DNA of 64,000 nt from Rubritalea marina DSM 17716 (GTDB taxonomy: Bacteria > Verrucomicrobiota > Verrucomicrobiia > Verrucomicrobiales > Akkermansiaceae): contig NZ_KB899251.1 in assembly GCF_000378105.1 (NCBI RefSeq), positions 124,001 through 188,000 of the forward strand, written 5' to 3'. Below the pieces are notes generated by a model that searched no databases, was not told the DNA's origin, and saw only the letters and a list, made by a program, of their open reading frames with translations. Numbering within the stretch: position 1 is the first letter of the stretch; every line of letters begins with the position of its first letter. Shown here one piece after another: positions 1 to 64,000 of this stretch. The translations under genes were made by a program, and so were the position numbers.

Positions 1-372
1 GTAGATGGTGGGAATGTCACTCAGGGGCAGGCCAGTGAATATGTGGGACCACTGCCACGTAAATCGGCAGGCGAGGTCGTCGAGGCACCCAAGCCAAAAC
101 CTGTAAAACCTATTGCTAAAAAGCAACTTCCTAAGTCCACAGTGATGGAATCGCAGGAAATCGCCATCGACATTGATGATAAGAACCAGGTGTATTTGAA
201 GACCAACGACGGTAAGTATAAGCCGGCTGGGGTCATTATCTATGGTTCAGATGCGGATAAAAATGGCAACGAGGTGAAGACGATTACCTATCGTGACCTC
301 AAAGGAAAAGAGACCACGCTTTCAGGGGCGAATACTCCAGATGCAGTGATCCGAAAGTCTTTAGGTCAGTAA
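1..372 (+). CDS. C-terminal part of an unrecognised protein, 5' end outside the window
   Basis: The reading frame is open from base 1, so the gene starts upstream of the window; a GTG at 43 is only an internal candidate. The visible 123 residues contain a Pro/Lys-rich linker (PKPKPVKPIAKK), then an acidic, hydrophilic region with repeated Asp/Lys/Gly (IDIDDKNQVYLKTNDGKYK). There are no membrane segments. The composition suggests an exported or surface-exposed tail, but I recognise no family. A strong intrinsic terminator follows 27 bases after the stop, so this is the last gene of its transcript. Confidence 0.6.
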   Translation, partial: VDGGNVTQGQASEYVGPLPRKSAGEVVEAPKPKPVKPIAKKQLPKSTVMESQEIAIDIDDKNQVYLKTNDGKYKPAGVIIYGSDADKNGNEVKTITYRDLKGKETTLSGANTPDAVIRKSLGQ

Positions 373-937
373 AGAGGTTCTTGGAGCCTTGTTATAATTG
401 CTGAGCGCTTAGGTGCTCAGCTTTTTTTGTGCCGTCGGACTGGCTTTACTGCATGCATGGCTTCTTGAGATAGCATGGAGCCCCAGTTTCATGGTGGCAA
501 GCATGCCTGCGAGGGCGGTTCATCGAGCCTGTGTTTACCAATATGGGGAGTTAAATTAACAGCTGTATTGTTAGGGGTGTAGTAAAAGTTTTTGATATTA
601 TACATGATTTGCTTATCACCTGTAAAGAAATTAATTGATACATCTAATTGATCGAATTTTTTTATCATGAATACAGAAGTTGTTTAACCCTTTGTTTTGT
701 TGAGTTTGTTATGGCGTGAATCATACATTTATAGGATTTTTGATAAATTAATCTAAGTTGACTCAAAAATTAATTCAGTTCATACCTATTAGTTATACAG
801 GTAATTACGTTCATGTGTGGCCAGAATGTGATAACTAAATTGGGGTGAACAGTGTTAGGTTGTTCAAGTTTTTAGTTAGAGCTCTGAGTGTTGATCGGGA
901 TTGTCTGTAGATGAAGCAATAAAACCACAACCTATTC
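373..937. other. 565-bp intergenic region
   Basis: After the terminator, bases about 431-552 are rich in G and C, while bases about 553-830 are strikingly A+T rich. The first part holds an intact 35-codon frame (475-582, plus). The second part holds a possible -35 box TTGACT at 758-763, followed after 17 bases by a poor -10 (CATACC). No convincing gene is seen. It is the probable 5' regulatory region of the secreted protein that starts at 938. Confidence 0.5.
400..428 (+). terminator. intrinsic terminator of the first gene
   Basis: A perfect 7-bp stem GCTGAGC / GCTCAGC (400-406 and 415-421) with an 8-base loop is followed directly by seven T residues. It lies 27 bases past the stop codon at 372. 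Confidence 0.8.
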
Positions 938-3361
938 ATGAAAAACAACCAAACTAGACGCCCATTTAGTCGTAAGTGGCTGGCGTTAATGGCTGCAGTA
1001 CAATGTTTTAGTACGCAGGATGCAGATGCAATCTTACACAACAATCAAGCCTACGGGTACATCTACTGGGAGCACGGCAATCCGATTGTTAGTCCACGCT
1101 ACTGGGGGGTAGTGAATCCAGCAGCGGAAGCCAATCCAGATGTGATTATTCAAACAGGATATTATAGTTTGCGTTTTGATTGTGATGATGTGCAATTGAC
1201 GGGTTTTGATGCAGTGTCTGGTTCTGATTATATGTCAGCGTTGACAGAGGATGTGACTACTTTTTCTCCAGCAGATATGGATTTATCGGTGACGGTGGAT
1301 GGAGTTGTTTATACCTGTGTGTCAGGAGATGTTCGTGATGGATATAACTTGAATGTACGTTTGGTCGAAGCTGGGCAATATCTGCAGCGATTTGACCATC
1401 AAGGTTTGGTCTTTGAGGACGACCAAGGCAATCAGCTTGGAGCGTATGGCCGCATCGAAATCTGTGCTTGGCCTGAGCGTGTGACGTTCACGCTAGATTT
1501 TCGTGATGTGAATGGTGATCCGGTGGTGACAGGCATCACGGACACGAGTATCGACATTGTTTCTCCCAATGGCACCCAGTTTTCTGCAAGTGCCACAGAG
1601 AACCATGTGTCATTGGGGGTGATGCCTCAATTCAATGTGCAGATTGGAGTTCAGTCACCATCTGTCTTTGTGAATGATGCGATTAATGTGAGTGATAACA
1701 GCGCGCTCGATGTGAGCTTTGATGAAGTGCTGGGAGCGGTGAAAATTGATTTAGCCAACGAGAAATACTTCCGCTGGCCTGCTGACATCGATCAGGTAGA
1801 TGAATTTGAGATCGAAGTGACGAATCCTGTTGGAGGTCCGATCACGATCCCTTTGGTGTTTGATGAGGGGCAAGTAGGTGCAATTACTGGTACTTCGATG
1901 GTGCTATTAGACGATGTCAATTATGGTGCGCCACTCGGTCAGCCGGTGCAGATTTCCAAGAACTGGCATTGGATTGCAGACCAACCGATGATTCATGATG
2001 GGAGTTGGTTGCGCGGTTCTACGGTGTTGACCTTAGACGCGAATGAAACCAAGCGCTTTCGTTTGAAGGTGGTTCGAGGGAACTGGGGGGCTCAGCCTGC
2101 AGCATCACATGCCCATCTTAGTTTGATTGGTTGGGGCGGTAACTGGAAGTGGGATGAAAGTGCTTTGGGTGGCTGGGGCGAGAGTATGTGCTTTGACCCT
2201 ACCCAATCATTGGGGGGAGCGTTTCTGTCGGATATTCGACCTAGTTTCACGACCTCGATGAGTGGTGGTACGCACAATTGGACCGATAGTTCAGGCGGTG
2301 GTAACTTCCTTGTTTACTACGACAGCAACAACGAAATGCGTTTGCAGAAGCGTGTGAAGACGGCTTACAAGTGGACTGGTCCAAACGTGACTGAGGTGCA
2401 TTACTCAGGGGTGACCGATGACGACAAGATTCGCTTCACCTACAAGAACCGCCTTGGTCGAACTTTTGATTATCAGCGTCGCTTCTTAGATTTCAAGTAT
2501 GAGTTCCTTCAGGATGTGAATGACCCGACGCGCTTGGTATTCTACCAAATGGCTGCAGATCGCTATTACGGACCGGCCTATGACTACTACGACCTCGGTG
2601 ATGACAATGGTTTGATTGCTACCCATGCAGCGGAAAAGGGTGGAGACACTTACAAAGGGTCTTTCCCATTCAATGATCGTTGGTTGGCGATTGATGACTT
2701 GGTTTCCATGGAGGGCAATGCAAGTCATGCACGTCGCGGTATCATCGCCAGAGACTTTAGTCTCAATGGGGCAGCCATGACACCTCATGTTCACAAGTGG
2801 GGGAACTCTTGGGCTCATGAGCGCATGTTCTTTGACATCAGCTCTGACGCGGTAACAAATTCTTACTCAGCAGGTGATGTGGTCGAAGGTGGAGTAGAGT
2901 TCTTGATGGTGCCAGTTGATTCTGCTGCTTATTGGGGAAGCGATAGCGAGTTTGCTGGTCGCTTGGCCACCCATCAGAATGAGTGGGATGCTGTTTACGA
3001 TGAAGTGAAGAACAATGATGACCTAGTGGTGACTGCAACTTGGGGCACTGTGGAAGAAAACTTCCCAGTGAGTGTGAAGGCAAACACGACCAATGCGGTG
3101 CTAGCTGATATCACTATCCAGAATGGTGGAATCGGCTCAGTGCCGATTACGATCACTGATGTGCCAGCTGGTGGCTGGGTGATTGTGCAGCGCTTCGTGA
3201 ATGGTACATGGCAGTTCCTTGAGAATGTGAACCTCCTCGATAGTGATTACTATCAGGGCTACTTCAATGCCGATGGTAACATTGATTACTCATTCAATAT
3301 CAAGCGTCCAAGCACTGATCTCAGCGAGAGCTGGAGACTGCGTGTGCTGAAGGGCTGGTAA
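938..3361 (+). CDS. large secreted protein of unknown function (807 aa)
   Basis: I do not recognise a family. The N-terminus is a classical signal peptide: basic residues (RRPFSRK), a hydrophobic core and a likely cleavage after DADA near residue 31. The remainder is a soluble, Asp/Trp/Gly-rich, beta-strand-like protein with alternating hydrophobic and polar residues. Motif-like stretches include WGGNWKWDE and repeated NW/GW pairs. The C-terminal ~100 residues (IQNGGIGSVPITITDVPAGG onward) resemble a small beta-sandwich. There is no anchor, LPXTG or autotransporter domain. It may be a surface or extracellular carbohydrate-active or matrix protein, but that is a guess. It is transcribed alone, with a 565-bp upstream region and its own terminator. 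No Shine-Dalgarno is evident before the ATG. Confidence 0.75.
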   Translation: MKNNQTRRPFSRKWLALMAAVQCFSTQDADAILHNNQAYGYIYWEHGNPIVSPRYWGVVNPAAEANPDVIIQTGYYSLRFDCDDVQLTGFDAVSGSDYMSALTEDVTTFSPADMDLSVTVDGVVYTCVSGDVRDGYNLNVRLVEAGQYLQRFDHQGLVFEDDQGNQLGAYGRIEICAWPERVTFTLDFRDVNGDPVVTGITDTSIDIVSPNGTQFSASATENHVSLGVMPQFNVQIGVQSPSVFVNDAINVSDNSALDVSFDEVLGAVKIDLANEKYFRWPADIDQVDEFEIEVTNPVGGPITIPLVFDEGQVGAITGTSMVLLDDVNYGAPLGQPVQISKNWHWIADQPMIHDGSWLRGSTVLTLDANETKRFRLKVVRGNWGAQPAASHAHLSLIGWGGNWKWDESALGGWGESMCFDPTQSLGGAFLSDIRPSFTTSMSGGTHNWTDSSGGGNFLVYYDSNNEMRLQKRVKTAYKWTGPNVTEVHYSGVTDDDKIRFTYKNRLGRTFDYQRRFLDFKYEFLQDVNDPTRLVFYQMAADRYYGPAYDYYDLGDDNGLIATHAAEKGGDTYKGSFPFNDRWLAIDDLVSMEGNASHARRGIIARDFSLNGAAMTPHVHKWGNSWAHERMFFDISSDAVTNSYSAGDVVEGGVEFLMVPVDSAAYWGSDSEFAGRLATHQNEWDAVYDEVKNNDDLVVTATWGTVEENFPVSVKANTTNAVLADITIQNGGIGSVPITITDVPAGGWVIVQRFVNGTWQFLENVNLLDSDYYQGYFNADGNIDYSFNIKRPSTDLSESWRLRVLKGW

Positions 3362-3385
3362 GCTCTTATTTCTAGCCAAATAGTT

Positions 3386-3438
3386 AACGGAGTCCGTTGG
3401 GTGCCAAGTGAGGTGCTGTGACGGGCTCCGTTTTTTTT
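3386..3438 (+). terminator. intrinsic terminator of the 807-aa secreted protein gene
   Basis: The stem AACGGAG (3386-3392) pairs with CTCCGTT (3426-3432), and a T-run covers 3431-3438. The long 33-base loop is itself partly self-complementary (AACGGAGTCCGTT). It lies between convergent genes, and the T-run serves only the plus-strand transcript. Confidence 0.65.
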
Positions 3439-3444
3439 AGGAAG

Positions 3445-6400
3445 CTACTTGGTGGTGGATTGCTTTCCGTAGAGGAAGTTTAAGCCACGCTGCAAGTCGT
3501 TCATGATGATCAATAGGATGGGCAAGAGAATCAAGGTGATCACGGTGGCGAAGAGGATACCAAAGGCGAGTGAGGCTGCCATCGGCTTGAGGAATTGTGC
3601 CTGCACTTCAGTCTCAAGCAATAATGGGTAGAGGCCGAAGAAGGTGGTGAGTGAGGTGAGTAGGATGGCTCGGAAGCGATCGGCGCCAGCTTGCATGCAT
3701 GCCTCCCGGATTCCCATTCCTTCCTTACGTAAATCGTCAATACGGCAGACGAGGACGAGTGAATCGTTCACCACCACGCCTGAGAGAGCGAGAATACCAA
3801 AAATGGAGAGAATCGATACGGGAATGCCCATGATGAAGTGCCCCATGAGAGCGCCAATGATGCCGAATGGGATCACCGACATGATGATGAGTGGCTTACC
3901 ATAGCTCTTCAATGGGATGGCAATCAAGATATAGATGAAGATGATGGAGAACATGAAGCCAATCTGCAGGGACTTCATCGACTTCATTCGTTGTTCGGTT
4001 TCACCGCTCTGGCTTAATGAAATGTTGGGGTACTTGTTGCGCATTTGAGGGAAGAACTCTTTTTCTAACTTGGTGAGAACTTCGTCAGATGAGGTGATGC
4101 CTTTGTCGATGTTTGCCTCGACTGCGACGACGCGCTTGAAGTCGTAGCGATCGATCGATGCGAGTGTGGTGGCGTGCTCTGTGTCAGCGACCAACGAGAA
4201 CGGGATTTCGGTGTCACCATTTTTGCGAATGCGCATGGTACGTAGGGTGTCGAGTGATTCGCGTTGTTCGATCGGGTAGCGAACCATGACTCGTACTTCA
4301 TCTCGGCCACGTTGCACTCGCTGGGCTTCACGGCCGTAGAAGGCGTCGCGTACGCCCACTGCGAGGTCGCGTTTGGTGATGCCGGCAGACTGAGCCTCTG
4401 GGGTGATAGAGTATTGGATTTCTGGTTTTCCGGAGTCGAAGGTGTCAATGACCTCATAAACTCCGGGGTACTTCGCGACGACTGACTTTAGGTCTTCGGC
4501 CACGGCTTTGAGTTCATTGAGATCTGAAGATTCCAAGTTGATGACAAGGTCGCCCCCTGGCGGGCCGGCTTTGGCTGCGAATGTGAGCGAGCGAGCGCCG
4601 GCGATGTTACCCACTTTTTTACGCCATTCTTTGAGGATCGTTTCAGTGTCGAGTAAGGGACGTTGGGTGGATCGAGTGAGCTCAGCTTCCACCGTGGCGG
4701 AGGTATTGGTGGAGGCGGAAACTTGGATTTCTATGATGGGGTTGTGCTGGTACTTCCCCTCAAATTCTTCGATGAGTTCTAATCCGGCAGCTTCAATTTT
4801 GAGGGCTTGCTGGTGAAGGTAGTCGACGGATTGGCCTTGTTCGAGCTCAAGGGTCACAGTGACACGGTCTTCATAGATGGTAGGGAAGAAGACGAAGCGA
4901 AGAATGCCGGCAGGGAGGAGGGCGATTACGACAATCAACACACTGAGGAAAGCAGTCAAGACGGCATAACGCCATCGCACGAGTACCGCGATGGCAGGCG
5001 AGTATACCTTATGGATTAACCACTGGAGGCCTTTTGAAATGGAAGCTTGAAACTTCGCCCACCGCTTGCTGATTGGGTTTTTCGGTTTGGCGTGAACATT
5101 GATGTGAGCCAGGTGGGAGGGGAGGATGAGCTTGGATTCCACTAAAGAGAAGATGAGGCAGAGGACCACGGTGATGGCAATCTGGCCAAAGACATTGCCC
5201 ATTCGGCCACTGACTTGTGTGAGTGGCAAGAAGGCGGCGATGGTGGTGATCACGCCGAATGTGGCTGGGGTTACGACCTTGCTGACGCCACGCACCGTGG
5301 AGCGGATATAGCCCTCGCTGTCGGTGTGTTCCTGTTGTTTTTCTTTTTCGGAATAGATCGACTCACCGATAACGATGGCGTCATCGACCACAATCCCTAG
5401 AACGACAAGGAAACCAAAGGCTGAGATGACATTGACGGAGAGGTCGATGCCAGGAACAGGAAACAAGGCGAGGGCACCAGCTAAGGACACGGGAACGCCA
5501 ATAGCCACCCAGAAGGCGAGGCGAAGGTTGAGGAAGAGGGTGAGGATGAGGAATACCAAGCCGACGCCTACAAAGCCATTGCGGCCCAGAAGGACCAGGC
5601 GATCGCGGATGTTGGTGGAGCCATCGCGCCAACTTGCGATATTGACTCCCTCGGGGAGTAGATCAGGGTTCGCTTCATATTCATCTACGAAGGCGCGCGC
5701 CTGCTCGACAGCTGTAAGAATGTCATCATTGCCTTCGGTTTTGATGCGAAGACTCACGCTGGGTTTGCCACGGAAGCGATTGAGGTGCTTCTGGTCGACG
5801 AAGTCATCCCTGACTTCGGCCACGTCTTTGACGAAGATGCGAGTGCCATCAGGGTTGGTGCGTACAGGGATGTTTTCGAAGTCTTGCTTGTTGTATGCTT
5901 GGTCTCTGCTGCGCAGAGAGATGTCTCCATTGGGAGAGCGAACATCACCGCCGCCGAGATCGATGGAGTTATTGGTGACGGCATTGGCGAGTTCATTAAA
6001 GGTGAGTTTGTAGAGTCGCAGTTTTTCTTCTGAGGGTTCGATAGAGATCTCATAGTCACGGTTGCCGACGGTATCAATTTTTGAGATGGCTGAGAGCCTG
6101 AGTAGGTCGTCGCGCATGTCGCGAGCAGCCTCTTTAAGTGTGCTTTCAGAAGCGTCACCGTAGAGTTCAATCCAGAGCACTGGGTTGCTGCGTTTTTGTT
6201 CGGTAATTACTGGGTTCTCAGCTTGCTCTGGGAAGCTGGATATGGCGTCTACCTGAATTTTGACATCATCGAGTAGTTTGGTGATGTCGTAGCCTTCTTT
6301 GGCTTGGACGGTGATGCGCGCTTGGCTATCGGAGCTGGTGGAGCGGACGTGGTCGATACCATCCACGGTCTGAAGTGATTCCTCTACTTTGATGGATACG

Positions 6401-6606
6401 CCGCGTTCGACGTCTTCAGGGGTGCCACCTCGGATCGGCACATTGACGACCACGGTCTCGGCCGCGAAGGCGGGGAAGCCTTCTTTGCGAACGCTGAATG
6501 CCGTGAAAATCCCAGCAACCAAAATGGAGAACATGAGGATGTTCGCGACGACTGGATTGGTGGCAAACCAGGTGATGTAGGGGTGCTTTTTCAGTGGTGA
6601 TTCCAA
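3445..6606 (-). CDS. RND-family efflux pump, inner-membrane permease
   Basis: This is a proton-driven exporter subunit of the AcrB/HAE-1 type. Its 1053 residues match the family length. It has a first membrane helix near residues 19-37, a periplasmic porter domain, helices 2-6, a second porter domain and helices 7-12, ending GKQSTTK. The TM4 signature VDDAIV places the paired aspartates at D408-D409, as in AcrB. In TM10, where AcrB has its Lys, this protein reads GVVVNDS (N947-D948), a known variant subgroup. It is the last gene of a minus-strand operon after the adaptor (6652) and the outer-membrane channel (7844), so a complete tripartite system is encoded. The substrate cannot be read from sequence. 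Confidence 0.92.
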   Translation of the reverse strand: MESPLKKHPYITWFATNPVVANILMFSILVAGIFTAFSVRKEGFPAFAAETVVVNVPIRGGTPEDVERGVSIKVEESLQTVDGIDHVRSTSSDSQARITVQAKEGYDITKLLDDVKIQVDAISSFPEQAENPVITEQKRSNPVLWIELYGDASESTLKEAARDMRDDLLRLSAISKIDTVGNRDYEISIEPSEEKLRLYKLTFNELANAVTNNSIDLGGGDVRSPNGDISLRSRDQAYNKQDFENIPVRTNPDGTRIFVKDVAEVRDDFVDQKHLNRFRGKPSVSLRIKTEGNDDILTAVEQARAFVDEYEANPDLLPEGVNIASWRDGSTNIRDRLVLLGRNGFVGVGLVFLILTLFLNLRLAFWVAIGVPVSLAGALALFPVPGIDLSVNVISAFGFLVVLGIVVDDAIVIGESIYSEKEKQQEHTDSEGYIRSTVRGVSKVVTPATFGVITTIAAFLPLTQVSGRMGNVFGQIAITVVLCLIFSLVESKLILPSHLAHINVHAKPKNPISKRWAKFQASISKGLQWLIHKVYSPAIAVLVRWRYAVLTAFLSVLIVVIALLPAGILRFVFFPTIYEDRVTVTLELEQGQSVDYLHQQALKIEAAGLELIEEFEGKYQHNPIIEIQVSASTNTSATVEAELTRSTQRPLLDTETILKEWRKKVGNIAGARSLTFAAKAGPPGGDLVINLESSDLNELKAVAEDLKSVVAKYPGVYEVIDTFDSGKPEIQYSITPEAQSAGITKRDLAVGVRDAFYGREAQRVQRGRDEVRVMVRYPIEQRESLDTLRTMRIRKNGDTEIPFSLVADTEHATTLASIDRYDFKRVVAVEANIDKGITSSDEVLTKLEKEFFPQMRNKYPNISLSQSGETEQRMKSMKSLQIGFMFSIIFIYILIAIPLKSYGKPLIIMSVIPFGIIGALMGHFIMGIPVSILSIFGILALSGVVVNDSLVLVCRIDDLRKEGMGIREACMQAGADRFRAILLTSLTTFFGLYPLLLETEVQAQFLKPMAASLAFGILFATVITLILLPILLIIMNDLQRGLNFLYGKQSTTK

Positions 6607-6651
6607 AGCGAGTAGTGGGATAGTTGAGTTCTAACGAAGTTAGGTGTTGGC

Positions 6652-7791
6652 TTAGTTGGTGACCTTCACGGCTGTACCATTGCGGAAATTTGTGAGTGGT
6701 CGTTGCACCACGCGATAGGGAGGCTGCAGTGAGGTTTCAGTGATTTGTAGGAAGGTGGATCCTTCGTGGCTGGCAATGCGTTTCACCGGCGCCTTCACCA
6801 GATGATTGTGTTGATCTACCAACCAGATGTAGGCATCTCGCACGAGGGCTGCTTCTGGAACCTTGATGGAGTGTCCAATCGGTGTGGCAGGGATACTGGC
6901 AGTGACGAAGGTGCCGACTGCGAGTGGTGTTTCGCTGTCATAGGGATCGTTAATTTCAGCAATGGCGTAGGTGACTTGATTATTGGCGTCTACGCTGGGT
7001 ACGGTGCGTACGATGCGAGCGGGCCATTTGGCCCCCGGTTGGACCGGGCTGGTCAGAGTGATGTTGATCCCTTGTTCGTCGTTGCTAGGGAGTGCGATGC
7101 GGCTGATTTGCTTGGGTGTGAGCGGGAGCCTTACCGAAACGATCTCGGTGGAGATGAGTGTGCCTAGGTTACTCTGAGCTGAAGTGTAGGAACCGAGAGA
7201 GGCACTGCGATCGCTGATGACGGCGTCGAAGGGTGCTCGAATTTTACAGCGCTCAAGGTCCGCCTCAGCTTTTTGAATCGCAGCTTGGCTAGCCTCCATA
7301 TTGGCTTTGGCAGCATTAAGTTGGGGGGTGCGTAGGACAAATGGCGAGGCGGTGGTGAGGCTTCTGCCAGATGCTAGCCAATCCTCTCGCGCTTGTTCGG
7401 AGGTGATGGTTTCTTCGGCATAGGTACTCTGGTAGCCGCTGTATGTTGCTTTTTCGCGCGTGAGAGCGGCGTGGTAATCAGTGGGGTCAATCTCTGCGAG
7501 GATTGTGCCTTTTTTGACGTGGCTACCGACTCGGAACTCGGGAGACACATTGATCAACATACCTGATACCTGGGAGGTGAGACGAGTTTCGAAGTAGCTA
7601 CGGATGTTACCATAGCTCTCGATTGGTGGTGAATGGAGTTCTGGGTTTACATCGGAGACGGTAAGCTCCGCTAGCGCGACCTCTGGGTTTTGAGGTGGTA
7701 GTGGCTTGCGACTTTTCACCATGACCACAGCGATTTGAGCTGCGACTCCTAGCAGAATAATTGGAAGAATGATGCGTAGTATGGTTTTCAC
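6652..7791 (-). CDS. RND efflux periplasmic adaptor (membrane fusion protein, HlyD/AcrA family)
   Basis: It links the inner-membrane pump to the outer-membrane channel. The 379-residue protein has one N-terminal membrane anchor (residues 4-25) instead of a lipobox. Next come a first half of the lipoyl-like domain (GSHVKKGTILAEIDPTDY), a coiled-coil hairpin rich in Ala/Glu (residues about 110-180), the second lipoyl half (IRAPFDAVISDRSASLGSY) and beta-barrel regions. It sits 45 bases before the permease and 52 bases after the channel on the same strand, so all three are probably co-transcribed. Confidence 0.92.
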   Translation of the reverse strand: MKTILRIILPIILLGVAAQIAVVMVKSRKPLPPQNPEVALAELTVSDVNPELHSPPIESYGNIRSYFETRLTSQVSGMLINVSPEFRVGSHVKKGTILAEIDPTDYHAALTREKATYSGYQSTYAEETITSEQAREDWLASGRSLTTASPFVLRTPQLNAAKANMEASQAAIQKAEADLERCKIRAPFDAVISDRSASLGSYTSAQSNLGTLISTEIVSVRLPLTPKQISRIALPSNDEQGINITLTSPVQPGAKWPARIVRTVPSVDANNQVTYAIAEINDPYDSETPLAVGTFVTASIPATPIGHSIKVPEAALVRDAYIWLVDQHNHLVKAPVKRIASHEGSTFLQITETSLQPPYRVVQRPLTNFRNGTAVKVTN

Positions 7792-7843
7792 GGGATTGGG
7801 TGTGTGATGGGTAGGTGGGCGTGATGTTCAAGTAGCATTCTCA

Positions 7844-9229
7844 TTAGAGTGCCTTGCCCAAGGCCAGAGCGAGGGAGACTCGGTTTTGGTAGCGTAAGGC
7901 TTTGAGGTTGATGAGTGCTTCTTCAGTATTGAAGGTTCTGCGTTGGACTTCGAGGAGGTCGAGGATGTTGATGAGGCCGGAATCATAGGATCTCATGCCG
8001 CGAGCTTCGGCACGTTCTGCCGCTTTAAGCGCATTACTCGTTGCTGAGAATTGTTGGCGTAGATAGGACTCGGAGCCTAATGCGTTCTCAACTTCTTGGA
8101 AGGCGTTGAGAACAGTAGATTGGTACGTGGCGAGAGCTTGCTTGGCGCGAGCATTCGCAGCCCCTAATTCGGCACGTCTTCTACCGCCATCGATGAGTGG
8201 TGCGCTGACGTTACCAACGATGGACCATGCATTAAAGTTGGATCTGGCGAGGTCTTCGAGGATGGAGGACTGACGCCCGTAGCCAGCTGTGAGGCTGAAG
8301 CTTGGGTAGAGGTCTTTGTGGGCCACATTGACTCTAGAGTCGGCGGCGCGGATGCGCTGGTAGGCCGCATCGATGTCTGGGCGCTGCATCATCACTGTGG
8401 ATGGGATGTTGGCTGGCACACTACGTTTGAGAGTCGGCCAGCGTGTGGCCTTCGAGCGGTTGCTAGGGTATTTGCCAGTTAGAATGGCGAGTGAGCGGGC
8501 GGCTTGATCGCGTTCGTCCTTGAGCTGAGCTACTTGGGATCGTGTGCTTTCTAGGTCTGTGCGGGCGAGGTCGAGCGAGCCTAAATTGGCTGTGCCAGCT
8601 TCAAATCGACGGTTGACGTGGTTCAGTGTGTTTTGAAATGAAACTAGGCGTTCCTCGGAGAGTTGCAATAAGGTGCTGGCGCGTAGGAGCTGAAAATAGG
8701 CTTGGGCAGTTTGGGCGGCGATTGATTGGCGTGCGGCTGCGAGATCTGCAGCAATCGCGGCCTGATCGCTGCTGCTGGCATCGATACCAGAACGGATGCG
8801 CCCCCAAACATCGATCTCCCACTGTGCATCTAAGCTCGCGGTGTAGGACTCAGAATTGATGGCGGCGAGCCCTGTTGGATTCGACCTAGAAGGGCCACCT
8901 CCGACATTGGCGTTGAGTTGTGGGCTGAGACCCGCCTTGGCACTGCGGGTGTTGAATCCAGCCTCTTCTAGGCGCGCCGCGCTGAGTCTGAGTTCAGGGT
9001 TGTGGCGCAGAGCGTCTGCAATGTGTTGATTGAGTGCAGCGTCACTAAAGAGTTGCTGAATGTTGTTGGCTACCTGAGGTACGGGTGGCTGAGTGGCGTC
9101 ATAGCGCTTCGGCAGCGGGAGTACGTTTCCAGCCTGCGATGCCTTGTTACTGGGCAGCTCTGCGCATGCGCCCAAGAGAAAGGCAGCCGCAACAATGACC
9201 GAATAGGTAGGTAGGTGTCGATTAAGCAT
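7844..9229 (-). CDS. outer-membrane efflux channel lipoprotein (NodT/OprM family)
   Basis: This is a TolC-like trimeric channel that completes the tripartite pump. The chosen start, MLNRHLPTYS at 9229, puts the signal peptide directly at the N-terminus with a lipobox LLGAC; a start at 9253 would add eight residues before it. The ~461-residue mature architecture contains two repeated outer-membrane efflux domains, with helices such as LQLSEERLVSFQNTLN and the second-half LEVQRRTFNTEEALINL. The conserved DLYPSFSLTAGYG motif is present. It lies directly downstream of a tetR-type gene on the same strand. A 13-bp direct repeat covers both candidate start codons. Confidence 0.9.
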   Translation of the reverse strand: MLNRHLPTYSVIVAAAFLLGACAELPSNKASQAGNVLPLPKRYDATQPPVPQVANNIQQLFSDAALNQHIADALRHNPELRLSAARLEEAGFNTRSAKAGLSPQLNANVGGGPSRSNPTGLAAINSESYTASLDAQWEIDVWGRIRSGIDASSSDQAAIAADLAAARQSIAAQTAQAYFQLLRASTLLQLSEERLVSFQNTLNHVNRRFEAGTANLGSLDLARTDLESTRSQVAQLKDERDQAARSLAILTGKYPSNRSKATRWPTLKRSVPANIPSTVMMQRPDIDAAYQRIRAADSRVNVAHKDLYPSFSLTAGYGRQSSILEDLARSNFNAWSIVGNVSAPLIDGGRRRAELGAANARAKQALATYQSTVLNAFQEVENALGSESYLRQQFSATSNALKAAERAEARGMRSYDSGLINILDLLEVQRRTFNTEEALINLKALRYQNRVSLALALGKAL

Positions 9230-9262
9230 GAAAGGTTCAGGTGTTGGTCGCATGAAAGGTTC
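9226..9262. repeat. 13-bp direct repeat GCATGAAAGGTTC, two copies
   Basis: The copies at 9226-9238 and 9250-9262 start 24 bp apart. Each contains a CAT that is a candidate start codon of the channel gene on the minus strand. They may be a small tandem duplication of the start region or a repeated binding site. Confidence 0.6.
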
Positions 9263-9308
9263 GCCACAGCATGAGCGACTATCTTATTAGGATTCGTCTA
9301 AATTAAAG

Positions 9309-9914
9309 TTATACGGCCAATGCTTTGGTGGCTGCTATGACGGCTTTGACTTGGCCATCAACGAAGGTTTTTTTGAATGCTTCGTCAGGCTTTTTACCGA
9401 AGATGTGTTCTACGACCTCTGGGTATTGCGCCAAAATGTCGGAGAGGCTCAGGAAATTGAGTGCGGCAATCTGGTAGACGACCTCGTCTGTTTCTCCAAT
9501 AAATTCGTGGAGCAATGGGGCCAGGGGCATGACTTGGAGTGAGCGTACTTCTTCACAAATTGTGCCTGTGGGGGAGCCTGGGGATTTGACCGTGAGGCTC
9601 ATGATGCGATTGAAGTTACCCGCAGGGCCAGGATCTAGAGTGCGATAGATGATCGAGCGTGCGAAGGCCGCCAATTTTTCTTCACAGCTGGCTGAAGCGT
9701 CTAATCCTCCATCAGCGGGGTATTTTTTTTCAGCGGCTTGGAAGGCATGGCGTAAAACTTCAGCAAAGAGGGCTTCTTTGGAGCCAAAGTAATAGTTGAT
9801 GGATGCGATATTCGCTTTGGCGTGTTTGGCGATGTCTGCTACCCGACCATCTCGGTAACCAGACTTTGAGAAGATCTTGAGCGCACTGGTGATGAGTTTG
9901 TCTTTGACTGGCAT
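9309..9914 (-). CDS. TetR/AcrR-family transcriptional regulator, probable repressor of the efflux operon
   Basis: The N-terminal TetR helix-turn-helix is clear: LITSALKIFSKSGY, then VADIAKHAKANIASINYYFG and SKEALFAEVL. The C-terminal ligand domain looks like the CecR/DUF1956 group (GSPTGTICEEV then MPLAPLLHEFI). I chose the start MPVKDK at 9914, which puts the DNA-binding helix about six residues from the N-terminus; a start at 9992 adds 26 residues unlike the family. The gene is first in the minus-strand efflux operon, with the channel gene 80 bases downstream, so an autoregulated repressor responding to a pump substrate is the usual reading. Confidence 0.9.
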   Translation of the reverse strand: MPVKDKLITSALKIFSKSGYRDGRVADIAKHAKANIASINYYFGSKEALFAEVLRHAFQAAEKKYPADGGLDASASCEEKLAAFARSIIYRTLDPGPAGNFNRIMSLTVKSPGSPTGTICEEVRSLQVMPLAPLLHEFIGETDEVVYQIAALNFLSLSDILAQYPEVVEHIFGKKPDEAFKKTFVDGQVKAVIAATKALAV

Positions 9915-9921
9915 GATAATG

Positions 9922-9952
9922 ACAATAAGGAACCAATTGGTGTTGAAGTCAA
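9922..9952 (-). promoter_or_regulatory. candidate promoter with a 10-bp palindrome upstream of the tetR-type gene
   Basis: Read on the minus strand, TTGACT (9952-9947) and TATTGT (9927-9922) form -35/-10-like boxes with a long 19-bp spacer. The spacer holds the perfect palindrome ACCAATTGGT (9932-9941). A palindrome between the promoter boxes is where a TetR-type operator would be expected. The binding site is inferred. Confidence 0.35.
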
Positions 9953-10080
9953 ATGAAGAATTGAAATCATTGTTTTGAAAAATGCGGCCCAAGTGTCGGT
10001 TGTGATGCTGATGTGTGTCGAAGTATGAGATCTTGCACTTACCGCTTCACAGCGATGCTTGGAGCGTTCAAGCTACGCCC

Positions 10081-10815
10081 ATGAATTCGTTGTCTCGCTT
10101 TTTTTTAAATCCAGCCGCTTGGGGCGATGGTCCCTTGGTGCTGTCTTCAGAGGAGTCACACCATTGTGTGCGTGTGTTACGTCAAAAGGTGGGTGACGAG
10201 GTGGTGGTTTTTGATGGGGAGGGACGATCTGTCCAAGGTGAAATCGTGGAAGCAAGTAAGCAGGAGGTGATGGTTCAGCCTACGGCATCGGTCATGCTGC
10301 AAGAGCGTTCGAATGAGATTCGATTGATTCAAGCGGTTCCTAAAGCTGGGAATATGGAGCTCATCGTACAGAAGGCGGTGGAGCTTGGGATTGCTTCAAT
10401 CCAGCCATTAGAGACAGACAACACTGTGGCCAAGGCGGACGCTAAGAAGGTAGAAAAATGGCAGCGTGTGGCTCTAGAGGCGTGTAAGCAATGTGGGCAA
10501 AACTATTTGCCACAGGTGATGCCAGCGATGAAATTTTCGGAATGGATCCAAGAGGATACGCCTGCTCAGTATTGTGTTGTGGCAGCGCTCGACCCTCGGA
10601 GCGAGCCAATTGAGGAGGTTCTTGCTGCTCTGTCAATGAAGCAGTCGGTGGGCTTGCTCGTGGGGCCGGAGGGTGACTTTTCTGCGGGAGAGTATGATGC
10701 AGCTATCGCGGCGGGATATCTACCTGTAAGCCTCGGTAGCATCGTGTTGCGTGTGGAGACGGCAACTTTGTACTGCCTGAGTATTCTGAAGTTTGCTCTA
10801 GCGAGGCTCACCTAG
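10081..10815 (+). CDS. rsmE: 16S rRNA (uracil-1498-N3)-methyltransferase RsmE
   Basis: It methylates U1498 of 16S rRNA using S-adenosylmethionine. The start MNSLSRFFL at 10081 is chosen because the family begins with a short N-terminal ..RFF; an upstream start at 10015 adds 22 unrelated residues. The N-terminal PUA-like domain (EESHHCVRVLRQKVGD) and the SPOUT knot motifs GPEGDFS and LGSIVLRVETA are present. The length (244 residues) is normal. It is divergent from the tetR-type gene and convergent with the next gene, with one base between the stops. Confidence 0.95.
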   Translation: MNSLSRFFLNPAAWGDGPLVLSSEESHHCVRVLRQKVGDEVVVFDGEGRSVQGEIVEASKQEVMVQPTASVMLQERSNEIRLIQAVPKAGNMELIVQKAVELGIASIQPLETDNTVAKADAKKVEKWQRVALEACKQCGQNYLPQVMPAMKFSEWIQEDTPAQYCVVAALDPRSEPIEEVLAALSMKQSVGLLVGPEGDFSAGEYDAAIAAGYLPVSLGSIVLRVETATLYCLSILKFALARLT

Positions 10816-10816
10816 G

Positions 10817-11869
10817 CTAAGAAGACTTGGATAGCTGGCGGTAGTATGAGCACAGCGCGGCGGCTTCCTGTTCTACTGTGTAGTGATCGAGGATGCGATT
10901 TCGGCCAGCTTGGCCTAGGGCGTTTCGCTCATGTTCTGTCATCGTGAGGAGGCTTTTAAGAGCCATGCGAGTTGCTGTGGTATCGCCACACGGTACGACG
11001 AAACCGTCGGTTCTGTCTCTTACTACTTCTCTCCAAGCTCCAGCTTCGCTGGCAAGTACAGCTGTGCCACTCGCCATGGCTTCAGGCGCGGTTAGACCGT
11101 AGCCCTCATTGCGGCTGAGTGCGGCCACGATTGACATGGAGCGCATGAGTTTAGGGATTTCGCTGAATGGTTGTTTGCCCAGGACAATGATACGATCGGC
11201 GAGGCCGGCCTCAGCCATTTTATGAATTTGGGAGTCTAGGTAGCTTTGGTGCTTTGCTGTGGTTTCCCCAACAACGACAATGGTAGGATCTGGATTGTCT
11301 TTGAATAATGGGATCGCAGCATCGACGAGGAGGTCGAGGCCTTTTTGGTGGCGTACTCTTCCAAAGATGCCGATGCCGAACTTTCCTGGAAGTCCAAGCG
11401 CACTCCAGGCAGCTTGTTTGTCTGCGGCTGGGGTGTATATTTGTTCATCGACACCGTGCGGTATCGTGATGTCTGCTGGACGATCCAAGTAGGCGCCTGC
11501 ATACTTGCTTGTGGTGATAATGCCGTCCATTTGACCAATCAACCACTTCGTGAATTTTGAATGGTGGCGTTGAGCTGTGGAGGTGAAGACGATTCGGATT
11601 TTTGCTCCTAGTAGTTTTTTCAGGATGAGAGCTTGGATCATCTCATCATTGCGACGTGCGTGAAAGACGCAATACCCACCTGAGCTGAGAGGGGCCTTGG
11701 TGCGCTTCGCAGCCTCTAAAATGCCGATGCAAGGCGCAGAATCTGGTAGATGATGAGCTCCCAATACTGCCAGCTTCATGGCCTCCTGCTGATAGGGGAG
11801 TACCTGAAGCATCGTAGAGCTTACACCAGAGAACTTCTTATTAGAATTGCCCAGAATGAGTTCGAGCAT
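10817..11869 (-). CDS. glycosyltransferase, family 4 (GT-B fold), LPS-core type
   Basis: A 350-residue GT-B enzyme that transfers a sugar from a nucleotide donor. The C-terminal donor domain is clear: FGIGIFGRVRHQKGLDLLV, then SIVAALSRNEGYGLTAPEAMASG with the conserved E-x7-E arrangement, and GFVVPCGD. It resembles LpcC-like core mannosyltransferases, but donor specificity cannot be read. It is the last gene of a minus-strand group with another GT-B enzyme, a GT9 enzyme and a DUF4254 protein, so a role in LPS core or oligosaccharide assembly is likely. Confidence 0.85.
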   Translation of the reverse strand: MLELILGNSNKKFSGVSSTMLQVLPYQQEAMKLAVLGAHHLPDSAPCIGILEAAKRTKAPLSSGGYCVFHARRNDEMIQALILKKLLGAKIRIVFTSTAQRHHSKFTKWLIGQMDGIITTSKYAGAYLDRPADITIPHGVDEQIYTPAADKQAAWSALGLPGKFGIGIFGRVRHQKGLDLLVDAAIPLFKDNPDPTIVVVGETTAKHQSYLDSQIHKMAEAGLADRIIVLGKQPFSEIPKLMRSMSIVAALSRNEGYGLTAPEAMASGTAVLASEAGAWREVVRDRTDGFVVPCGDTTATRMALKSLLTMTEHERNALGQAGRNRILDHYTVEQEAAALCSYYRQLSKSS

Positions 11870-11889
11870 CGGATAGATGGTGTTAGGTG

Positions 11890-12471
11890 CTATTTAGCAG
11901 CAGCTTCACGAAGCTGTGGATTCAGGGATGCATCGTTGTACATCTTGAATTGATAATAGACACGGAAACTGCGAGTGCCATCAGCGACTTCAGATAGGAG
12001 TTGGTCGAGAGCCAGGGAAAGGTCAGCGATCTGCTGTTTGATGACAGCGACTTTATGGGTGCACTTAGCGATGTGCTCTTCACTGGCATCTGTGCGGTCC
12101 ACTTCTTCCTGCATGTGGTACTCCTTGAGTGCAAGGATGGAGAGGCGATCAATCATCATACCTGGTGTCTCTGAGTTGAAGGGCACTCCTTCTGTCTTGG
12201 GGGTGAGTGTATCGACTAAATACTTATCTATTTTTTCGATATGGTCATTGCGGCGTTGGTTGTGGCCATCGATCGCGCGTTTGGCGTGGTAGATTGGCTC
12301 GAAGCCGATGTCTTCCCGGCGCGCCACATCTTCTTCATGCCACAACAGGAAGTTACAGAGATGATTTTCTGTGATCAGTCCGAGGAATTCTTGAGCCTGG
12401 TTTGAAGGATTTTCAGCGTGCCATTGGCTGGTGAGGTCTTGCTGTAATGTGGTGATGTCGTGAGATTGCAT
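11890..12471 (-). CDS. DUF4254 protein
   Basis: The protein matches the DUF4254 family, which has no established function. Features are the near N-terminal NHLCNFLLWHEEDVAR segment, a central helix with IYHAKRAIDGHNQRRNDHIE, and SETPGMMIDRLSILALKEYH. It is all-helical and soluble with no signal peptide. The start at 12471 (MQSHDITT) is preferred because it lies 4 bases after the upstream stop; a longer frame from 12546 would overlap the GT9 gene by 71 bases. In many genomes members sit beside GT9 glycosyltransferases, as here, suggesting a part in LPS assembly. That role is inferred from context. Confidence 0.8.
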   Translation of the reverse strand: MQSHDITTLQQDLTSQWHAENPSNQAQEFLGLITENHLCNFLLWHEEDVARREDIGFEPIYHAKRAIDGHNQRRNDHIEKIDKYLVDTLTPKTEGVPFNSETPGMMIDRLSILALKEYHMQEEVDRTDASEEHIAKCTHKVAVIKQQIADLSLALDQLLSEVADGTRSFRVYYQFKMYNDASLNPQLREAAAK

Positions 12472-12475
12472 AGTA

Positions 12476-13492
12476 TTAGCGGAGGCGAGAGTATGGAAGC
12501 TCCCTTGAGAAGTCAAAGACCGAGTCAAACTTGCCAATAACGTCACTTGCTGAAATTAGCCCTATTTGAGGGAAGTTTATTCCTTCGTCTGGGTGAAACT
12601 TTGAAATAAATGCAGTTGGTTGTCCCAGTGTGAGGGGGGCGTGAGAAATTTGAGATACTGGCCCAAAGAGCTCAATCATAGGACAACCTAATGCAGCTGC
12701 GATATGCGCAGGGCCTGTATCGACTGTGATCATCCCAGCAGCCAGACATGATGCTGCTTTGAGTTCGATGATGTTCAGGTCGTTCGATAGGTTGTGGAGG
12801 CGATCAGATTCGATTCCCTTGGTAATTTCATTGAGGTATTCAAATTCTGAGGGAGAGCCGGTCAGGACGACTTCCAGGTCTAGATAATTTTCCAATAAGG
12901 CTTTGATGACACTTTGCCATCTGGTGTTTGGCCAGCATTTTGTATTTGAAGCACTGTGCTGAGAACCACGTTTCATGGTTTTTTTATTCCCAGGCTGAAC
13001 GAGTACAAATGGTCGTTGGAGCATAGGGAGTTTAGCTACTAAAGCGTCAATCGCATCCTGGCTTGAGAAGAGCCATGGTTCTAGATCTTCGGCGCAGGAT
13101 TGGGCCACTAGTCCAGTTTCTCTGAGTCGGCGAGACGCTTCATGTTCTATTCCATCGTGCGATATGTCGTGTAAGGGCGAGAGGTTTAGGAAGCCCAAGT
13201 GTCTGGCTGTTCTCTGTTCGGGATGGAGATTGTAGACGGTATGGAATGTTTGAGATTTTAGCGATCTCTTCAGCTGAATCGAGGAGGGATTGATGAAGTG
13301 TGGTAGCCCTCTTTTTTGAAGGATATGAATATTGCCAATGTGTGGGCATCCTTTGAGGGTTGGTATCGTCCACTTGGCGCCAGTGATGAGATCAGGAGCC
13401 ACACCATCTCGCTCGTGGAGCGCCTTGAGAGTGGGTGTGAGTAAGACGATATCGCCGATTCCGCCGAACCGTGTGATGAGTGATGGATGCAT
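12476..13492 (-). CDS. glycosyltransferase family 9 (heptosyltransferase-like)
   Basis: A 338-residue GT9 enzyme of the ADP-heptose:LPS heptosyltransferase family. The N-terminus has the family signature FGGIGDIVLLTPTLKALHER. The C-terminal domain has FVLVQPGNKKTMKRGS, then AAGMITVDTGPAHIAAALGCPMIELFGP with the conserved DTGPAH motif. It acts at the cytoplasmic face of the inner membrane, adding heptose or another sugar to the LPS core. The DUF4254 gene starts 4 bases after its stop, indicating co-transcription. Confidence 0.9.
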   Translation of the reverse strand: MHPSLITRFGGIGDIVLLTPTLKALHERDGVAPDLITGAKWTIPTLKGCPHIGNIHILQKRGLPHFINPSSIQLKRSLKSQTFHTVYNLHPEQRTARHLGFLNLSPLHDISHDGIEHEASRRLRETGLVAQSCAEDLEPWLFSSQDAIDALVAKLPMLQRPFVLVQPGNKKTMKRGSQHSASNTKCWPNTRWQSVIKALLENYLDLEVVLTGSPSEFEYLNEITKGIESDRLHNLSNDLNIIELKAASCLAAGMITVDTGPAHIAAALGCPMIELFGPVSQISHAPLTLGQPTAFISKFHPDEGINFPQIGLISASDVIGKFDSVFDFSRELPYSRLR

Positions 13493-13510
13493 TCTATCTA
13501 ACGTGGTGTT

Positions 13511-14455
13511 CTATTGGCTCAGTTGACGTGAAAAGGTTTCAATTAGGAGGTTTTTAAAGCGAAGATCATTGGCATCATACCAATCTCGAGCTCTCTTCCC
13601 GATCACCATTTTGTCATCAGCGCTCATGCTGAAGAGTTGTATGAGCTGGTTCTCTAGCTTGCCTGAGTCGACATAGTAATTGGTGCCTAGGTGACGGGCT
13701 TCGTCATGTTTGAAAGGGACAAGTACGCCATGTGCAGGGCTGATCAGTTCGTTCATCGGAGGGGCGTCAGTGGTGACGACAACCGCGGAGCAGGACATCG
13801 CTTCAACGATATAGTGGCCCCAGCCTTCACTGCGCGACGGGCATAAATGAATGCCGTGGGAATTCATGAGAGATGATAATTGCTCATCAGAGATGTAATC
13901 GCTGATCAAGCGCACATTTTTAGGGACACTACTTGGGGCGTTCGAGGGATGCTGAATAAGCGTGAGCGTGGGCCAATCTGGGTGCTTACACCAGAGTTCA
14001 AGAATATCCTCTGTGCCTTTTAGAGTACTCTTTCCGGCTAGGTGTAAGACGGATTGATAATCAGCAGCAGTTTCCTTGGAATTGCGGTCGGGGGAGGTGA
14101 AGCCAATGAATTCAGCTTTCGAGAGTTCTGCAAAGATTACCTGCGCATGCCTGCTTTTACAGAGCACGGTATCGATTTGTTTAAGATGCTTGATGAGCCT
14201 ATGAGGAAAGCGTTCTTGATTTGGGATGAGAAGGTTGGTGTTGGCCGAGCGGAACCACCGAGGGAAACAACGCTCTAGAAAGATGTTGATGTCGTATTTG
14301 TCACGATTCTTTGGAGATAAGCTATGCCACCATGGGATTGCTCTGCAGTGACTCGTGGTGACATCATGACCTGCAGATTCTAACGTATATTGAACAATGT
14401 TAGTGTCTTGATCTAGTCCCACGCCATTGCTTCGGCTGATGATGTTGATGCGCAT
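13511..14455 (-). CDS. glycosyltransferase, GT-B fold (group 1)
   Basis: A 314-residue enzyme with an N-terminal acceptor half and a C-terminal GT4-like donor half (HGIHLCPSRSEGWGHYIVEA, then VVVTTDAPPMNELI and HGVLVPF). The E-x-W-G-H-Y variant is seen in families acting on surface glycans. It is first in the minus-strand LPS group, 18 bases before the GT9 gene, and divergent from rfbC. The 75-bp divergent spacer probably holds promoters for both directions. Confidence 0.8.
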   Translation of the reverse strand: MRINIISRSNGVGLDQDTNIVQYTLESAGHDVTTSHCRAIPWWHSLSPKNRDKYDINIFLERCFPRWFRSANTNLLIPNQERFPHRLIKHLKQIDTVLCKSRHAQVIFAELSKAEFIGFTSPDRNSKETAADYQSVLHLAGKSTLKGTEDILELWCKHPDWPTLTLIQHPSNAPSSVPKNVRLISDYISDEQLSSLMNSHGIHLCPSRSEGWGHYIVEAMSCSAVVVTTDAPPMNELISPAHGVLVPFKHDEARHLGTNYYVDSGKLENQLIQLFSMSADDKMVIGKRARDWYDANDLRFKNLLIETFSRQLSQ

Positions 14456-14530
14456 ATTTGTATTAAGAAACGGGGCTTGCTATCCGATAGTCACGTGTCT
14501 AATTTGCTACGTCTCACACGTAAACAACAA

Positions 14531-15085
14531 ATGCTACTTACACCTACGAAAATACCTGATGTTATCGAAGTAATCCCTAAGAAGTTTGGAGATGAACGAG
14601 GCTTTTTTTCAGAAGTGTTCAAGAAGCAAGCTTTCGCGGAGCATGGTTTTGAGGATGAATTTATCCAGGATAATCATGCCTATTCAAGTGAGGTCGGAGT
14701 ATTGAGGGGGTTGCATTACCAATCTCCACCATTTGCTCAGGATAAGCTGGTCAGAGTATTGAAAGGTGCGATTATTGATGTCGCCGTCGACATTCGTAAG
14801 GGATCACCAACATATGGTGAATGGATGGCTGTTGAGCTCTCCGCTGAGAACTGGAAGCAATTGCTTGTTCCCAAAGGGTTTGCACATGGATACGTCACAT
14901 TAGAACCGGATACTGAAGTTTTCTACAAAGTAACCAATCCATATGCCCCTGATCATGATAAAGGTATTTTGTGGAGCGATCCCGCTTTAGCTATCGATTG
15001 GGGGAGCGTGACTGAGCCAATTTTATCGGCCAAAGATAAAATCCAACCCCTTCTTTCTGAAATAGAATCTGAATTTTCCTACTAA
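14531..15085 (+). CDS. rfbC: dTDP-4-dehydrorhamnose 3,5-epimerase
   Basis: Third enzyme of dTDP-L-rhamnose synthesis: double epimerisation of dTDP-4-keto-6-deoxyglucose. The cupin fold motifs are present: FFSEVFKKQAFAEHGF, then FIQDNHAYSSEVGVLRGLHYQ with the catalytic His, and LLVPKGFAHGY. The start MLLTPTKIP at 14531 fits the family; a frame from 14477 adds 18 odd residues. Length is 184 residues. It leads the rfbC-B-D-A operon with 1-24 bp gaps. Confidence 0.95.
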   Translation: MLLTPTKIPDVIEVIPKKFGDERGFFSEVFKKQAFAEHGFEDEFIQDNHAYSSEVGVLRGLHYQSPPFAQDKLVRVLKGAIIDVAVDIRKGSPTYGEWMAVELSAENWKQLLVPKGFAHGYVTLEPDTEVFYKVTNPYAPDHDKGILWSDPALAIDWGSVTEPILSAKDKIQPLLSEIESEFSY

Positions 15086-15086
15086 C

Positions 15087-16145
15087 ATGAATCTACCAAC
15101 CGTAATTGTTACTGGCGGAGCTGGCTTTATCGGGTCAGCAGTGTGTCGTTATTTGGTTTCCAATCAAATTGCCAATGTCATCAATGTGGATGTGCTAACC
15201 TATGCGGCAAATTTGACATCGGTCGAGCCGGTGGCCCATGCTGATAACTATACCTTTGTCAAAGCAGACATCTGTGACGCCGAGGCGATGCAGCAAGTGT
15301 TTGAGAAGTATCAACCAGATGGGGTGATGCATTTGGCAGCTGAATCGCATGTGGATCGCTCGATCACTGGTGCTCAAAAGTTTATCGAAACCAATGTACT
15401 CGGTACATCTGTGCTTCTGGATGCTGCTCTGAAGCACTGGAGAGGCCTGGATAAGGAAAAGGCCGATACGTTTAAATTCTTATTGGTGTCCACAGATGAA
15501 GTGTATGGGTCACTTGGGGCGGATGGCTTGTTTGAAGAAGTGACTCCTTATGACCCATCTTCTCCATATTCAGCCTCCAAGGCAGCATCTGACCATCTCG
15601 CTATTGCATGGCATAGAACGTACGGCCTGCCGGTGGTGATTTCTAATTGCTCCAACAATTATGGTCCCTACCATTTCCCAGAAAAACTGATTCCGTTGAT
15701 TATTCTAAACGCCTTACATCATAAACCACTGCCCATCTATGGTGATGGCTCTAATGTGCGAGACTGGCTCTTTGTTGATGATCATGCCAAGGCCTTGTGG
15801 ACTATTCTGAAAACTGGTGAGCTCGGTGAGAAATATAATGTGGGTGGGCGCAATGAGCGCACCAACCTTGAAGTGGTGCAGACAGTTTGTCGTTTACTCG
15901 ATGATATGGTCGACTCAACACCTGAAGGAGGACATGAGTCACTCATTACTTATGTGACTGATCGCCCTGGACATGACGCAAGATACGCGATTGATGCGAC
16001 CAAGCTTGAAAATGAGCTCGGATGGAAAGCTGAAGAGAACTTTGATACAGGAATCAAAGCTACGGTTCAGTGGTACCTAGAGAATGAATCATGGTGGCGT
16101 CCAATCCTAGAGCAGAAGTATGCAGGTGAGCGTCTAGGGCTCTAA
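15087..16145 (+). CDS. rfbB: dTDP-glucose 4,6-dehydratase
   Basis: It converts dTDP-glucose to dTDP-4-keto-6-deoxyglucose, the branch point for rhamnose and for 4-amino-6-deoxy sugars. It shows the extended-SDR Rossmann motif GGAGFIGSAVCRYL, the HLAAESHVDRS motif, the STDEVYGSLG catalytic region and YSASKA (YxxxK). Its length of 352 residues is standard. It starts one base after rfbC. Besides rhamnose, its product could feed the VioA-like aminotransferase encoded at 17993. Confidence 0.96.
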   Translation: MNLPTVIVTGGAGFIGSAVCRYLVSNQIANVINVDVLTYAANLTSVEPVAHADNYTFVKADICDAEAMQQVFEKYQPDGVMHLAAESHVDRSITGAQKFIETNVLGTSVLLDAALKHWRGLDKEKADTFKFLLVSTDEVYGSLGADGLFEEVTPYDPSSPYSASKAASDHLAIAWHRTYGLPVVISNCSNNYGPYHFPEKLIPLIILNALHHKPLPIYGDGSNVRDWLFVDDHAKALWTILKTGELGEKYNVGGRNERTNLEVVQTVCRLLDDMVDSTPEGGHESLITYVTDRPGHDARYAIDATKLENELGWKAEENFDTGIKATVQWYLENESWWRPILEQKYAGERLGL

Positions 16146-16169
16146 CAAGATAATGTTGAATTCTCTTCA

Positions 16170-17060
16170 ATGAACGATCATCCCACTAAAAGAGTATTAG
16201 TCATAGGTAAGTCTGGTCAGTTGGCCAAGGCTTTGACTTCATTGACTGGTGAATTTAGCAAATGCAGTATTCACGCAGTGGGCAGACCTGAACTCGATAT
16301 TACCAATGTAGATTCAGTTAAGTCGGTATTGGAGGTCTATTGCCCAGATGTTGTGATTAATGCGTCAGCATACACTGCGGTGGATCAGGCTGAAAGCGAT
16401 ATAGAGAGCGCACGGAACATCAACGCAACGGCAGTTCAAACTTTGGCACGTTTGTGTGCGCAAGCATCGCTGCAATTGATCCATATTTCTACAGATTACG
16501 TATTCGATGGTACTGCTACTGCCCCACTAAAGGAGTCTGATGCGGTTGCGCCAATGGGGGTTTATGGTCAAACGAAGCTTGAAGGTGAGCAGTTCGCGGT
16601 AAGCGAGAATCCTTCTAGTATCATTGTGAGAACGAGTTGGCTGTACGGCGATCATGGTAATAACTTCGTTTCTACAATGCTTAGGCTTGCCGAGCAGCGT
16701 CATACATTAGGCGTTGTCTCTGACCAATTCGGCCGTCCTACCTATGCCTCAGATCTAGCACGCACTCTCATGATTATTGGAGTCCATGCGAGTGATGATG
16801 ATGCGGGGGTGTACCACTATTCTAATGATGGCGAGCCAACGAGTTGGTATGGTTTTGCCAATGAGGTGTTTACACATGCTAAAGCTCTAGGGTTAAAGGT
16901 GCCAGACAGGCTCAATGCTATCACTACAGAAGATTTCCCCACTCCTGCTAAACGGCCTGCTTGGTCGGTAATGAATTTGGATAAAATTCAAAGCACTTTC
17001 AATTTAAATATTCCAGATTGGAAATCCTCACTCTCGAAATACTTTCAAAACAATTACTAA
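16170..17060 (+). CDS. rfbD: dTDP-4-dehydrorhamnose reductase
   Basis: Last step of dTDP-L-rhamnose synthesis, an NAD(P)H-dependent reduction. Motifs are the N-terminal [28 protein letters not shown], the STDYVFDG motif and the YGQTKLEGE catalytic YxxxK, then RTSWLYG and [13 protein letters not shown]. Its length of 296 residues is typical. The gene lies 24 bases after rfbB and 4 bases before rfbA. Confidence 0.95.
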
Positions 17061-17064
17061 GCAC

Positions 17065-17961
17065 ATGAGCGCAACATCAAAATTAAGAAAGGGAATCATC
17101 CTAGCCGGGGGTTCCGGAACAAGGCTTTATCCTGTCACTAAGTCGGTCAGCAAACAGCTTTTGCCGATCTATGATAAGCCGATGATTTATTATCCTTTAT
17201 CAGTTTTAATGTTAGCAGGTATCAAAGAGGTTTTAATCATCACCACCCCACATGATCAAGAAGCCTTCAAAAACCTTTTGGGAGATGGTTCTCAGTTTGG
17301 TATCTCTCTTGAATATAGTATCCAAGAGCACCCGAATGGACTAGCTGAAGCCTTTATCTTAGGTGAACAATTTTTAGATGGAGCTCCTGTGTGTCTTATT
17401 CTAGGCGATAACTTGTACTATGGTCATGGATTAACTAAAACACTGCAGCAAGCAAATGATGGTGGCTCTACGGCGTCAGTTTTCGCGTTACACGTGCAAG
17501 ATCCGGAACGCTATGGTATCGTAGAGATGGACAAGGATAATAAGGCTCTCTCTATCGAGGAAAAACCGGAAAATCCTAAGTCAAGCTGGGCGGTCACAGG
17601 TCTCTACTTCTTTGATGAAAGAGCTCCAGCAATAGCTAAGCAAGTTAAGCCTTCGGCGCGTGGTGAAATTGAGATCACGGAGGTGATCGATTTCTATCTC
17701 AAAGAAGCTTCTCTCAAAGTGAATACAATGAGCCGTGGAATGGCTTGGTTCGATACCGGTACTCACGATTCCATGGTCGAAGCAATTGAGTTTGTTAGAG
17801 CAATCGAAAATAGAACAGGCCAGAAAATTGCTTGTCTCGAGGAAATTGCCTGGGTGAACGGCTGGATTGATGATGCTAAATTAGCGGAGCATGCTGAGAC
17901 TTATAAGAAGTCACGATATGGACAGTATTTGATGAGTCTTTTATCAGGGTTTAAAAGCTGA
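17065..17961 (+). CDS. rfbA: glucose-1-phosphate thymidylyltransferase
   Basis: First enzyme of the dTDP-sugar pathway: glucose-1-phosphate + dTTP to dTDP-glucose + PPi. The nucleotidyltransferase signature [16 protein letters not shown] is followed by [18 protein letters not shown] and the product-binding [18 protein letters not shown] and [10 protein letters not shown] are also conserved. Its 298 residues are full length. It is the fourth gene of the rfbCBDA order and is 31 bases from the next gene. Confidence 0.97.
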
Positions 17962-17992
17962 TGTTTATGTCATTAGATGAAAGCTATTAATT

Positions 17993-19120
17993 ATGGAACA
18001 TAAAGAACCTCCAATCTATGTAACAAAACCTCACCTCCCTGATTTGGAGAAGGTGTATCCATATATACAGAGGATATGGGAAAATGGGGTTTTGACGAAT
18101 TCTGGACCATTTCACCAGGAATTAGAGTCTAAGCTCGAAAGCACGCTTGATATTAGCCACCTTAGACTATGCAACAACGGAACATCGGCAATTATGGCGG
18201 CTTTATTTACTGCCAATCTCAGTGGTGAAGTCATAACCACGCCCTACACCTTCGCTGCAACTACCCATTCTATAAAGTTATGTGGATTAACTCCAGTTTT
18301 TGCTGATGTGGAGGGTGACTCTTTTGGTTTGTGCCCAATGGCTGTGGAGAGGGCTATAACTCAACAGACTTCGGCTATATTAGCCGTTCATGTTTATGGT
18401 AGACCATGTAATGTAGAGGCTTTGAAAGATATTGCTGAAAAATATAATTTAAAGCTTATATATGATGCTTCCCATGCTTTTGGTTGTGAGTATCAAGGAC
18501 GTAGTTTGTTGAGCTATGGAGATTATTCGACATTGAGTTTTCATGCGACAAAGGTGTTTAATACATTTGAAGGCGGTGCAGTAGTCTCATCTAATAAGGA
18601 GTGTGCTGATCGAATAAATTTGATCAAAAATTTTGGTATTTCAGGTGAAGATATGATTCCATATCTAGGCTTTAATGGGAAAATGAATGAGTTCTCAGCA
18701 GCAATTGGAATGCTTCAGCTTGATGAAATTTCACTCATTCTCTCAAAACGGAAGCAAGTAGCCGAGTGGTATGATGAAGAACTAATAGGGCTTGAGGTGG
18801 TGAGTGTTCCTAAACCCATCGACGGGCATGTCAGCAACTATTCCTACTATCCAATAATAATGTGTGGTGAAGCAGAGGGGGTGCGGGATCGTGTTGTGAG
18901 CTTTATGTGTGATAAAGGCGTGCACCCGAGAAAGTATTTCTACCCATTAATGTCAAATATCTGTCAGTATAAAGATTTAGATTCGGCGTTGAAAGATCGA
19001 CTTCCTGTGGCTAATAAATTGTCGAATAATGTTTTATGTCTTCCGATCTACCCGTCGCTTACTCGTCCAGAGGTTAAGAGAGTTTGTGAAGCTCTAAAGG
19101 GGGCATTAAATCAAAAATAA
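17993..19120 (+). CDS. DegT/DnrJ/EryC1/StrS sugar aminotransferase, VioA-like
   Basis: A PLP-dependent enzyme that aminates a nucleotide keto-sugar. The N-terminus (WENGVLTNSGPFHQELESKL) and TTPYTFAATTHSI, with AVHVYGRPCNVEAL, closely recall VioA, the dTDP-4-amino-4,6-dideoxyglucose transaminase. The catalytic Lys is K187 in FHATKVFNTFEGG. Its position after rfbA, with rfbB making the dTDP-4-keto-6-deoxyglucose substrate, supports a dTDP-viosamine-type product. Exact regiochemistry (C3 or C4 amination) is not certain. Codon use becomes more A+T rich here than in the rfb genes. Confidence 0.8.
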   Translation: MEHKEPPIYVTKPHLPDLEKVYPYIQRIWENGVLTNSGPFHQELESKLESTLDISHLRLCNNGTSAIMAALFTANLSGEVITTPYTFAATTHSIKLCGLTPVFADVEGDSFGLCPMAVERAITQQTSAILAVHVYGRPCNVEALKDIAEKYNLKLIYDASHAFGCEYQGRSLLSYGDYSTLSFHATKVFNTFEGGAVVSSNKECADRINLIKNFGISGEDMIPYLGFNGKMNEFSAAIGMLQLDEISLILSKRKQVAEWYDEELIGLEVVSVPKPIDGHVSNYSYYPIIMCGEAEGVRDRVVSFMCDKGVHPRKYFYPLMSNICQYKDLDSALKDRLPVANKLSNNVLCLPIYPSLTRPEVKRVCEALKGALNQK

Positions 19121-19127
19121 TCATTTT

Positions 19128-20426
19128 ATGTCTAAGCAAAAAGAGATTAGCTTTCTTAGATTCCGACTCATCAAATTGTTCACGAATATTTTGGCTTTAC
19201 GTTTTCGTTCATCTGAAGAACGCAAAGAGTATCGGGAAAAATGTTTAAAGCCTTATTCTAAGGTTAGTTTCGAATATTATAGAGCGAAGAATGCTTTTAC
19301 AAGGGGCCGCGACCTAGGGAGCGCTATGGCTGGTGGCTATGGTAATAGTGATTATGAAATTGAGACTGCCTCTGCGATGCAGAATCTTACTTTTCCTGTG
19401 AAAGTAGTGCAGGCTGAAAAGCTAATGGTTCTTTTACTCCCTGAGCACGATGCGATGAGTGGAGGAATTTATTCAATATTCTCAATAACGAACCACTTGC
19501 GGCGTATGAGGGCTGATCATGGCTACGAAATTGTCTTGATGACGCGTCCAAATCAAAATGGAGACACGTATTTCAGAAATTCTTGGTTCAAGAATTCCGA
19601 GAATGTCTATCGCTTCGAGCAAGTTCAGTTGTGTACTAAAGTTAAAGACCTTTATTTGCATATTCCAGAATACGCTTCAGCTGAGTTTTATGCTGAATTA
19701 GATGACGAATTAAAGAGTTACTTGAAATCTGTTGATCAATTATCTATTAACTTGTTAGATCAGAATATACAGTTGATGCCTGAAAAAGAGCTTTTCGAAG
19801 ACCTCTATAAGCTGACTGAAAATGTGACGCAGTCAGTTGCTCACCATTCATATGCTGGCCAAGACTTCGCAAATAAATATGGTCTACCTACGTTGCTATT
19901 ACCTGCATATACCGATCTGACTCCTTACCCAAAATCTCAGATTGCTCATAAACAAGATATTATTATTTATTCTCTAGATGAGGCGCCGCACAAGGCTGAA
20001 GTCCTTTCGATTTTAGAAAGGGAATTGCCTAGCTTTGAGTTCATAGAAATCAGAGATATTTCTTTTGATGATTTTATGGAACTAGCAACTAATTGTAAGT
20101 TTTCTATAACCTTTGGTGAGGGGTTCGATGGATACTTAGCGCAGCCAATATATCAAGGTGGCATTGGTTTCTCTGTGTATAATGAAGAGTTTTTTCCATC
20201 ACATTCATTCAAGCAGTATCCTAATATATTTGAGTCTTCTTCTGGGATGTGTGAGCAAATTGTAAATACAATTAAGGAGTTGCTGGCGCAGCCTAAAAAC
20301 TATGAGGAGCTCAATTGTAAACTAGTAGCTGAATACGATAAGCTATATTCTGAAGAGGAGTATATAGATAAAATTCGTATGCTCGCTAAGCAGCAATTTG
20401 AGGTGTTTCCAGAGGTTAGCCAATAA
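19128..20426 (+). CDS. unrecognised protein, possible GT-B glycosyltransferase (432 aa)
   Basis: I do not recognise this confidently. The N-terminal ~100 residues are basic and charged. Residues ~100-130 (KLMVLLLPEHDAMSGGIYSI) look like the first Rossmann strand and glycine-rich loop of a GT-B enzyme. The C-terminal part (DIIIYSLDEAPHKAEVLSIL, then ITFGEGFDGYLAQPIYQGG) is consistent with a degenerate donor-binding domain. There is no signal peptide or membrane segment. It is 7 bases after the aminotransferase gene, so it may transfer the sugar that enzyme helps make. It is visibly A+T rich. Confidence 0.5.
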   Translation: MSKQKEISFLRFRLIKLFTNILALRFRSSEERKEYREKCLKPYSKVSFEYYRAKNAFTRGRDLGSAMAGGYGNSDYEIETASAMQNLTFPVKVVQAEKLMVLLLPEHDAMSGGIYSIFSITNHLRRMRADHGYEIVLMTRPNQNGDTYFRNSWFKNSENVYRFEQVQLCTKVKDLYLHIPEYASAEFYAELDDELKSYLKSVDQLSINLLDQNIQLMPEKELFEDLYKLTENVTQSVAHHSYAGQDFANKYGLPTLLLPAYTDLTPYPKSQIAHKQDIIIYSLDEAPHKAEVLSILERELPSFEFIEIRDISFDDFMELATNCKFSITFGEGFDGYLAQPIYQGGIGFSVYNEEFFPSHSFKQYPNIFESSSGMCEQIVNTIKELLAQPKNYEELNCKLVAEYDKLYSEEEYIDKIRMLAKQQFEVFPEVSQ

Positions 20427-20449
20427 TGAAATTGTAGAATTTATAGAGA

Positions 20450-21520
20450 ATGGATTGCCCCATAAAAATTGTAGTGTCAGGTTTAGGTTTAATAGGGTTT
20501 CAACATGCTCTTAGAATTAGACAGAGCAGTGATGCAACCCTCGTTGGTGTTGTTCAGCCTAAAGATTGTGTGAATCATGATGTTGATGGTATTTTTTGTG
20601 ATGTGCCATTATATAACGATCTAGAGGATGCTCTGGATTCATTAGATGTGGATGGTGTTATCGTAAGCTCTCCCAATGCGTTCCATAATTCACAATCACT
20701 AATTTGTATCCGAAAGGGAATTCCGGTGCTCGTAGAAAAACCGATAGCTGACAACCTAAGTTCAGCAGAGGAAATACTCGTCGAATCAAGAGCCTCTGGA
20801 GTTCCAGTCCTTGTAGGGCACCATAGAACCTATAACCCTTTAGTTTGTGAAGTACGTAAACTTATAAGGTCATCAATGTTTGGTAGGCTTGTAGCAATGC
20901 AAGGGAGTGCTTTATTTTACAAGCCTGACCATTATTTTGTAGAAGGTAGTTGGAGGACACGGCTTGGCGGGGGTGTGTTACTTATCAATATGATTCATGA
21001 GGTTGGTTTAATGAGGCACCTGTGTGGAGAAGTCGTAAAAGTAACAGCCTTAGCTGGGCATGATGTGAGAGGGTTTGAAGTAGAAGATACCGTTACAATT
21101 GGTCTTCATTTTGAGAATGGGGCTATGGGGAGCTTTCTGCTGTCGGATGCGGCAGCATCCTCGAAGAGCTGGGAGCTAACAGCAGGGGAAAATCCGGCCT
21201 ATCCCCAGCAGTTAGGTGATACATGTTATCATTTTTCTGGTACTAACGGTTCTGTAGATTTCCCAACGATGAACTATAGGTACTATGACTCATCTGTTAC
21301 ACCCTCGTGGTGGGAGGACTTTTCATACGGCGCTGGTGAGCGAGAGAGCTCAGATCCTCTACAATTACAGTTAGACCACTTTATCAATGTGATACGGGGA
21401 CTAGAAGAGCCTATGGTTAGCGCACTCGATGGGTATCGTAATATGGCCGTAGTTGAGGCTATTAAAGAATCAATTGAAAAGGGAAGGGTTATAGAGTTGC
21501 CAAAGTTGGCAGATTCGTAG
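20450..21520 (+). CDS. Gfo/Idh/MocA family NAD(P)-dependent oxidoreductase
   Basis: It has an N-terminal Rossmann domain (VVSGLGLIGFQHALRI), the family hallmark VLVEKPIADN with the catalytic Lys-Pro, VLVGHHRTYNP and a C-terminal dimerisation domain with GGGVLLINMIHEVGLMRHL. Members oxidise or reduce sugars, inositol or sugar nucleotides, so in this island it may act on a sugar precursor. Its 356 residues are normal for the family. It lies 23 bases after the unrecognised protein gene and 11 bases before an ATP-grasp gene. Confidence 0.85.
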   Translation: MDCPIKIVVSGLGLIGFQHALRIRQSSDATLVGVVQPKDCVNHDVDGIFCDVPLYNDLEDALDSLDVDGVIVSSPNAFHNSQSLICIRKGIPVLVEKPIADNLSSAEEILVESRASGVPVLVGHHRTYNPLVCEVRKLIRSSMFGRLVAMQGSALFYKPDHYFVEGSWRTRLGGGVLLINMIHEVGLMRHLCGEVVKVTALAGHDVRGFEVEDTVTIGLHFENGAMGSFLLSDAAASSKSWELTAGENPAYPQQLGDTCYHFSGTNGSVDFPTMNYRYYDSSVTPSWWEDFSYGAGERESSDPLQLQLDHFINVIRGLEEPMVSALDGYRNMAVVEAIKESIEKGRVIELPKLADS

Positions 21521-21531
21521 ATCAATTTTCT

Positions 21532-22668
21532 ATGAGAGTTTTGTTAGTAGATACTTCATTTGCTGCTGTGCCAATTTATGAGGCACTACTTGAAATGGGG
21601 CATGATGTTTGGGTAGTAGGTAACCGTTCTGAAGATGTGCTTGCGCTGCGAGCTGGAGATCAATGGATTGATGAAAATTACAGCGATATTTTAGCTGTGC
21701 AATCGCATTGTGACAGTAATGAAATTGAGGCGATTGTACCCGGATGTACGGATGTATCTATTGAGACTTGCTGCAGACTTCAGGTGCCGAATAGTTCATG
21801 TGATACAGCAGATTCTAATGATATTTTAGCTGATAAGAAAAAATTTCGAGCTTTGTGTGCACGACTGAATTTGCCAGCCCCAAGGGAGGTTGATTTAGCA
21901 TCTTTCCCCCAAAAAGGTAATTACATATGTAAGCCAATTGATGCATTTAGCGGTAGAGGAGTATCTAAATTTAATGGGGAGGATATGAAGGCTTTATCCC
22001 ATTCCTGTGCAATTGCTGAGCAAGCCGGGTCAAATTATTTGATTGAGTCATATCACGAGGGGCAGCTCTATTCATGCAGTGCATTTATTGAAGACAAGAA
22101 GGTTCAAAAATCTTTCTATGTAAAAGAAGGCAGTTCAGTCGACGCTTATGCGGTAGACACCAGCTATGTCCTAGATGATATCGACCCGAATGTTGCTTCT
22201 TTGATGTCCGGTGCGATTGAAAAGATGGCTTCAGAGTTAAACCTGGTAGACGGCCTTTTTCATGTGCAATTTATAGTCGAATCAAAAGAGCCATATATTA
22301 TCGAAGTGGCCAGACGGTGTCCTGGTGATTTATATTCCCTATTGATCGAATTTACCACGGGGTTTTCATATGCATATAATTATGCAGCGTCCTTCACCTC
22401 AACGAAGCCAAGTAATTATTTAGATGAGGAGTGGAAATATATTCTTCGCCATACTGTTAAAAGTTTGAAGGAAGAAGTCTATTGGGGAGTGTTTTATAAA
22501 ACCCAGCCTAGGCTATTTGCTGAATTCCCGCTTATGAAGACAGGTGAAACTCTATTTCCCAAGGGTGGTAACCGAGCTTCTGTCCAGTTTTATCAATACG
22601 AATCTTTGGAGTCTTGCTCTGATGCTTATGCTGATTTTTTACGAAACGAAATATATAAATTACAATAG
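21532..22668 (+). CDS. ATP-grasp domain protein, carboxylate-amine ligase-like
   Basis: A 378-residue ATP-grasp enzyme, presumed to join a carboxylate to an amine through an acyl phosphate. It shows an N-terminal Rossmann-like domain (VLLVDTSFAAVPIYEALLEM), a DKKKFRALCARLNLPAP segment as in carbamoyl-phosphate-synthase-like ligases, an ATP-binding ICKPIDAFSGRGVSK loop and a metal-binding end (PYIIEVARRCPGD). The substrate is unknown. It precedes pseB by 11 bases, so it may acylate an amino sugar of this island. It is A+T rich with rare codons such as ATA. Confidence 0.75.
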   Translation: MRVLLVDTSFAAVPIYEALLEMGHDVWVVGNRSEDVLALRAGDQWIDENYSDILAVQSHCDSNEIEAIVPGCTDVSIETCCRLQVPNSSCDTADSNDILADKKKFRALCARLNLPAPREVDLASFPQKGNYICKPIDAFSGRGVSKFNGEDMKALSHSCAIAEQAGSNYLIESYHEGQLYSCSAFIEDKKVQKSFYVKEGSSVDAYAVDTSYVLDDIDPNVASLMSGAIEKMASELNLVDGLFHVQFIVESKEPYIIEVARRCPGDLYSLLIEFTTGFSYAYNYAASFTSTKPSNYLDEEWKYILRHTVKSLKEEVYWGVFYKTQPRLFAEFPLMKTGETLFPKGGNRASVQFYQYESLESCSDAYADFLRNEIYKLQ

Positions 22669-22679
22669 AATAGACATTC

Positions 22680-23681
22680 ATGCTTAACGATAAATCAATT
22701 CTCATCACGGGCGGTACAGGCTCGTTAGGTCAGGCACTAACAAAAACTATTCTCGAGAAGTGGCCAAATGTGAAGCGTCTTGTGATTTACTCGCGTGACG
22801 AGCAAAAGCAGTTTCAGATGGCTCAGGAATTTCCTCCTGAAAAATATCCAGCTATCCGCTTTTTAATTGGAGATGTAAGAGATTTGGATCGAATGAAGCG
22901 AGCCTTTAATGGCGTGGATTATGTGATTCATGCGGCGGCGATGAAGCATGTACATATCGCCGAATATAATCCAGATGAATGCGTTAAGACAAACATTGGA
23001 GGAGCTGAGAATGTCATTAAAGCTGCTCTTAGTTGTAGCGTGAAGCACGTGGTCGCCTTATCAACGGATAAGGCATGTGCACCGATCAACCTCTATGGAG
23101 CAACAAAGCTTGCCTCAGATAAATTATTTGTTGCTGCAAATAACATCACAGGTGAGCAAGATGTGAAATTTTCCGTTGTGCGTTATGGGAATGTTATGGG
23201 TTCGAATGGCTCAGTCATGCCATTTTTCTTGAAGAAGCGTGAGGGGGGGGTTTTGCCCATTACTGACCCTAATATGACCCGGTTCAACATATCTCTTGCG
23301 GACGGTGTAAAGATGGTACTACATGCCATGGAACATGCGTGGGGTGGCGAGTTGTTTGTACCCAAGATACCTTCTTACAGAATCACAGATATAGCCGAGG
23401 CAATAGGGCCTGATTGTGAACACCCTGTTGTAGGAATTAGACCAGGTGAGAAAATTCACGAAGAAATGATCACTAGTTCAGATTCATTTACTACCTATGA
23501 CCTAGGCGAATATTATGCGATCCTTCCTCAAGTGCCTAATTGGGATATTGAGAGTTATAAAAAACATTTTAATGCGGAGCTTGTTGAGCAAGGTTTTAAT
23601 TACAGTTCTGGCGAGAACGAAGATTTTCTTAATGTTGGAGAGCTACAGAAGCTGATCGATGATCATGTCGTTACTTCATAA
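22680..23681 (+). CDS. pseB: UDP-N-acetylglucosamine 4,6-dehydratase (inverting), PseB
   Basis: First step of pseudaminic acid synthesis: UDP-GlcNAc to UDP-4-keto-6-deoxy-L-AltNAc, with C5 inversion. The SDR Rossmann motif is ILITGGTGSLGQAL; HAAAMKHVHIAEYNP and STDKACAPINLYGATKLASD are characteristic of PseB/FlaA1. It ends with a GIRPGEKIHEEMI stretch typical of the family. Its length of 333 residues matches. It is followed by pseC after 20 bases. Confidence 0.93.
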   Translation: MLNDKSILITGGTGSLGQALTKTILEKWPNVKRLVIYSRDEQKQFQMAQEFPPEKYPAIRFLIGDVRDLDRMKRAFNGVDYVIHAAAMKHVHIAEYNPDECVKTNIGGAENVIKAALSCSVKHVVALSTDKACAPINLYGATKLASDKLFVAANNITGEQDVKFSVVRYGNVMGSNGSVMPFFLKKREGGVLPITDPNMTRFNISLADGVKMVLHAMEHAWGGELFVPKIPSYRITDIAEAIGPDCEHPVVGIRPGEKIHEEMITSSDSFTTYDLGEYYAILPQVPNWDIESYKKHFNAELVEQGFNYSSGENEDFLNVGELQKLIDDHVVTS

Positions 23682-23701
23682 TCATAGACCTCCTCTTTTT
23701 T

Positions 23702-24892
23702 ATGATACCATACGGAAAGCAATCAATTAGTGAAGAAGACATCTTAGCTGTTGTTGAAACGCTGCGATCTGATTTCTTGACGTGTGGCCCACGGGTTGAA
23801 ACATTCGAGCAAGAGTTTGCTGACTTTGTAGGAGCCAAGCATGCGATCGCCGTATGCAATGCTACCGCTGCATTGCACCTTAGTATGTTGGTAGCTGATA
23901 TTGGTTCTGCTGATCGAGTTATAACTAGTCCTAATACCTTTCTGTCTTCCGCAAATTGCTCCGCATTTGTAGGAGCTACGCCCGACTTCTGTGACATAGA
24001 TTCAGATACCTATACGATGGATCTTGAGTCGTTGAAGCAGGCGTGGTCCGAAGATGTTCGGGCTGTAATTCCTGTGGCCTATGCCGGACAGTCCGCAGAT
24101 ATGAAAGGGATTGCTGAGTTTGCCCGAGGTAAGTGCGCTATCGTCATTGAGGATGCTTCACATGGTACTGGAGGAGGTTTTTTTCAAGACGGTAAAGCTT
24201 GGAAACAGGGAGGCCATCCATGGGCGGATATGACGGTGTTTAGCTTTCATCCGGTAAAGACACTCACCACAGGTGAGGGGGGGATACTAGTTACCGATAA
24301 TGATGAATACGCGTCTAAAGCAAGACTCCTACGAACTCATGGCATGACTCGTGATTCGAATGCTTTTCAAGGACTAGGTTTGGACTCTCTGAGTCTTGGC
24401 GAACAAGGTCCATGGTATTACGAGATGCTTGAACTCGGCCATAATTTCCGCATCACTGACGTGCAATGCGCACTGGGATCTAGCCAACTTAAGCGCTTAC
24501 CTCACTTTATTAAACGCCGGCAGGAAATCGTTGCACTCTATAACGCAGCTTTCGCCGACATTGATTGGATTAAGACTCCAGGTATTCGCTCTGCCGAAGA
24601 TAAAGGTTTTATTTCGTGGCACCTCTATACCCTACAGATCGATTTCACCGCCATCGGTAAAACGCGTAGTGTAGTCATGGTTGAGTTGCGCTCCAAAGGC
24701 ATTGGTACACAAGTGCTCTACATCCCAGTTTACCTCCAACCCTACTACCGTAATTCCTACGGCTATAATCCTGGAAAATGCCCTAACGCTGAGCATTTTT
24801 ATAGTGAGGCATTGAGTCTCCCGCTCTACCCAGACTTATCAGACGAGGATGTAAAAAAAATCATCGCAGAAGTTTTAGAGTTGAGGCATTAA
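23702..24892 (+). CDS. pseC: UDP-4-amino-4,6-dideoxy-N-acetyl-beta-L-altrosamine transaminase, PseC
   Basis: A PLP aminotransferase of the DegT family that aminates the PseB product at C4. The opening IPYGKQSISEEDI and TLRSDFLTCGPRVETFEQ are PseC hallmarks. The PLP lysine is K186 in FSFHPVKTLTTGEGG. TQVLYIPVYLQPYYR near the C-terminus is also diagnostic. Its 396 residues are standard. It lies 4 bases before pseF. The product is normally acetylated by PseH, for which no separate gene was recognised here. Confidence 0.94.
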   Translation: MIPYGKQSISEEDILAVVETLRSDFLTCGPRVETFEQEFADFVGAKHAIAVCNATAALHLSMLVADIGSADRVITSPNTFLSSANCSAFVGATPDFCDIDSDTYTMDLESLKQAWSEDVRAVIPVAYAGQSADMKGIAEFARGKCAIVIEDASHGTGGGFFQDGKAWKQGGHPWADMTVFSFHPVKTLTTGEGGILVTDNDEYASKARLLRTHGMTRDSNAFQGLGLDSLSLGEQGPWYYEMLELGHNFRITDVQCALGSSQLKRLPHFIKRRQEIVALYNAAFADIDWIKTPGIRSAEDKGFISWHLYTLQIDFTAIGKTRSVVMVELRSKGIGTQVLYIPVYLQPYYRNSYGYNPGKCPNAEHFYSEALSLPLYPDLSDEDVKKIIAEVLELRH

Positions 24893-24896
24893 GGAT

Positions 24897-25601
24897 ATGA
24901 CTATGAAAGTTGCTATCATTCCTGCTCGCTCAGGCAGTAAACGAATTCCTCATAAAAATATTAAGGAATTCTGTGGTAAACCTATGATTGCGTGGTCGAT
25001 TCAGGCTGCTCTGCAATCTGGATGCTTTGATCACGTTGTGGTTTCGACCGATTCAGAAGAAATTGCAATGATTGCACGGGAGTACGGAGCTACCGTTCCA
25101 TTCTTGAGGCCTAAGGACCTCTCGGGTGACTTAGTTGGTACTATGCCTGTATTGACGCATGCGGTGTTAGAGATAGAGGCTGTCTTTGGGAGACATGTCG
25201 ATCAAGGCTGCTGCTTGTATGCTACAGCTCCTTTTGTGACATCTGAACTATTACAAGAGGGCTATTCAGTTCTAGAGAGTGATGTAAGCCTCGAGTTTGC
25301 GTTTAGCGTGGCTACATATCCATTTCCTATTCAGAGGGCTCTCCGACTCACTGGAAGAGGAAGAGTAGCGATGCTGGAGCCCGAAAATGAAAAGAAGCGT
25401 AGTCAAGATTTTGAAGAGTGCTACCATGATGCTGGGCAGTTTTATTGGTTTCGCCGAGATGCAGTATTTCAAAATGATGGATTTTTCAGTGCTCGCTCAA
25501 CTGGTGTGGTTATTCCGAGAGAGAGAGTTCAAGATATAGATACTCCAGAAGACTGGAGGTGCGCCGAACTTGCGTATGAATTACTTGAAAAGAAAAAGTG
25601 A
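24897..25601 (+). CDS. pseF: pseudaminic acid cytidylyltransferase, PseF
   Basis: It activates the nonulosonic acid to its CMP form. The CMP-sugar synthetase motif IPARSGSKRIPHKNIKEF is near the N-terminus. YATAPFVT and YHDAGQFYWF are specific to PseF as opposed to NeuA. Length is 234 residues. ATG codons at 24897 and 24903 are both possible starts. The next gene starts with GTG inside its stop (GTGA overlap), showing translational coupling. Confidence 0.92.
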   Translation: MTMKVAIIPARSGSKRIPHKNIKEFCGKPMIAWSIQAALQSGCFDHVVVSTDSEEIAMIAREYGATVPFLRPKDLSGDLVGTMPVLTHAVLEIEAVFGRHVDQGCCLYATAPFVTSELLQEGYSVLESDVSLEFAFSVATYPFPIQRALRLTGRGRVAMLEPENEKKRSQDFEECYHDAGQFYWFRRDAVFQNDGFFSARSTGVVIPRERVQDIDTPEDWRCAELAYELLEKKK

Positions 25602-26764
25602 AACCACTAGTAATTATTCTAACAGAAGGTGCGAAACTCTCTAATACGAGTGGTTATTATAGCCGTGCTCTTAAGCTTGCGAATGCCTGTGCCGCTCGTG
25701 GGGGGGATGCTATCATCCTGTCTGAATCCCACGGTGGTTATGGGGAGCAAAAGGGGGGTGAGGAAGGATTCGTAATGAATAATGAGAGTTTAGGGGGCTG
25801 GAGTAGTCGTTTACAGATGGCCGCAGCAGGTAGGCCAATTGAGTGGCTTGTGATTATGGGCTATAGCTTTTTCGAAAGACATAAATCTGTTTTCGTAAGT
25901 AAATCGAGTAAGGTTATGCTGGTTTCAGATGAAGTGTCTGAGGCCCCAAACGGGTGTGATGTTGTTCTTAATGAAACGGTAGAAAAATCTGTGTGGAAAT
26001 CGCAAGGTGAGGGGAGTGTTTTGAGGTTGTTGGGCCCTGTATATAGTCTAAATGCCCCAGATGGCATAGGCGCACTAAGGGTTTCCGCAGTATTATTTCA
26101 AAGGCTTAATATTGTCGTAGCAACAGCAGCAGATGGGTGGATGTCTTCAACGATAGACGACTTTGTTAGGAAGTTAGAGAAATTAGGGCACAGTGTACAA
26201 GTTGTCCATGAGGCTGATGAAATTGAACCTTGTGATGTGCTTTTTCTCCTCTCTTTTTGGCAATTGATTCCAGAAGATGTATTAGAAAAAAATGTGCATA
26301 ATATCGTCGTACACGAAAGTGATCTGCCTAGAGGGAAGGGATGGTCTCCTACGACATGGCAGGTGATACAAGGTCAAAACGAGATTCCAATAGTTCTGTT
26401 TGAAGCTGAGGCTAAAGTGGATGCTGGGAATATTTATATAAGGGATACCATTTTATTAGACGGGAGTGAGTTGGTGTCAGAAATTCGAGAGAAGCAGGCT
26501 AATGCAACATATTCTCTATGTTATTCATTCTTAGAAAGCTACCCAGAAATTATTGGAGAGTCTGTACCGCAATTAGGGGAAGAGAGCTTCTATGCACGCA
26601 GGGGGCCGAAAGATAGTGAGATAGATGTAGATTGTACTATCCGTGACCAGTTTGAATTGCTGAGGACTGTCGACAATACTGCTTATCCAGCATTTTTTTA
26701 TCATAGAGGGAATAAGTATGTTCTGAAAATTGAAAAAGATAAACATTATAGACCAGAGTGCTAA
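25598..26764 (+). CDS. fusion of a divergent PseG N-terminal half and a formyltransferase
   Basis: Residues ~1-155 follow the N-terminal half of PseG (UDP-sugar hydrolase): SGYYSRALKLANACAARGG corresponds to GHVMRC..LA, and LRLLGPVYSLN corresponds to its LLGPxYxLL end. Y20 occupies the position of the catalytic His, and the C-terminal GT-B half is missing. Residues ~165-315 are formyltransferase-like: VVHESDLPRGKGWSP (H239), WQVIQGQNEIPIVLFEA and VDAGNIY (D275), matching the Fmt catalytic His and Asp; the Asn two residues before the His is Val. Residues 315-388 form a small tail. It probably N-formylates a UDP-amino sugar from 10-formyl-THF. It starts with GTG, coupled to pseF. Confidence 0.75.
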   Translation: MKPLVIILTEGAKLSNTSGYYSRALKLANACAARGGDAIILSESHGGYGEQKGGEEGFVMNNESLGGWSSRLQMAAAGRPIEWLVIMGYSFFERHKSVFVSKSSKVMLVSDEVSEAPNGCDVVLNETVEKSVWKSQGEGSVLRLLGPVYSLNAPDGIGALRVSAVLFQRLNIVVATAADGWMSSTIDDFVRKLEKLGHSVQVVHEADEIEPCDVLFLLSFWQLIPEDVLEKNVHNIVVHESDLPRGKGWSPTTWQVIQGQNEIPIVLFEAEAKVDAGNIYIRDTILLDGSELVSEIREKQANATYSLCYSFLESYPEIIGESVPQLGEESFYARRGPKDSEIDVDCTIRDQFELLRTVDNTAYPAFFYHRGNKYVLKIEKDKHYRPEC

Positions 26765-26778
26765 CTAGAAGGACTATC

Positions 26779-27891
26779 ATGAGTAATAAAATTGAAGAGT
26801 CGGCCTCGATGGTTGTGGCGGCACTAGCTAATCAACTTAAGGCTGACGGTGTTGATGTTGTATCCTTGTCGATTGGAGACACACATTTTCCGTTAGATCG
26901 TGCTCTGCAAGCAGGCATTTCCGAGGCAATGTCAACCAACCGTACTCATTATTCACTGGCGCAAGGAGAAATGGACCTCAGGAATGCAGTGTCGAGAAGT
27001 TACAAAGGCACCTATTTGAGTGACGAAATAATCATAAGTCATGGTGTGAAGAATGGGTTGTATTCCTATTTTTTGGCTACAGAGCGTCAATCAGTATGCG
27101 CTATCGAGCCAGCATGGTTAGGCTATAAAGGGTTGTGTAGGCTTGCAGGAAAAAATTATTATGGAGTCAATAGGTATCAAAACAATTGGTTGGAATCATT
27201 GAAGGATTCTGAATTTGATATACTCATCATATGCAATCCCAACAACCCGGACGGCTATGTCTATAGAGATTCAGAACTCCAAACAATTCTTGAAATTGTA
27301 AAGGATAAGGGAGCTGAGCTTTTAATTGACGAAATATATAAGTTTTTCTCCTATGATCATGCTGTCGATAGTATGGCTAGGTTTAGAGGCCTTAAAAATG
27401 TGGTTCTTTTTGATGGTTTTTCGAAATCACATGCGATGACGGGATTACGAGTCGGTTACATTGCCAGTAAAAATGAAAGTCTTTGCCAACAGATTATCAA
27501 GGTGCAGCAGAACACGATTACCTGCGTGAATACGATTTCCCAGTATGGTTTAAGTCAAATAAATGAGTTAGATCGAGTAGTTTCAGGCTATGCAGCATAT
27601 TATGAAAAAAATCGCTCTTTAGTGTCTGAGATAATCCCTGAACTGTTGCCGTTTACTCCAGCTGGAGGCTTCTATTATTTTTTTGATTTAGGCCTTTTAG
27701 GAATCAAGTTGGATGCAAAAGACTTTTGTACGGGTCTTCTGGAACATGAGGCCGTAGCTCTTATTCCAGGGGGAGCGTATGGGAGTGGTTTTGATGATTA
27801 CGTTAGGCTTTCATTTTGTGTTGATACCGAAGAATTAAAAAAAGGGCTTAATAGGCTCAATAGCTATATTGAAAAATGCAAGGAACTATAA
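26779..27891 (+). CDS. PLP-dependent aminotransferase, class I/II
   Basis: A fold-type I aminotransferase like the aspartate/histidinol-phosphate group. Visible elements are VVSLSIGDTHFPL, HYSLAQGEMDLRNAV, IICNPNNPDGYVY, LLIDEIYKFFSYD and the PLP lysine K216 in FDGFSKSHAMTGLRVGYIAS. It ends with a GG(F/A)YYFFDLG substrate segment and VRLSFCV. I chose ATG 26779 because it is preceded by AGAAGG (26767-26772), a good Shine-Dalgarno that is rare in this window. It overlaps pseI by 16 bases. It is not a standard pse gene, and it may make an amino acid or keto acid used in the decoration. Confidence 0.85.
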   Translation: MSNKIEESASMVVAALANQLKADGVDVVSLSIGDTHFPLDRALQAGISEAMSTNRTHYSLAQGEMDLRNAVSRSYKGTYLSDEIIISHGVKNGLYSYFLATERQSVCAIEPAWLGYKGLCRLAGKNYYGVNRYQNNWLESLKDSEFDILIICNPNNPDGYVYRDSELQTILEIVKDKGAELLIDEIYKFFSYDHAVDSMARFRGLKNVVLFDGFSKSHAMTGLRVGYIASKNESLCQQIIKVQQNTITCVNTISQYGLSQINELDRVVSGYAAYYEKNRSLVSEIIPELLPFTPAGGFYYFFDLGLLGIKLDAKDFCTGLLEHEAVALIPGGAYGSGFDDYVRLSFCVDTEELKKGLNRLNSYIEKCKEL

Positions 27892-28898
27892 ATGTAAATG
27901 GGTTTAAAATTGGAGGGGCGGCGACATATGTAATTGCCGAGATTGGATCAAATTATAACCAAAGTTGGGAACTCGCTTTGGAATCGATCGATGCAGCTGT
28001 TGAGTCTGGCGCTGATGCAGTAAAATTCCAATCTCTAAACGTTGATAAGCTCTATCGTGATCCAAGTAAGAGTATCGTTGAACTACACAAGAAAATAGAT
28101 CTTAAGGAATCCTGGCATTATACTCTAGATGAATACTGTAAAAAGAAGGGGGTCACATTTTTTTCAGCCCCGACTTATTTTGATGCTATCGATTTATTAG
28201 AGGATATTGATGTGCCGCTATATAAACTAGCTTCTGCACAGATTGGAACCTTCCCTCAGTTGGTGAGGAAAGTTGCAAGTCTAGGTAAGCCGACTATAAT
28301 CTCAACGGGGATTGTTTCATATGCTGAGTTAGAGGGGGTAGTTAATATTTTTGAAGCTGAGAATAATCCAGACTATATCATCTTACATTGTAATAGTATG
28401 TACCCCACGCCATACGAGGAGGTTAATTTGGGGCGCATCGAGCTTTACCAGAAGATGTTTAACAAAATCGTGGGTTTTTCTGATCACAGCGATGGAGTAT
28501 ATACTGCAATAGCTGCTGTGGCCAAGGGCGCCAAAGTGATTGAAAAGCATTTTGCTATCGATAAAACATTGCCCGTACCTGATTCTCCATTTTCTTTAGA
28601 CCCTGACGAGTTTAAAAATATGGTAGAAGGGATTCGTATTACTGAAAAAGCGATCGGCTCCTTACCTAGAACACGACTAGAATCCTCTGAGAGTGAGTTC
28701 AAACAATCCATATTATACCGATTATTTGCCAAAAAAGATATTAAGAGAGGAGAATCTTTAAGTGTGGATGATGTTGATTTTTTGAGATATCCGGAAGGTA
28801 TCGATTGTCGTGATTTTGGTGTTTTTGAAGGAGCTTCATTGAGTGAAAATGTGGCAGTAGGCAGTTTGTTGTTACCCTCAATGTTCTCTTTGATATGA
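27876..28898 (+). CDS. pseI: nonulosonic acid synthase, PseI/NeuB family
   Basis: It condenses phosphoenolpyruvate with a 6-deoxy-hexosamine to give a nine-carbon nonulosonic acid. The TIM-barrel motifs are YVIAEIGSNYNQSW, ADAVKFQSLN, ILHCNSMYPTP and FSDHSDGVY. The C-terminal SAF/antifreeze domain spans residues ~285-340 (LFAKKDIKRGESLS). It reads YKLASAQIGTFPQLV where typical PseI reads YKIASFE-like and NeuB reads YKIGSGE-like, so its exact substrate is less certain. The start lies inside the aminotransferase end; the stop overlaps the next ATG (ATGA). Confidence 0.88.
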   Translation: MQGTINVNGFKIGGAATYVIAEIGSNYNQSWELALESIDAAVESGADAVKFQSLNVDKLYRDPSKSIVELHKKIDLKESWHYTLDEYCKKKGVTFFSAPTYFDAIDLLEDIDVPLYKLASAQIGTFPQLVRKVASLGKPTIISTGIVSYAELEGVVNIFEAENNPDYIILHCNSMYPTPYEEVNLGRIELYQKMFNKIVGFSDHSDGVYTAIAAVAKGAKVIEKHFAIDKTLPVPDSPFSLDPDEFKNMVEGIRITEKAIGSLPRTRLESSESEFKQSILYRLFAKKDIKRGESLSVDDVDFLRYPEGIDCRDFGVFEGASLSENVAVGSLLLPSMFSLI

Positions 28899-30088
28899 AG
28901 CAACGTGTGTTAATTTTGGCAATTGGCTGGGAGCAGGTTCCTCTGATTGAATTGTTAGCATTACGGGGTGATATCGACCTGTACGCTGTGCACTACTCCG
29001 AAGATTATTATAAAGGTGTCGAGTACAAAGAGGTCTTGATTGCTGACATGCTAGATTTTACGGAAATACTAGCCTTTGCGAAAAAAATTAGACCAACAGC
29101 TGTCATCTCTGACCAGGACGACTATGCTTACTTGGCTCAGTCATATGTAGCTACGGAGTTTGGGCTGCCAGGCCCCAGTGTGGATATTGCTGAGTTAGCA
29201 ACGAATAAGTACGTTCAACGCAAGCGTTGCCAGAAGATGGGTATAAGGGTTCCACGTTATGAGCAATGCCGTTCGGCTGAAGATTTGAAGGGCTTTGCTC
29301 AACGATGTGGTTACCCGCTGATTGTGAAGCCTGTGGATGCGCGTGGTAGCTTTGGAGTATCCAAAGTATCCAGTGCCGACGAGGTCACAGAGGCTTATAT
29401 GGAAGCATACAGAAACAGTATATCAGGATTGGTTATTGCTGAACAATTTATTGAAGGTGATGAAATTACTGTGGACGGATACTGTGTGGGTGGAGAGCCC
29501 ATGTCCATAGCCTTAGCTACGAAGTCGAAGCTAGGTGATGGACTGCAAGTTGCGATCGATATAGAATATCCAGGAGCTCTGGATAAGAAGTTGTACGAAA
29601 GAGCGATGCGAAACAATGAGGTAGTTTGTAGAGGCTTAGGATTTAGCTATGGCATGACGCATGCTGAGTACCTAATTGATTCTAAGGGGCATATTTATCT
29701 TGTTGAAGCTGCGAATCGTGGTGGTGGGTGTTTTACTTCCGAGCTCATAGTACCTAAGGTGAGTGGCGTAGATTTAGTTGAAGAATTAGTATTGAATGCA
29801 CTTGGGGAAAGCCAATTTGATGGATCTGAGATTGTAGTGGATAGGAACCAGGTGATTTTGAAATTTTTCACTTTTGAATCAGGTGTCATAAAATCGATAA
29901 ATGGACTAAATAAACTAGAGGTTGACCCCGATGTGTTAGAGTATCGATTAGCTTTCAAAGAGGGAGAGGTGATAGCGCCTATCACAAACGATGCAGACCG
30001 CCACGGTTTTGTGATTGTTCATGACAAGAAGGATGCTAGACGGAAAGCTGATCAAGTGATTGCCTCTATTACGATAGAGTATGAATAG
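28895..30088 (+). CDS. ATP-grasp ligase (carboxylate-amine ligase family)
   Basis: This 397-residue ATP-grasp protein has an N-terminal Rossmann-like domain (RVLILAIGWEQVPLIELLAL), DQDDYAYLAQSYVATEFGLPG, NKYVQRKRCQKMGIRVPRYE, an ATP-binding loop IVKPVDARGSFGVSKV and a metal-binding end IYLVEAANRGGG. It resembles carbamoyl-phosphate-synthase-like ligases found in LPS and nonulosonic acid loci. Translation is coupled to pseI by a 4-base overlap, so it likely acts on the same product or its precursor. The acyl donor is unknown. It is a different protein from the ATP-grasp at 21532. Confidence 0.78.
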   Translation: MKQRVLILAIGWEQVPLIELLALRGDIDLYAVHYSEDYYKGVEYKEVLIADMLDFTEILAFAKKIRPTAVISDQDDYAYLAQSYVATEFGLPGPSVDIAELATNKYVQRKRCQKMGIRVPRYEQCRSAEDLKGFAQRCGYPLIVKPVDARGSFGVSKVSSADEVTEAYMEAYRNSISGLVIAEQFIEGDEITVDGYCVGGEPMSIALATKSKLGDGLQVAIDIEYPGALDKKLYERAMRNNEVVCRGLGFSYGMTHAEYLIDSKGHIYLVEAANRGGGCFTSELIVPKVSGVDLVEELVLNALGESQFDGSEIVVDRNQVILKFFTFESGVIKSINGLNKLEVDPDVLEYRLAFKEGEVIAPITNDADRHGFVIVHDKKDARRKADQVIASITIEYE

Positions 30089-30165
30089 TGATTGAGTTGA
30101 TAGCTAGGCCATTGGATAGTTTTTTCATTTTACAACTTCGCTAGAGTTTTTAAGCATACAGAATA

Positions 30166-30867
30166 ATGTCATATTTCAAGGATCAGATAATAAGTGTCAT
30201 AAAGAATAATAGAATATCTTCGGTAGAAGTGGCTGATGCACTTGGGAAATCTGGTGTAATTGAAGGTTTACGCCCTCTTGTCTCCAAAAAGTTTACGGTT
30301 GGTGAAGTGAGTTACATCTATGGTCATAGCAAGTCAAATTGGCCTATTCATGAACAAGGTGAGGTAGTGAAAAAAGGTGGAGTTCTGTATGTTGATACAT
30401 TTGATTGCGGGAATCATGCAGCATTTGGCGACATTGTGGCAAAGTATTTCATACTTTATAAAGAGATTGAGGGAATCGTAGTGAATGGTTTGATGCGAGA
30501 TATCCATTCATTGATCAAGCAAGATTACCCGATCTGGGCTCAAGGCGTGACACCACTGGGTTGCTACAATAAAGAGGTGCAGCCAACGGCAGAAGTTCTT
30601 CAATTAGCTGAGGAAAATAGGCGAAAGATTGAGGGTGGTGTAGTAGTTTGTGATGACTCAGGCTGTACTCTGATTAGAAAGGAACAACTCACTAAAGATA
30701 CCTTGAAGCGCCTTCAATTTATCGAGTTGCAGGAGGACATATGGTACTACTGCATAGATACCCTAAAGTGGTCGACATATAAGACTATCTGTTTGAAGGC
30801 TTATCTAGGAGATCCTGAGGTGTTACCTGAAGTGTTGAGGCAGAAATTAGAGGAATACAATGTCTAG
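30166..30867 (+). CDS. RraA / HMG-aldolase-like protein
   Basis: The family includes RraA (RNase E inhibitor) and 4-hydroxy-4-methyl-2-oxoglutarate aldolases/oxaloacetate decarboxylases. Here the motifs are SSVEVADALGKSG at residues ~18-30, DTFDCGNHAAFGDIVAKY and VVNGLMRDIHSL, with the catalytic Arg-Asp pair present. A further ~70 residues follow the core (233 in total against ~160 for RraA), closer to the aldolase branch. It is 77 bases after the ATP-grasp gene and one base before the amidohydrolase gene, which suggests a two-step conversion of a small keto acid. An RNA-degradation role seems unlikely here. Confidence 0.7.
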   Translation: MSYFKDQIISVIKNNRISSVEVADALGKSGVIEGLRPLVSKKFTVGEVSYIYGHSKSNWPIHEQGEVVKKGGVLYVDTFDCGNHAAFGDIVAKYFILYKEIEGIVVNGLMRDIHSLIKQDYPIWAQGVTPLGCYNKEVQPTAEVLQLAEENRRKIEGGVVVCDDSGCTLIRKEQLTKDTLKRLQFIELQEDIWYYCIDTLKWSTYKTICLKAYLGDPEVLPEVLRQKLEEYNV

Positions 30868-31674
30868 ATGAGAATATTTGATTTCAACATCCATTTGCCG
30901 GCGCCGATCGAAGCAACGGTGAATGATCGTACGGCGACGGAGATGTCAGCTAATCATGATGAACTTATTAAGAGGTTAGACCAAGTTTCTTTTCTGCCTA
31001 AGTTGGCAGGAGCTAACTTTATGGTTTTTAATTCAAGCTTATTTTTAAGTGGGGATGCTTTTGCTGTATATGCCCGTAGAAAGGTAAAGAAAGTTGCGTT
31101 GACTATTCTAATCGACTTTAGGGACTCTGACTGTATTCGACATATAGAGGCTGCCCGTGCAGCGGGCACTCATTGTATTAAGTTTCACTCATACCAACAG
31201 CAGATCACTATTGATGATTATAAGGTGATAGTAGAATTATGTAAGTATGCAGAATCGCTAAATATGGCCATTTGCCTCGATGGTAGTTATGGAACTGCAT
31301 ACATGACTGAACATGATACAGTAGATTTTATCTGCTGTGTTGCTCGTCATATAACTGAAGTTCCAGTGATTGTGTTGCATAGTGGTGGCTTAAAATGCTT
31401 GAGCATATGCTTATTGGCGTTAGATCGGCCAAATATCTATGTGGAAAGTTCAATTTCACTTACCTGGTATTTGGGGTCAAGTGTAGAACAGGATTTGGCC
31501 TATATGTATAAAAAGTTAGGGCCAAATAGAGTGATGTTTGCATCCGATGACCCTTATTTTAAATTTGATGAAGCATTGAATGATGCTCAATCTTTCTACA
31601 ATAGGCATAAATTCTCTGATGAATTTTTAGATAGGGTGTTTTATCAGAACGCGGTAGATTTATTGGAGTTGTAG
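30868..31674 (+). CDS. amidohydrolase-superfamily (Amidohydrolase_2-like) protein
   Basis: A 268-residue TIM-barrel protein. The N-terminus reads FDFNIHLP where the family usually has D-x-H-x-H, so the first metal His is Asn (N7) and the second is kept (H9). Later positions IKFHSYQQQ, VLHSGG and FASDDPYFKF correspond to the other metal ligands. Family members hydrolyse amides and lactones or decarboxylate aromatic and keto acids. Its start directly abuts the RraA-like stop, and pseG begins two bases after its stop. The function is unknown; the changed first ligand could mean one metal site or loss of activity. Confidence 0.7.
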   Translation: MRIFDFNIHLPAPIEATVNDRTATEMSANHDELIKRLDQVSFLPKLAGANFMVFNSSLFLSGDAFAVYARRKVKKVALTILIDFRDSDCIRHIEAARAAGTHCIKFHSYQQQITIDDYKVIVELCKYAESLNMAICLDGSYGTAYMTEHDTVDFICCVARHITEVPVIVLHSGGLKCLSICLLALDRPNIYVESSISLTWYLGSSVEQDLAYMYKKLGPNRVMFASDDPYFKFDEALNDAQSFYNRHKFSDEFLDRVFYQNAVDLLEL

Positions 31675-31676
31675 CT

Positions 31677-32684
31677 GTGGGGAAGCAAGGTAGTCATAGG
31701 GTTGTTTTTTTTACTGAGCTTGGTGCGCGCATTGGTTACGGGCATGTGATGCGGTGCCAGACGCTTGCTAAGTGTCTAGTAGAGCTTGGTGTTTCGGTCA
31801 GGTTCTGTCTGTTCTCATACGACTGGAGAGAGGATCTTTATGATACTGGCTATGAGCAGTCCTACCATTCATGGCATGAAAATGAACTTCTGTTTAGTGA
31901 ACTGGTGAAGGAGGATACAATTGTGGTGGTTGACTCTTATCTCGCTAATCTAGATTCATACAAGTCGCTTAAACTTGCAGCTCAACGAGTAGTTGTAATA
32001 GATGATTATGACCGGATTGAGTACCCAGTTGATTGTGTTATTAATCCGAATATCTACTATCAAAGAAATGATTATCGATATAGCGGTGTGAGTTTTGCTG
32101 GAGGCCCGCGATATTGTTTGTTGAGAGATGAGTTTCATTTTGAACGTAATGAAATCCGTGTGCGAGAGAGTATACATGAGGTTCTCATAACAGTGGGTGG
32201 TAGTGATGTTAGGGAGCTGATTCCACGTTTGTTAGGTAAGGTGGTGGCAGTTTACCCTGAAATAAATTTTCATTGTGTGTGTGGTACGAGCGCCTATCAG
32301 CTCGACCTTGAAAGTTTAGCTTCGGCCTACAGCAACCTTAGGCTTTATGGTCGTGCTTCAGCGGTTGAAATGAGAAACTTGATGCAAAAAGCTGATTTGG
32401 CTATTACAGCCTGTGGACAGACACTGGGAGAGTTATCCTACATGGGAGTTCCAATGATCGGGATTTGTGTTGATGTTGATCAAGAGAAATTTAGAGACTA
32501 TTATGTCTCCAATGGTTTATTTTTATCTAGAATCGATTGGGATGATGTGGACTGGCTTGAAAAGATAAAAGAGGATTTAAATAAATTGAGTTCTTATAAC
32601 TTACGTAATAGAATGACGCATAACCTACATGGGTTGATTGATAGCCAGGGTGCAATAAGGGCTGCTAGAGTTATTTTAGGTTAA
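31677..32684 (+). CDS. pseG: UDP-2,4-diacetamido-2,4,6-trideoxy-beta-L-altropyranose hydrolase, PseG
   Basis: It removes UDP from the pseudaminic acid precursor. The catalytic signature GYGHVMRCQTLAKCL contains H23. The complete GT-B-like fold is present: the N-terminal half ends with GPRYCLLRDEFHF, and the C-terminal half has VLITVGGSDVRELIPRLL and ADLAITACGQTLGELSYMGVP. Its 335 residues are full length. The start codon is GTG, two bases after the amidohydrolase stop. This intact PseG makes the PseG-like half of the formyltransferase fusion redundant for hydrolysis. Confidence 0.9.
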   Translation: MGKQGSHRVVFFTELGARIGYGHVMRCQTLAKCLVELGVSVRFCLFSYDWREDLYDTGYEQSYHSWHENELLFSELVKEDTIVVVDSYLANLDSYKSLKLAAQRVVVIDDYDRIEYPVDCVINPNIYYQRNDYRYSGVSFAGGPRYCLLRDEFHFERNEIRVRESIHEVLITVGGSDVRELIPRLLGKVVAVYPEINFHCVCGTSAYQLDLESLASAYSNLRLYGRASAVEMRNLMQKADLAITACGQTLGELSYMGVPMIGICVDVDQEKFRDYYVSNGLFLSRIDWDDVDWLEKIKEDLNKLSSYNLRNRMTHNLHGLIDSQGAIRAARVILG

Positions 32685-32975
32685 TCATAGATGTCTGTTG
32701 CAGATCTGAGATGCCAAAATTTTATTGGGAGATATATGAGGGTGATTAAAGTATTCTTTGTGTATCAAATGAGCGTCCCAATTATTGCCTTGAGTTTGAA
32801 AAGGTGCCAAGATCTCACTATGATATTAGTATCGGCGTGGAAGGGTGTCGTATAATCCATTTTGAATATTTTTTGCTGGCCTAGCAAAAGACACGTCTAC
32901 ACATTCTCTACATGTCAGTTATTGATCTATTCATGAATAGCGGAAAATAGATACGAGTAGCCTACAGGGAAAATT
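32685..32975. other. 291-bp spacer with a possible promoter and a hairpin
   Basis: No gene is seen. It contains a perfect TATAAT at 32851-32856 without a good -35, and an inverted repeat TTTTGCT / AGCAAAA (32871-32877, 32883-32889) with a 5-base loop. The largest gap in the island's first half, it may separate two transcripts, with the second starting at the PIG-L gene. Confidence 0.35.
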
Positions 32976-33656
32976 ATGAGTAAAAATATTCTAGTAGTGG
33001 CAGCACATGCTGACGATGAGATCCTCGGTTGTGGTGGTACCATGGCCAAGCATGCCGATGCAGGTGATGATGTCGCAGTGATATTTCTCACCAATGGAGT
33101 TGGTTCACGCGGTGCTGGAGAAGAAGATTCTCAGAATGTTGAGCTTAGAGATTGTTCAGCTCAAAAAGCGTTGGGTATTGTTGGGGCTCGTTCACTCACA
33201 CGCTTGGAGCTTCCAGATAACGCCATGGACAGTGTCTCACGGCTCGAAATTATTCAAGCGTTGGAGCCGTATATAAAATCATTTCAGCCAGAGACCATCT
33301 ACACCCACCATGGTGGTGATCTTAACATAGATCACCGCCGAGTACTCGAAGCTGTCCTAACTGCCTGTCGTCCTCAGCCAGGTAGTTTTCTTTCGCAAAT
33401 TTACTCCTTCGAAGTAGCTTCTAGTACAGCCTGGCAAGGATCTTCTCTCAGTTCCGCATTTTCACCTAACCACTACATAGACATCAGTCAGCAACTTGAC
33501 CGCAAGCTGACAGCTCTCGAAGCCTATAGTGAGGAAATGCGTGATTTTCCACATGCACGCTCTATTAAAGCTCTAGAAGTACAAGCTAAATTTCGAGGAG
33601 CTCAAGTCGGACTAGAGGCAGCAGAAGCTTTCGTACTAGAAAGATCTATCGGATAA
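32976..33656 (+). CDS. PIG-L family N-acetyl-sugar deacetylase
   Basis: A zinc-dependent de-N-acetylase of the PIG-L/LmbE family. The signature AAHADDEILGCGGTMAKH is at residues ~9-26, and YTHHGGDLNIDHRRV supplies the later zinc ligand region. Its 226 residues are normal. In surface-polysaccharide loci such enzymes remove acetyl groups from GlcNAc-type or nonulosonic sugars. It follows a 291-bp spacer and precedes the capsule-type transferase by 16 bases. The substrate cannot be told. Confidence 0.85.
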   Translation: MSKNILVVAAHADDEILGCGGTMAKHADAGDDVAVIFLTNGVGSRGAGEEDSQNVELRDCSAQKALGIVGARSLTRLELPDNAMDSVSRLEIIQALEPYIKSFQPETIYTHHGGDLNIDHRRVLEAVLTACRPQPGSFLSQIYSFEVASSTAWQGSSLSSAFSPNHYIDISQQLDRKLTALEAYSEEMRDFPHARSIKALEVQAKFRGAQVGLEAAEAFVLERSIG

Positions 33657-33672
33657 AGAAAATACCCAAGAA

Positions 33673-35082
33673 ATGCATATACTCTCTATTCCTACTCGCA
33701 TTGACCATGACTGGCATGTCGCTTGTGAAATGGAAATACTAACCAAGGCTATCAAGAAGGGTCATAAGGTGACAGCCGTTATCCCTCACTGGAGTCACGT
33801 TCTGGCTGATACAGTCGCCCCCTGTTATACCCCTGATGATTTAGAGACGGAGTCTAAGGCTTATGTGGATAAGATGAGTAGGGTGTATTCAATGGTCTCG
33901 GATTCAATCGAAGTCATTGAAGCTGAGCCTATCAAGTTTGAAGGAGAGTTTGAGGAATGGCTTCAAGATGTTTTTGAAAATATCGAATCATTAGGTGACT
34001 TGTCTGAGCAAACATTTCATGGGTTCGATGTGGGTTCAGCCGCTGTGTCGTCCTTTGTGTCATGGACGAGGCTATTAGATGTCTCTGTCAAGCAGGAGTG
34101 GGGGCGTTTGAGACCATTGCTCTGTTGCGCCTATGCTCAATATAGGCTCACATGCCAATACACGGATGCTTTGAATCCTAGGGTGGTACTTACGTTTAAT
34201 GGCCGGTTTGCCTCTAGTAGAGGAGTTCTACGCGCCTCGAGAGAAAAGAGGATCCATTGTTGGCTCCATGAGAGAGGCGCTGACAAGGCTAAGTATCACA
34301 TATTCAAAAACTATTTACCTCATGATCAGAAAGCTTTTCGAGCAAGTGTTCGTCGATGGTCGATGTTTCGCAGTAGATTTACATTAGCTTCTGCGGCAAA
34401 GAGCTTTTATGGAGCGAAGAGGCTAGGGGCTGACAAAGGCTGGGTCTCATTTGTTAAAGACCAAAATTTCAATGAACTACCGAAGGGGTGGGACGAGGAA
34501 AGACATAATGTTGTTATTTTTAACAGTTCTGAAGACGAATTTGTGGCAATTGGTAAGGAATGGGCCAACCCAATTTATTCGAGTCAATGTGAGGCAATTG
34601 ACCGGCTTCTATCAGATATTGATGATGAGAATATACATTTTTGGCTTCGGATGCACCCCAACTTAAAGGATGTGTGTGACCAAGAGCTGTTAAAATGGAA
34701 CCAGCTAGACGAGAAATATGATAATTTAACGGTTATTTCACCTGAATCTAAAGTGAGTAGTTATGCATTACTAGACGCGGCATCCAAAGTTTTGACGTTC
34801 GGTTCAACTATGGGGGCTGAAGCCTCCTATTGGGGGAAGCCGTCTGTCATAGCCGGAACAAGTTTTTATAAAGGCTTGAACGCCGCTCACGCACCAAGGT
34901 CTCATAATGGCGTAGTATCTATGATTGGCGATAAAAGTTTAACTTCTTCTGGGAAGAAAGGTGCGATCAAATATGGTGCATATGCTGGCGAATTTGGAAC
35001 TAGTATGGAATACGTTAAGGTTCACAGCTTTGAGGAAGTGGAGTACATGGGGCAGGAAATCCCTAAGCGGGCAGTTGGTTAA
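33673..35082 (+). CDS. capsule-type (KpsC/KpsS-like) or GT-B polysaccharide synthesis protein
   Basis: A 469-residue protein with two Rossmann-like halves. The C-terminal part (IHFWLRMHPNLKD, then SSYALLDAASKVLTFGSTMGAEASYWGKPSVIAG) is the donor-domain pattern of capsule synthesis proteins and CDP-glycerol-type transferases, in which His and Ser-Thr residues bind the nucleotide. The N-terminal half has ALNPRVVLTFNGRFASSRG. Possibly it transfers the activated nonulosonic acid or another linker sugar. It lies 16 bases after the PIG-L gene. Confidence 0.6.
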   Translation: MHILSIPTRIDHDWHVACEMEILTKAIKKGHKVTAVIPHWSHVLADTVAPCYTPDDLETESKAYVDKMSRVYSMVSDSIEVIEAEPIKFEGEFEEWLQDVFENIESLGDLSEQTFHGFDVGSAAVSSFVSWTRLLDVSVKQEWGRLRPLLCCAYAQYRLTCQYTDALNPRVVLTFNGRFASSRGVLRASREKRIHCWLHERGADKAKYHIFKNYLPHDQKAFRASVRRWSMFRSRFTLASAAKSFYGAKRLGADKGWVSFVKDQNFNELPKGWDEERHNVVIFNSSEDEFVAIGKEWANPIYSSQCEAIDRLLSDIDDENIHFWLRMHPNLKDVCDQELLKWNQLDEKYDNLTVISPESKVSSYALLDAASKVLTFGSTMGAEASYWGKPSVIAGTSFYKGLNAAHAPRSHNGVVSMIGDKSLTSSGKKGAIKYGAYAGEFGTSMEYVKVHSFEEVEYMGQEIPKRAVG

Positions 35083-35264
35083 GGGCTTGGCACTTTACTC
35101 TATACCTAGAGTGGCAAGTCCAATCTATAATATGGGAACGCTGATAGATCGGTCCAGAGCTGTCCAAGTTCGTCACAGGTTTGTATCTCAGAATGCTTTG
35201 ACAAGCTAGGGATAAGTAGTAGGTTTTTCACTCACATCAATGATGTTCAAATTAATTACAATTA

Positions 35265-37310
35265 ATGAATAAATTTCTTCCCTATTTTAAGCTAATATTG
35301 CCAGTGAAATGGCGCTTTATACTGGCCATTGTTGCGGGTATTATCTACGGAGTGGCCTCCGGTTTTGGTTTGCCCTTCATGGCTTCCAAAGTCTTTCCTT
35401 TGTTGTTCTCTTCCGATCAACAGGGGCTTGTCTTAGCAGTTGCTAGTAGCGACTTGAAGCCTGCTCATTATGACTTGGGAACCCAAGATGAGTTCACGCA
35501 CATTGAACGATTGTACACTAAAACTGCGGCCGAGACGTATGAGAAATTAGAAGAGGGCTCAGTTCTGTCCATTGATGGAACCTATTTAAGTCCGGGTTCC
35601 GAGATTAAGCAATCGATTGGGGATCTGTTTTATTTGAATGACTCAGATGAGTACAAGTCGATTCAACCAACCCTCTATTTTAAGAGCTCGCATCAGGAAT
35701 ACAAACCTATCACTCAAGAGGCTGAAAAAAAGAGTGATGGCTGGTTCTTGTTTGGAGTCGTAATGATGTTACCTGCTGTATTTTTGGTTCGTGGAATATC
35801 AGGTTTTACCAATACATATCAGATCACATACTGTGGTAACTTTGTTTTAGAGCACCTGCGTAAAGACGTGTTCAATAAGCTTCAGGAGCTAGACCTCTCA
35901 TTCTTTCAAAAGCATGGAACAGGTGATCTCATGACGAGAATTATGACCGAATCTGCTCGTTTGCAACAGATGCTCACATCAGCTGCGAATGATTTGATTA
36001 AGCAGCCTGTAACTTTTATAGCCGCTGTCAGTTCGCTTATCTACATGTCCATCCAGCAGAGTGAGATCGCCTTCATTCTAGTCTGTTTTGCAGTGATTCC
36101 TGCAGCAATCTATCCTGTAAGGAAGCTATCTAAGCGGATGATGGAGAAAATGCGTATTGGTGCTATGGGGGAAGGGGAATTGGGGAACTGTGTGCAGGAA
36201 AACCTCATGGCGGTCAGGGACGTTAGATCGTTCAATTTAGAAGAGCGTGAAAAGTCTAAATTTAAAGTGATTCTTGATGACTTTTTTAGAATGATTATGA
36301 AGATGACCAAATACCGAGCCTTCATAAACCCGTCTGTGGAGTTTATTACAGCAGTAGGGGTGTCAGTCGCCATTTATTACTCAGCACAAAACGGTCTGAC
36401 TCTAGAGAAAGTTCTACCACTTATTTTTGCTCTGTATATGAGTTATGAGCCGATTAAGCGGATGGGAGCCTTACAGAATCAATTAGTATTGGGTGCTGTT
36501 GCTATTGAGCGTTTGGAGGGTGTGCTTAATGCAGAAGTGGGGGTGAAAGACCCAGAAAATCCGAAGGTGTTACCGCAGCTGAGTGGTAAGATTTCTTTCC
36601 GCAATGTATTATTTAATTACGAAGAAGGTGAGCCAGCGTTGAATCGTGTAAATGCAGAAATTGCACCAGGTGAAATTGTTGCTCTCGTCGGTCCTAGTGG
36701 GGCCGGGAAATCAACTTTTACTCATTTGATTTCTAGATCCTACGATTTTGAAGAGGGGCACCTCTTATTCGATGAGCTAGATGTTCGTGATTATAAATTA
36801 CATGACTTACGAGCCAATGTATCCGTTGTCTCGCAGGATCCATACTTATTCAACGACACTGTAGAGAACAATATCCGGTTAGGCAAACTTGATGCTAGTG
36901 AAGAAGAAATCCGTGAAGCGGCGCGATTAGCGCACTGCCATGAGTTTATTGAAAAATTGCCAAATAGTTACCATACTATTGTGGGTGAAAAAGCAACGCG
37001 CCTTTCAGGAGGGCAGCGTCAGCGCTTGGCAATTGCACGGGCTTTCTTAAAAGACTCCCCAATTCTTATTTTGGACGAAGCCACTTCGGCTCTGGATGCT
37101 GAAAGTGAGCAGGCTGTTCAGGGGGCGCTTGAGGAACTTGTCCGAGGAAGGACTACGCTCATTATTGCCCATCGATTTAGCTCAATCAAGATTGCGCACC
37201 GCATCTTGGTTTTTGATGCTGGTAAAATAGTTGCCGAGGGAACTCATGAGGAGCTCATGTTGGAGAGCGATTTATACAAGAGCTTGCACGAAAAGCAAAT
37301 TCTTGACTAG
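35265..37310 (+). CDS. MsbA-like ABC exporter (fused permease and ATPase) with a large extra loop
   Basis: A half-transporter with six membrane helices and one nucleotide-binding domain (681 residues, against ~580 usual). Walker A GPSGAGKST is at ~476-484, the signature LSGGQ at 580-584, Walker B ILILDEATSALD follows, then the H-loop IIAHRFSS. Between helices 1 and 2 there is a hydrophilic insertion, roughly residues 50-155, predicted to be periplasmic, which accounts for the extra length. It likely flips a lipid-linked sugar or lipid A-core. It lies 182 bases after the capsule-type gene and heads the last polysaccharide segment. Confidence 0.88.
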   Translation: MNKFLPYFKLILPVKWRFILAIVAGIIYGVASGFGLPFMASKVFPLLFSSDQQGLVLAVASSDLKPAHYDLGTQDEFTHIERLYTKTAAETYEKLEEGSVLSIDGTYLSPGSEIKQSIGDLFYLNDSDEYKSIQPTLYFKSSHQEYKPITQEAEKKSDGWFLFGVVMMLPAVFLVRGISGFTNTYQITYCGNFVLEHLRKDVFNKLQELDLSFFQKHGTGDLMTRIMTESARLQQMLTSAANDLIKQPVTFIAAVSSLIYMSIQQSEIAFILVCFAVIPAAIYPVRKLSKRMMEKMRIGAMGEGELGNCVQENLMAVRDVRSFNLEEREKSKFKVILDDFFRMIMKMTKYRAFINPSVEFITAVGVSVAIYYSAQNGLTLEKVLPLIFALYMSYEPIKRMGALQNQLVLGAVAIERLEGVLNAEVGVKDPENPKVLPQLSGKISFRNVLFNYEEGEPALNRVNAEIAPGEIVALVGPSGAGKSTFTHLISRSYDFEEGHLLFDELDVRDYKLHDLRANVSVVSQDPYLFNDTVENNIRLGKLDASEEEIREAARLAHCHEFIEKLPNSYHTIVGEKATRLSGGQRQRLAIARAFLKDSPILILDEATSALDAESEQAVQGALEELVRGRTTLIIAHRFSSIKIAHRILVFDAGKIVAEGTHEELMLESDLYKSLHEKQILD

Positions 37311-37344
37311 GTATTAAATACTGCAATGTAGTGAATCAAACTCC

Positions 37345-38361
37345 ATGAATCAAGAGATCATTTATCGCGCACTTGAAGACCCTGCGGGTCGGGAATCTCT
37401 CTGTGTATACGCATCTTACGATGCCAAGAGTCGGGTGCAGAAATATGTGTACCATCAGCTTGATCGGATAATCGATGAGCTGGGTGCCCATGTGGTCTTT
37501 GTGACAACTTCGGAGGAGTTAGATGAAAAAGACAAAGAGAAGCTCTCTGCGATGGGGGTTTCTGTGATTCACCGGAAAAATATTGGCTACGATTTTAAGT
37601 CATACTATACTGGGTTTCAGCAATTTGAAGCTAGGCTCGGACAGTTTCGTAGTATCTTTCACTGTAACGATAGCGTGTATGGTCCATTTGCCTCATTAAA
37701 ATCGGTCTGTGACCGGATGAGAAAAACTGGGTTCGATGTATGGGGAATGACGGACAGCTGGCAAATAAACTACCACATCCAATCCTACTTTGTTTGTTTT
37801 ACTGAGGTTGTATTTGAGGCTCTGAGAGAATTTTGGGCAGCTTACGATTTTAAGTGTGACTACGACACAGTCATCCACTGTGGAGAGGTTGGTATGAGCC
37901 AATTCATGGTAGAGAAGGGTTTTTGTGTTGGAGCAGCTTTCCCTGTTGAAAAACATATTGCCCCGTACTTGGTGAAGGTTGAGAATGAAGAAACGAATGC
38001 GCATACATGTATGCGTGCTATGGCCAAGCCAAGGTGGTACTCGATCACTCACAGGGCGATGACTATTAATCCTTCGTTTGCTCTATGGAAACCATTTTGC
38101 CGAGCTGGCAATCCATTCTTAAAAAAGAAGATGCTCATAGATTGGAGTAATCAGGGGCTACATTCAGGAGATTGGCTCAATGTCATTGATGACAAGTATC
38201 TTTATGCTAAATCGATTACACAGGCCAGTATTCATCGAGATAGGCCTGCATTAGTAGGAAGATTAAAGCCAAAAAAGTATTACTTTTTTGTCAATCCTGT
38301 GAAGTTTCTCAATTATACCAAAAATTGGGCACTATTCATGCGAGGCCTTGTGTCTGATTGA
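37345..38361 (+). CDS. RgpF-like (rhamnan synthesis F family) protein
   Basis: The family PF05045 acts in rhamnose-containing polysaccharide assembly. Motifs are HRKNIGYDFKSYYTGFQQF, IFHCNDSVYGPFASL and a MTDSWQINYHIQSYFVCF stretch. A 338-residue soluble protein with no membrane span. As the island also makes dTDP-rhamnose, it is probably a rhamnosyl- or related transferase. The gene starts 34 bases after the ABC exporter stop. Confidence 0.8.
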   Translation: MNQEIIYRALEDPAGRESLCVYASYDAKSRVQKYVYHQLDRIIDELGAHVVFVTTSEELDEKDKEKLSAMGVSVIHRKNIGYDFKSYYTGFQQFEARLGQFRSIFHCNDSVYGPFASLKSVCDRMRKTGFDVWGMTDSWQINYHIQSYFVCFTEVVFEALREFWAAYDFKCDYDTVIHCGEVGMSQFMVEKGFCVGAAFPVEKHIAPYLVKVENEETNAHTCMRAMAKPRWYSITHRAMTINPSFALWKPFCRAGNPFLKKKMLIDWSNQGLHSGDWLNVIDDKYLYAKSITQASIHRDRPALVGRLKPKKYYFFVNPVKFLNYTKNWALFMRGLVSD

Positions 38362-38424
38362 AATTTCGAAGATCGAGTGTTGCTGTTTGTCGGAGGAATG
38401 GCTACTGATGTTTCATATTAGTTT

Positions 38425-39321
38425 ATGAAGATCACGGCGATTATTGATAGCTACAACTCGGCTCCGTATTTAGCAGAGGCGATTCAGAGTGTGCTGGATC
38501 AGACGCGCCAGCCAGACGAGTTTATCGTGGTGGATGATGAGTCGCCAGATGAGTCTGTAAGCATTGCACGAGAGATGCTGAAGGAGGTCTCTTGGGCTAG
38601 AGTGGTAGAGAAGAAAAATGGTGGGCAGCTGAGTTGCGTGAGTGAGGGTATTGTTCACTCCACTGGAGATCTTGTAGCCTTGTTAGATAGTGACGATATT
38701 TGGCATGAAAACCATCTCGAGCTTGCGGAGAAGCAGTTTTTGAATGAGCCAAAGCTAAGTTTATATTTTTCCGCCAGTAAGGAGTTTGGAGAAGGGGACA
38801 AGAACCTATATCGGAGCTATTGTCCTAAGCTCATTGGTCAGACGACAGTCCTTACTGCAGTCGGTAATTCATATGTTGGCGGATTGAATTCTGCTCTTGT
38901 GGCTCGAGCTGCGGATCTAAAGCCGTACTTGCCTTTACCCCGAGATCTCGAAAAGGACTGGGTTGTCAATGCTGATAACATTACGATTTGGCTCACTTCA
39001 TTGAGTGGTGGCTATAAGTATGCATCGGATGAGGTCACCGTGAAGTATCGCGTGCACCCTACAAACAATCACAAAGCTCTTTCTAAGCATCCGGCACGCA
39101 TACATCGAAAGGCGGCGACGGCCCGTTTTTTTGAATATTGTCGTAGTGTTTTTTCCATTCCTGCAGATTTTGGTAAACTTTTACCGCAAGAATATAGGGC
39201 ACATCCTAATCGGACGAAGGAGCTGAAGAAGGAGTATCTCAAAGCACTGGGCAAAGTTTCCCATGCGATTGGGATACGCGCGACGCTAGAAGCATACATC
39301 CGAATTCAACTAGCGAAGTGA
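38425..39321 (+). CDS. glycosyltransferase family 2
   Basis: A GT-A enzyme that uses a nucleotide-sugar donor. It opens with ITAIIDSYNSAPYLAEAIQS, has FIVVDDESPDES (donor binding) and the metal-binding LVALLDSDDIW DxD motif. It is soluble and 298 residues long. It is the first of four adjacent GT2-type genes (38425-41619) that are nearly contiguous, with gaps of one base, a 4-base overlap and 6 bases. Confidence 0.88.
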   Translation: MKITAIIDSYNSAPYLAEAIQSVLDQTRQPDEFIVVDDESPDESVSIAREMLKEVSWARVVEKKNGGQLSCVSEGIVHSTGDLVALLDSDDIWHENHLELAEKQFLNEPKLSLYFSASKEFGEGDKNLYRSYCPKLIGQTTVLTAVGNSYVGGLNSALVARAADLKPYLPLPRDLEKDWVVNADNITIWLTSLSGGYKYASDEVTVKYRVHPTNNHKALSKHPARIHRKAATARFFEYCRSVFSIPADFGKLLPQEYRAHPNRTKELKKEYLKALGKVSHAIGIRATLEAYIRIQLAK

Positions 39322-39322
39322 T

Positions 39323-40081
39323 ATGTTGGAGGTTTCAGCAGTTTTAATCACCCGTGATGACGGAGAGCGTGTTGCAACATTGGCTCGCCACCTTTTGGGA
39401 TTTGTCGCTGAGGTGGTTGTACTCATTGATGACCGTAGTGGGCGGGAGGTGGATGCCGCGTTGTCTCAGATAGAGCGCTGTAGGTATGAGCGGTATAAGT
39501 TTGAGGGTTTTGGGCCAGCTAAGCGGAAGGTGGTAGGTTTGGCTCGTTACGATTGGATTTTTTCGATTGATTCGGATGAATGGCCAGACGAGGAATGTGT
39601 TAGATCGCTTCAGTCGCTGGATGTTACGAGCCCTCAAGTGTATCGCTTTAAGAGACTGAATCATTATTGTGGAAGGCCTATCCGTGGCTGCGGCTGGTAT
39701 CCTGACTGGGTAGTTCGTCTATTCCATCGATCAGTGGCAAATTTCAGTGATGATATTGTGCATGAATCCGTGAAGCCGAAGACTTCGAGTATGGAAGTTC
39801 GCGAGCTAGAGGGGCACATTTTACATTATTCGTTTAATGGGAGTCATGAGTTGCTGCAGAAGTTAATCCAGTATACCAGTTTGTACGCGGAGAATTACCA
39901 GGGTAAGCCAAAGCCTGTGTTACTCATACTGTTGAGGGCAAAATTTGCTTTTATAAAGTTCTACTTCTTCAAGAAGGGGATTTGTTTTGGCCGCGACGGA
40001 TTCATTATTTCACTGATGAATGCGGGTGGGGTATTCCATAAACATTGGCGAGCTGCTGAAATAGCAAGGGAGCGTAAATGA
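39323..40081 (+). CDS. glycosyltransferase family 2, WaaE/KdtX-like
   Basis: A short GT2 enzyme of the LPS-core beta-glucosyltransferase type. It has SAVLITRDDGERVATLARHL, DWIFSIDSDEWPDEE (DxD) and the typical CGRPIRGCGWYPDWVVRLFH followed by VHESVKP. It is 252 residues long, starts one base after the previous gene, and the next gene begins inside its last codons (ATGA overlap). Confidence 0.86.
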   Translation: MLEVSAVLITRDDGERVATLARHLLGFVAEVVVLIDDRSGREVDAALSQIERCRYERYKFEGFGPAKRKVVGLARYDWIFSIDSDEWPDEECVRSLQSLDVTSPQVYRFKRLNHYCGRPIRGCGWYPDWVVRLFHRSVANFSDDIVHESVKPKTSSMEVRELEGHILHYSFNGSHELLQKLIQYTSLYAENYQGKPKPVLLILLRAKFAFIKFYFFKKGICFGRDGFIISLMNAGGVFHKHWRAAEIARERK

Positions 40082-40869
40082 AGGTTGCAGTCATTATATC
40101 TACCTACAATTGGCCGCAAGCGTTAGATCTCTGCCTGGCATCTCTAGCTAAGCAAGTTCACAAGCCTGATGAGGTGATCATCGGTGATGATGGCTCTGCG
40201 GCTGAAACAAGATCAGTGATCGATAGTTGGTGCTCTGAGCTCAACATCATTCATGAATGGCAGGAGGATACTGGGTTCAGGCTTGCTCGGAGCAGGAATC
40301 TGACTTTGCGAAAAGTCACAGCTGAATATGTCATTTGTATTGATGGAGACATGGTAGCTCACAGGGACTTTGTGGCAGACCATGTGGCTTATGCAAAGAA
40401 AGGGAGTTTCGTGCAAGGATCACGGGTTCTTCTGAATGACCGTTTTAGCAAGCAGATGATGCGAGATCCGAAGGCCTGGTCATGGGATCAAGCTGCTATT
40501 GAGGGTGGCGTATTAGGGAATGCTAAAAACCTCCTTCGTAAACCTTGGGCCACCAAGCTCATTGGGCTCCAAGCAAAAGCGACGGCGAAGAACACACGCA
40601 CCTGCAATATGGCATTTTGGAGAGACGACCTCTATGCTGTGAATGGGTTTGACAACCGTTATGAGGGATGGGGGCGTGAGGATAGTGATCTTGCGTGGAG
40701 GCTGGTGAATTATGGGGTGAAACGTCGCAAGCTGAAGTTTTCAGCAGTGGCGTTACACATCTACCACCCAGAAGAGTCCAGGGAGGCACTCCCAGAAAAT
40801 GATAAGCTACTCGAGCGCGTCTTGAATGATAAAACATACTACCGCTGCGAGAGTGGGATTGAGGAATAA
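40078..40869 (+). CDS. glycosyltransferase family 2 with galactosyltransferase-type C-terminus
   Basis: The N-terminal GT2 domain reads VAVIISTYNWPQALDLCLASL, VIIGDDGSAAETR and YVICIDGDMVAHRDFV (DxD). The C-terminal region (NGFDNRYEGWGREDSDLAWRL) is the Glyco_transf_7C motif of N-acetyllactosamine-type galactosyltransferases. Its 263 residues are normal for this subgroup. It overlaps the previous gene by 4 bases. Confidence 0.88.
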   Translation: MKVAVIISTYNWPQALDLCLASLAKQVHKPDEVIIGDDGSAAETRSVIDSWCSELNIIHEWQEDTGFRLARSRNLTLRKVTAEYVICIDGDMVAHRDFVADHVAYAKKGSFVQGSRVLLNDRFSKQMMRDPKAWSWDQAAIEGGVLGNAKNLLRKPWATKLIGLQAKATAKNTRTCNMAFWRDDLYAVNGFDNRYEGWGREDSDLAWRLVNYGVKRRKLKFSAVALHIYHPEESREALPENDKLLERVLNDKTYYRCESGIEE

Positions 40870-40875
40870 AAGGTA

Positions 40876-41619
40876 ATGGATACAGTATCATTGGTAATCA
40901 CGAGCTGTGCTCGAATGGATTTATTAGAGCAGACACTTGCGAGCTTTCATCAGTGGAATTCTTATCCTCTGAGCCAGGTGATCGTGACTGAAGATTCACC
41001 CTATGGCGAGCAAGCGCAGGCCTTACTCGACCAGTACGATTGGGGCTGCCCAGTGACATTGATTTCTAATGGTCAGCGCATTGGTCAGCTTGCTAGTATC
41101 GATAAAGCGTATGCCGCGAATACTTCGGATTATGTCTTTCACTGTGAGGATGATTGGGAGTTTCTTCGTTCTGGATTTATTGAGGACTCGCTGGAGGTAC
41201 TTAAGAAGGATACGCAGGCCTTTTGTGTGTGGGTGCGTGCGCGAGATGACTTTCCAGATGCATTATTCTCTGGAGAAGAATATTTGGACGCTGACGGTAA
41301 GGTGGTGGGTGAATTGGTGGTGAAAGAGATATGTTCTTTCAATCCATCGCTGCGTCGGGCGGTTGATTTTCCTAAGTTCCTACCACTAGCTCGCTTCAAG
41401 GAGGAAATTGAGCTCGGGATATCCCGTGTGCTCGAGGATGCCAACATGCATTCGGTTCTACTCTTTGATTCTGCGACTGCTCACATTGGGTGGCACCGCA
41501 GGCTCGATTCGAATTCCCAAGATAAGTCTCAATTTGTTTACGATTTGAAGGATCGATTCAAGCGCTTGAAGTCACGGATCTACAAGTGGACCAAGTCCGG
41601 GCATTATAAAGACCGCTAG
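40876..41619 (+). CDS. GT2-like glycosyltransferase
   Basis: A 247-residue GT-A-like protein: SLVITSCARMDLLEQTLASF, QVIVTEDSPYGEQAQ and YVFHCEDDWEF, where the DxD motif appears as EDDW. The C-terminal half is less typical. It is the last gene of the polysaccharide island, 6 bases after the previous transferase gene. A CCAAGG/CCTTGG hairpin at 41665-41681 separates it from yaaA. It may transfer the terminal residue. Confidence 0.72.
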   Translation: MDTVSLVITSCARMDLLEQTLASFHQWNSYPLSQVIVTEDSPYGEQAQALLDQYDWGCPVTLISNGQRIGQLASIDKAYAANTSDYVFHCEDDWEFLRSGFIEDSLEVLKKDTQAFCVWVRARDDFPDALFSGEEYLDADGKVVGELVVKEICSFNPSLRRAVDFPKFLPLARFKEEIELGISRVLEDANMHSVLLFDSATAHIGWHRRLDSNSQDKSQFVYDLKDRFKRLKSRIYKWTKSGHYKDR

Positions 41620-41664
41620 CGCTCTGATATTGCTGGTGAGGCATTAGTTAATGGGTTCTGCTTG

Positions 41665-41681
41665 CCAAGGTAAAGCCTTGG
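41665..41681. promoter_or_regulatory. small hairpin or palindrome before yaaA
   Basis: CCAAGG (41665-41670) and CCTTGG (41676-41681) form a 6-bp stem with a 5-base TAAAG loop, 15 bases upstream of the yaaA start. No T-run follows, so it is not a clear terminator. It could be an operator or a 5' leader hairpin. Confidence 0.25.
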
Positions 41682-41696
41682 GGGCTAAGTCATAGC

Positions 41697-42470
41697 ATGA
41701 TCATCTTACTTTCCCCTGCGAAGTCGCTCGATTATTCATCGGAATTCCCTGCTACGGAGTCTAGTTTGCCGCGTTTGATTGACGATTCTGAGGAATTGGT
41801 GCAGCGCCTGCGCCAGCTGAGCGAGGCGGAGCTTGGTTCTTTAATGTCGATTAGCGACAAGTTAGCAACGCTGAATGTTGAGCGCTATGTGCAGTGGGAG
41901 CGTGATTTTACCCAAGAGAATAGCCGCCCAGCTTTGTTTGCATTTACGGGGGATGTGTACCAAGGGATTGATTTTGCTTCATGGTCTGCCGAGGAGTTTG
42001 ATGCTGCGCAGCAAAGTATTCGCATCCTTTCGGGCTTGTATGGTGTGCTTCGCCCTTTGGATGCGATGCAGCCGTATCGATTGGAGATGGGAACGAAGCT
42101 TGAGAATGCTCGGGGAAAGAACCTTTACGAGTTCTGGGGCAATAAGGTTACTGAGCTTTTGAATCAAGATTTAGAAAATAGTGGCTCATCACTGGTGGTG
42201 AATTTAGCTTCGAACGAGTACTTCAAGTCGGTGAAGAAGAAGTCTTTGAATGGTGAACTTGTGAGCCCCGTATTCAAGGATGAGAAGAACGGAACATACA
42301 AGGTGATTTCCTTTTACGCCAAAAAGGCTCGGGGTATGATGGCTGATTATATTGTGCGTCATGGAATCACCGAGGTGGCACAGTTGAAAGGTTTCAATAC
42401 CGCGGGCTATTACTACGATGAGGCGAGCTCCAAGCCCGATGCTCCAGTCTTCTTGAGAGACGAGCAGTAG
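41697..42470 (+). CDS. yaaA: YaaA/DUF328 peroxide-stress response protein
   Basis: The family limits intracellular iron and hydrogen-peroxide damage in E. coli; the biochemistry is not fully defined. The opening MIILLSPAKSLDYSS, the central AFTGDVYQGIDFAS and the GLYGVLRPLDAMQPYRLEMG stretch are diagnostic. Its 257 residues match the family. The gene ends in a strong bidirectional terminator shared with argF. Confidence 0.93.
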   Translation: MIILLSPAKSLDYSSEFPATESSLPRLIDDSEELVQRLRQLSEAELGSLMSISDKLATLNVERYVQWERDFTQENSRPALFAFTGDVYQGIDFASWSAEEFDAAQQSIRILSGLYGVLRPLDAMQPYRLEMGTKLENARGKNLYEFWGNKVTELLNQDLENSGSSLVVNLASNEYFKSVKKKSLNGELVSPVFKDEKNGTYKVISFYAKKARGMMADYIVRHGITEVAQLKGFNTAGYYYDEASSKPDAPVFLRDEQ

Positions 42471-42485
42471 AATTGTCTTTAAAAG

Positions 42486-42524
42486 AAAAGGCCCTGAATC
42501 GCGAGATGTGATTCAGGGCCTTTT
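42486..42524. terminator. bidirectional intrinsic terminator between yaaA and argF
   Basis: A perfect 15-bp stem AAAAGGCCCTGAATC (42486-42500) / GATTCAGGGCCTTTT (42510-42524) with a 9-base loop. The A-run on one side and the T-run on the other serve both convergent genes. Confidence 0.88.
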
Positions 42525-42549
42525 GCGTGATTAGAAAGGTTGAACAATT

Positions 42550-43449
42550 TTATTTCGCAATAGCGGCTAACACAGCCTTCTGTGCGTGGAGGCGGTTCTC
42601 TGCCTGCTGAAAAATCGTATCGGCGTGAAGCTCGAGTATGTCCTCGGTGATTTCCTTGTCGCGGTAGGCTGGTAGACAATGCAGAACAATGTGATCCTCC
42701 TTGGCGTTCTTGAGCAGTTCGGCATTGACTTGGTAGGCACCAAATAAAGCTTCCTTTTCAGATTGCCCTTCTTGTCCCATGGACAACCAAACATCGGTGT
42801 TGATGATGTCAGCATCTTGCATGGCGGCTACAGGGTCAGACGTTAAACTCACATTGGGCGCATCCACTAGGTTCATCCACTCCGTGGGGGGGAGGCACGC
42901 TTCTGGTGCGGCGACCACGAGTTCGAAACCGAGGTACTTGGCCGCCCAGATCCACGAGCACGACATGTTGTTGTCGCCATCACCGATGAAGACCACCTTC
43001 TTACCCACCCAGGTACCGAGCTTTTCTTTCACGGTGAGGAGGTCGGCAAGGATCTGGCATGGATGTTCCTCGTCGGTGAGCGCGTTGATGGTTGGAATGT
43101 TGGAGTATGTGGCGAAGTCATCGACATCTTGTTGGGCAAAGGTGCGGATGATGCATCCATGCACCATGCGGCCCAGCACGCGGGCGGTATCTTTGATCGG
43201 CTCTCCGCGACCTAGCTGGATGTCATTGGAAGACAGGAACATGATGGAGCCCCCGAGTTCGCGCACGCCGACTTCAAACGAGACGCGTGTGCGAGTGGAG
43301 GACTTGGTGAAAATCATGGCCCATGTTTGATTTGCCAGTGGTTTTGGGTGGGCACCGGATCCTCGGCTCGCTTTGAGTGCAGCTGCCGAATCGATAAGTT
43401 GTTCAAGTTTTGATGCGTTTAGCTCTTCGATGGAGAGTAGATGTTGCAT
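42550..43449 (-). CDS. argF: ornithine carbamoyltransferase
   Basis: It forms citrulline from ornithine and carbamoyl phosphate in arginine synthesis. The carbamoyl-phosphate motif KSSTRTRVSFE and the later HPCQILADL, DGDNNMSCSW and HCLPAYRDKEI are all conserved. The start MQHLLSIEEL at 43449 is preferred over the longer frame from 43503, whose first 18 residues do not fit the family. Length is then 299 residues. Confidence 0.95.
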   Translation of the reverse strand: MQHLLSIEELNASKLEQLIDSAAALKASRGSGAHPKPLANQTWAMIFTKSSTRTRVSFEVGVRELGGSIMFLSSNDIQLGRGEPIKDTARVLGRMVHGCIIRTFAQQDVDDFATYSNIPTINALTDEEHPCQILADLLTVKEKLGTWVGKKVVFIGDGDNNMSCSWIWAAKYLGFELVVAAPEACLPPTEWMNLVDAPNVSLTSDPVAAMQDADIINTDVWLSMGQEGQSEKEALFGAYQVNAELLKNAKEDHIVLHCLPAYRDKEITEDILELHADTIFQQAENRLHAQKAVLAAIAK

Positions 43450-43623
43450 GGATACAGGAAGTATAGGAAAACACTGGCTTCGCCTAGCACAAAGCGCCAT
43501 CAATGGCCCAAAACTAGCTCCTTTAAGAGCGCATCCACACTAGGAATAGTTGATATTTATCCGAATTGGGTTGATTATTCAGGTGCGCAAGTCTAGCACT
43601 GAGCCCAATCACACATAGATATT

Positions 43624-43860
43624 ATGGCAGACAGAGAAGACAAAAATCCTGAAAACCTCGAAGGTACCTTTTACGTAGATAGCCAGTGCATTGACTGCGA
43701 CCTTTGTCGTGAAACTGCACCAAACAATTTCACCCGCGAAGAAGACGAAGGGTATTCCTACGTATACAAGCAGCCAGAAAATGAGGAAGAACGCGAGCAG
43801 TGCGTCGAAGCCATGGAAGGTTGCCCTGTAGAGGCGATTGGTGACGATGGCGAAGAATAA
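43624..43860 (+). CDS. small ferredoxin, one 4Fe-4S cluster
   Basis: A 78-residue electron carrier. Cys ligands lie at C22, C25 and C28 (SQCIDCDLC) and C67 (EGCPVEAI), with an extra C60. The chain is acidic, as expected for redox partners. It resembles the single-cluster ferredoxins widespread in Verrucomicrobia and other marine bacteria. The DciA-like gene starts inside its 3' end (14-base overlap), so the two are co-transcribed. Confidence 0.9.
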   Translation: MADREDKNPENLEGTFYVDSQCIDCDLCRETAPNNFTREEDEGYSYVYKQPENEEEREQCVEAMEGCPVEAIGDDGEE

Positions 43861-44254
43861 TCCATCTTCTCAAAGCAACAAAAAACAACTCCCGCACACG
43901 ATGAAGTGGCTGCGGGAGATGACGCTGCGGCAGTGGCGTCATGGAGATCCGGTGCTGGATCCCAACCGCAATGTCCACATCGCCTCCGAGCATGTGGATA
44001 GTATTTTAAAGAAGGTAGGCGTCCATGGTGGGCTCGATGAACAGCGGCTACGTCAGGCGTGGCAGACTGTCGCCGGGGACTTTGTGGCCAAGCATGCTGA
44101 GCCTGAATCGTTCCGCAATGGGGTGCTTGTGTTGAAGGTGGTGCAGCCATCGATGCGCTTTCACTTGGAGCAATTGAAAGGTAAAATGCTCAACAACTTT
44201 CACCGCGAGTTAGGTAAAGGGGTGGTGAAACAGATCCGTTTTAAAATCGGTTAA
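43847..44254 (+). CDS. DUF721 / DciA-like protein
   Basis: DciA loads the replicative helicase in bacteria that lack DnaC/DnaI. The DUF721 core is LRQAWQTVAGDFVAKHAEP, then RNGVLVLKVVQPSMRFHLEQL and IRFKIG at the end. Residues 1-50 are a basic extension (KWLREMTLRQWRHGDP). ATG 43847 is chosen; GTG 43838 is also possible. It overlaps the ferredoxin gene and is 21 bases from the HAD gene. Confidence 0.8.
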   Translation: MAKNNPSSQSNKKQLPHTMKWLREMTLRQWRHGDPVLDPNRNVHIASEHVDSILKKVGVHGGLDEQRLRQAWQTVAGDFVAKHAEPESFRNGVLVLKVVQPSMRFHLEQLKGKMLNNFHRELGKGVVKQIRFKIG

Positions 44255-44275
44255 TCTCTGAGCCAAACGAGTGCA

Positions 44276-44980
44276 ATGAGGACAGAGGAAATAAGCCAAG
44301 ATACGCCTAGCGACTGGTCGTGGATATTCGATTGGTCTGGCACCCTAGTGGATGATCTTGCCTTGGTGGTGAGCGCGACGAACTATGTGATGCGACATTA
44401 TGGAAAGCCGGAGTGGGAGCGTGAAGCGTTCCGCCGTAGCTTTCGACTGCCTTACAATGAATTCTATGAAGAATGTCTTGAGGGAGTTGATTTAAGCGAG
44501 CTAGAGACTCATTTTCGGCTTGGCTTTGACCTCTCTGATGACCCGGTACCAGCCCTGCCGCATGCACGCGAATTTTTAGAGTTCTTGCGTGGTCACGGTT
44601 GTCAGATGTACGTGCTCACCAGCATGTCGACCCTTGACTTCCACCAGCAAGCAAGAGATCTCCAGCTCGACCAGTATTTTAGCAAAACGTATTCAGGTGT
44701 GCTCGATAAGCGCGATGTCATCAGCTCCATTGTGTCTGATCATGGTATCGATTCCAGCCGCTGCGTTTTCGTAGGTGACATGACGCATGATGTGGAGACT
44801 GCGCATCATGGAGGGATCTTGTCTGCTGGAGTGCTGACTGGCTACAACCACAGAGCCGTGCTAGAGTCTGTGGATCCCAGCTACTTGGTGAATGATCTTC
44901 TGGAATTCCGCCAGGCCCTTGAACAAGTGAGCAACTGGAGCCAGCTATTTCAACACAATCCAACCCAGACCGAATCATGA
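44276..44980 (+). CDS. HAD-superfamily phosphatase, phosphoglycolate-phosphatase-like
   Basis: The motif-1 nucleophile is D19 in IFDWSGTLVDD. The second Asp of the DxD motif, the general acid/base in most HAD phosphatases, is Ser (S21). Other motifs are YVLTSMSTLDFHQQA (motif 2), KRDVI (motif 3 Lys region) and VFVGDMTHDVETAHHGG (motif 4). A cap domain sits between motifs 1 and 2. It is 234 residues long. The folB gene overlaps its stop by 4 bases (ATGA), suggesting the folate or a linked phosphate-removal step. Confidence 0.82.
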   Translation: MRTEEISQDTPSDWSWIFDWSGTLVDDLALVVSATNYVMRHYGKPEWEREAFRRSFRLPYNEFYEECLEGVDLSELETHFRLGFDLSDDPVPALPHAREFLEFLRGHGCQMYVLTSMSTLDFHQQARDLQLDQYFSKTYSGVLDKRDVISSIVSDHGIDSSRCVFVGDMTHDVETAHHGGILSAGVLTGYNHRAVLESVDPSYLVNDLLEFRQALEQVSNWSQLFQHNPTQTES

Positions 44981-45327
44981 AAGACACGATCATTGTGAAA
45001 GGACTCAGAGTGCCACTCTATCTTGGCGTGCCCGATGAGGAGCGAGCTCAACAGCAGGTGATTCATCTCAATCTTGAAATGATTCCTGCACGTGGCTTTT
45101 CGGAGCTCGATGAAGATATTGATCAGGCGCTTAATTACTACGAAGTGAGTCAGCGGGTGAAAGCAGTGGCGGCTGATAAGCCTAGGAAGTTGATTGAGAC
45201 GCTAGCTGAAGAAGTTTGCGCTACCTTACTCGAGGAATTTGAGATCCAGCAGATCACTCTAGAGATCGAGAAGTTCATCATGCCCGATACTGAATTTGTT
45301 GGTTTGCGGATACAGCGAAGCAACTAG
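44977..45327 (+). CDS. folB: dihydroneopterin aldolase
   Basis: It cleaves 7,8-dihydroneopterin in folate synthesis. The family signature is present: GLRVPLYLGVPDEERAQQQ, then DQALNYYEVSQRVK and LIETLAEEVCATLLEEF. The end FVGLRIQRS is typical. Its 116 residues are standard. It is translationally coupled to the HAD gene upstream and convergent with the next gene, with 6 bases between stops. Confidence 0.92.
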   Translation: MKDTIIVKGLRVPLYLGVPDEERAQQQVIHLNLEMIPARGFSELDEDIDQALNYYEVSQRVKAVAADKPRKLIETLAEEVCATLLEEFEIQQITLEIEKFIMPDTEFVGLRIQRSN

Positions 45328-45333
45328 TGTGGC

Positions 45334-46014
45334 TTAGAAAATCGCGTCCGCTTCGATCGTTTGAAAGGCACCGGTACTGAGGTCGCCGAGCTCGATTTTA
45401 CCAATACGGGTTCGGTGCAGGCTAGTGACTTGGTTTCCTACGGCATGGAACATGCGCTTAATTTGGTGGTAGCGCCCTTCGTGTAGGGTGACTTCGACCC
45501 TGCGCTCGTTGAGCTGGGTGAAAGTAACGGGCTGGGTGGTGTGATCTTCGTAGGCTAGGTAAATACCATTGGCGAAGATCTCGTGGTAGCGCTCCTCAAT
45601 GGGGTCTCTTAGACCGACCTCGTAGACTTTAGCAACGTTTTGCTCCGGCTCTGTGAGTTGTTTTGACCATCGCCCATCATTGGTGAGCAGCAGCAGGCCG
45701 GTGGAGGCACGATCGAGCCTTCCGGCGATGTGGAGTTCATGGGCGTAGGGGGTGTCAATCAAGTCGATGGCAGTTTTAAACTCTGGGTCCTTGGTGGCGC
45801 TGAGGATGCCGGCCGGCTTGTGCATCATGAGGTAATGCGCTTGATGCTCCTGTAGAGTTTCCGATCCACAGGTGATGGTGTCGAAGCGGTCTACTCTCAG
45901 GAGTGGGTCCCTTACGATGTGCTTGTTCACGCGAACCTCGCAATTCTCGATGAGCGCTCTGGAGCGCTTTTTGCCGAGGCGCGTGTGGTGTGAGATAAAG
46001 CGATCGAGCCTCAT
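45334..46014 (-). CDS. RsuA/RluB-family pseudouridine synthase
   Basis: It isomerises a uridine in rRNA. An N-terminal S4 RNA-binding domain (RLDRFISHHTRLGKKRSRAL, then IENCEVRVN) is followed by the catalytic motif AGRLDRASTGLLLLTNDG with the essential Asp. The C-terminal VEVTLHEGRYHQIKRMFHAVGN is the RsuA-type end. At 226 residues it is closest to RsuA (U516 of 16S rRNA), but RluE/RluF-type substrates cannot be excluded. Confidence 0.9.
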   Translation of the reverse strand: MRLDRFISHHTRLGKKRSRALIENCEVRVNKHIVRDPLLRVDRFDTITCGSETLQEHQAHYLMMHKPAGILSATKDPEFKTAIDLIDTPYAHELHIAGRLDRASTGLLLLTNDGRWSKQLTEPEQNVAKVYEVGLRDPIEERYHEIFANGIYLAYEDHTTQPVTFTQLNERRVEVTLHEGRYHQIKRMFHAVGNQVTSLHRTRIGKIELGDLSTGAFQTIEADAIF

Positions 46015-46020
46015 GGTTTT

Positions 46021-46338
46021 CTAGAATCGGTATTGCATCGATCCAGTTGAGCGCGAATTGGTGCTGCCGCTGGTGCTTCGTGTGGGGGTGCCAGCGCTTG
46101 GGTAGCGTCCGTAGCTGGGGTCGCCGGTAGCCGTGGCAGCACCTAGCAAACCCGTCACGGCTGCACCAGTAGCGGCTCCAGACCAGCCTCCCATTAAGCC
46201 TCCAACGCCTGCTCCTGCGAGGGAACCTTTGGTAGCTCGGGCGGTTTGTTCAGGTGTGCTACAGGAAATGAGGTTGAGTGCCAGACACAGAATGCCGGAG
46301 TGACGTAGCAAGGGGGCCTTGAGTAATGAAACACGCAT
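46021..46338 (-). CDS. glycine-zipper lipoprotein of unknown function
   Basis: A 105-residue protein with a signal peptide ending in a lipobox-like LISC, then a glycine-zipper region (GSLAGAGVGGLMGGWSGAAT) as seen in small outer-membrane-associated proteins. The C-terminus is Ser/Thr/Arg-rich and disordered. It sits 6 bases before the pseudouridine synthase gene and 12 bases after the EF-hand gene on the same strand. A role in envelope integrity is only a guess. Confidence 0.65.
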   Translation of the reverse strand: MRVSLLKAPLLRHSGILCLALNLISCSTPEQTARATKGSLAGAGVGGLMGGWSGAATGAAVTGLLGAATATGDPSYGRYPSAGTPTRSTSGSTNSRSTGSMQYRF

Positions 46339-46350
46339 CGGAGGTGACCT

Positions 46351-46770
46351 CTAGTGGGTAAGTTGTAGTTGTTGCAGTTGCTCCAGCGAGACCGAAGAAT
46401 GTCCTGCGGGTAGTACGCGCTTGAAGGTAGCGCGCAGCTCCTCCTTCAAGGCTTGGTACTTTTTGACGTCTTTGAACGAGATGTGACCCTTTTGTGCGCG
46501 GTCGATGAGTGGGTATTCTCTCGCGGCCATTTCTTTGTCTTTGGCGTGTTGGAGGAATTCTTCACGCGATACTTTTCCGTCATGGTTGAGGTCGTATTCC
46601 TTGAAGAGGCTGAGCATCACGGCATGGGTGAACTCGGATTCTGTGAGCTTGCCATCGCCATTGCCGTCAAATTGTTTGAATAGGCGCTGCTGGGTGTCAT
46701 TCGCCAGAGTGACGCCACTGAGTAGCACACTCAGGAGAGTTGTATGGAGTATGGCTGAGCGGATCTGCAT
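46351..46770 (-). CDS. secreted EF-hand calcium-binding protein
   Basis: The start MQIRSAILHTT at 46770 gives a signal peptide ending near LANDTQ; a frame from 46932 adds 54 residues before it. Two EF-hand loops are seen: DGNGDGKLTESE (loop 1) and DLNHDGKVSREE (loop 2), each with Asp/Asn at the calcium-binding positions. A third degenerate repeat (RAQKGHISFKDV) follows. Such periplasmic EF-hand proteins are common in Verrucomicrobia. Length is 139 residues. Confidence 0.78.
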   Translation of the reverse strand: MQIRSAILHTTLLSVLLSGVTLANDTQQRLFKQFDGNGDGKLTESEFTHAVMLSLFKEYDLNHDGKVSREEFLQHAKDKEMAAREYPLIDRAQKGHISFKDVKKYQALKEELRATFKRVLPAGHSSVSLEQLQQLQLTH

Positions 46771-46847
46771 GCTCAGAATTAAGGCATAGCTGCGCAGATC
46801 CAGCCATTCTAAACTTAGGCAATGTTGCTTCATGGTGACTTGGATTC

Positions 46848-48383
46848 GTGTGCTTGGAATCAAGATGGGCTTGCAATCTGCTGCACTTCGACTATCGACT
46901 TCTTGCGTTGAGAAACTTACAGACAGCACCAATCTGGACAGCAGAAGAGCTGGGTCATCCGATCCCGCCCGACCGTCATGCGATTTCTGTTTGCCTGCCG
47001 ACCTGGGAGTCAGTCATCGACTATGAAGAAGGCCGCGACAAGGTGATGAAGAAGCTGAGAGCTGGTTACCCACGGTTCTTTAAGCACCCACTGATTGAGC
47101 GCCTCTTTGCTGCTGCAGCAAAGGAATTGGCGGTTGAAAGCGAGCGTGTGATTGTGCTTCCACACCGTGCGGCTGCTCAACGAGCCATCAAGTACATCGA
47201 AAAGCGTGCTGGTGTGGCAGCTCGCGTGGTTAGCTACGATGGGCTGCAGGCGGTGATCGTGCCGGACACTGCATATGCGGTGGCGATGGAGTATTGGAGA
47301 TTTTCAGGTGAGGTGGTGACGAGCCGCCAAGCTCAGGATGTGTTGGAGGGCGATGGCCTCTGGGAATATGATAGTACCGAGCTTCGCCAGCGCCTGGCCG
47401 GCTTTGGAGACTACCGGCCGGACTCGGTGTTTCTCTACGAAAGTGGAATGTCAGCAGTGTATGCTGTGCACCGTGCGATCAGTTCCTTGCATGCTGGAAA
47501 GAAGACACTTCAGCTGGATTTTCCCTATGTGGATGTGCTGAAGGTGCAAAACCATTTTGGTGTGGGAACGGTGATGTTGCACGATTGCTGCGGTGAGCCA
47601 TTTGATGAAGCGATTAGCCGCATCCGCACTGGCGAGTTTGCTGCAGTGTTCTGTGAGGTGCCCAGCAACCCATTATTGCGTACCGTAGATCTAGAGGCAG
47701 TATCTTTGGCATGCCGTGAAGGAGGAGTCCCACTCGTGGTCGATGATACCATCGCCAGTGTCTACAATGTGAACGTGGCAAAGTATGCGGATATCATCAC
47801 CACGTCATTGAGTAAATGGATCTCTGGTAAAGGGGACGTGATGGCCGGCTGTGTGCAGGTCGTTGAACAGTCACCTTATTTTGAGAATCTGCGCGAGCAT
47901 CTCAGCGACGATTGTCCAGATCAATGCAGGCTCTATGCAGCAGATGCGGCTGTGCTGGACGAGAACTCTAGAGGCTTTCTCGAGCGCATCGCTCCAGTGA
48001 ATGATAATGCTGAAGCCTTGGTGGAGATGTTGCTATCCCATCCATTGGTAGATCAAGTTTGGTATCCGAGTATCCATGACCAAGAGAACTATCAAAAAGT
48101 GCAGCGCGATGGCCGTGGCTATGGAGGCTTGATCTCATTCACTTTGAAGAATGAAAAGCATTCAGCGAAGTTTTTCGATGAGTTGCAGCTGTCTAAGGGA
48201 CCCAGTTTGGGTAATGAGTTTAGCCTCGTGTGTCCTTACACGATCTTGGCGCACTACGATGAACTCGATTGGGCGGAAGCCTGTGGCGTGCCAGCGCACC
48301 TGATCCGCATTTCAGTGGGGGCGGAAGATCGAGAGGTGTTGCTCGGTGCATTCCGTAAGGCATTTGAAGTGATTCAAAAATAA
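46848..48383 (+). CDS. cystathionine gamma-synthase-like PLP enzyme, fungal STR2 type
   Basis: A Cys/Met metabolism PLP enzyme of 511 residues, longer than bacterial MetB (~390). The N-terminal HAISVCLPTWESVIDYEEG and AGYPRFFKHPLIERLF stretches recall fungal STR2-type cystathionine gamma-synthases. The catalytic domain has YESGMSAVYAV, PLVVDDTIASVYNV and the PLP lysine K323 in TTSLSKWISGKGD. It should form cystathionine from an activated homoserine and cysteine. The exact start is uncertain: ATG 46848 or TTG 46908. It stands alone, divergent from the EF-hand gene. Confidence 0.82.
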   Translation: MCLESRWACNLLHFDYRLLALRNLQTAPIWTAEELGHPIPPDRHAISVCLPTWESVIDYEEGRDKVMKKLRAGYPRFFKHPLIERLFAAAAKELAVESERVIVLPHRAAAQRAIKYIEKRAGVAARVVSYDGLQAVIVPDTAYAVAMEYWRFSGEVVTSRQAQDVLEGDGLWEYDSTELRQRLAGFGDYRPDSVFLYESGMSAVYAVHRAISSLHAGKKTLQLDFPYVDVLKVQNHFGVGTVMLHDCCGEPFDEAISRIRTGEFAAVFCEVPSNPLLRTVDLEAVSLACREGGVPLVVDDTIASVYNVNVAKYADIITTSLSKWISGKGDVMAGCVQVVEQSPYFENLREHLSDDCPDQCRLYAADAAVLDENSRGFLERIAPVNDNAEALVEMLLSHPLVDQVWYPSIHDQENYQKVQRDGRGYGGLISFTLKNEKHSAKFFDELQLSKGPSLGNEFSLVCPYTILAHYDELDWAEACGVPAHLIRISVGAEDREVLLGAFRKAFEVIQK

Positions 48384-48471
48384 TCCCTAGGGTGATGGCA
48401 ATACGTGTTGTTTGATATCCCCGGGTATTCCCTTGTCAGCATCTATCGCCTCGTTATAGTGCCAGTCATCC

Positions 48472-48963
48472 GTGAGTGAGCGTGCATCAATTCCCAAACA
48501 AAAACCGATAGGCACGGTGCCGATGCCCGCCTTGTTGTGTGCGATGACTGGCTTGATTGCGGCCATGGGATTATCGTTATTTGGCTGGATGGAATCCATT
48601 CACCAGGGGCTCGAATCGGCAGTGATGGCTGACCCCATCGCAGTTTCTGAACCCTGGATCATCCCGATTGAGGTGCAGTGGGGGCTGAGTTTGGTCGCTA
48701 GTATTTTGACCAGTATGTTCACGTTGATGAGCTCTGGTCTACTCAGGCGTGCCTTTGTGCTGTTAATGGCGCTCATTTCTCTAGTTGGCTTCTCGATGTC
48801 CTGCGTTCTTTGGAATGTCCTTTGGCTGGCACATCTGGAGCTTGTTTCAGTGGTCTGGGCTTGGGTCTGTTCTGCGGTGTACGCTGCCCAGCACAAGATG
48901 CCTTGCGATGATGTGCAGGTGGTGCTGCGCAAGGAACGGGTGCAGCTCGATGTGAATATTTAA
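48472..48963 (+). CDS. small integral membrane protein of unknown function
   Basis: A 163-residue protein with four hydrophobic stretches (near residues 17-40, 65-88, 91-116 and 120-143). No family is recognised. It begins with GTG and ends 11 bases before recR, so it may be co-transcribed with it. No active-site motif is seen. Confidence 0.6.
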   Translation: MSERASIPKQKPIGTVPMPALLCAMTGLIAAMGLSLFGWMESIHQGLESAVMADPIAVSEPWIIPIEVQWGLSLVASILTSMFTLMSSGLLRRAFVLLMALISLVGFSMSCVLWNVLWLAHLELVSVVWAWVCSAVYAAQHKMPCDDVQVVLRKERVQLDVNI

Positions 48964-48974
48964 TGATCTAAACG

Positions 48975-49595
48975 ATGGCACAGATTGATTACCCAGAGCC
49001 GATTCGCGCGCTTATCGATGAGTTGAAACGCATGCCCAGTGTGGGGCCACGCAGTGCCGAACGCATTGCTGTGTGGATGATCCAGCATAAGAAGCGCAAT
49101 CCTCTTGAGCTAGCCTCAGCGCTTGAGCGTGCTGAGGATGAGGTGATTTTGTGCCCGACTTGTGGTTTTTTTGCTCGCGATGGAGGCTGTGATATTTGCG
49201 ATGACCACCATCGCGTGCCTCAGCTTTTTTGTGTGGTCGAACAAGCTACGGATGTGCTCCCAATCGAGCGCAGCGGTGCCTTTCAGGGGTACTATCATTG
49301 TCTGGGAGGGAAGCTTTCTCCGTTGGATAATATTGGCCCAGCAGACCTCAAGATTGGTGAACTACAGCGACGCGTGCGGGGGGCAATCGAACACCACGAC
49401 AGCGATGAAACCGTGGAGGTTATCTTGGCGCTGAGCTCTGATGTGGAAGGTGAGGCGACGTCTAATTACCTAGCCGAGATGCTGCGTGACCTTGATTGTC
49501 GTGTCACGCGTATCGCTCAAGGGCTTCCTGCTGGAGGTGGGCTGGAACACGCTGATGAGCTCACACTCATGCGAGCTCTACAGGGGCGTCGCTAG
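48975..49595 (+). CDS. recR: recombination protein RecR
   Basis: It assists RecF-pathway gap repair. The N-terminal helix-hairpin-helix (KRMPSVGPRSAERIA), the C4 zinc finger (C60, C63, C72, C75) and the TOPRIM domain (CVVEQATDVLPIE, then GGKLSPLDNIGP) are all seen, with LPAGGGLEHADELTL at the end. Its 206 residues are full length. Its stop overlaps the stop of the convergent DUF1501 gene by 4 bases. Confidence 0.96.
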   Translation: MAQIDYPEPIRALIDELKRMPSVGPRSAERIAVWMIQHKKRNPLELASALERAEDEVILCPTCGFFARDGGCDICDDHHRVPQLFCVVEQATDVLPIERSGAFQGYYHCLGGKLSPLDNIGPADLKIGELQRRVRGAIEHHDSDETVEVILALSSDVEGEATSNYLAEMLRDLDCRVTRIAQGLPAGGGLEHADELTLMRALQGRR

Positions 49596-50896
49596 GCAAA
49601 TAAGTCGCTGATGACTTGGCCCTTGCGGCTGGCCATTCTGAATGGGCGCTTACTGTCCGATTGAATCACGCGTTCGAAGTCGAGTCCCATGGCGTGGCCA
49701 ATGGTGGCATTGAAATCGCCGGCATTGACGGGAGTGCTGGTGACATTAGAAGCTGTTTCATCGGTGCTGCCGTAGCAGAATCCACCTTTGATACCGCCGC
49801 CAGCCATGAGGGTGGTGAAGGCCTTGGGGTAGTGGTCGCGGCCGCCATCATTGGAGACTCGTGGGGTGCGCCCAAACTCGGTAGCTAAGACGACGAGAGT
49901 CGAGTCCAAGAGCCCATTGGCCTCTAGGTCGATCAGCAATGCTGAGAGAGCTCGATCGAGGATGGGGAGCATCTCTTCAGCCTTGCCAAAGTTATCAAGG
50001 TGCCAGTCAAATCCGCCATATTCTACTTCTACTGAGCGCACACCTTTCTCAACCAATCTTTTGGCCAATAGGCAACCTTTGGCAAATTTAGAACCACCAT
50101 ATAGCTTCTTCGTGGCCTCAGACTCTTTTGAAATGTCAAAGGCTTCGAGGTCTTTGCTCTCCATCAACTTGACGGCGGAGTTGTAGACCTCGCCATAAGA
50201 ACGCACAAGCTTGTGGCCTCCGTGGAAGCGTTCATCAAACTCGCGATCCAGCATCTGCTGGATTTCTCGTTGTTTATCGAATGCCGCCGCACTGGTGTGT
50301 TTGGGGCGTTTTGAAAACTGGAGGCCTTTACTCGGGTCGCCGATGGGTAGTGGTTGGTATTCTGATGAAAGAAAGCCGGCCCCGGGATGGCCATTACCGC
50401 AATTGACCGTGACGAAGGGTGGTAAGGTGTCGTTGAGAGGTTCGCTAAGTCGATTCACCCATGCTCCTGCAGTGGGGTGGACGATCGAGGCACGCTGCGC
50501 ATAACCGGTGCGCATGAAGTACTTCCCTTGTTCGTGGGCACCCTGGGTAGTATTCATTGAACGGATCAGTGCTAGCTTGTCGGCTTGCTTGGCGAGCTCT
50601 GGGAGGTAATGGCCGAATTGAATCCCGTCTACATTGGTGCTGATGGCACTGGTGGCGCCCATGATGCGTTCTTCAGCAGCTGGCTTCGGGTCAAAGGTGT
50701 CAATGTGCGACATCCCACCATTCATGAATAAGTAGATGATGTGTTTTGCCTTGCCTCCTCCTGCGACTTTGGCCGCGGTACGAGCGGCAGCGCTAGCCTG
50801 TGGGCTGAAAAGCGTGGCCATTGAGCTGCCCAGGGAGACGCCAAAGCAGGTTTTAGCTGTGTGGGCGAGGAATCTTCTGCGATCGAGTTCAGACAT
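49592..50896 (-). CDS. DUF1501 secreted protein (Tat substrate)
   Basis: The N-terminus LDRRRFLAHTAKTCFGVSLG is a twin-arginine signal, so the protein is exported folded. The DUF1501 core has IIYLFMNGGMSHIDTFDPKP, then NEGLL-type metal-site regions such as VLATEFGRTPRVSNDGGRDH and ending GLDFERVIQSD. The family is related to alkaline-phosphatase/sulfatase folds and is amplified in Planctomycetes and Verrucomicrobia. It lies 12 bases after the DUF1549/DUF1553 gene on the same strand, the usual pairing. Its biochemical role is unknown. Confidence 0.9.
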   Translation of the reverse strand: MSELDRRRFLAHTAKTCFGVSLGSSMATLFSPQASAAARTAAKVAGGGKAKHIIYLFMNGGMSHIDTFDPKPAAEERIMGATSAISTNVDGIQFGHYLPELAKQADKLALIRSMNTTQGAHEQGKYFMRTGYAQRASIVHPTAGAWVNRLSEPLNDTLPPFVTVNCGNGHPGAGFLSSEYQPLPIGDPSKGLQFSKRPKHTSAAAFDKQREIQQMLDREFDERFHGGHKLVRSYGEVYNSAVKLMESKDLEAFDISKESEATKKLYGGSKFAKGCLLAKRLVEKGVRSVEVEYGGFDWHLDNFGKAEEMLPILDRALSALLIDLEANGLLDSTLVVLATEFGRTPRVSNDGGRDHYPKAFTTLMAGGGIKGGFCYGSTDETASNVTSTPVNAGDFNATIGHAMGLDFERVIQSDSKRPFRMASRKGQVISDLFA

Positions 50897-50908
50897 GGTT
50901 CTTGGAGC

Positions 50909-52939
50909 TTATTGAATGAATAGAAAACGTTTCGAGTTGAGCATGGCTTTGCCGAGGAGCTCGGCATCCTTGCGGTTGCGATGTAAGTCACTAAATCGTT
51001 TGCGTTCTTCAGGGGTGGGGTAAGCATTGTAGATCGTGAGGAAGAGCGTGTTGAGGCGGTCTTCTGCTTTTCCAGATTTTCTCATATTTTTGGCAAGAAC
51101 GCCGGTGGTAATGGTGTTGTGAACCTGGTAGCCGTTCAGCAAGACGAGAGCTTGTGGGATGGTGGCGTCGGTGTTCTGCGCATTGGTGGTCTTGCGGTCT
51201 GATGCGCCGAATTGGCGATTGATGCTACCTGGGTAAAAGGGGGTATTCATTTCGGAAGCTCGCATCCGTTTCTTAGCTTTGGCTTTGAGGTTGTAGTTAT
51301 TCGAAGTCATTTTCATTTCCATCGATTCAGCTTCCATTGCCATGCGTTTGACTTCTTTTATTTCTTTATAGACAGCATTGAGTTCGCGTTGCTTTTTGTT
51401 GGCTTTCATCTGTTGGCCATCGGCGGCGAGCTTATTCTTTTCTGTCCGCAATTGGGTGGCTTTACGTTGGAGCTCCTTTGTGGCTTCCTCCACGGCGTCG
51501 GTTTTTTCATCGAGCTCGATGAGCTGTCTCGGTGAGGCGGTGAGCATGAAGTTGACTTCACTCTGGAATTCCTCCCACTTCACTTGCTTCTGTTCATTGA
51601 CCTGGTCGTCTACGTTGCCAAATTCAATGGTCAGCATGGAGTCGTAGAACTGCGCTGCAGACATTCTTTTGAGCACCATGCCGCGGAAGTCGTAGCTCTC
51701 GCCACCACTGAGTTCCTGATTGTAAGCTTCGCGCTGAAAGAGAGCCGTGTGGAACATGACCCGAAGAATCTCCCGGGTGTTGTAGTCTGAGGCATGTGCA
51801 ATCTGCTCCAAGGTGTCGAGTACCTCTGGGTGCGAAATTTTGGTGCGGTCGGTCCAGTTATCCAGCGGTTCAACGAGGCCATATCCGAAGGCGTGCTTCC
51901 AGAGTCGATTGATAAAGACGCGGGTGAATAGCGGGTTGCCACGGTCTGTGACCCAAGCTGCAAATTGGTCGAGCGATGTGGCGTCTGCTTTATCGTGCGC
52001 GAGTGGTACTTTTCCAAATAGCACATGCGGGGTGACCTCAGAATTGGGCTCCGCGTCATTGTACTGGTAGTTGTGTGGGAGCTTCATGGTAAGCTTCTCA
52101 TTCAGGCTGATTGAGCTGCGGTGGTAGTTTTTGAAGATCGACATGATGTCTTTGGTCATCTGTCGTTTGCGTTTGTGTAGCAGGCGTTTTGCTTGCTTAG
52201 GCGTTATGTCGTCAACATTGGTCATATGTTGTTCGATCTGATACTCCACGGCGCTGCGTACTTGATCGTTTACCCGCTGGCTTGAGTATTGGAGCGGAGC
52301 TGCAAAGGCTGCTAGCTGGTAATATTCTTTCTGCGTGGTGTCTTCGAATGGGTGATCATGGCACTGAGCACAACCGATTTGAGTGCCTAGGAATACCTTT
52401 GCGGTGTTGGAGACATTGTCCAAGAGCATTCCTCGATCGCGCAAGTAGTAGCCGACTGCTGGCTCATCTGCACAGTGGCCAGTAGCGGTCAGCATCTCGT
52501 AAACCATCTGGTCATAGGGCTTGTCTTCACGGATTGATTCTTTGAGCCAAAGCTCCCAGCCTAACCCGGATTGGCCACTCGAGTTCTCCAGACGCAGTAG
52601 GTCAGCGTAAAAGTTGAGCAAGTGTGAATTGAAGCCAGGCGATTGGACCAAGAGGTCAACCAATTGCTCACGCTTTGCTGGATCTTTGCTATCTAAAAAT
52701 GTCTTGGATTCTTCTAGTGTTGGAATCCTGCCTATAATGTTCAAATAAGCTCTGCGAAGAAAGGTTGCATCATCGGCAATGGGTAGGGCTTCGACTCCCT
52801 CTTTCTCATTACCGCTGGTGATGATGTAGTCGATTTCTTTGCTGGCGTTTTCCACCATTGCTTTCGGCAAGGGCTCTGCATTGACGTACACACTGAGACC
52901 TATGGCACTTAGTGGGATGGCTAAAATACGTGGGAACAT
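50909..52939 (-). CDS. DUF1549/DUF1553 protein with a c-type-heme-like motif and a coiled coil
   Basis: The N-terminal DUF1549 (PSCyt2) domain has LRRAYLNIIGRIPTLEE and the C190-A-Q-C-H194 motif in IGCAQCHDHPFE. The C-terminal DUF1553 (PSD1) domain has NPLFTRVFINRLWKHAFGYG. A ~90-residue highly charged coiled coil (about residues 475-560) interrupts the second domain. A signal peptide is visible at the N-terminus. It is the first gene of a pair with the DUF1501 protein, a hallmark of Planctomycetes-Verrucomicrobia. Its upstream region has three inverted repeats (52962-53044). Confidence 0.9.
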   Translation of the reverse strand: MFPRILAIPLSAIGLSVYVNAEPLPKAMVENASKEIDYIITSGNEKEGVEALPIADDATFLRRAYLNIIGRIPTLEESKTFLDSKDPAKREQLVDLLVQSPGFNSHLLNFYADLLRLENSSGQSGLGWELWLKESIREDKPYDQMVYEMLTATGHCADEPAVGYYLRDRGMLLDNVSNTAKVFLGTQIGCAQCHDHPFEDTTQKEYYQLAAFAAPLQYSSQRVNDQVRSAVEYQIEQHMTNVDDITPKQAKRLLHKRKRQMTKDIMSIFKNYHRSSISLNEKLTMKLPHNYQYNDAEPNSEVTPHVLFGKVPLAHDKADATSLDQFAAWVTDRGNPLFTRVFINRLWKHAFGYGLVEPLDNWTDRTKISHPEVLDTLEQIAHASDYNTREILRVMFHTALFQREAYNQELSGGESYDFRGMVLKRMSAAQFYDSMLTIEFGNVDDQVNEQKQVKWEEFQSEVNFMLTASPRQLIELDEKTDAVEEATKELQRKATQLRTEKNKLAADGQQMKANKKQRELNAVYKEIKEVKRMAMEAESMEMKMTSNNYNLKAKAKKRMRASEMNTPFYPGSINRQFGASDRKTTNAQNTDATIPQALVLLNGYQVHNTITTGVLAKNMRKSGKAEDRLNTLFLTIYNAYPTPEERKRFSDLHRNRKDAELLGKAMLNSKRFLFIQ

Positions 52940-52961
52940 GTAAGGTGAGTTAGGGTTTTTT

Positions 52962-53044
52962 CACGTAGGGGTACGTGTCTTATTTACCTTCAACCCACTA
53001 GAATCAGATAGTTGCAACTATTTTGCTCAATAACGGTACCGTTA
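52962..53044. promoter_or_regulatory. cluster of three inverted repeats upstream of the DUF1549/DUF1501 operon
   Basis: CACGTA/TACGTG with a GGGG centre (52962-52977), TAGTTGCAACTA (53009-53020) and TAACGGTACCGTTA (53031-53044) are all perfect. The latter two are continuous palindromes with centres 23 bp apart, on nearly the same helix face. They lie 23-105 bases before the start codon at 52939 and are candidate operators. No matching regulator is assigned. Confidence 0.45.
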
Positions 53045-53141
53045 ACCTAGTGAATTGAATGAGATCCACTATGAGCAAGAATTTACAAAACGCCAAGCAA
53101 GGAATTTTCTATCAGTTATTCATAACCAATAGATTAAAGTG

Positions 53142-54029
53142 TTAGATGACTTTGCCCATATGGTCACCTACCTTGGCGTAGAGTTCGATTTGCTCTGCGC
53201 TATGCTTGAGAAGGTCATCGTCGAGCTGGACTTTACCAGCTTGGAAAATGGTGATGGTGGATGAACCGCCGAAAGCAAAATACCCTTTTTCATCGCCCTG
53301 AGCGACTGGGCTACCGGGGGTGAAGGTTTGGTGGATCGAGCCGACACAAGTGGCACCAATTTCAAGAATGAGCACAGTGCCTAGCTTTTCCGTTTCGACG
53401 ACGGTGCAGGTGCGCTTATTCTCCCACATGTAGCCAAGGTTTTGCCTCAGTGCGAGAGGGGATACGGAGAATAAGGGTCCGTTGATCATGCGTGTTTCAC
53501 CCGGGGTGCCGGCGCAGGGGAAATGATAGCGATGGTAGTCGACGGGGCAAAGTCGTGAGAGAACGAGGCTGCCACCTTTAAATTTTTGATAGAGAGCATC
53601 GTCATGGATCAGAGCTCTGAGGTCCCAACGTTGGCCTTTGATAAAGACTCCTGCGACATCTTCTGCGTGTTCGAAGCCTAGGTGTCTGCCATCGGCTGGG
53701 AATACGAGATCGCTATCGGCGATCGGGCGAGCTTCCGGTTTGAGCTTGCGAAAGAAGAAGTCATTGAAGTGTCGGTAAGAATCCGTCGCTTCAAGGAATT
53801 CATCGGGATTCATTTGATATTGTTCGATGAATGGCGCGATTTTTGCGCGAGTTTTTGGGTCATTCATGCGACGGCCATACCAAGAGGAAAAGAGGGGGCG
53901 CTTGACGAAGGCGTGCAACGCAATTTTACCAAGTGGGTTTCCATAGGCCCACTTTAGAAATCCTTCACCGTAAATTCTTTCGGTCTCAAGTTCTTTTGTG
54001 TAGCGGTTATAGAAGCGAACAGGTTGCAC
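53142..54029 (-). CDS. psd: phosphatidylserine decarboxylase proenzyme
   Basis: It converts phosphatidylserine to phosphatidylethanolamine. Motifs are FNDFFFRKLKPEARPI, FPADGRHLGFE, CPVDYHRYHFPCAG, GPLFSVSPLALRQN and the self-cleavage site G255-S256-S257 in FGGSSTITIF; S256 should become the pyruvoyl group. It is 295 residues long, as in the long-form (type II-like) enzymes. It is monocistronic, divergent from the lipoprotein gene at 54203. Confidence 0.95.
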   Translation of the reverse strand: MQPVRFYNRYTKELETERIYGEGFLKWAYGNPLGKIALHAFVKRPLFSSWYGRRMNDPKTRAKIAPFIEQYQMNPDEFLEATDSYRHFNDFFFRKLKPEARPIADSDLVFPADGRHLGFEHAEDVAGVFIKGQRWDLRALIHDDALYQKFKGGSLVLSRLCPVDYHRYHFPCAGTPGETRMINGPLFSVSPLALRQNLGYMWENKRTCTVVETEKLGTVLILEIGATCVGSIHQTFTPGSPVAQGDEKGYFAFGGSSTITIFQAGKVQLDDDLLKHSAEQIELYAKVGDHMGKVI

Positions 54030-54202
54030 GAAGCGGAGTCTGTGTGAAAGAAGATGAAAAGCAACTCAGTAATAGTCTTAATTTTGGATGAAATGATTCC
54101 AAGAAATTAATATCCAAAGGGAATAAAGTTGCGGCAATTAGCCTCTCAAGACTAGATTGCCCTTGCACGATCATTGCACTGCGACTATCGCCCCAATTGA
54201 CC

Positions 54203-54742
54203 ATGAACTCTCGAAAGTTATTGCTAGGAATTCCCACACTATTGGCCGGAATTCTATTGGTTTCTTGTCAGGATGAAAATCCACCGATCGAGATCACGGA
54301 AAGGCGTGACTTGACCAGTTACGACACCGAAGGGAATTTAAAGGTAGCGATGCCCTCAGAGTGGCGGCGCGTTCCAAGCACTCGCTTCCGCGACTACAAC
54401 TGCCGATTCAATGAGGATGGCGAGGTGTACATTTCGATTGCTTCTGGTGGCATCAAAGAAAATGCCGAACGTTGGCTGAAGCAATTTGGGTCTTCTGATG
54501 CTGTCGTTGTGGAGGAATTAGCCGGGATTGAATCGATGGGCGCGACTGGTCGCCTCATTGAGGCACAAGGCACTTTCCAAGGGATGCGTGGGATCACCAT
54601 CGAGGATGCCGCATTGCTTGGCATGATGGTGGAGAGTGCCGGCAATTTGATCACAGTGAAGATGGTAGCCAAAGCCGATGAGGTGGCGGCCCAAAGAGAA
54701 AACTTTATGGCATTCTGCCGCAGCATTGAGTGGAGAAAATAG
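54203..54742 (+). CDS. lipoprotein of unknown function, first gene of a cytochrome c maturation operon
   Basis: The start MNSRKLL at 54203 places the signal peptide with lipobox LVSC near residue 22; an upstream TTG at 54197 is possible. The ~157-residue mature domain has no recognised motif, but the pattern AMPSEWRRVPSTRF and RENFMAFCRSIEW recall small PsbP/DUF1795-like domains. ResB begins directly after its stop, so it is likely co-transcribed with cytochrome c assembly genes. Role unknown. Confidence 0.72.
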   Translation: MNSRKLLLGIPTLLAGILLVSCQDENPPIEITERRDLTSYDTEGNLKVAMPSEWRRVPSTRFRDYNCRFNEDGEVYISIASGGIKENAERWLKQFGSSDAVVVEELAGIESMGATGRLIEAQGTFQGMRGITIEDAALLGMMVESAGNLITVKMVAKADEVAAQRENFMAFCRSIEWRK

Positions 54743-55942
54743 ATGGCTAAGAAGAATAAAAACGTCGCGACCCGCGTCATCGATGTCCTAGGAGGCTTCC
54801 ATGTGGCAATCGTCAGCATGGTGCTCCTGCTCATCCTTACTTGGCTCTCCACGCTTGAGCAAACTGGGCCTGGAGGCCTGTACTGGACACTCAAGAAGTA
54901 TTTTTCTTTCGACGCCTGGTATGTGGTGCCGACCTTGAATGGCAAAGACCTGCCGATCATCCTTCCGGGAGGTTACTGGGTATGTGTGGTGTTCACACTC
55001 AACCTTATTTTTGGCGGGGTCATTCGCATGCGCAAGGGGATCAAGCAATTGCCTATTTTCTTTTCCCATGTGAGCATGGCCATGCTCATGATCGGTGGTG
55101 CGATCACATACCACCAATCACGTGAGGCCTACATGGTGCTTCCCGTCGGAGCTTCAGGGGACTTCGCCTTTAGCTTGACTGAGCTATCCGTCGAGGTTGC
55201 TGAGATTGATGGTTACGACAAGAAGCGCCCTTATGTGATCGACTCCAAGCAATTGGAAGCCGTGCGTGGACAAGTGGGAGCAACCCAGGAATACTTATTT
55301 CCCGAGCTACCATTTGATATTCGGGTGAGTGATTACTACATCAATGCCAAGCTCTACCCGATGCAAGGATCCGCCCCCGAAGGAGCAGTGGCAGTGGATG
55401 GCTATTACGCCATGGCCGCTGAACCTACTGGGCATGAGGAACAAAACCTTTCAAGTTGTGTGGTGCGCGTCATTGAACGTGAATCAGGTAAGCAACACGA
55501 AGTCATGCTCTACGAGGGAGTCGGGCACGATGTGACCGTCACGATCGATGGGAAAGTCTATGGTTTTCGCATGCATGGTGAGGTCTGGAACACACCATTT
55601 CAGGTACGTCTCGATGATTCACGCGGGGAAAAGCACCCAGGCACAGGGATGGCCATGATTTATGAGAGTGATGTCACCGTCCTCGATTCTGATGGCAATG
55701 CTGAGCGCAGCTTCAAGATCGAGATGAATAAGCCGCTGCGCTACAAGGATCTCACTTTCTACCAGACGAGTTGGGAAGAGAAGGACGGGTTGGTTGAATC
55801 TGGCTTCACCGTGAAGACCAATCCCTCGGACCAATGGCCAAAGTACTCGATTTACGCCTGTGGTATCGCACTTTTTGTGCACTTCATTATTAAACTTTTT
55901 GGATTCGTTTCATCCAGCATAGCAAGGAACAAACATGACTAG
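54743..55942 (+). CDS. ResB-family cytochrome c biogenesis protein
   Basis: A system II cytochrome c maturation component. It has membrane helices near residues 18-35, 70-95, 105-125 and a C-terminal one near 375-395, with a large periplasmic region between. Motifs include LSTLEQTGPGGLYWTLKKYF near the N-terminus and a late RYKDLTFYQTSWEE typical of ResB. It starts immediately after the lipoprotein stop, and its last codons overlap the CcsA start by 8 bases. With CcsA it should form the heme delivery and ligation complex. Confidence 0.85.
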   Translation: MAKKNKNVATRVIDVLGGFHVAIVSMVLLLILTWLSTLEQTGPGGLYWTLKKYFSFDAWYVVPTLNGKDLPIILPGGYWVCVVFTLNLIFGGVIRMRKGIKQLPIFFSHVSMAMLMIGGAITYHQSREAYMVLPVGASGDFAFSLTELSVEVAEIDGYDKKRPYVIDSKQLEAVRGQVGATQEYLFPELPFDIRVSDYYINAKLYPMQGSAPEGAVAVDGYYAMAAEPTGHEEQNLSSCVVRVIERESGKQHEVMLYEGVGHDVTVTIDGKVYGFRMHGEVWNTPFQVRLDDSRGEKHPGTGMAMIYESDVTVLDSDGNAERSFKIEMNKPLRYKDLTFYQTSWEEKDGLVESGFTVKTNPSDQWPKYSIYACGIALFVHFIIKLFGFVSSSIARNKHD

Positions 55943-57938
55943 TGGTAAAATCGGACGTTGGGTGGGCTTTGTATTCGCCCTGTTGGTGGCAGCATCGATG
56001 TTGCTCTACACCGCAAAGGATTCGATGATTCGTCGAGCTCCTGTTGAAATAGACGGTTACACACAGTGGGATCCAGACTTGGTTGAAGCATTTGGCTCGA
56101 TGGCTGTGCAAGATGGTGGCCGAGTGAAGCCACTCTCGACTTGGGCTGGGTTTGAACTGCTTGCGCTCAATGGCAAGCGTAGTATCAAATTCAAGAGCGA
56201 TGGGAAATCAGTCAAGATTGGACCTACTGAGTGGGTCTTGGACATGATGTTCCGCGACGAATTTGCCAATAAAATGGAGGTTTTCCAAGTGGAAGACGCC
56301 AATGTGCTCGATATGATCGGCATGAGTCACGAAGGTAAAAAGCGCCGTGACCGATACAGTTACCTTGAGATTGGCGAACACCTCCATGAAGTGGATCGCC
56401 TGCGCAATGAGCTGGCAGAAAAACGCCAGAAAGGCCAAGAGCTTGATCTGGTGGAAGACCAATTTCTGGGACTTTATTCAAATATTCAAAGCTACGTGAG
56501 CATGAGCTCACATTTCAATCCGGTGAAAAACCGCATGGCTGACGAAGGCAGTCCACTAGCCCCTGAGCTTCAATTGTTTTCAGGTTGGGTGGAGAAATGG
56601 CCCCAACTTAGCCAATTTCTTAGCTCAGCAGCTCAGCAAGAAGGAGCTGAAATGGATGGTCTGCGTCGTGTCACCAATATGATTGCGACCCGAATTGGCG
56701 AGTCGGTTTATTCAGACATCGCCATGATGCCCCCCTCTGACCCAGAGCAAAAGTCTTGGCCAAAACGTCAAGGTTGGCTCTCGCACTACATGCAGTTCAA
56801 GACTGGGCCAGACGCCGATCAAATCACCTATCTCAAAGAGATGGAGAAGTTAGCGCTTGGCTACACATATGATGGTGAAAAAGGCTTACTGAAAGAAGTG
56901 AACGCCTACAAAGGTCGAGTCGCAGAAAAGATGAAAGCACGTGGTGGCGAAGGGGATAAGATCAAGAGCGAGATCATGATGTACAAGCTCGATTACTTTT
57001 ACCGCTCACTCACTCCCTTCGTGCTAGGTTTCCTTGTGGTGGCCTTTGGCTGGATTGCACCTGCGACCCGTTGGGGGCGTGTGTGTAACCGCATTGCCTG
57101 GGTGCTTTTGGTGTATGGCTTTATTCTGGTCACTCTAGGCATCGTTCATCGAAGTATCTTGATGGAGCGCCCACCGGTGGGCAACTTGTATGACACGATT
57201 CCGTTCATCACTGCGGTGGTGATCCTTGTACTCGGCTTCATGGAGTGGCTCACTAAGCGCCGCGTCTGTATCGGCCTAGCCTTCTTTTTTGCCACCTTGG
57301 GGATGTTCCTTGCGATGTGGTATGAAGAATCCAAAGGTGTCGACCCCATGAACCCATTGATCGCTGTATTGCGCTCGAATTTCTGGCTCGCGACACACGT
57401 GATCACAATCACCATTGGCTACGCAGGTGGGCTGCTCACCGCGGGGATTTCGCATGTCTATATTTTCTCCCGTTTGTTCAAGATTGGTGACGATGACAAG
57501 TCCTTCTCGCGCTTTCTAACGCGCGTGGTATACGGCGGTGTTTGTTTCACGCTCTTCTTTAGCTTGGTGGGTACTATCCTTGGTGGTGTTTGGGCGAACG
57601 ACTCATGGGGGCGCTTCTGGGGCTGGGATCCAAAGGAAAATGGCGCGTTGATCATCGTGCTCTGGACATTGGTGATCCTACACGCCCGCATGGCCGGCTA
57701 CATCCGCGACTGGGGGATTCACATTTGTTCTATTTTGCTAGCGATAATGGTTACCTTCTCATGGTGGCACGTAAATTTCTTGAGCATTGGTCTTCACAAC
57801 TACGGTTTTACTGGTGGCTCAGGTCTCAAGGCTATCTGGAGCTTCTACACGCTCGAAGCGCTTGTGGTATTCGTTGGACTCTACATGGCATTGACTCAAG
57901 GGAAGTCGAAGAAAGCCGCCTTGCCTGAAAAGGCCTAA
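55935..57938 (+). CDS. ccsA: CcsA/ResC-type cytochrome c biogenesis protein with long N-terminal domain
   Basis: A 667-residue heme lyase component. The C-terminal ~300 residues are a CcsA domain with eight or so helices, and the heme-binding WWD-type motif appears as WGRFWGWDPKENGAL (W562-W564-D565). The N-terminal ~330 residues follow one anchor helix and form a periplasmic part starting AVQDGGRVKPLSTWAG, a region seen in large CcsA proteins of Bacteroidetes and PVC bacteria. HRSILMERPPVGNLYDTIPF contains the conserved His-Pro-rich loop. It overlaps ResB by 8 bases. Confidence 0.9.
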   Translation: MTSGKIGRWVGFVFALLVAASMLLYTAKDSMIRRAPVEIDGYTQWDPDLVEAFGSMAVQDGGRVKPLSTWAGFELLALNGKRSIKFKSDGKSVKIGPTEWVLDMMFRDEFANKMEVFQVEDANVLDMIGMSHEGKKRRDRYSYLEIGEHLHEVDRLRNELAEKRQKGQELDLVEDQFLGLYSNIQSYVSMSSHFNPVKNRMADEGSPLAPELQLFSGWVEKWPQLSQFLSSAAQQEGAEMDGLRRVTNMIATRIGESVYSDIAMMPPSDPEQKSWPKRQGWLSHYMQFKTGPDADQITYLKEMEKLALGYTYDGEKGLLKEVNAYKGRVAEKMKARGGEGDKIKSEIMMYKLDYFYRSLTPFVLGFLVVAFGWIAPATRWGRVCNRIAWVLLVYGFILVTLGIVHRSILMERPPVGNLYDTIPFITAVVILVLGFMEWLTKRRVCIGLAFFFATLGMFLAMWYEESKGVDPMNPLIAVLRSNFWLATHVITITIGYAGGLLTAGISHVYIFSRLFKIGDDDKSFSRFLTRVVYGGVCFTLFFSLVGTILGGVWANDSWGRFWGWDPKENGALIIVLWTLVILHARMAGYIRDWGIHICSILLAIMVTFSWWHVNFLSIGLHNYGFTGGSGLKAIWSFYTLEALVVFVGLYMALTQGKSKKAALPEKA

Positions 57939-57947
57939 GTACACGAA

Positions 57948-58061
57948 TTAGACAGGCTCTCCATCAGGTGCTGGTGTTACGACCCAGTGGCTCGATCCTG
58001 TCCACCCATCAATAGTCTGTGGTGTGAGCCAACGGTAAAAGGTAGGGTCGCATTCTGGCAT
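57948..58061 (-). CDS. possible small gene (37 aa), antisense within the CcsA/beta-helix spacer
   Basis: An ATG at 58061 (minus strand) opens a 37-codon frame ending TAA at 57948-57950. The predicted peptide is rich in Trp, Pro and Thr (MPECDPTFYRWLTPQTIDG...) and ends in DGEPV, which is not the look of random sequence. No family is recognised and no ribosome-binding site is clear. It may be a remnant of a longer gene or chance. Confidence 0.25.
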   Translation of the reverse strand: MPECDPTFYRWLTPQTIDGWTGSSHWVVTPAPDGEPV

Positions 58062-58123
58062 CCTCAAAATTGCCGATCTCAAAATACTTGTTAGCAGGTG
58101 CTGTGTTACTACGTAATACCCTC

Positions 58124-60349
58124 ATGCGTCTATTGTTATCTTGGATTTGGTGCTTTCTCATTTCAGCGAGCGGTCTATCAGCAGCAGAATACTACGTGTC
58201 TCCGGATGGGAGTGATAGTAATTCTGGAGACAAGGCGACTCCTTTGCGGACGATCCAAGCTGCGGTCGATCGCCTCAAACCTGGAGACACATGCATCATT
58301 CGTGAAGGGGTGTACCGTGAGGCTGTAAAGTTAGAAAACATGTGGGCTACTGCCGCCGCGCCTGTTGTGATCAAAGCCTATGCAGGTGAATCAGTGTCCA
58401 TTGATGGTTCAGACCCAGTGAATGTTGATTGGGTTCAGCATGAGGGCCAAATTTACAAAGCGCAGATTGAGCGTGATACTTGGCAATTGTTTGTGGGCGA
58501 CACGATGATGATGCCGGCGAGGTGGCCGAATGCGTCCATACAAGATGGCTCGGTATGGCAGCAGGATACGCACTGGGCACATGGCGATAAAGCCAGTGGC
58601 TTTGGTGAAATGGTGACCCGTACAGAAGCTGGAAGACCTGACCTTTCGGCTACTGGTATCGACTTTACTGGGGCTATGGCAGTCATGAATATAGGTAAGT
58701 GGCAGACTCACTCGCGGAGAGTCATGTCTCACCAAGCTGGAAGCAATGCATTCCGTTATAAAGCGGACAATCCAGTACTCGATGACCCAACGTTCTGGGA
58801 TGATGGCTATTGGGAGCAAACTCAGCGTTATTACCTCGAGTGCCACCTCGATTGTTTGGATAGCGAGGGTGAGTGGTTTTACGACCCTAAGACGTCCATG
58901 CTCTACCTCTGGGCTCCTGGTGGAGGCAGGCCGCAGAAGGTGCGAGCGCAGCACCGGACTTATGGGATACAAGCGCATGGGCTGAATCATGTGGTGGTGC
59001 AGGGGCTCGACTTCTTTGCTTGTACGATCGATTTCCAGAACGCGCGAAACTCGACCATCATGGATTGCGACTTCCTCTATTTTGAGCACAGCAAAAGAAT
59101 GCTCGGTGAGGAGGATGCGGGGCAGCACAATGACTTCACCTGTGCCACAAGGTTGCACGGTCCAATCTCTGGCTCATACAATGCAGTCATCAATTGCACA
59201 TTCAGCTATTGTGACGGCGGGGCCTTGTGGGTGGAAGGCAACTATGACCGAATCGAGAATGTCCTAGCGCATGACCTCGATTGGTCGGGAGTGGGATACC
59301 ATACCTGGCACCTTCAGGGGGCTGAGAATGCTCTTGTACGACGCGTTAGCATCCACCGTGCAGGTGCCTCTGAAGTGCTGAGCGCTGGGCGAGCAAACAC
59401 GGTGGAGCTATGTGATATTGGACCTGATGTTGGAATGTTACAGCAAGATGGAGCCGCGATCCAGTTCCGTCCGCACCTTCACCTTGGCTCTATTGTGCGG
59501 TATTGTTGGACTCACGACCATACGAAGTTTGGGATTCGAGCTGACATTGCGGGACACATGATCGAGAAGGGTGCCGACCCAGCTGAGTCTGAGGGGCTGG
59601 GATGCCTAGTTCATCACAATGTCGTCTGGGGGATTGACCAACGTGAGTCCACCAAACCGGCAATTCACATTGAAGGCGACCACCATATGATCTACCACAA
59701 TTTATCTTTTGATAATCAGGTGCGAGATATTTGTTTGCCTGCTCATGGGGGCTGGGCAAACAAGCACACGGTCACGCGCAACAACGTGACGGATGTGAAT
59801 GGTATCGGTACCCAACGGCTCCCAGCAGAGGATCACATCCCGGGGATTGCAGACCACAATTGGGGTGGTGGTGTAGCGGCTCAATTGCGCCAGCCACAAC
59901 AACGGGATTTCCGCCCTAAGCATGGTGCTGAGATCGCTGAGAAAGCTTACGTGGTGATGGGGGTAACGGAAGACTGGTGGCTGAGGAAGCGTGACTTGGG
60001 GCCCTACCAATACGACGCCCTTGATTACTGGATTCCAGGATTTCAAACGGCTAACGCTAGCAGGCCAATCCCATCTGACGGCGCCGGCCAAGTGCAAGCG
60101 AATAGCGACCTCATTTGGCTTCATGCATGGCAATCAGAGCGTGCTCATGTTTATTTTGGTGAGTCCCACGACGCGGTGTCCCAAGCCGACGCTCAGTCAC
60201 CTCTCTTGCTCGGGAATGTGCAGCATAATGTGCTAGCGCCCCAGCGTTCGCTTCAGCCAGGTAAGACGTATTTCTGGAGAGTGGATGCAGTGGATGTCGC
60301 TGGAGTCGCCAGCAAAGGTGCGGTGTGGCGTTTTACCGTGGCGCCATAG
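58124..60349 (+). CDS. secreted right-handed parallel beta-helix protein, possible polysaccharide lyase
   Basis: The start MRLLLSWIWCFL at 58124 opens a signal peptide ending SGLSAAEYYV; a frame from 58070 adds 18 residues. The opening YYVSPDGSDSNSGDKATPLR and TIQAAVDRLKPGDT is the DUF1565/beta-helix entry. Repeating coils follow (NARNSTIMDCDFLYFEHSKR, then HNDFTCATRLHG, then YNAVINCTFSYCDGG). The C-terminal ~80 residues are a fibronectin type III-like module (LQPGKTYFWRVDAVD). Such proteins in Verrucomicrobia degrade or bind algal polysaccharides. The catalytic residues cannot be named. Confidence 0.85.
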   Translation: MRLLLSWIWCFLISASGLSAAEYYVSPDGSDSNSGDKATPLRTIQAAVDRLKPGDTCIIREGVYREAVKLENMWATAAAPVVIKAYAGESVSIDGSDPVNVDWVQHEGQIYKAQIERDTWQLFVGDTMMMPARWPNASIQDGSVWQQDTHWAHGDKASGFGEMVTRTEAGRPDLSATGIDFTGAMAVMNIGKWQTHSRRVMSHQAGSNAFRYKADNPVLDDPTFWDDGYWEQTQRYYLECHLDCLDSEGEWFYDPKTSMLYLWAPGGGRPQKVRAQHRTYGIQAHGLNHVVVQGLDFFACTIDFQNARNSTIMDCDFLYFEHSKRMLGEEDAGQHNDFTCATRLHGPISGSYNAVINCTFSYCDGGALWVEGNYDRIENVLAHDLDWSGVGYHTWHLQGAENALVRRVSIHRAGASEVLSAGRANTVELCDIGPDVGMLQQDGAAIQFRPHLHLGSIVRYCWTHDHTKFGIRADIAGHMIEKGADPAESEGLGCLVHHNVVWGIDQRESTKPAIHIEGDHHMIYHNLSFDNQVRDICLPAHGGWANKHTVTRNNVTDVNGIGTQRLPAEDHIPGIADHNWGGGVAAQLRQPQQRDFRPKHGAEIAEKAYVVMGVTEDWWLRKRDLGPYQYDALDYWIPGFQTANASRPIPSDGAGQVQANSDLIWLHAWQSERAHVYFGESHDAVSQADAQSPLLLGNVQHNVLAPQRSLQPGKTYFWRVDAVDVAGVASKGAVWRFTVAP

Positions 60350-60412
60350 AGCTTGGCTTGACCTAGCAGATTTGATTTGCACAAAGCTCCAAGGATGATG
60401 TATAAAACCAGC

Positions 60413-60544
60413 ATGAAGAAACTACTTATTCTCGTTGCTGCAGCCGCTGGTGTTCTTGCGTTTAGTTCATGCCAAACCATGGAAGGTGTGGGCAAAGACA
60501 TCTCCGCAGGTGGTCAGGCTCTCTCAGGCGCTGCATCTCGTTAA
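60413..60544 (+). CDS. entericidin-like small lipoprotein (43 aa)
   Basis: The peptide begins MKKLLILVAAAAGVLAFSSC, a lipoprotein signal with Cys at residue 20, then has QTMEGVGKDISAGGQALSG, the amphipathic entericidin pattern. Entericidins are cell-envelope lipoproteins whose toxic/antidote roles are studied in E. coli. It is followed by a strong terminator at 60568. Confidence 0.8.
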   Translation: MKKLLILVAAAAGVLAFSSCQTMEGVGKDISAGGQALSGAASR

Positions 60545-60567
60545 TTCTAAAATATTTTGAATACGAA

Positions 60568-60600
60568 AAAGCCGCTCAGGGTTAACTGAGCGGCTTTGTT
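60568..60600 (+). terminator. intrinsic terminator after the entericidin-like gene
   Basis: A 12-bp perfect stem AAAGCCGCTCAG (60568-60579) / CTGAGCGGCTTT (60586-60597) with a 6-base loop GGTTAA, closing TTTGTT. The A-run upstream could also end transcripts of the convergent gene. Confidence 0.82.
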
Positions 60601-60620
60601 ATTTGGGAGGGAATCGTTGC

Positions 60621-61526
60621 TTAAATCATGTCTCGATCGACGGTTGAAGAGGGCATCGTGGTTCGTCCGTTGCCAATCCTGCGGCCCGGATAAATCACCG
60701 TGTTGACGCCAGTTTTTACTCCGTCGCCAATGATCGCTCCGAACTTTTCGAGGCCAGTATCTAGGAGTTCCTTGTCTACTAAAAGTTGGTGGTTCTTGCC
60801 ATCGTGTCGGCTATTGGCGATGAGCGTACCAGCCCCAAGTTTCACGTGGGAACCGATGACAGAATCTCCAACATAACTGAGATGGGCAATTTCGGTGTTC
60901 GGGCCAATCATCGAATTTTTAACTTCAACGGCATTGCCAATGATGCAGCTGTTTCCAATCGAGGTGTCACCACGAATGTAGGCATTGGGCCCAATCTTGC
61001 AGTTCGAGCCGATGGTGACATTGCCTTCGATCACCACGCCCGGTAAAATGCGTGAGCCTTCGCCAAGGTGAAGGATGCCATCGACTTCTGCCAATGGACT
61101 CACCTCACCTTGGATATAGGGTTCGTCAATGGTGGCAACTACCTGAGAGTTGAGTTGTAAAATTTCCCATGGATAGCGCATGCGGAAGCAATTTGCCTCA
61201 GTCACCATCTTGTTGCTGCATTGATCCGGCGAATCACAGCCTTTCCAGGCCACTAAGTCTCCTTCAGAGTCGTACAAACACGTGCCTGGATCTTCTCTGG
61301 ATAGCATGCACAACGCGCCGACATCGATCCAGTGGTCGAGAGGGAGGTGGACTGTTGAGGGGCGGCAGTCGGCAAGGTCGATGACACTGAAACCAGCGCG
61401 ACGTAGCTCGGTTGCGACCAGTTCTTTGAGGGAAATATTACCGATGTCGATGTCGGTCATATGGTGCCCTGAGGTGATCGGGGCGCAGAGTTCTTCGTGG
61501 AGTGGGTTTTGGATGACGATTTCCAT
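60621..61526 (-). CDS. left-handed beta-helix (GlmU C-terminal-like) acyltransferase
   Basis: Residues ~150-290 show hexapeptide repeats (IEGNVTIGSNCKIGPNAYIR, then GDTSIGNSCIIGNAVEVKNS) of the LpxA/GlmU fold. The N-terminal ~140 residues lack the GxGTRM pyrophosphorylase motif of GlmU, so it is not a full GlmU. The end VNTVIYPGRRIGNGRTTMPS with HLSYVGDSVIGSHVKLGAGT recalls the GlmU acetyltransferase site (the Asn/Lys-rich loop ANSRHDGKNH). It could be an N- or O-acyltransferase of sugar nucleotides. It is transcribed alone. Confidence 0.78.
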   Translation of the reverse strand: MEIVIQNPLHEELCAPITSGHHMTDIDIGNISLKELVATELRRAGFSVIDLADCRPSTVHLPLDHWIDVGALCMLSREDPGTCLYDSEGDLVAWKGCDSPDQCSNKMVTEANCFRMRYPWEILQLNSQVVATIDEPYIQGEVSPLAEVDGILHLGEGSRILPGVVIEGNVTIGSNCKIGPNAYIRGDTSIGNSCIIGNAVEVKNSMIGPNTEIAHLSYVGDSVIGSHVKLGAGTLIANSRHDGKNHQLLVDKELLDTGLEKFGAIIGDGVKTGVNTVIYPGRRIGNGRTTMPSSTVDRDMI

Positions 61527-61756
61527 TGTTAGATGAGTAGTTGGAACCTTAGTTATAACAGAATCTAAAATTTCTGTCTAGATGCATTGGGTCACACCAC
61601 CGTGCGATATGACTGGATGTGTGAAAAAATCCTAGGTTTCTAGGGGGATGTGGAAGCTTGAAATTTCTTCGATGAGATAGCTTTTGCTAGTGGGACGATG
61701 GGATGCTATTCAGAGAAACCATTTGCGGGATCATTCGATCGGACAGATAGTGAATT
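61527..61756. other. 230-bp divergent spacer between the acyltransferase and birA
   Basis: No gene is visible. It probably contains promoters for both directions, but no clear -35/-10 pair stands out by eye. A run of A+T lies near 61548-61576. Confidence 0.4.
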
Positions 61757-62506
61757 ATGAAATTCAACAGTGCAAAGTTTCTGGAACTCATGCCGCAATT
61801 GCGTGGTTTGTTCCACTATGCACAAGAATTGGAATCATCGAATGACACTGCGTCTGAATTGATTGAACACGGTTCGGGATCAGGCACCTTGGTGCTGGCT
61901 GAGTACCAAACAGCCGGTCGCGGTCGGGGCGGAAATGCTTGGCTGTGTCCTTCGCAGCAGGGCCTGTTGTTTTCTTTGGTGCTCGAACCCACGATAGATC
62001 GTGCGCTATGGAGTCGTTTTTCTATCGTCGCCGCCTTGGCCGTAGTTCGAGCGATGCGCCGCTATGGCATTTCTGCTGAGCTGAAGTGGCCGAACGATAT
62101 CTGGGTGGGGGGACGCAAGCTCTCTGGAATTTTAGTAGAAGGTTGCGGAGAGTTTGTGATCATTGGTATAGGAGTCAATGTCTCCGTGACTGATTTCCCC
62201 GAAGGCGTCGTCGCCACTTCGGTAGAAAACGAGTTTGAGGGTCAAGTTTCTAGGGAGGAACTTCTCGCAGCAATAGTGCGTGAGATCATCGCACTCGGAA
62301 GCCTTTGCGATAGTCACTTCAAGATGATTGTGGATGAGGCTAATGCGCATTCAGCGCTGCAAGGTAAAGATGTGCAATTACAGCAGGGAGAGGATTGGCA
62401 CCGTGGCGTCATGGCTGGAATCAATCAAGATGGTCACCTCCTTTTGCACCATGCCTCGGGTGAGCTCTCCACCATCGCTCAGGCAAACACAGTACGCATA
62501 CTCTAA
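61757..62506 (+). CDS. birA: biotin--[acetyl-CoA-carboxylase] ligase (BirA-type, without HTH domain)
   Basis: It attaches biotin to carboxyl carrier protein. The signature GRGRGGNAW (residues 54-62) binds the biotinyl-5'-AMP, and KWPNDIWVGGRKLSGILVE holds the catalytic Lys. The C-terminal SH3-like part follows (LQQGEDWHRGVMAGINQDGH). No N-terminal helix-turn-helix repressor domain is present (249 residues), so it is the single-function type. Confidence 0.93.
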   Translation: MKFNSAKFLELMPQLRGLFHYAQELESSNDTASELIEHGSGSGTLVLAEYQTAGRGRGGNAWLCPSQQGLLFSLVLEPTIDRALWSRFSIVAALAVVRAMRRYGISAELKWPNDIWVGGRKLSGILVEGCGEFVIIGIGVNVSVTDFPEGVVATSVENEFEGQVSREELLAAIVREIIALGSLCDSHFKMIVDEANAHSALQGKDVQLQQGEDWHRGVMAGINQDGHLLLHHASGELSTIAQANTVRIL

Positions 62507-62565
62507 AGCGAATACATGCTGTCATGGGTGTTTGAACCACCAAACACTAGGCTGCTCTGTGACAC

Positions 62566-62599
62566 AAAAAAGCCCACCTAGCAAAATGCTGTGATGGGC
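62566..62599 (-). terminator. intrinsic terminator downstream of tRNA-Phe (minus strand)
   Basis: Read on the minus strand, GCCCA (62599-62595) pairs with TGGGC (62576-62572), with an inner AGCA/TGCT stem, and six T residues follow (62571-62566). It is 17 bases past the tRNA 3' end. Confidence 0.75.
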
Positions 62600-62616
62600 G
62601 ATAAGAAAAGGAAGAA

Positions 62617-62692
62617 TGGTGGCCCATCTCGGATTCGAACCAAGGACACACGGATTTTCAATCCGTTGCTCTACCAACTGAGCTAATGGGCC
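62617..62692 (-). tRNA. tRNA-Phe (anticodon GAA), CCA encoded
   Basis: The minus strand reads a complete 76-nt cloverleaf: acceptor stem GGCCCAT/ATGGGCC, D stem GCTC/GAGC, anticodon stem ACGGA/TCCGT with loop TTGAAAA (anticodon GAA), and T arm CTTGG-TTCGAAT-CCGAG. A discriminator A and a genomic CCA follow at 62620-62617. Confidence 0.97.
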
Positions 62693-63021
62693 TTTCAGAC
62701 GATGTCTGCCGCGTTGCGGTGCGCACTGTGTAAGGGGGCGCGAAGACTTTGACAACATAAAAATGGTACAAAAGTGCGATTTTTTTCAAGTGGATGAGTG
62801 AGTCCCTCGGGGTACAGTCTCGTGCTTCCCTGACCATGAATCGGTTGTCTCAAATTCGATGGTTCCTGTGCTTGCCGAGTGGAATGGAAGTCAACGCGTG
62901 GGGCGTGACGGTGGAGGAGGTAGACCGCAGAGAATCATTTACCTCAATGTGATCTCAGGCCATTGGTTTGGCATGTTGGGATCGAGCCGATCGGTGTTGG
63001 CTTAGGTGTTACCGAATCTTG
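62693..63021. other. 329-bp spacer between tRNA-Phe and parB
   Basis: Apart from the tRNA promoter near 62727-62755, no gene or clear repeat is seen. The sequence next to parB (about 62900-63021) has no intrinsic terminator for the minus-strand parB transcript. Confidence 0.4.
62727..62755 (-). promoter_or_regulatory. candidate promoter of tRNA-Phe
   Basis: On the minus strand TTGTCA (62755-62750) and TACACA (62732-62727) are separated by 17 bases, and the expected start is about 28 bases before the mature tRNA. The -35 matches five of six consensus bases; the -10 is weak. Confidence 0.4.
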
Positions 63022-63969
63022 CTAGTCTTTGAGCAGATTGGACTTTTTCATGCTGACACCAAGTAATTCAAGGATGCGATAGAGCTCTTCGTTTCCTTTA
63101 AATTCAATTTCGATGCTACCTTTTTTACCGGAGTGGTTGAGGTTGACAGCCGTGGAGAAGTCTTTGGTGAGTTGCTTTTGAATGCGGGCGATGACTTTTT
63201 GGTCAGCAGCCGAGGGAGCATTCTTGCTGGGTTTTGAAGCTTTGTCACTCGCTCCCTGGTTTTCGAATTCCTGAGCGAGTTTTTCCGCGGCACGTACAGT
63301 GAGTTTTTTGCGGATGATAGTCTCTGCTGCGCTGTCTTGAGCCTCTGGGTCTTTGATCGCTAGGATGGCCTTACCGTGTCCGACCGTGAGTAGGCCTTGG
63401 GACAGAAAGTTTTGAGCCTTTTCGCTGAGGTCGAGTAGGCGCATCGCGTTGGCGATGCTGGCGCGGGATTTACCTACTTGCTTGGCGATGTTTTCCTGCT
63501 TGAGCTTAAATTCCTTCGAGAGGCGGACATAGCCTGCGGCTTCTTCAATGGGGTTGAGGTCTTCGCGCTGGAGGTTCTCGATGAGTGCCATTTCCAGCAC
63601 GTCTTTGTCGAGTGCTTCGCGGATGATGACGGGGACTTCCGTGAGGCCAAGCCGGAGGGAGGCGCGGAGGCGGCGCTCGCCGGCGATGAGCTCTAGCTTA
63701 TCACCCACCTGGCGGGTGATGAGTGGCTGGATGATTCCGTGTTGGCGGATCGACTCCATCAAGTCGTCAAGCATCCCTTCGGTGAATTGCTTACGTGGCT
63801 GAAGGGGCGAGCTCACGACTTGATCGACAGATACTAAGCGAACAGAACTATCGAAAGATCCAGGCTGTCCATCCTGGCCGCTATTCGCCTGCGATTTTGT
63901 CGAAATCGAGGAAGCTTCCTGCTTTTGGATCAATGCGCCAAGTCCTTTACCTAATGCCTTCTTCGCCAT
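63022..63969 (-). CDS. parB: chromosome-partitioning protein ParB
   Basis: ParB binds parS sites near the origin and works with ParA in chromosome segregation. The opening KKALGKGLGALIQ, the ParB/RepB CTPase region (SSPLQPRKQFTEGMLDDLMES, GERRLRASLRLGLTEVP, ALIENLQREDLNPIEEA) and the helix-turn-helix (ENIAKQVGKSRASIANAMRLL) are present, with a C-terminal dimerisation part. Its 315 residues are typical. parA would be expected just outside the window, upstream on the minus strand. A chromosomal parB suggests the origin region is near. Confidence 0.95.
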   Translation of the reverse strand: MAKKALGKGLGALIQKQEASSISTKSQANSGQDGQPGSFDSSVRLVSVDQVVSSPLQPRKQFTEGMLDDLMESIRQHGIIQPLITRQVGDKLELIAGERRLRASLRLGLTEVPVIIREALDKDVLEMALIENLQREDLNPIEEAAGYVRLSKEFKLKQENIAKQVGKSRASIANAMRLLDLSEKAQNFLSQGLLTVGHGKAILAIKDPEAQDSAAETIIRKKLTVRAAEKLAQEFENQGASDKASKPSKNAPSAADQKVIARIQKQLTKDFSTAVNLNHSGKKGSIEIEFKGNEELYRILELLGVSMKKSNLLKD

Positions 63970-64000
63970 AGATCGTTAGGTTAGTGCCGTTATTGGCTGG

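Follow-up and report, generated by a model that had tools for sequence, protein, structure and literature searches.

What do an RraA-like protein and an amidohydrolase-fold protein, encoded by abutting genes, do inside a nonulosonic acid locus? Bacterial sialic-acid-like sugars differ mainly in the groups carried on their nitrogens, and the synthesis of several of these groups has not been worked out. A first-pass annotation of a 64,000-nucleotide stretch from Rubritalea marina DSM 17716 (hereafter the window) had proposed that the two proteins form or remove a small keto-acid-derived acyl group that decorates the sugar. We followed up this proposal through the residues of each protein, the surrounding genes and the recurrence of the arrangement in other genomes.

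The two genes lie inside a modified pseudaminic acid operon

The plus strand of the window carries, in order, genes for PseB, PseC, PseF, a PseG-N/formyltransferase fusion, a class I aminotransferase, a NeuB-family synthase, an ATP-grasp protein with a LAL_C2 domain, the RraA-like protein, the amidohydrolase, PseG and a PIG-L protein (Table 1). PseB, PseC and PseF all passed their equivalog models. The pair does lie in a nonulosonic acid locus, inside a Pse operon. The synthase fell under both equivalog cut-offs (257 against 340 bits for PseI, 274 against 400 for NeuB), and no match to the PseH N-acetyltransferase was found at E <= 1e-3 in the genome, which is 95.5% complete. The ATP-grasp protein carries both domains of an LAL-type ligase, ATP-grasp_4 and LAL_C2, and its closest solved relative is the L-amino acid ligase 3VOT. 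The best PDB relatives of the aminotransferase are aspartate aminotransferases. The PIG-L protein is far closer to deacetylases than to GalB (5CGZ), which it matches weakly, and genes of this type are also frequent in Pse loci that have no RraA or amidohydrolase. We rejected the idea that RraA, amidohydrolase and PIG-L form a gallate/protocatechuate LigK/LigJ/GalB set, as the PIG-L protein is a general feature of such Pse loci and looks like a deacetylase.

Table 1. Genes of the R. marina locus, with positions in the window and the profile match behind each assignment.
Feature	Position	Strand	Evidence
PseB, inverting UDP-GlcNAc 4,6-dehydratase	22680..23681	+	TIGR03589 500.7 bits, cut-off 407.75
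PseC aminotransferase	23702..24892	+	TIGR03588 445.2 bits, cut-off 423.5
PseF, CMP-Pse synthetase	24897..25601	+	TIGR03584 315.2 bits, cut-off 205.7
PseG-like N-terminal part fused to formyltransferase domain; putative N-formylation replacing PseH	25598..26764	+	Formyl_trans_N 33.4 bits, cut-off 26.1
PLP class I/II aminotransferase; putative 2-oxo to 2-amino step on aldol product	26758..27891	+	PF00155 135.7 bits
NeuB/PseI-family nonulosonate synthase, divergent	27876..28898	+	NeuB Pfam 246 bits
ATP-grasp carboxylate-amine ligase with LAL_C2; putative acid attachment to amino group	28895..30088	+	ATP-grasp_4 49.4 bits, cut-off 27; LAL_C2 54.3 bits, cut-off 29.4
RraA/HMG-CHA-aldolase-like protein, 233 aa; putative class II pyruvate aldolase (or oxo-acid decarboxylase)	30166..30867	+	PF03737 71 bits, cut-off 24.5
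Amidohydro_2 TIM-barrel protein, 268 aa; putative lactonase or (de)hydratase on aldol-derived acid	30868..31674	+	PF04909 44.6 bits, cut-off 26.4
PseG-like UDP-sugar hydrolase	31677..32684	+	TIGR03590 145.7 bits, just below cut-off 153.55
PIG-L family de-N-acetylase	32976..33656	+	PF02585 95.3 bits

The operon is tightly packed. From PseF through the ATP-grasp gene each gene overlaps the next (by 7 and 16 bp at the two ends of the aminotransferase gene), a 77-bp gap precedes the RraA gene, and the amidohydrolase gene ends 2 bp before the start of PseG. The two genes in question abut as first described, with 0 bp between them; they share a reading frame, and the TAG stop at 30865-30867 is all that separates them. 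Both open reading frames exceed their Pfam cut-offs, both lie on one strand between PseI/ATP-grasp and PseG, and the arrangement recurs elsewhere, so the pairing goes beyond chance.

Three further features of these loci were observed. A second ATP-grasp protein, PylC-like, is encoded at 21532-22668, directly upstream of PseB. The G+C content dips over the glycan locus at 17000-41000, to about 0.39-0.46 against 0.50-0.54 across much of the flanks, as is typical of surface-polysaccharide islands that vary horizontally. An apparently full-length PseG-formyltransferase fusion occurs in another genome (G620, L053), in a Pse locus adjoining flagellin genes.

The RraA-like protein retains the residues of a pyruvate aldolase

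The RraA/HMG-aldolase-like identity held up, with the previously noted GLMRD motif at residues 108-112. The protein belongs to the same fold family as the Pp HMG/CHA aldolase (LigK/GalC; 3NOJ), and its residues D89, R111, D112 and N58 align with the metal and catalytic residues D102, R123, D124 and N71 of that enzyme. The Asp(metal)/Arg-Asp aldolase motif is intact, with a D-to-R spacing one residue longer (D-X21-R-D). K136 is the likely equivalent of K147 in the HMMER alignment; MAFFT aligns that stretch differently. In the HMG/CHA aldolase, the R123K substitution lowers kcat on HMG 181-fold, and N71A or K147A lowers it more than 1000-fold (PMC5065237). Because the catalytic and metal residues of 3NOJ are kept, the RraA-like protein is probably an active pyruvate-enolate enzyme. 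It differs from the HMG/CHA aldolase in its long C-terminal extension and its setting in a glycan locus, and it scores far below the cut-offs of the LigK/PcmE CHA aldolase equivalogs (45.1 against 304.5 bits for TIGR02798 and 54.5 against 179 for NF006731).

The amidohydrolase is altered at two usual metal-ligand positions

For the second protein, the amidohydrolase fold and the substitution of Asn for the first His were both confirmed: its N-terminus reads MRIFDFNIH (D5, N7, H9), and H9, K105, H107, H171 and D227 are kept. In an alignment of 13 relatives, nine have His where the window protein has N7, one has Leu and one Gly; Asn is confined to the window and Rhodohalobacter. A further change, not mentioned in the first-pass annotation, affects the end of strand 5, where Asp138 occupies another position that usually supplies a metal ligand. 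Neither the HxH of strand 1 nor the His of strand 5 by which metal-dependent Amidohydro_2 proteins bind metal is found in the window protein, which has N7 and D138 at these positions. The strand-5 Asp is common to the five ATP-grasp-linked amidohydrolases described below, three of which (G258, G964 and G1013) keep the HxH; most others of the 13 relatives have His, the exceptions being Sphaerotilus (Asp) and G187 (Cys). The five form a clade with weak support (59/38; 61% of bootstrap trees).

A search with an AF2 model of moderate confidence (pLDDT 66, N-terminus under 50) returned amidohydrolases as the top PDB matches, the second-best being 2-pyrone-4,6-dicarboxylate hydrolase (4I6K). The TIM-barrel fold is common to the window protein and to LigJ/LigI-type Amidohydro_2 and COG3618 enzymes, which include a hydratase, lactonases and decarboxylases, but identity to 4I6K is 14% and N7 and D138 stand where His is usual. 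None of the NCBIfam models matches the protein, and the LigJ 4-oxalomesaconate hydratase is absent from its PDB sequence matches and from the listed fold matches. With two usual metal-ligand positions lost, the amidohydrolase could be non-catalytic or have an unforeseen function.

The amidohydrolase recurs with an ATP-grasp ligase and more than one type of aldolase

According to the first-pass annotation, a pair found only here would count against its proposal. The pair is present in another Pse locus (L009), in a genome (G258) that belongs to the same phylum but is otherwise unrelated; there an RraA gene overlaps a gene for the same amidohydrolase type by 4 bp. These are followed by genes for a methyltransferase, a PseG-like protein, an ATP-grasp protein, further proteins, an HMGL aldolase fusion and a PseI that is above its cut-off. 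The HMGL protein exceeds the cut-off of the 4-hydroxy-2-oxovalerate aldolase subfamily (252 against 229 bits). Since the G258 RraA has no equivalent of D102 and shares only about 20% identity with its counterpart in the window, the two may represent separate recruitments.

The amidohydrolase also occurs in three loci with no RraA beside it. The locus of Rhodohalobacter sulfatireducens (L002) encodes a synthase, a membrane protein, an ATP-grasp protein, the amidohydrolase, PseG and PIG-L, with identities to the window proteins of 56% for the synthase, 32% for ATP-grasp, 33% for the amidohydrolase, 31% for PseG and 42% for PIG-L. The ATP-grasp domain there is clear, with LAL_C2 under its cut-off (19.5 against 29.4 bits). 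This genome has two RraA homologues outside the locus, one adjoining enolase-family genes and neither in a nonulosonate cluster. In G964 (L076) we found PseF, a PseG-like protein, ATP-grasp, the amidohydrolase, two methyltransferases, an HMGL fusion and a synthase, and in G1013 (L077) ATP-grasp, an HMGL aldolase, a methyltransferase and the amidohydrolase, with no PIG-L. Since no nonulosonate synthase was found within about 57 kb of the G1013 genes, the module is not specific to nonulosonates.

Taken across the window and these four loci, the amidohydrolase type with Asp at strand 5 accompanies an ATP-grasp ligase of LAL_C2 type in 5/5 (the sub-cut-off Rhodohalobacter domain included). Aldolases of pyruvate type occur in 4/5 (RraA in the window, RraA and HMGL in G258, HMGL in G964 and G1013). 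A PseI/NeuB synthase together with a PseG-like gene is found in four, all but G1013, and in three (G258, G964 and G1013) the amidohydrolase has neighbouring methyltransferases that belong to a single family. The conserved unit is the amidohydrolase with the ATP-grasp ligase, and the aldolase can be RraA or at least one other, interchangeable type; with Rhodohalobacter lacking RraA in its locus and G964 and G1013 using an HMGL-type aldolase, the RraA/amidohydrolase pair recurs but is not itself that unit.

The module is rare but recurrent. Among 25 other PseI-type loci of the phylum, some truncated at contig ends, none had RraA or this amidohydrolase type, and ATP-grasp gave one weak match only. 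A scan of genome contigs matched Rhodohalobacter alone. Partly overlapping surveys with amidohydrolase queries and profiles covered the genomes of 58 relatives, 241 from the phylum and 384 from the class, together with sets of 247, 196 and 394 around Rhodohalobacter; beyond the loci described, they returned just three distant amidohydrolases, outside such clusters. Viral contigs, searched with window, G258 and profile queries, yielded no relatives. Plasmids held no close amidohydrolase; of five distant ones inspected, none lay beside an annotated RraA, and their surroundings were mostly catabolic.

Other proteins of these loci also stood out. Upstream in the Rhodohalobacter locus (L002 3079-6128), a fused 2-oxo-acid dehydrogenase (TPP) E1 alpha+beta adjoins a lipoyl and PglD-like hexapeptide acyltransferase protein, which resembles a dehydrogenase complex in which a sugar N-acyltransferase has taken the place of the catalytic part of E2. 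At L009 7148-9079, L076 8929-10860 and L077 10695-12827, the 4-hydroxy-2-oxovalerate-aldolase-like domain is fused to, or lies next to, a C-terminal region that is conserved yet has no convincing Pfam or PDB match. Related predicted membrane proteins of 480-500 aa with no Pfam match (L076 11972-13474 and L002 7272-8714) each directly follow the nonulosonate synthase in these two distant genomes.

A candidate pathway to an amide-linked acid

We propose, with a probability of roughly 0.6, that RraA and the amidohydrolase carry out two steps of a side pathway whose product, a small carboxylic acid, is joined by the ATP-grasp ligase in amide linkage to a pseudaminic-type sugar or its UDP-precursor. 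Judging from its conserved active site, RraA would add the enolate of pyruvate to another carbonyl compound, giving a 4-hydroxy-2-oxo acid. In the window the class I aminotransferase may convert the 2-oxo to an amino group, and the related loci would use their aldolase and methyltransferases instead. The amidohydrolase would act on the aldol-derived acid, most plausibly by opening a gamma-lactone, or by (de)hydration, to leave a free carboxylate that the ligase would attach to an amino group of the sugar or UDP-precursor. The formyltransferase-like gene and the PIG-L deacetylase would determine, for each sugar nitrogen, whether it carries a formyl group, an acetyl group or neither. A pyruvate-type aldolase, a modifier of the alpha-carbon (aminotransferase or methyltransferases) and a carboxylate-amine ligase together make up a logical route by which an unusual amide could arise. 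Gamma-lactones form readily and spontaneously from 4-hydroxy acids, and a lactone would block the ligase, so a lactonase role would explain why the amidohydrolase is tied to it. Both this role and a hydroxy-amino-acid product made via the adjacent aminotransferase are guesses.

The part of the first-pass proposal that concerned formation and decoration drew support from the retained aldolase residues, the ATP-grasp ligase in all five loci, the pyruvate-type aldolase in four and the absence of PseH; the part that concerned removal did not. Because an ATP-grasp ligase is present, we favour building and attaching an acid over removing one. Against the side-pathway model stand the Rhodohalobacter locus without RraA, the G258 RraA without a D102 equivalent and with low identity to that of the window, G1013 without a synthase, the two altered metal-ligand positions of the window amidohydrolase, the weak support for the amidohydrolase clade and the decarboxylase activity known from RraA proteins. 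In a more specific version that we hold to be doubtful, RraA acts as a synthetic aldolase (for example, from two pyruvates to 4-hydroxy-4-methyl-2-oxoglutarate), the aminotransferase gives a branched hydroxy-amino acid, the altered amidohydrolase keeps the acid free, and ATP-grasp attaches it to the pseudaminic-type sugar. Such a group would be an undescribed N-acyl group of a nonulosonic acid, an outcome we regard as equally tentative.

Known pathways pair a CHA aldolase of the RraA type with an Amidohydro_2 (LigJ) or PIG-L (GalB) hydratase, and a LigK/LigJ-like catabolic or salvage couple of aldolase and hydratase would remove or recycle a keto acid instead of building an acyl group. We think this improbable. 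The window RraA is indeed nearest in profile to 3NOJ, and the weak GalB match of the PIG-L protein points the same way, but no aromatic-degradation genes lie near the packed Pse operon that holds the pair, the amidohydrolase matched no LigJ-type model or structure and keeps company with ATP-grasp rather than catabolic genes, and the PIG-L protein is of a deacetylase-like kind frequent where the pair is missing. It is hardly credible that the RraA-like protein regulates RNase E, or has some other regulatory function with no link to sugar synthesis: the fold family is shared, yet the protein scores 30.6 bits against a cut-off of 136 with the RNase E regulator model NF006875 and has its aldolase motif intact.

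Two other explanations concern the chemistry. RraA could be an oxo-acid decarboxylase and the amidohydrolase a second decarboxylase, trimming the acid before ligation with no C-C bond formed. Decarboxylation of oxaloacetate is a further activity open to RraA proteins, HMG/CHA aldolases carry it out via the same enolate (PMC5065237), and several structurally solved Amidohydro_2 enzymes are decarboxylases. This reading is nevertheless unlikely, given that parallel loci with the same module have 4-hydroxy-2-oxovalerate-type aldolases, which argues for aldol chemistry, and that the metal positions usual in Amidohydro_2 relatives are altered. Alternatively, the amidohydrolase might be a sugar N-deacylase, or a pseudoenzyme partner, exposing an amine for ATP-grasp together with PIG-L, with RraA incidental. 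The Rhodohalobacter gene order, with the amidohydrolase directly between ATP-grasp and PseG and no RraA, is consistent with this, as is the regular presence of PIG-L deacetylases in these loci. We know of no Amidohydro_2 protein that deacylates sugar nucleotides, however, the amidohydrolase lies beside a methyltransferase and near an aldolase in G964, G258 and G1013, and the G1013 module has neither a nonulosonate synthase nor PIG-L, which together make this role quite unlikely.

Synthesis of an amide-linked acid thus remains our preferred reading, and the putative acid module of the Pse locus would be a new variation on the known diversity of nonulosonate N-acyl groups. The recurring kit of amidohydrolase and ATP-grasp ligase, usually with an aldolase, offers a genomic handle for predicting and finding N-linked groups. 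If the proposal is correct, RraA-family proteins gain a biosynthetic job beside the roles for which they are mostly known, in catabolic aldol reactions and RNase regulation, and strains with the module are predicted to carry nonulosonates with a pyruvate-derived amide.

Comparison with known nonulosonate systems

Like the canonical PseBCHGIF pathway, the window has PseB, PseC and PseF above their cut-offs and homologues of PseG and PseI. It departs from that pathway in lacking PseH, in its divergent synthase, and in its added formyltransferase, ATP-grasp, aminotransferase, RraA and amidohydrolase. The FlaB glycan of Treponema denticola is 7-(2-methoxy-4,5,6-trihydroxyhexanoyl)amido-Pse, whose acyl group is the one expected from an aldol reaction of pyruvate and glyceraldehyde followed by reduction and O-methylation. 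At the level of glycan structure, this expected route fits the aldolase, methyltransferase and ATP-grasp content of G258 and G964, whereas the window module has an aminotransferase in place of a methyltransferase. Among open papers, we found none linking a 4-hydroxy-2-oxovalerate aldolase with pseudaminic acid.

Precedents for an ATP-grasp enzyme in flagellin glycans are a carboxylate-amine ligase gene of a Clostridioides difficile type B flagellin glycan locus (PMC5207246) and sfmE of Shewanella oneidensis. The Shewanella sfmABCDE genes encode a synthase, a TPP enzyme, an SDR, a methyltransferase and the ATP-grasp protein, and the flagellin there carries mono-N-acetyl Pse (Pse5Ac) with an extra methylated moiety that its authors infer to be nitrogen-free (PMC3765264). 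Although the Shewanella cluster relies on the TPP enzyme, SDR and methyltransferase and has neither RraA nor amidohydrolase, it combines, as the window does, a nonulosonate synthase, an ATP-grasp_4 ligase and a keto-acid-type enzyme.
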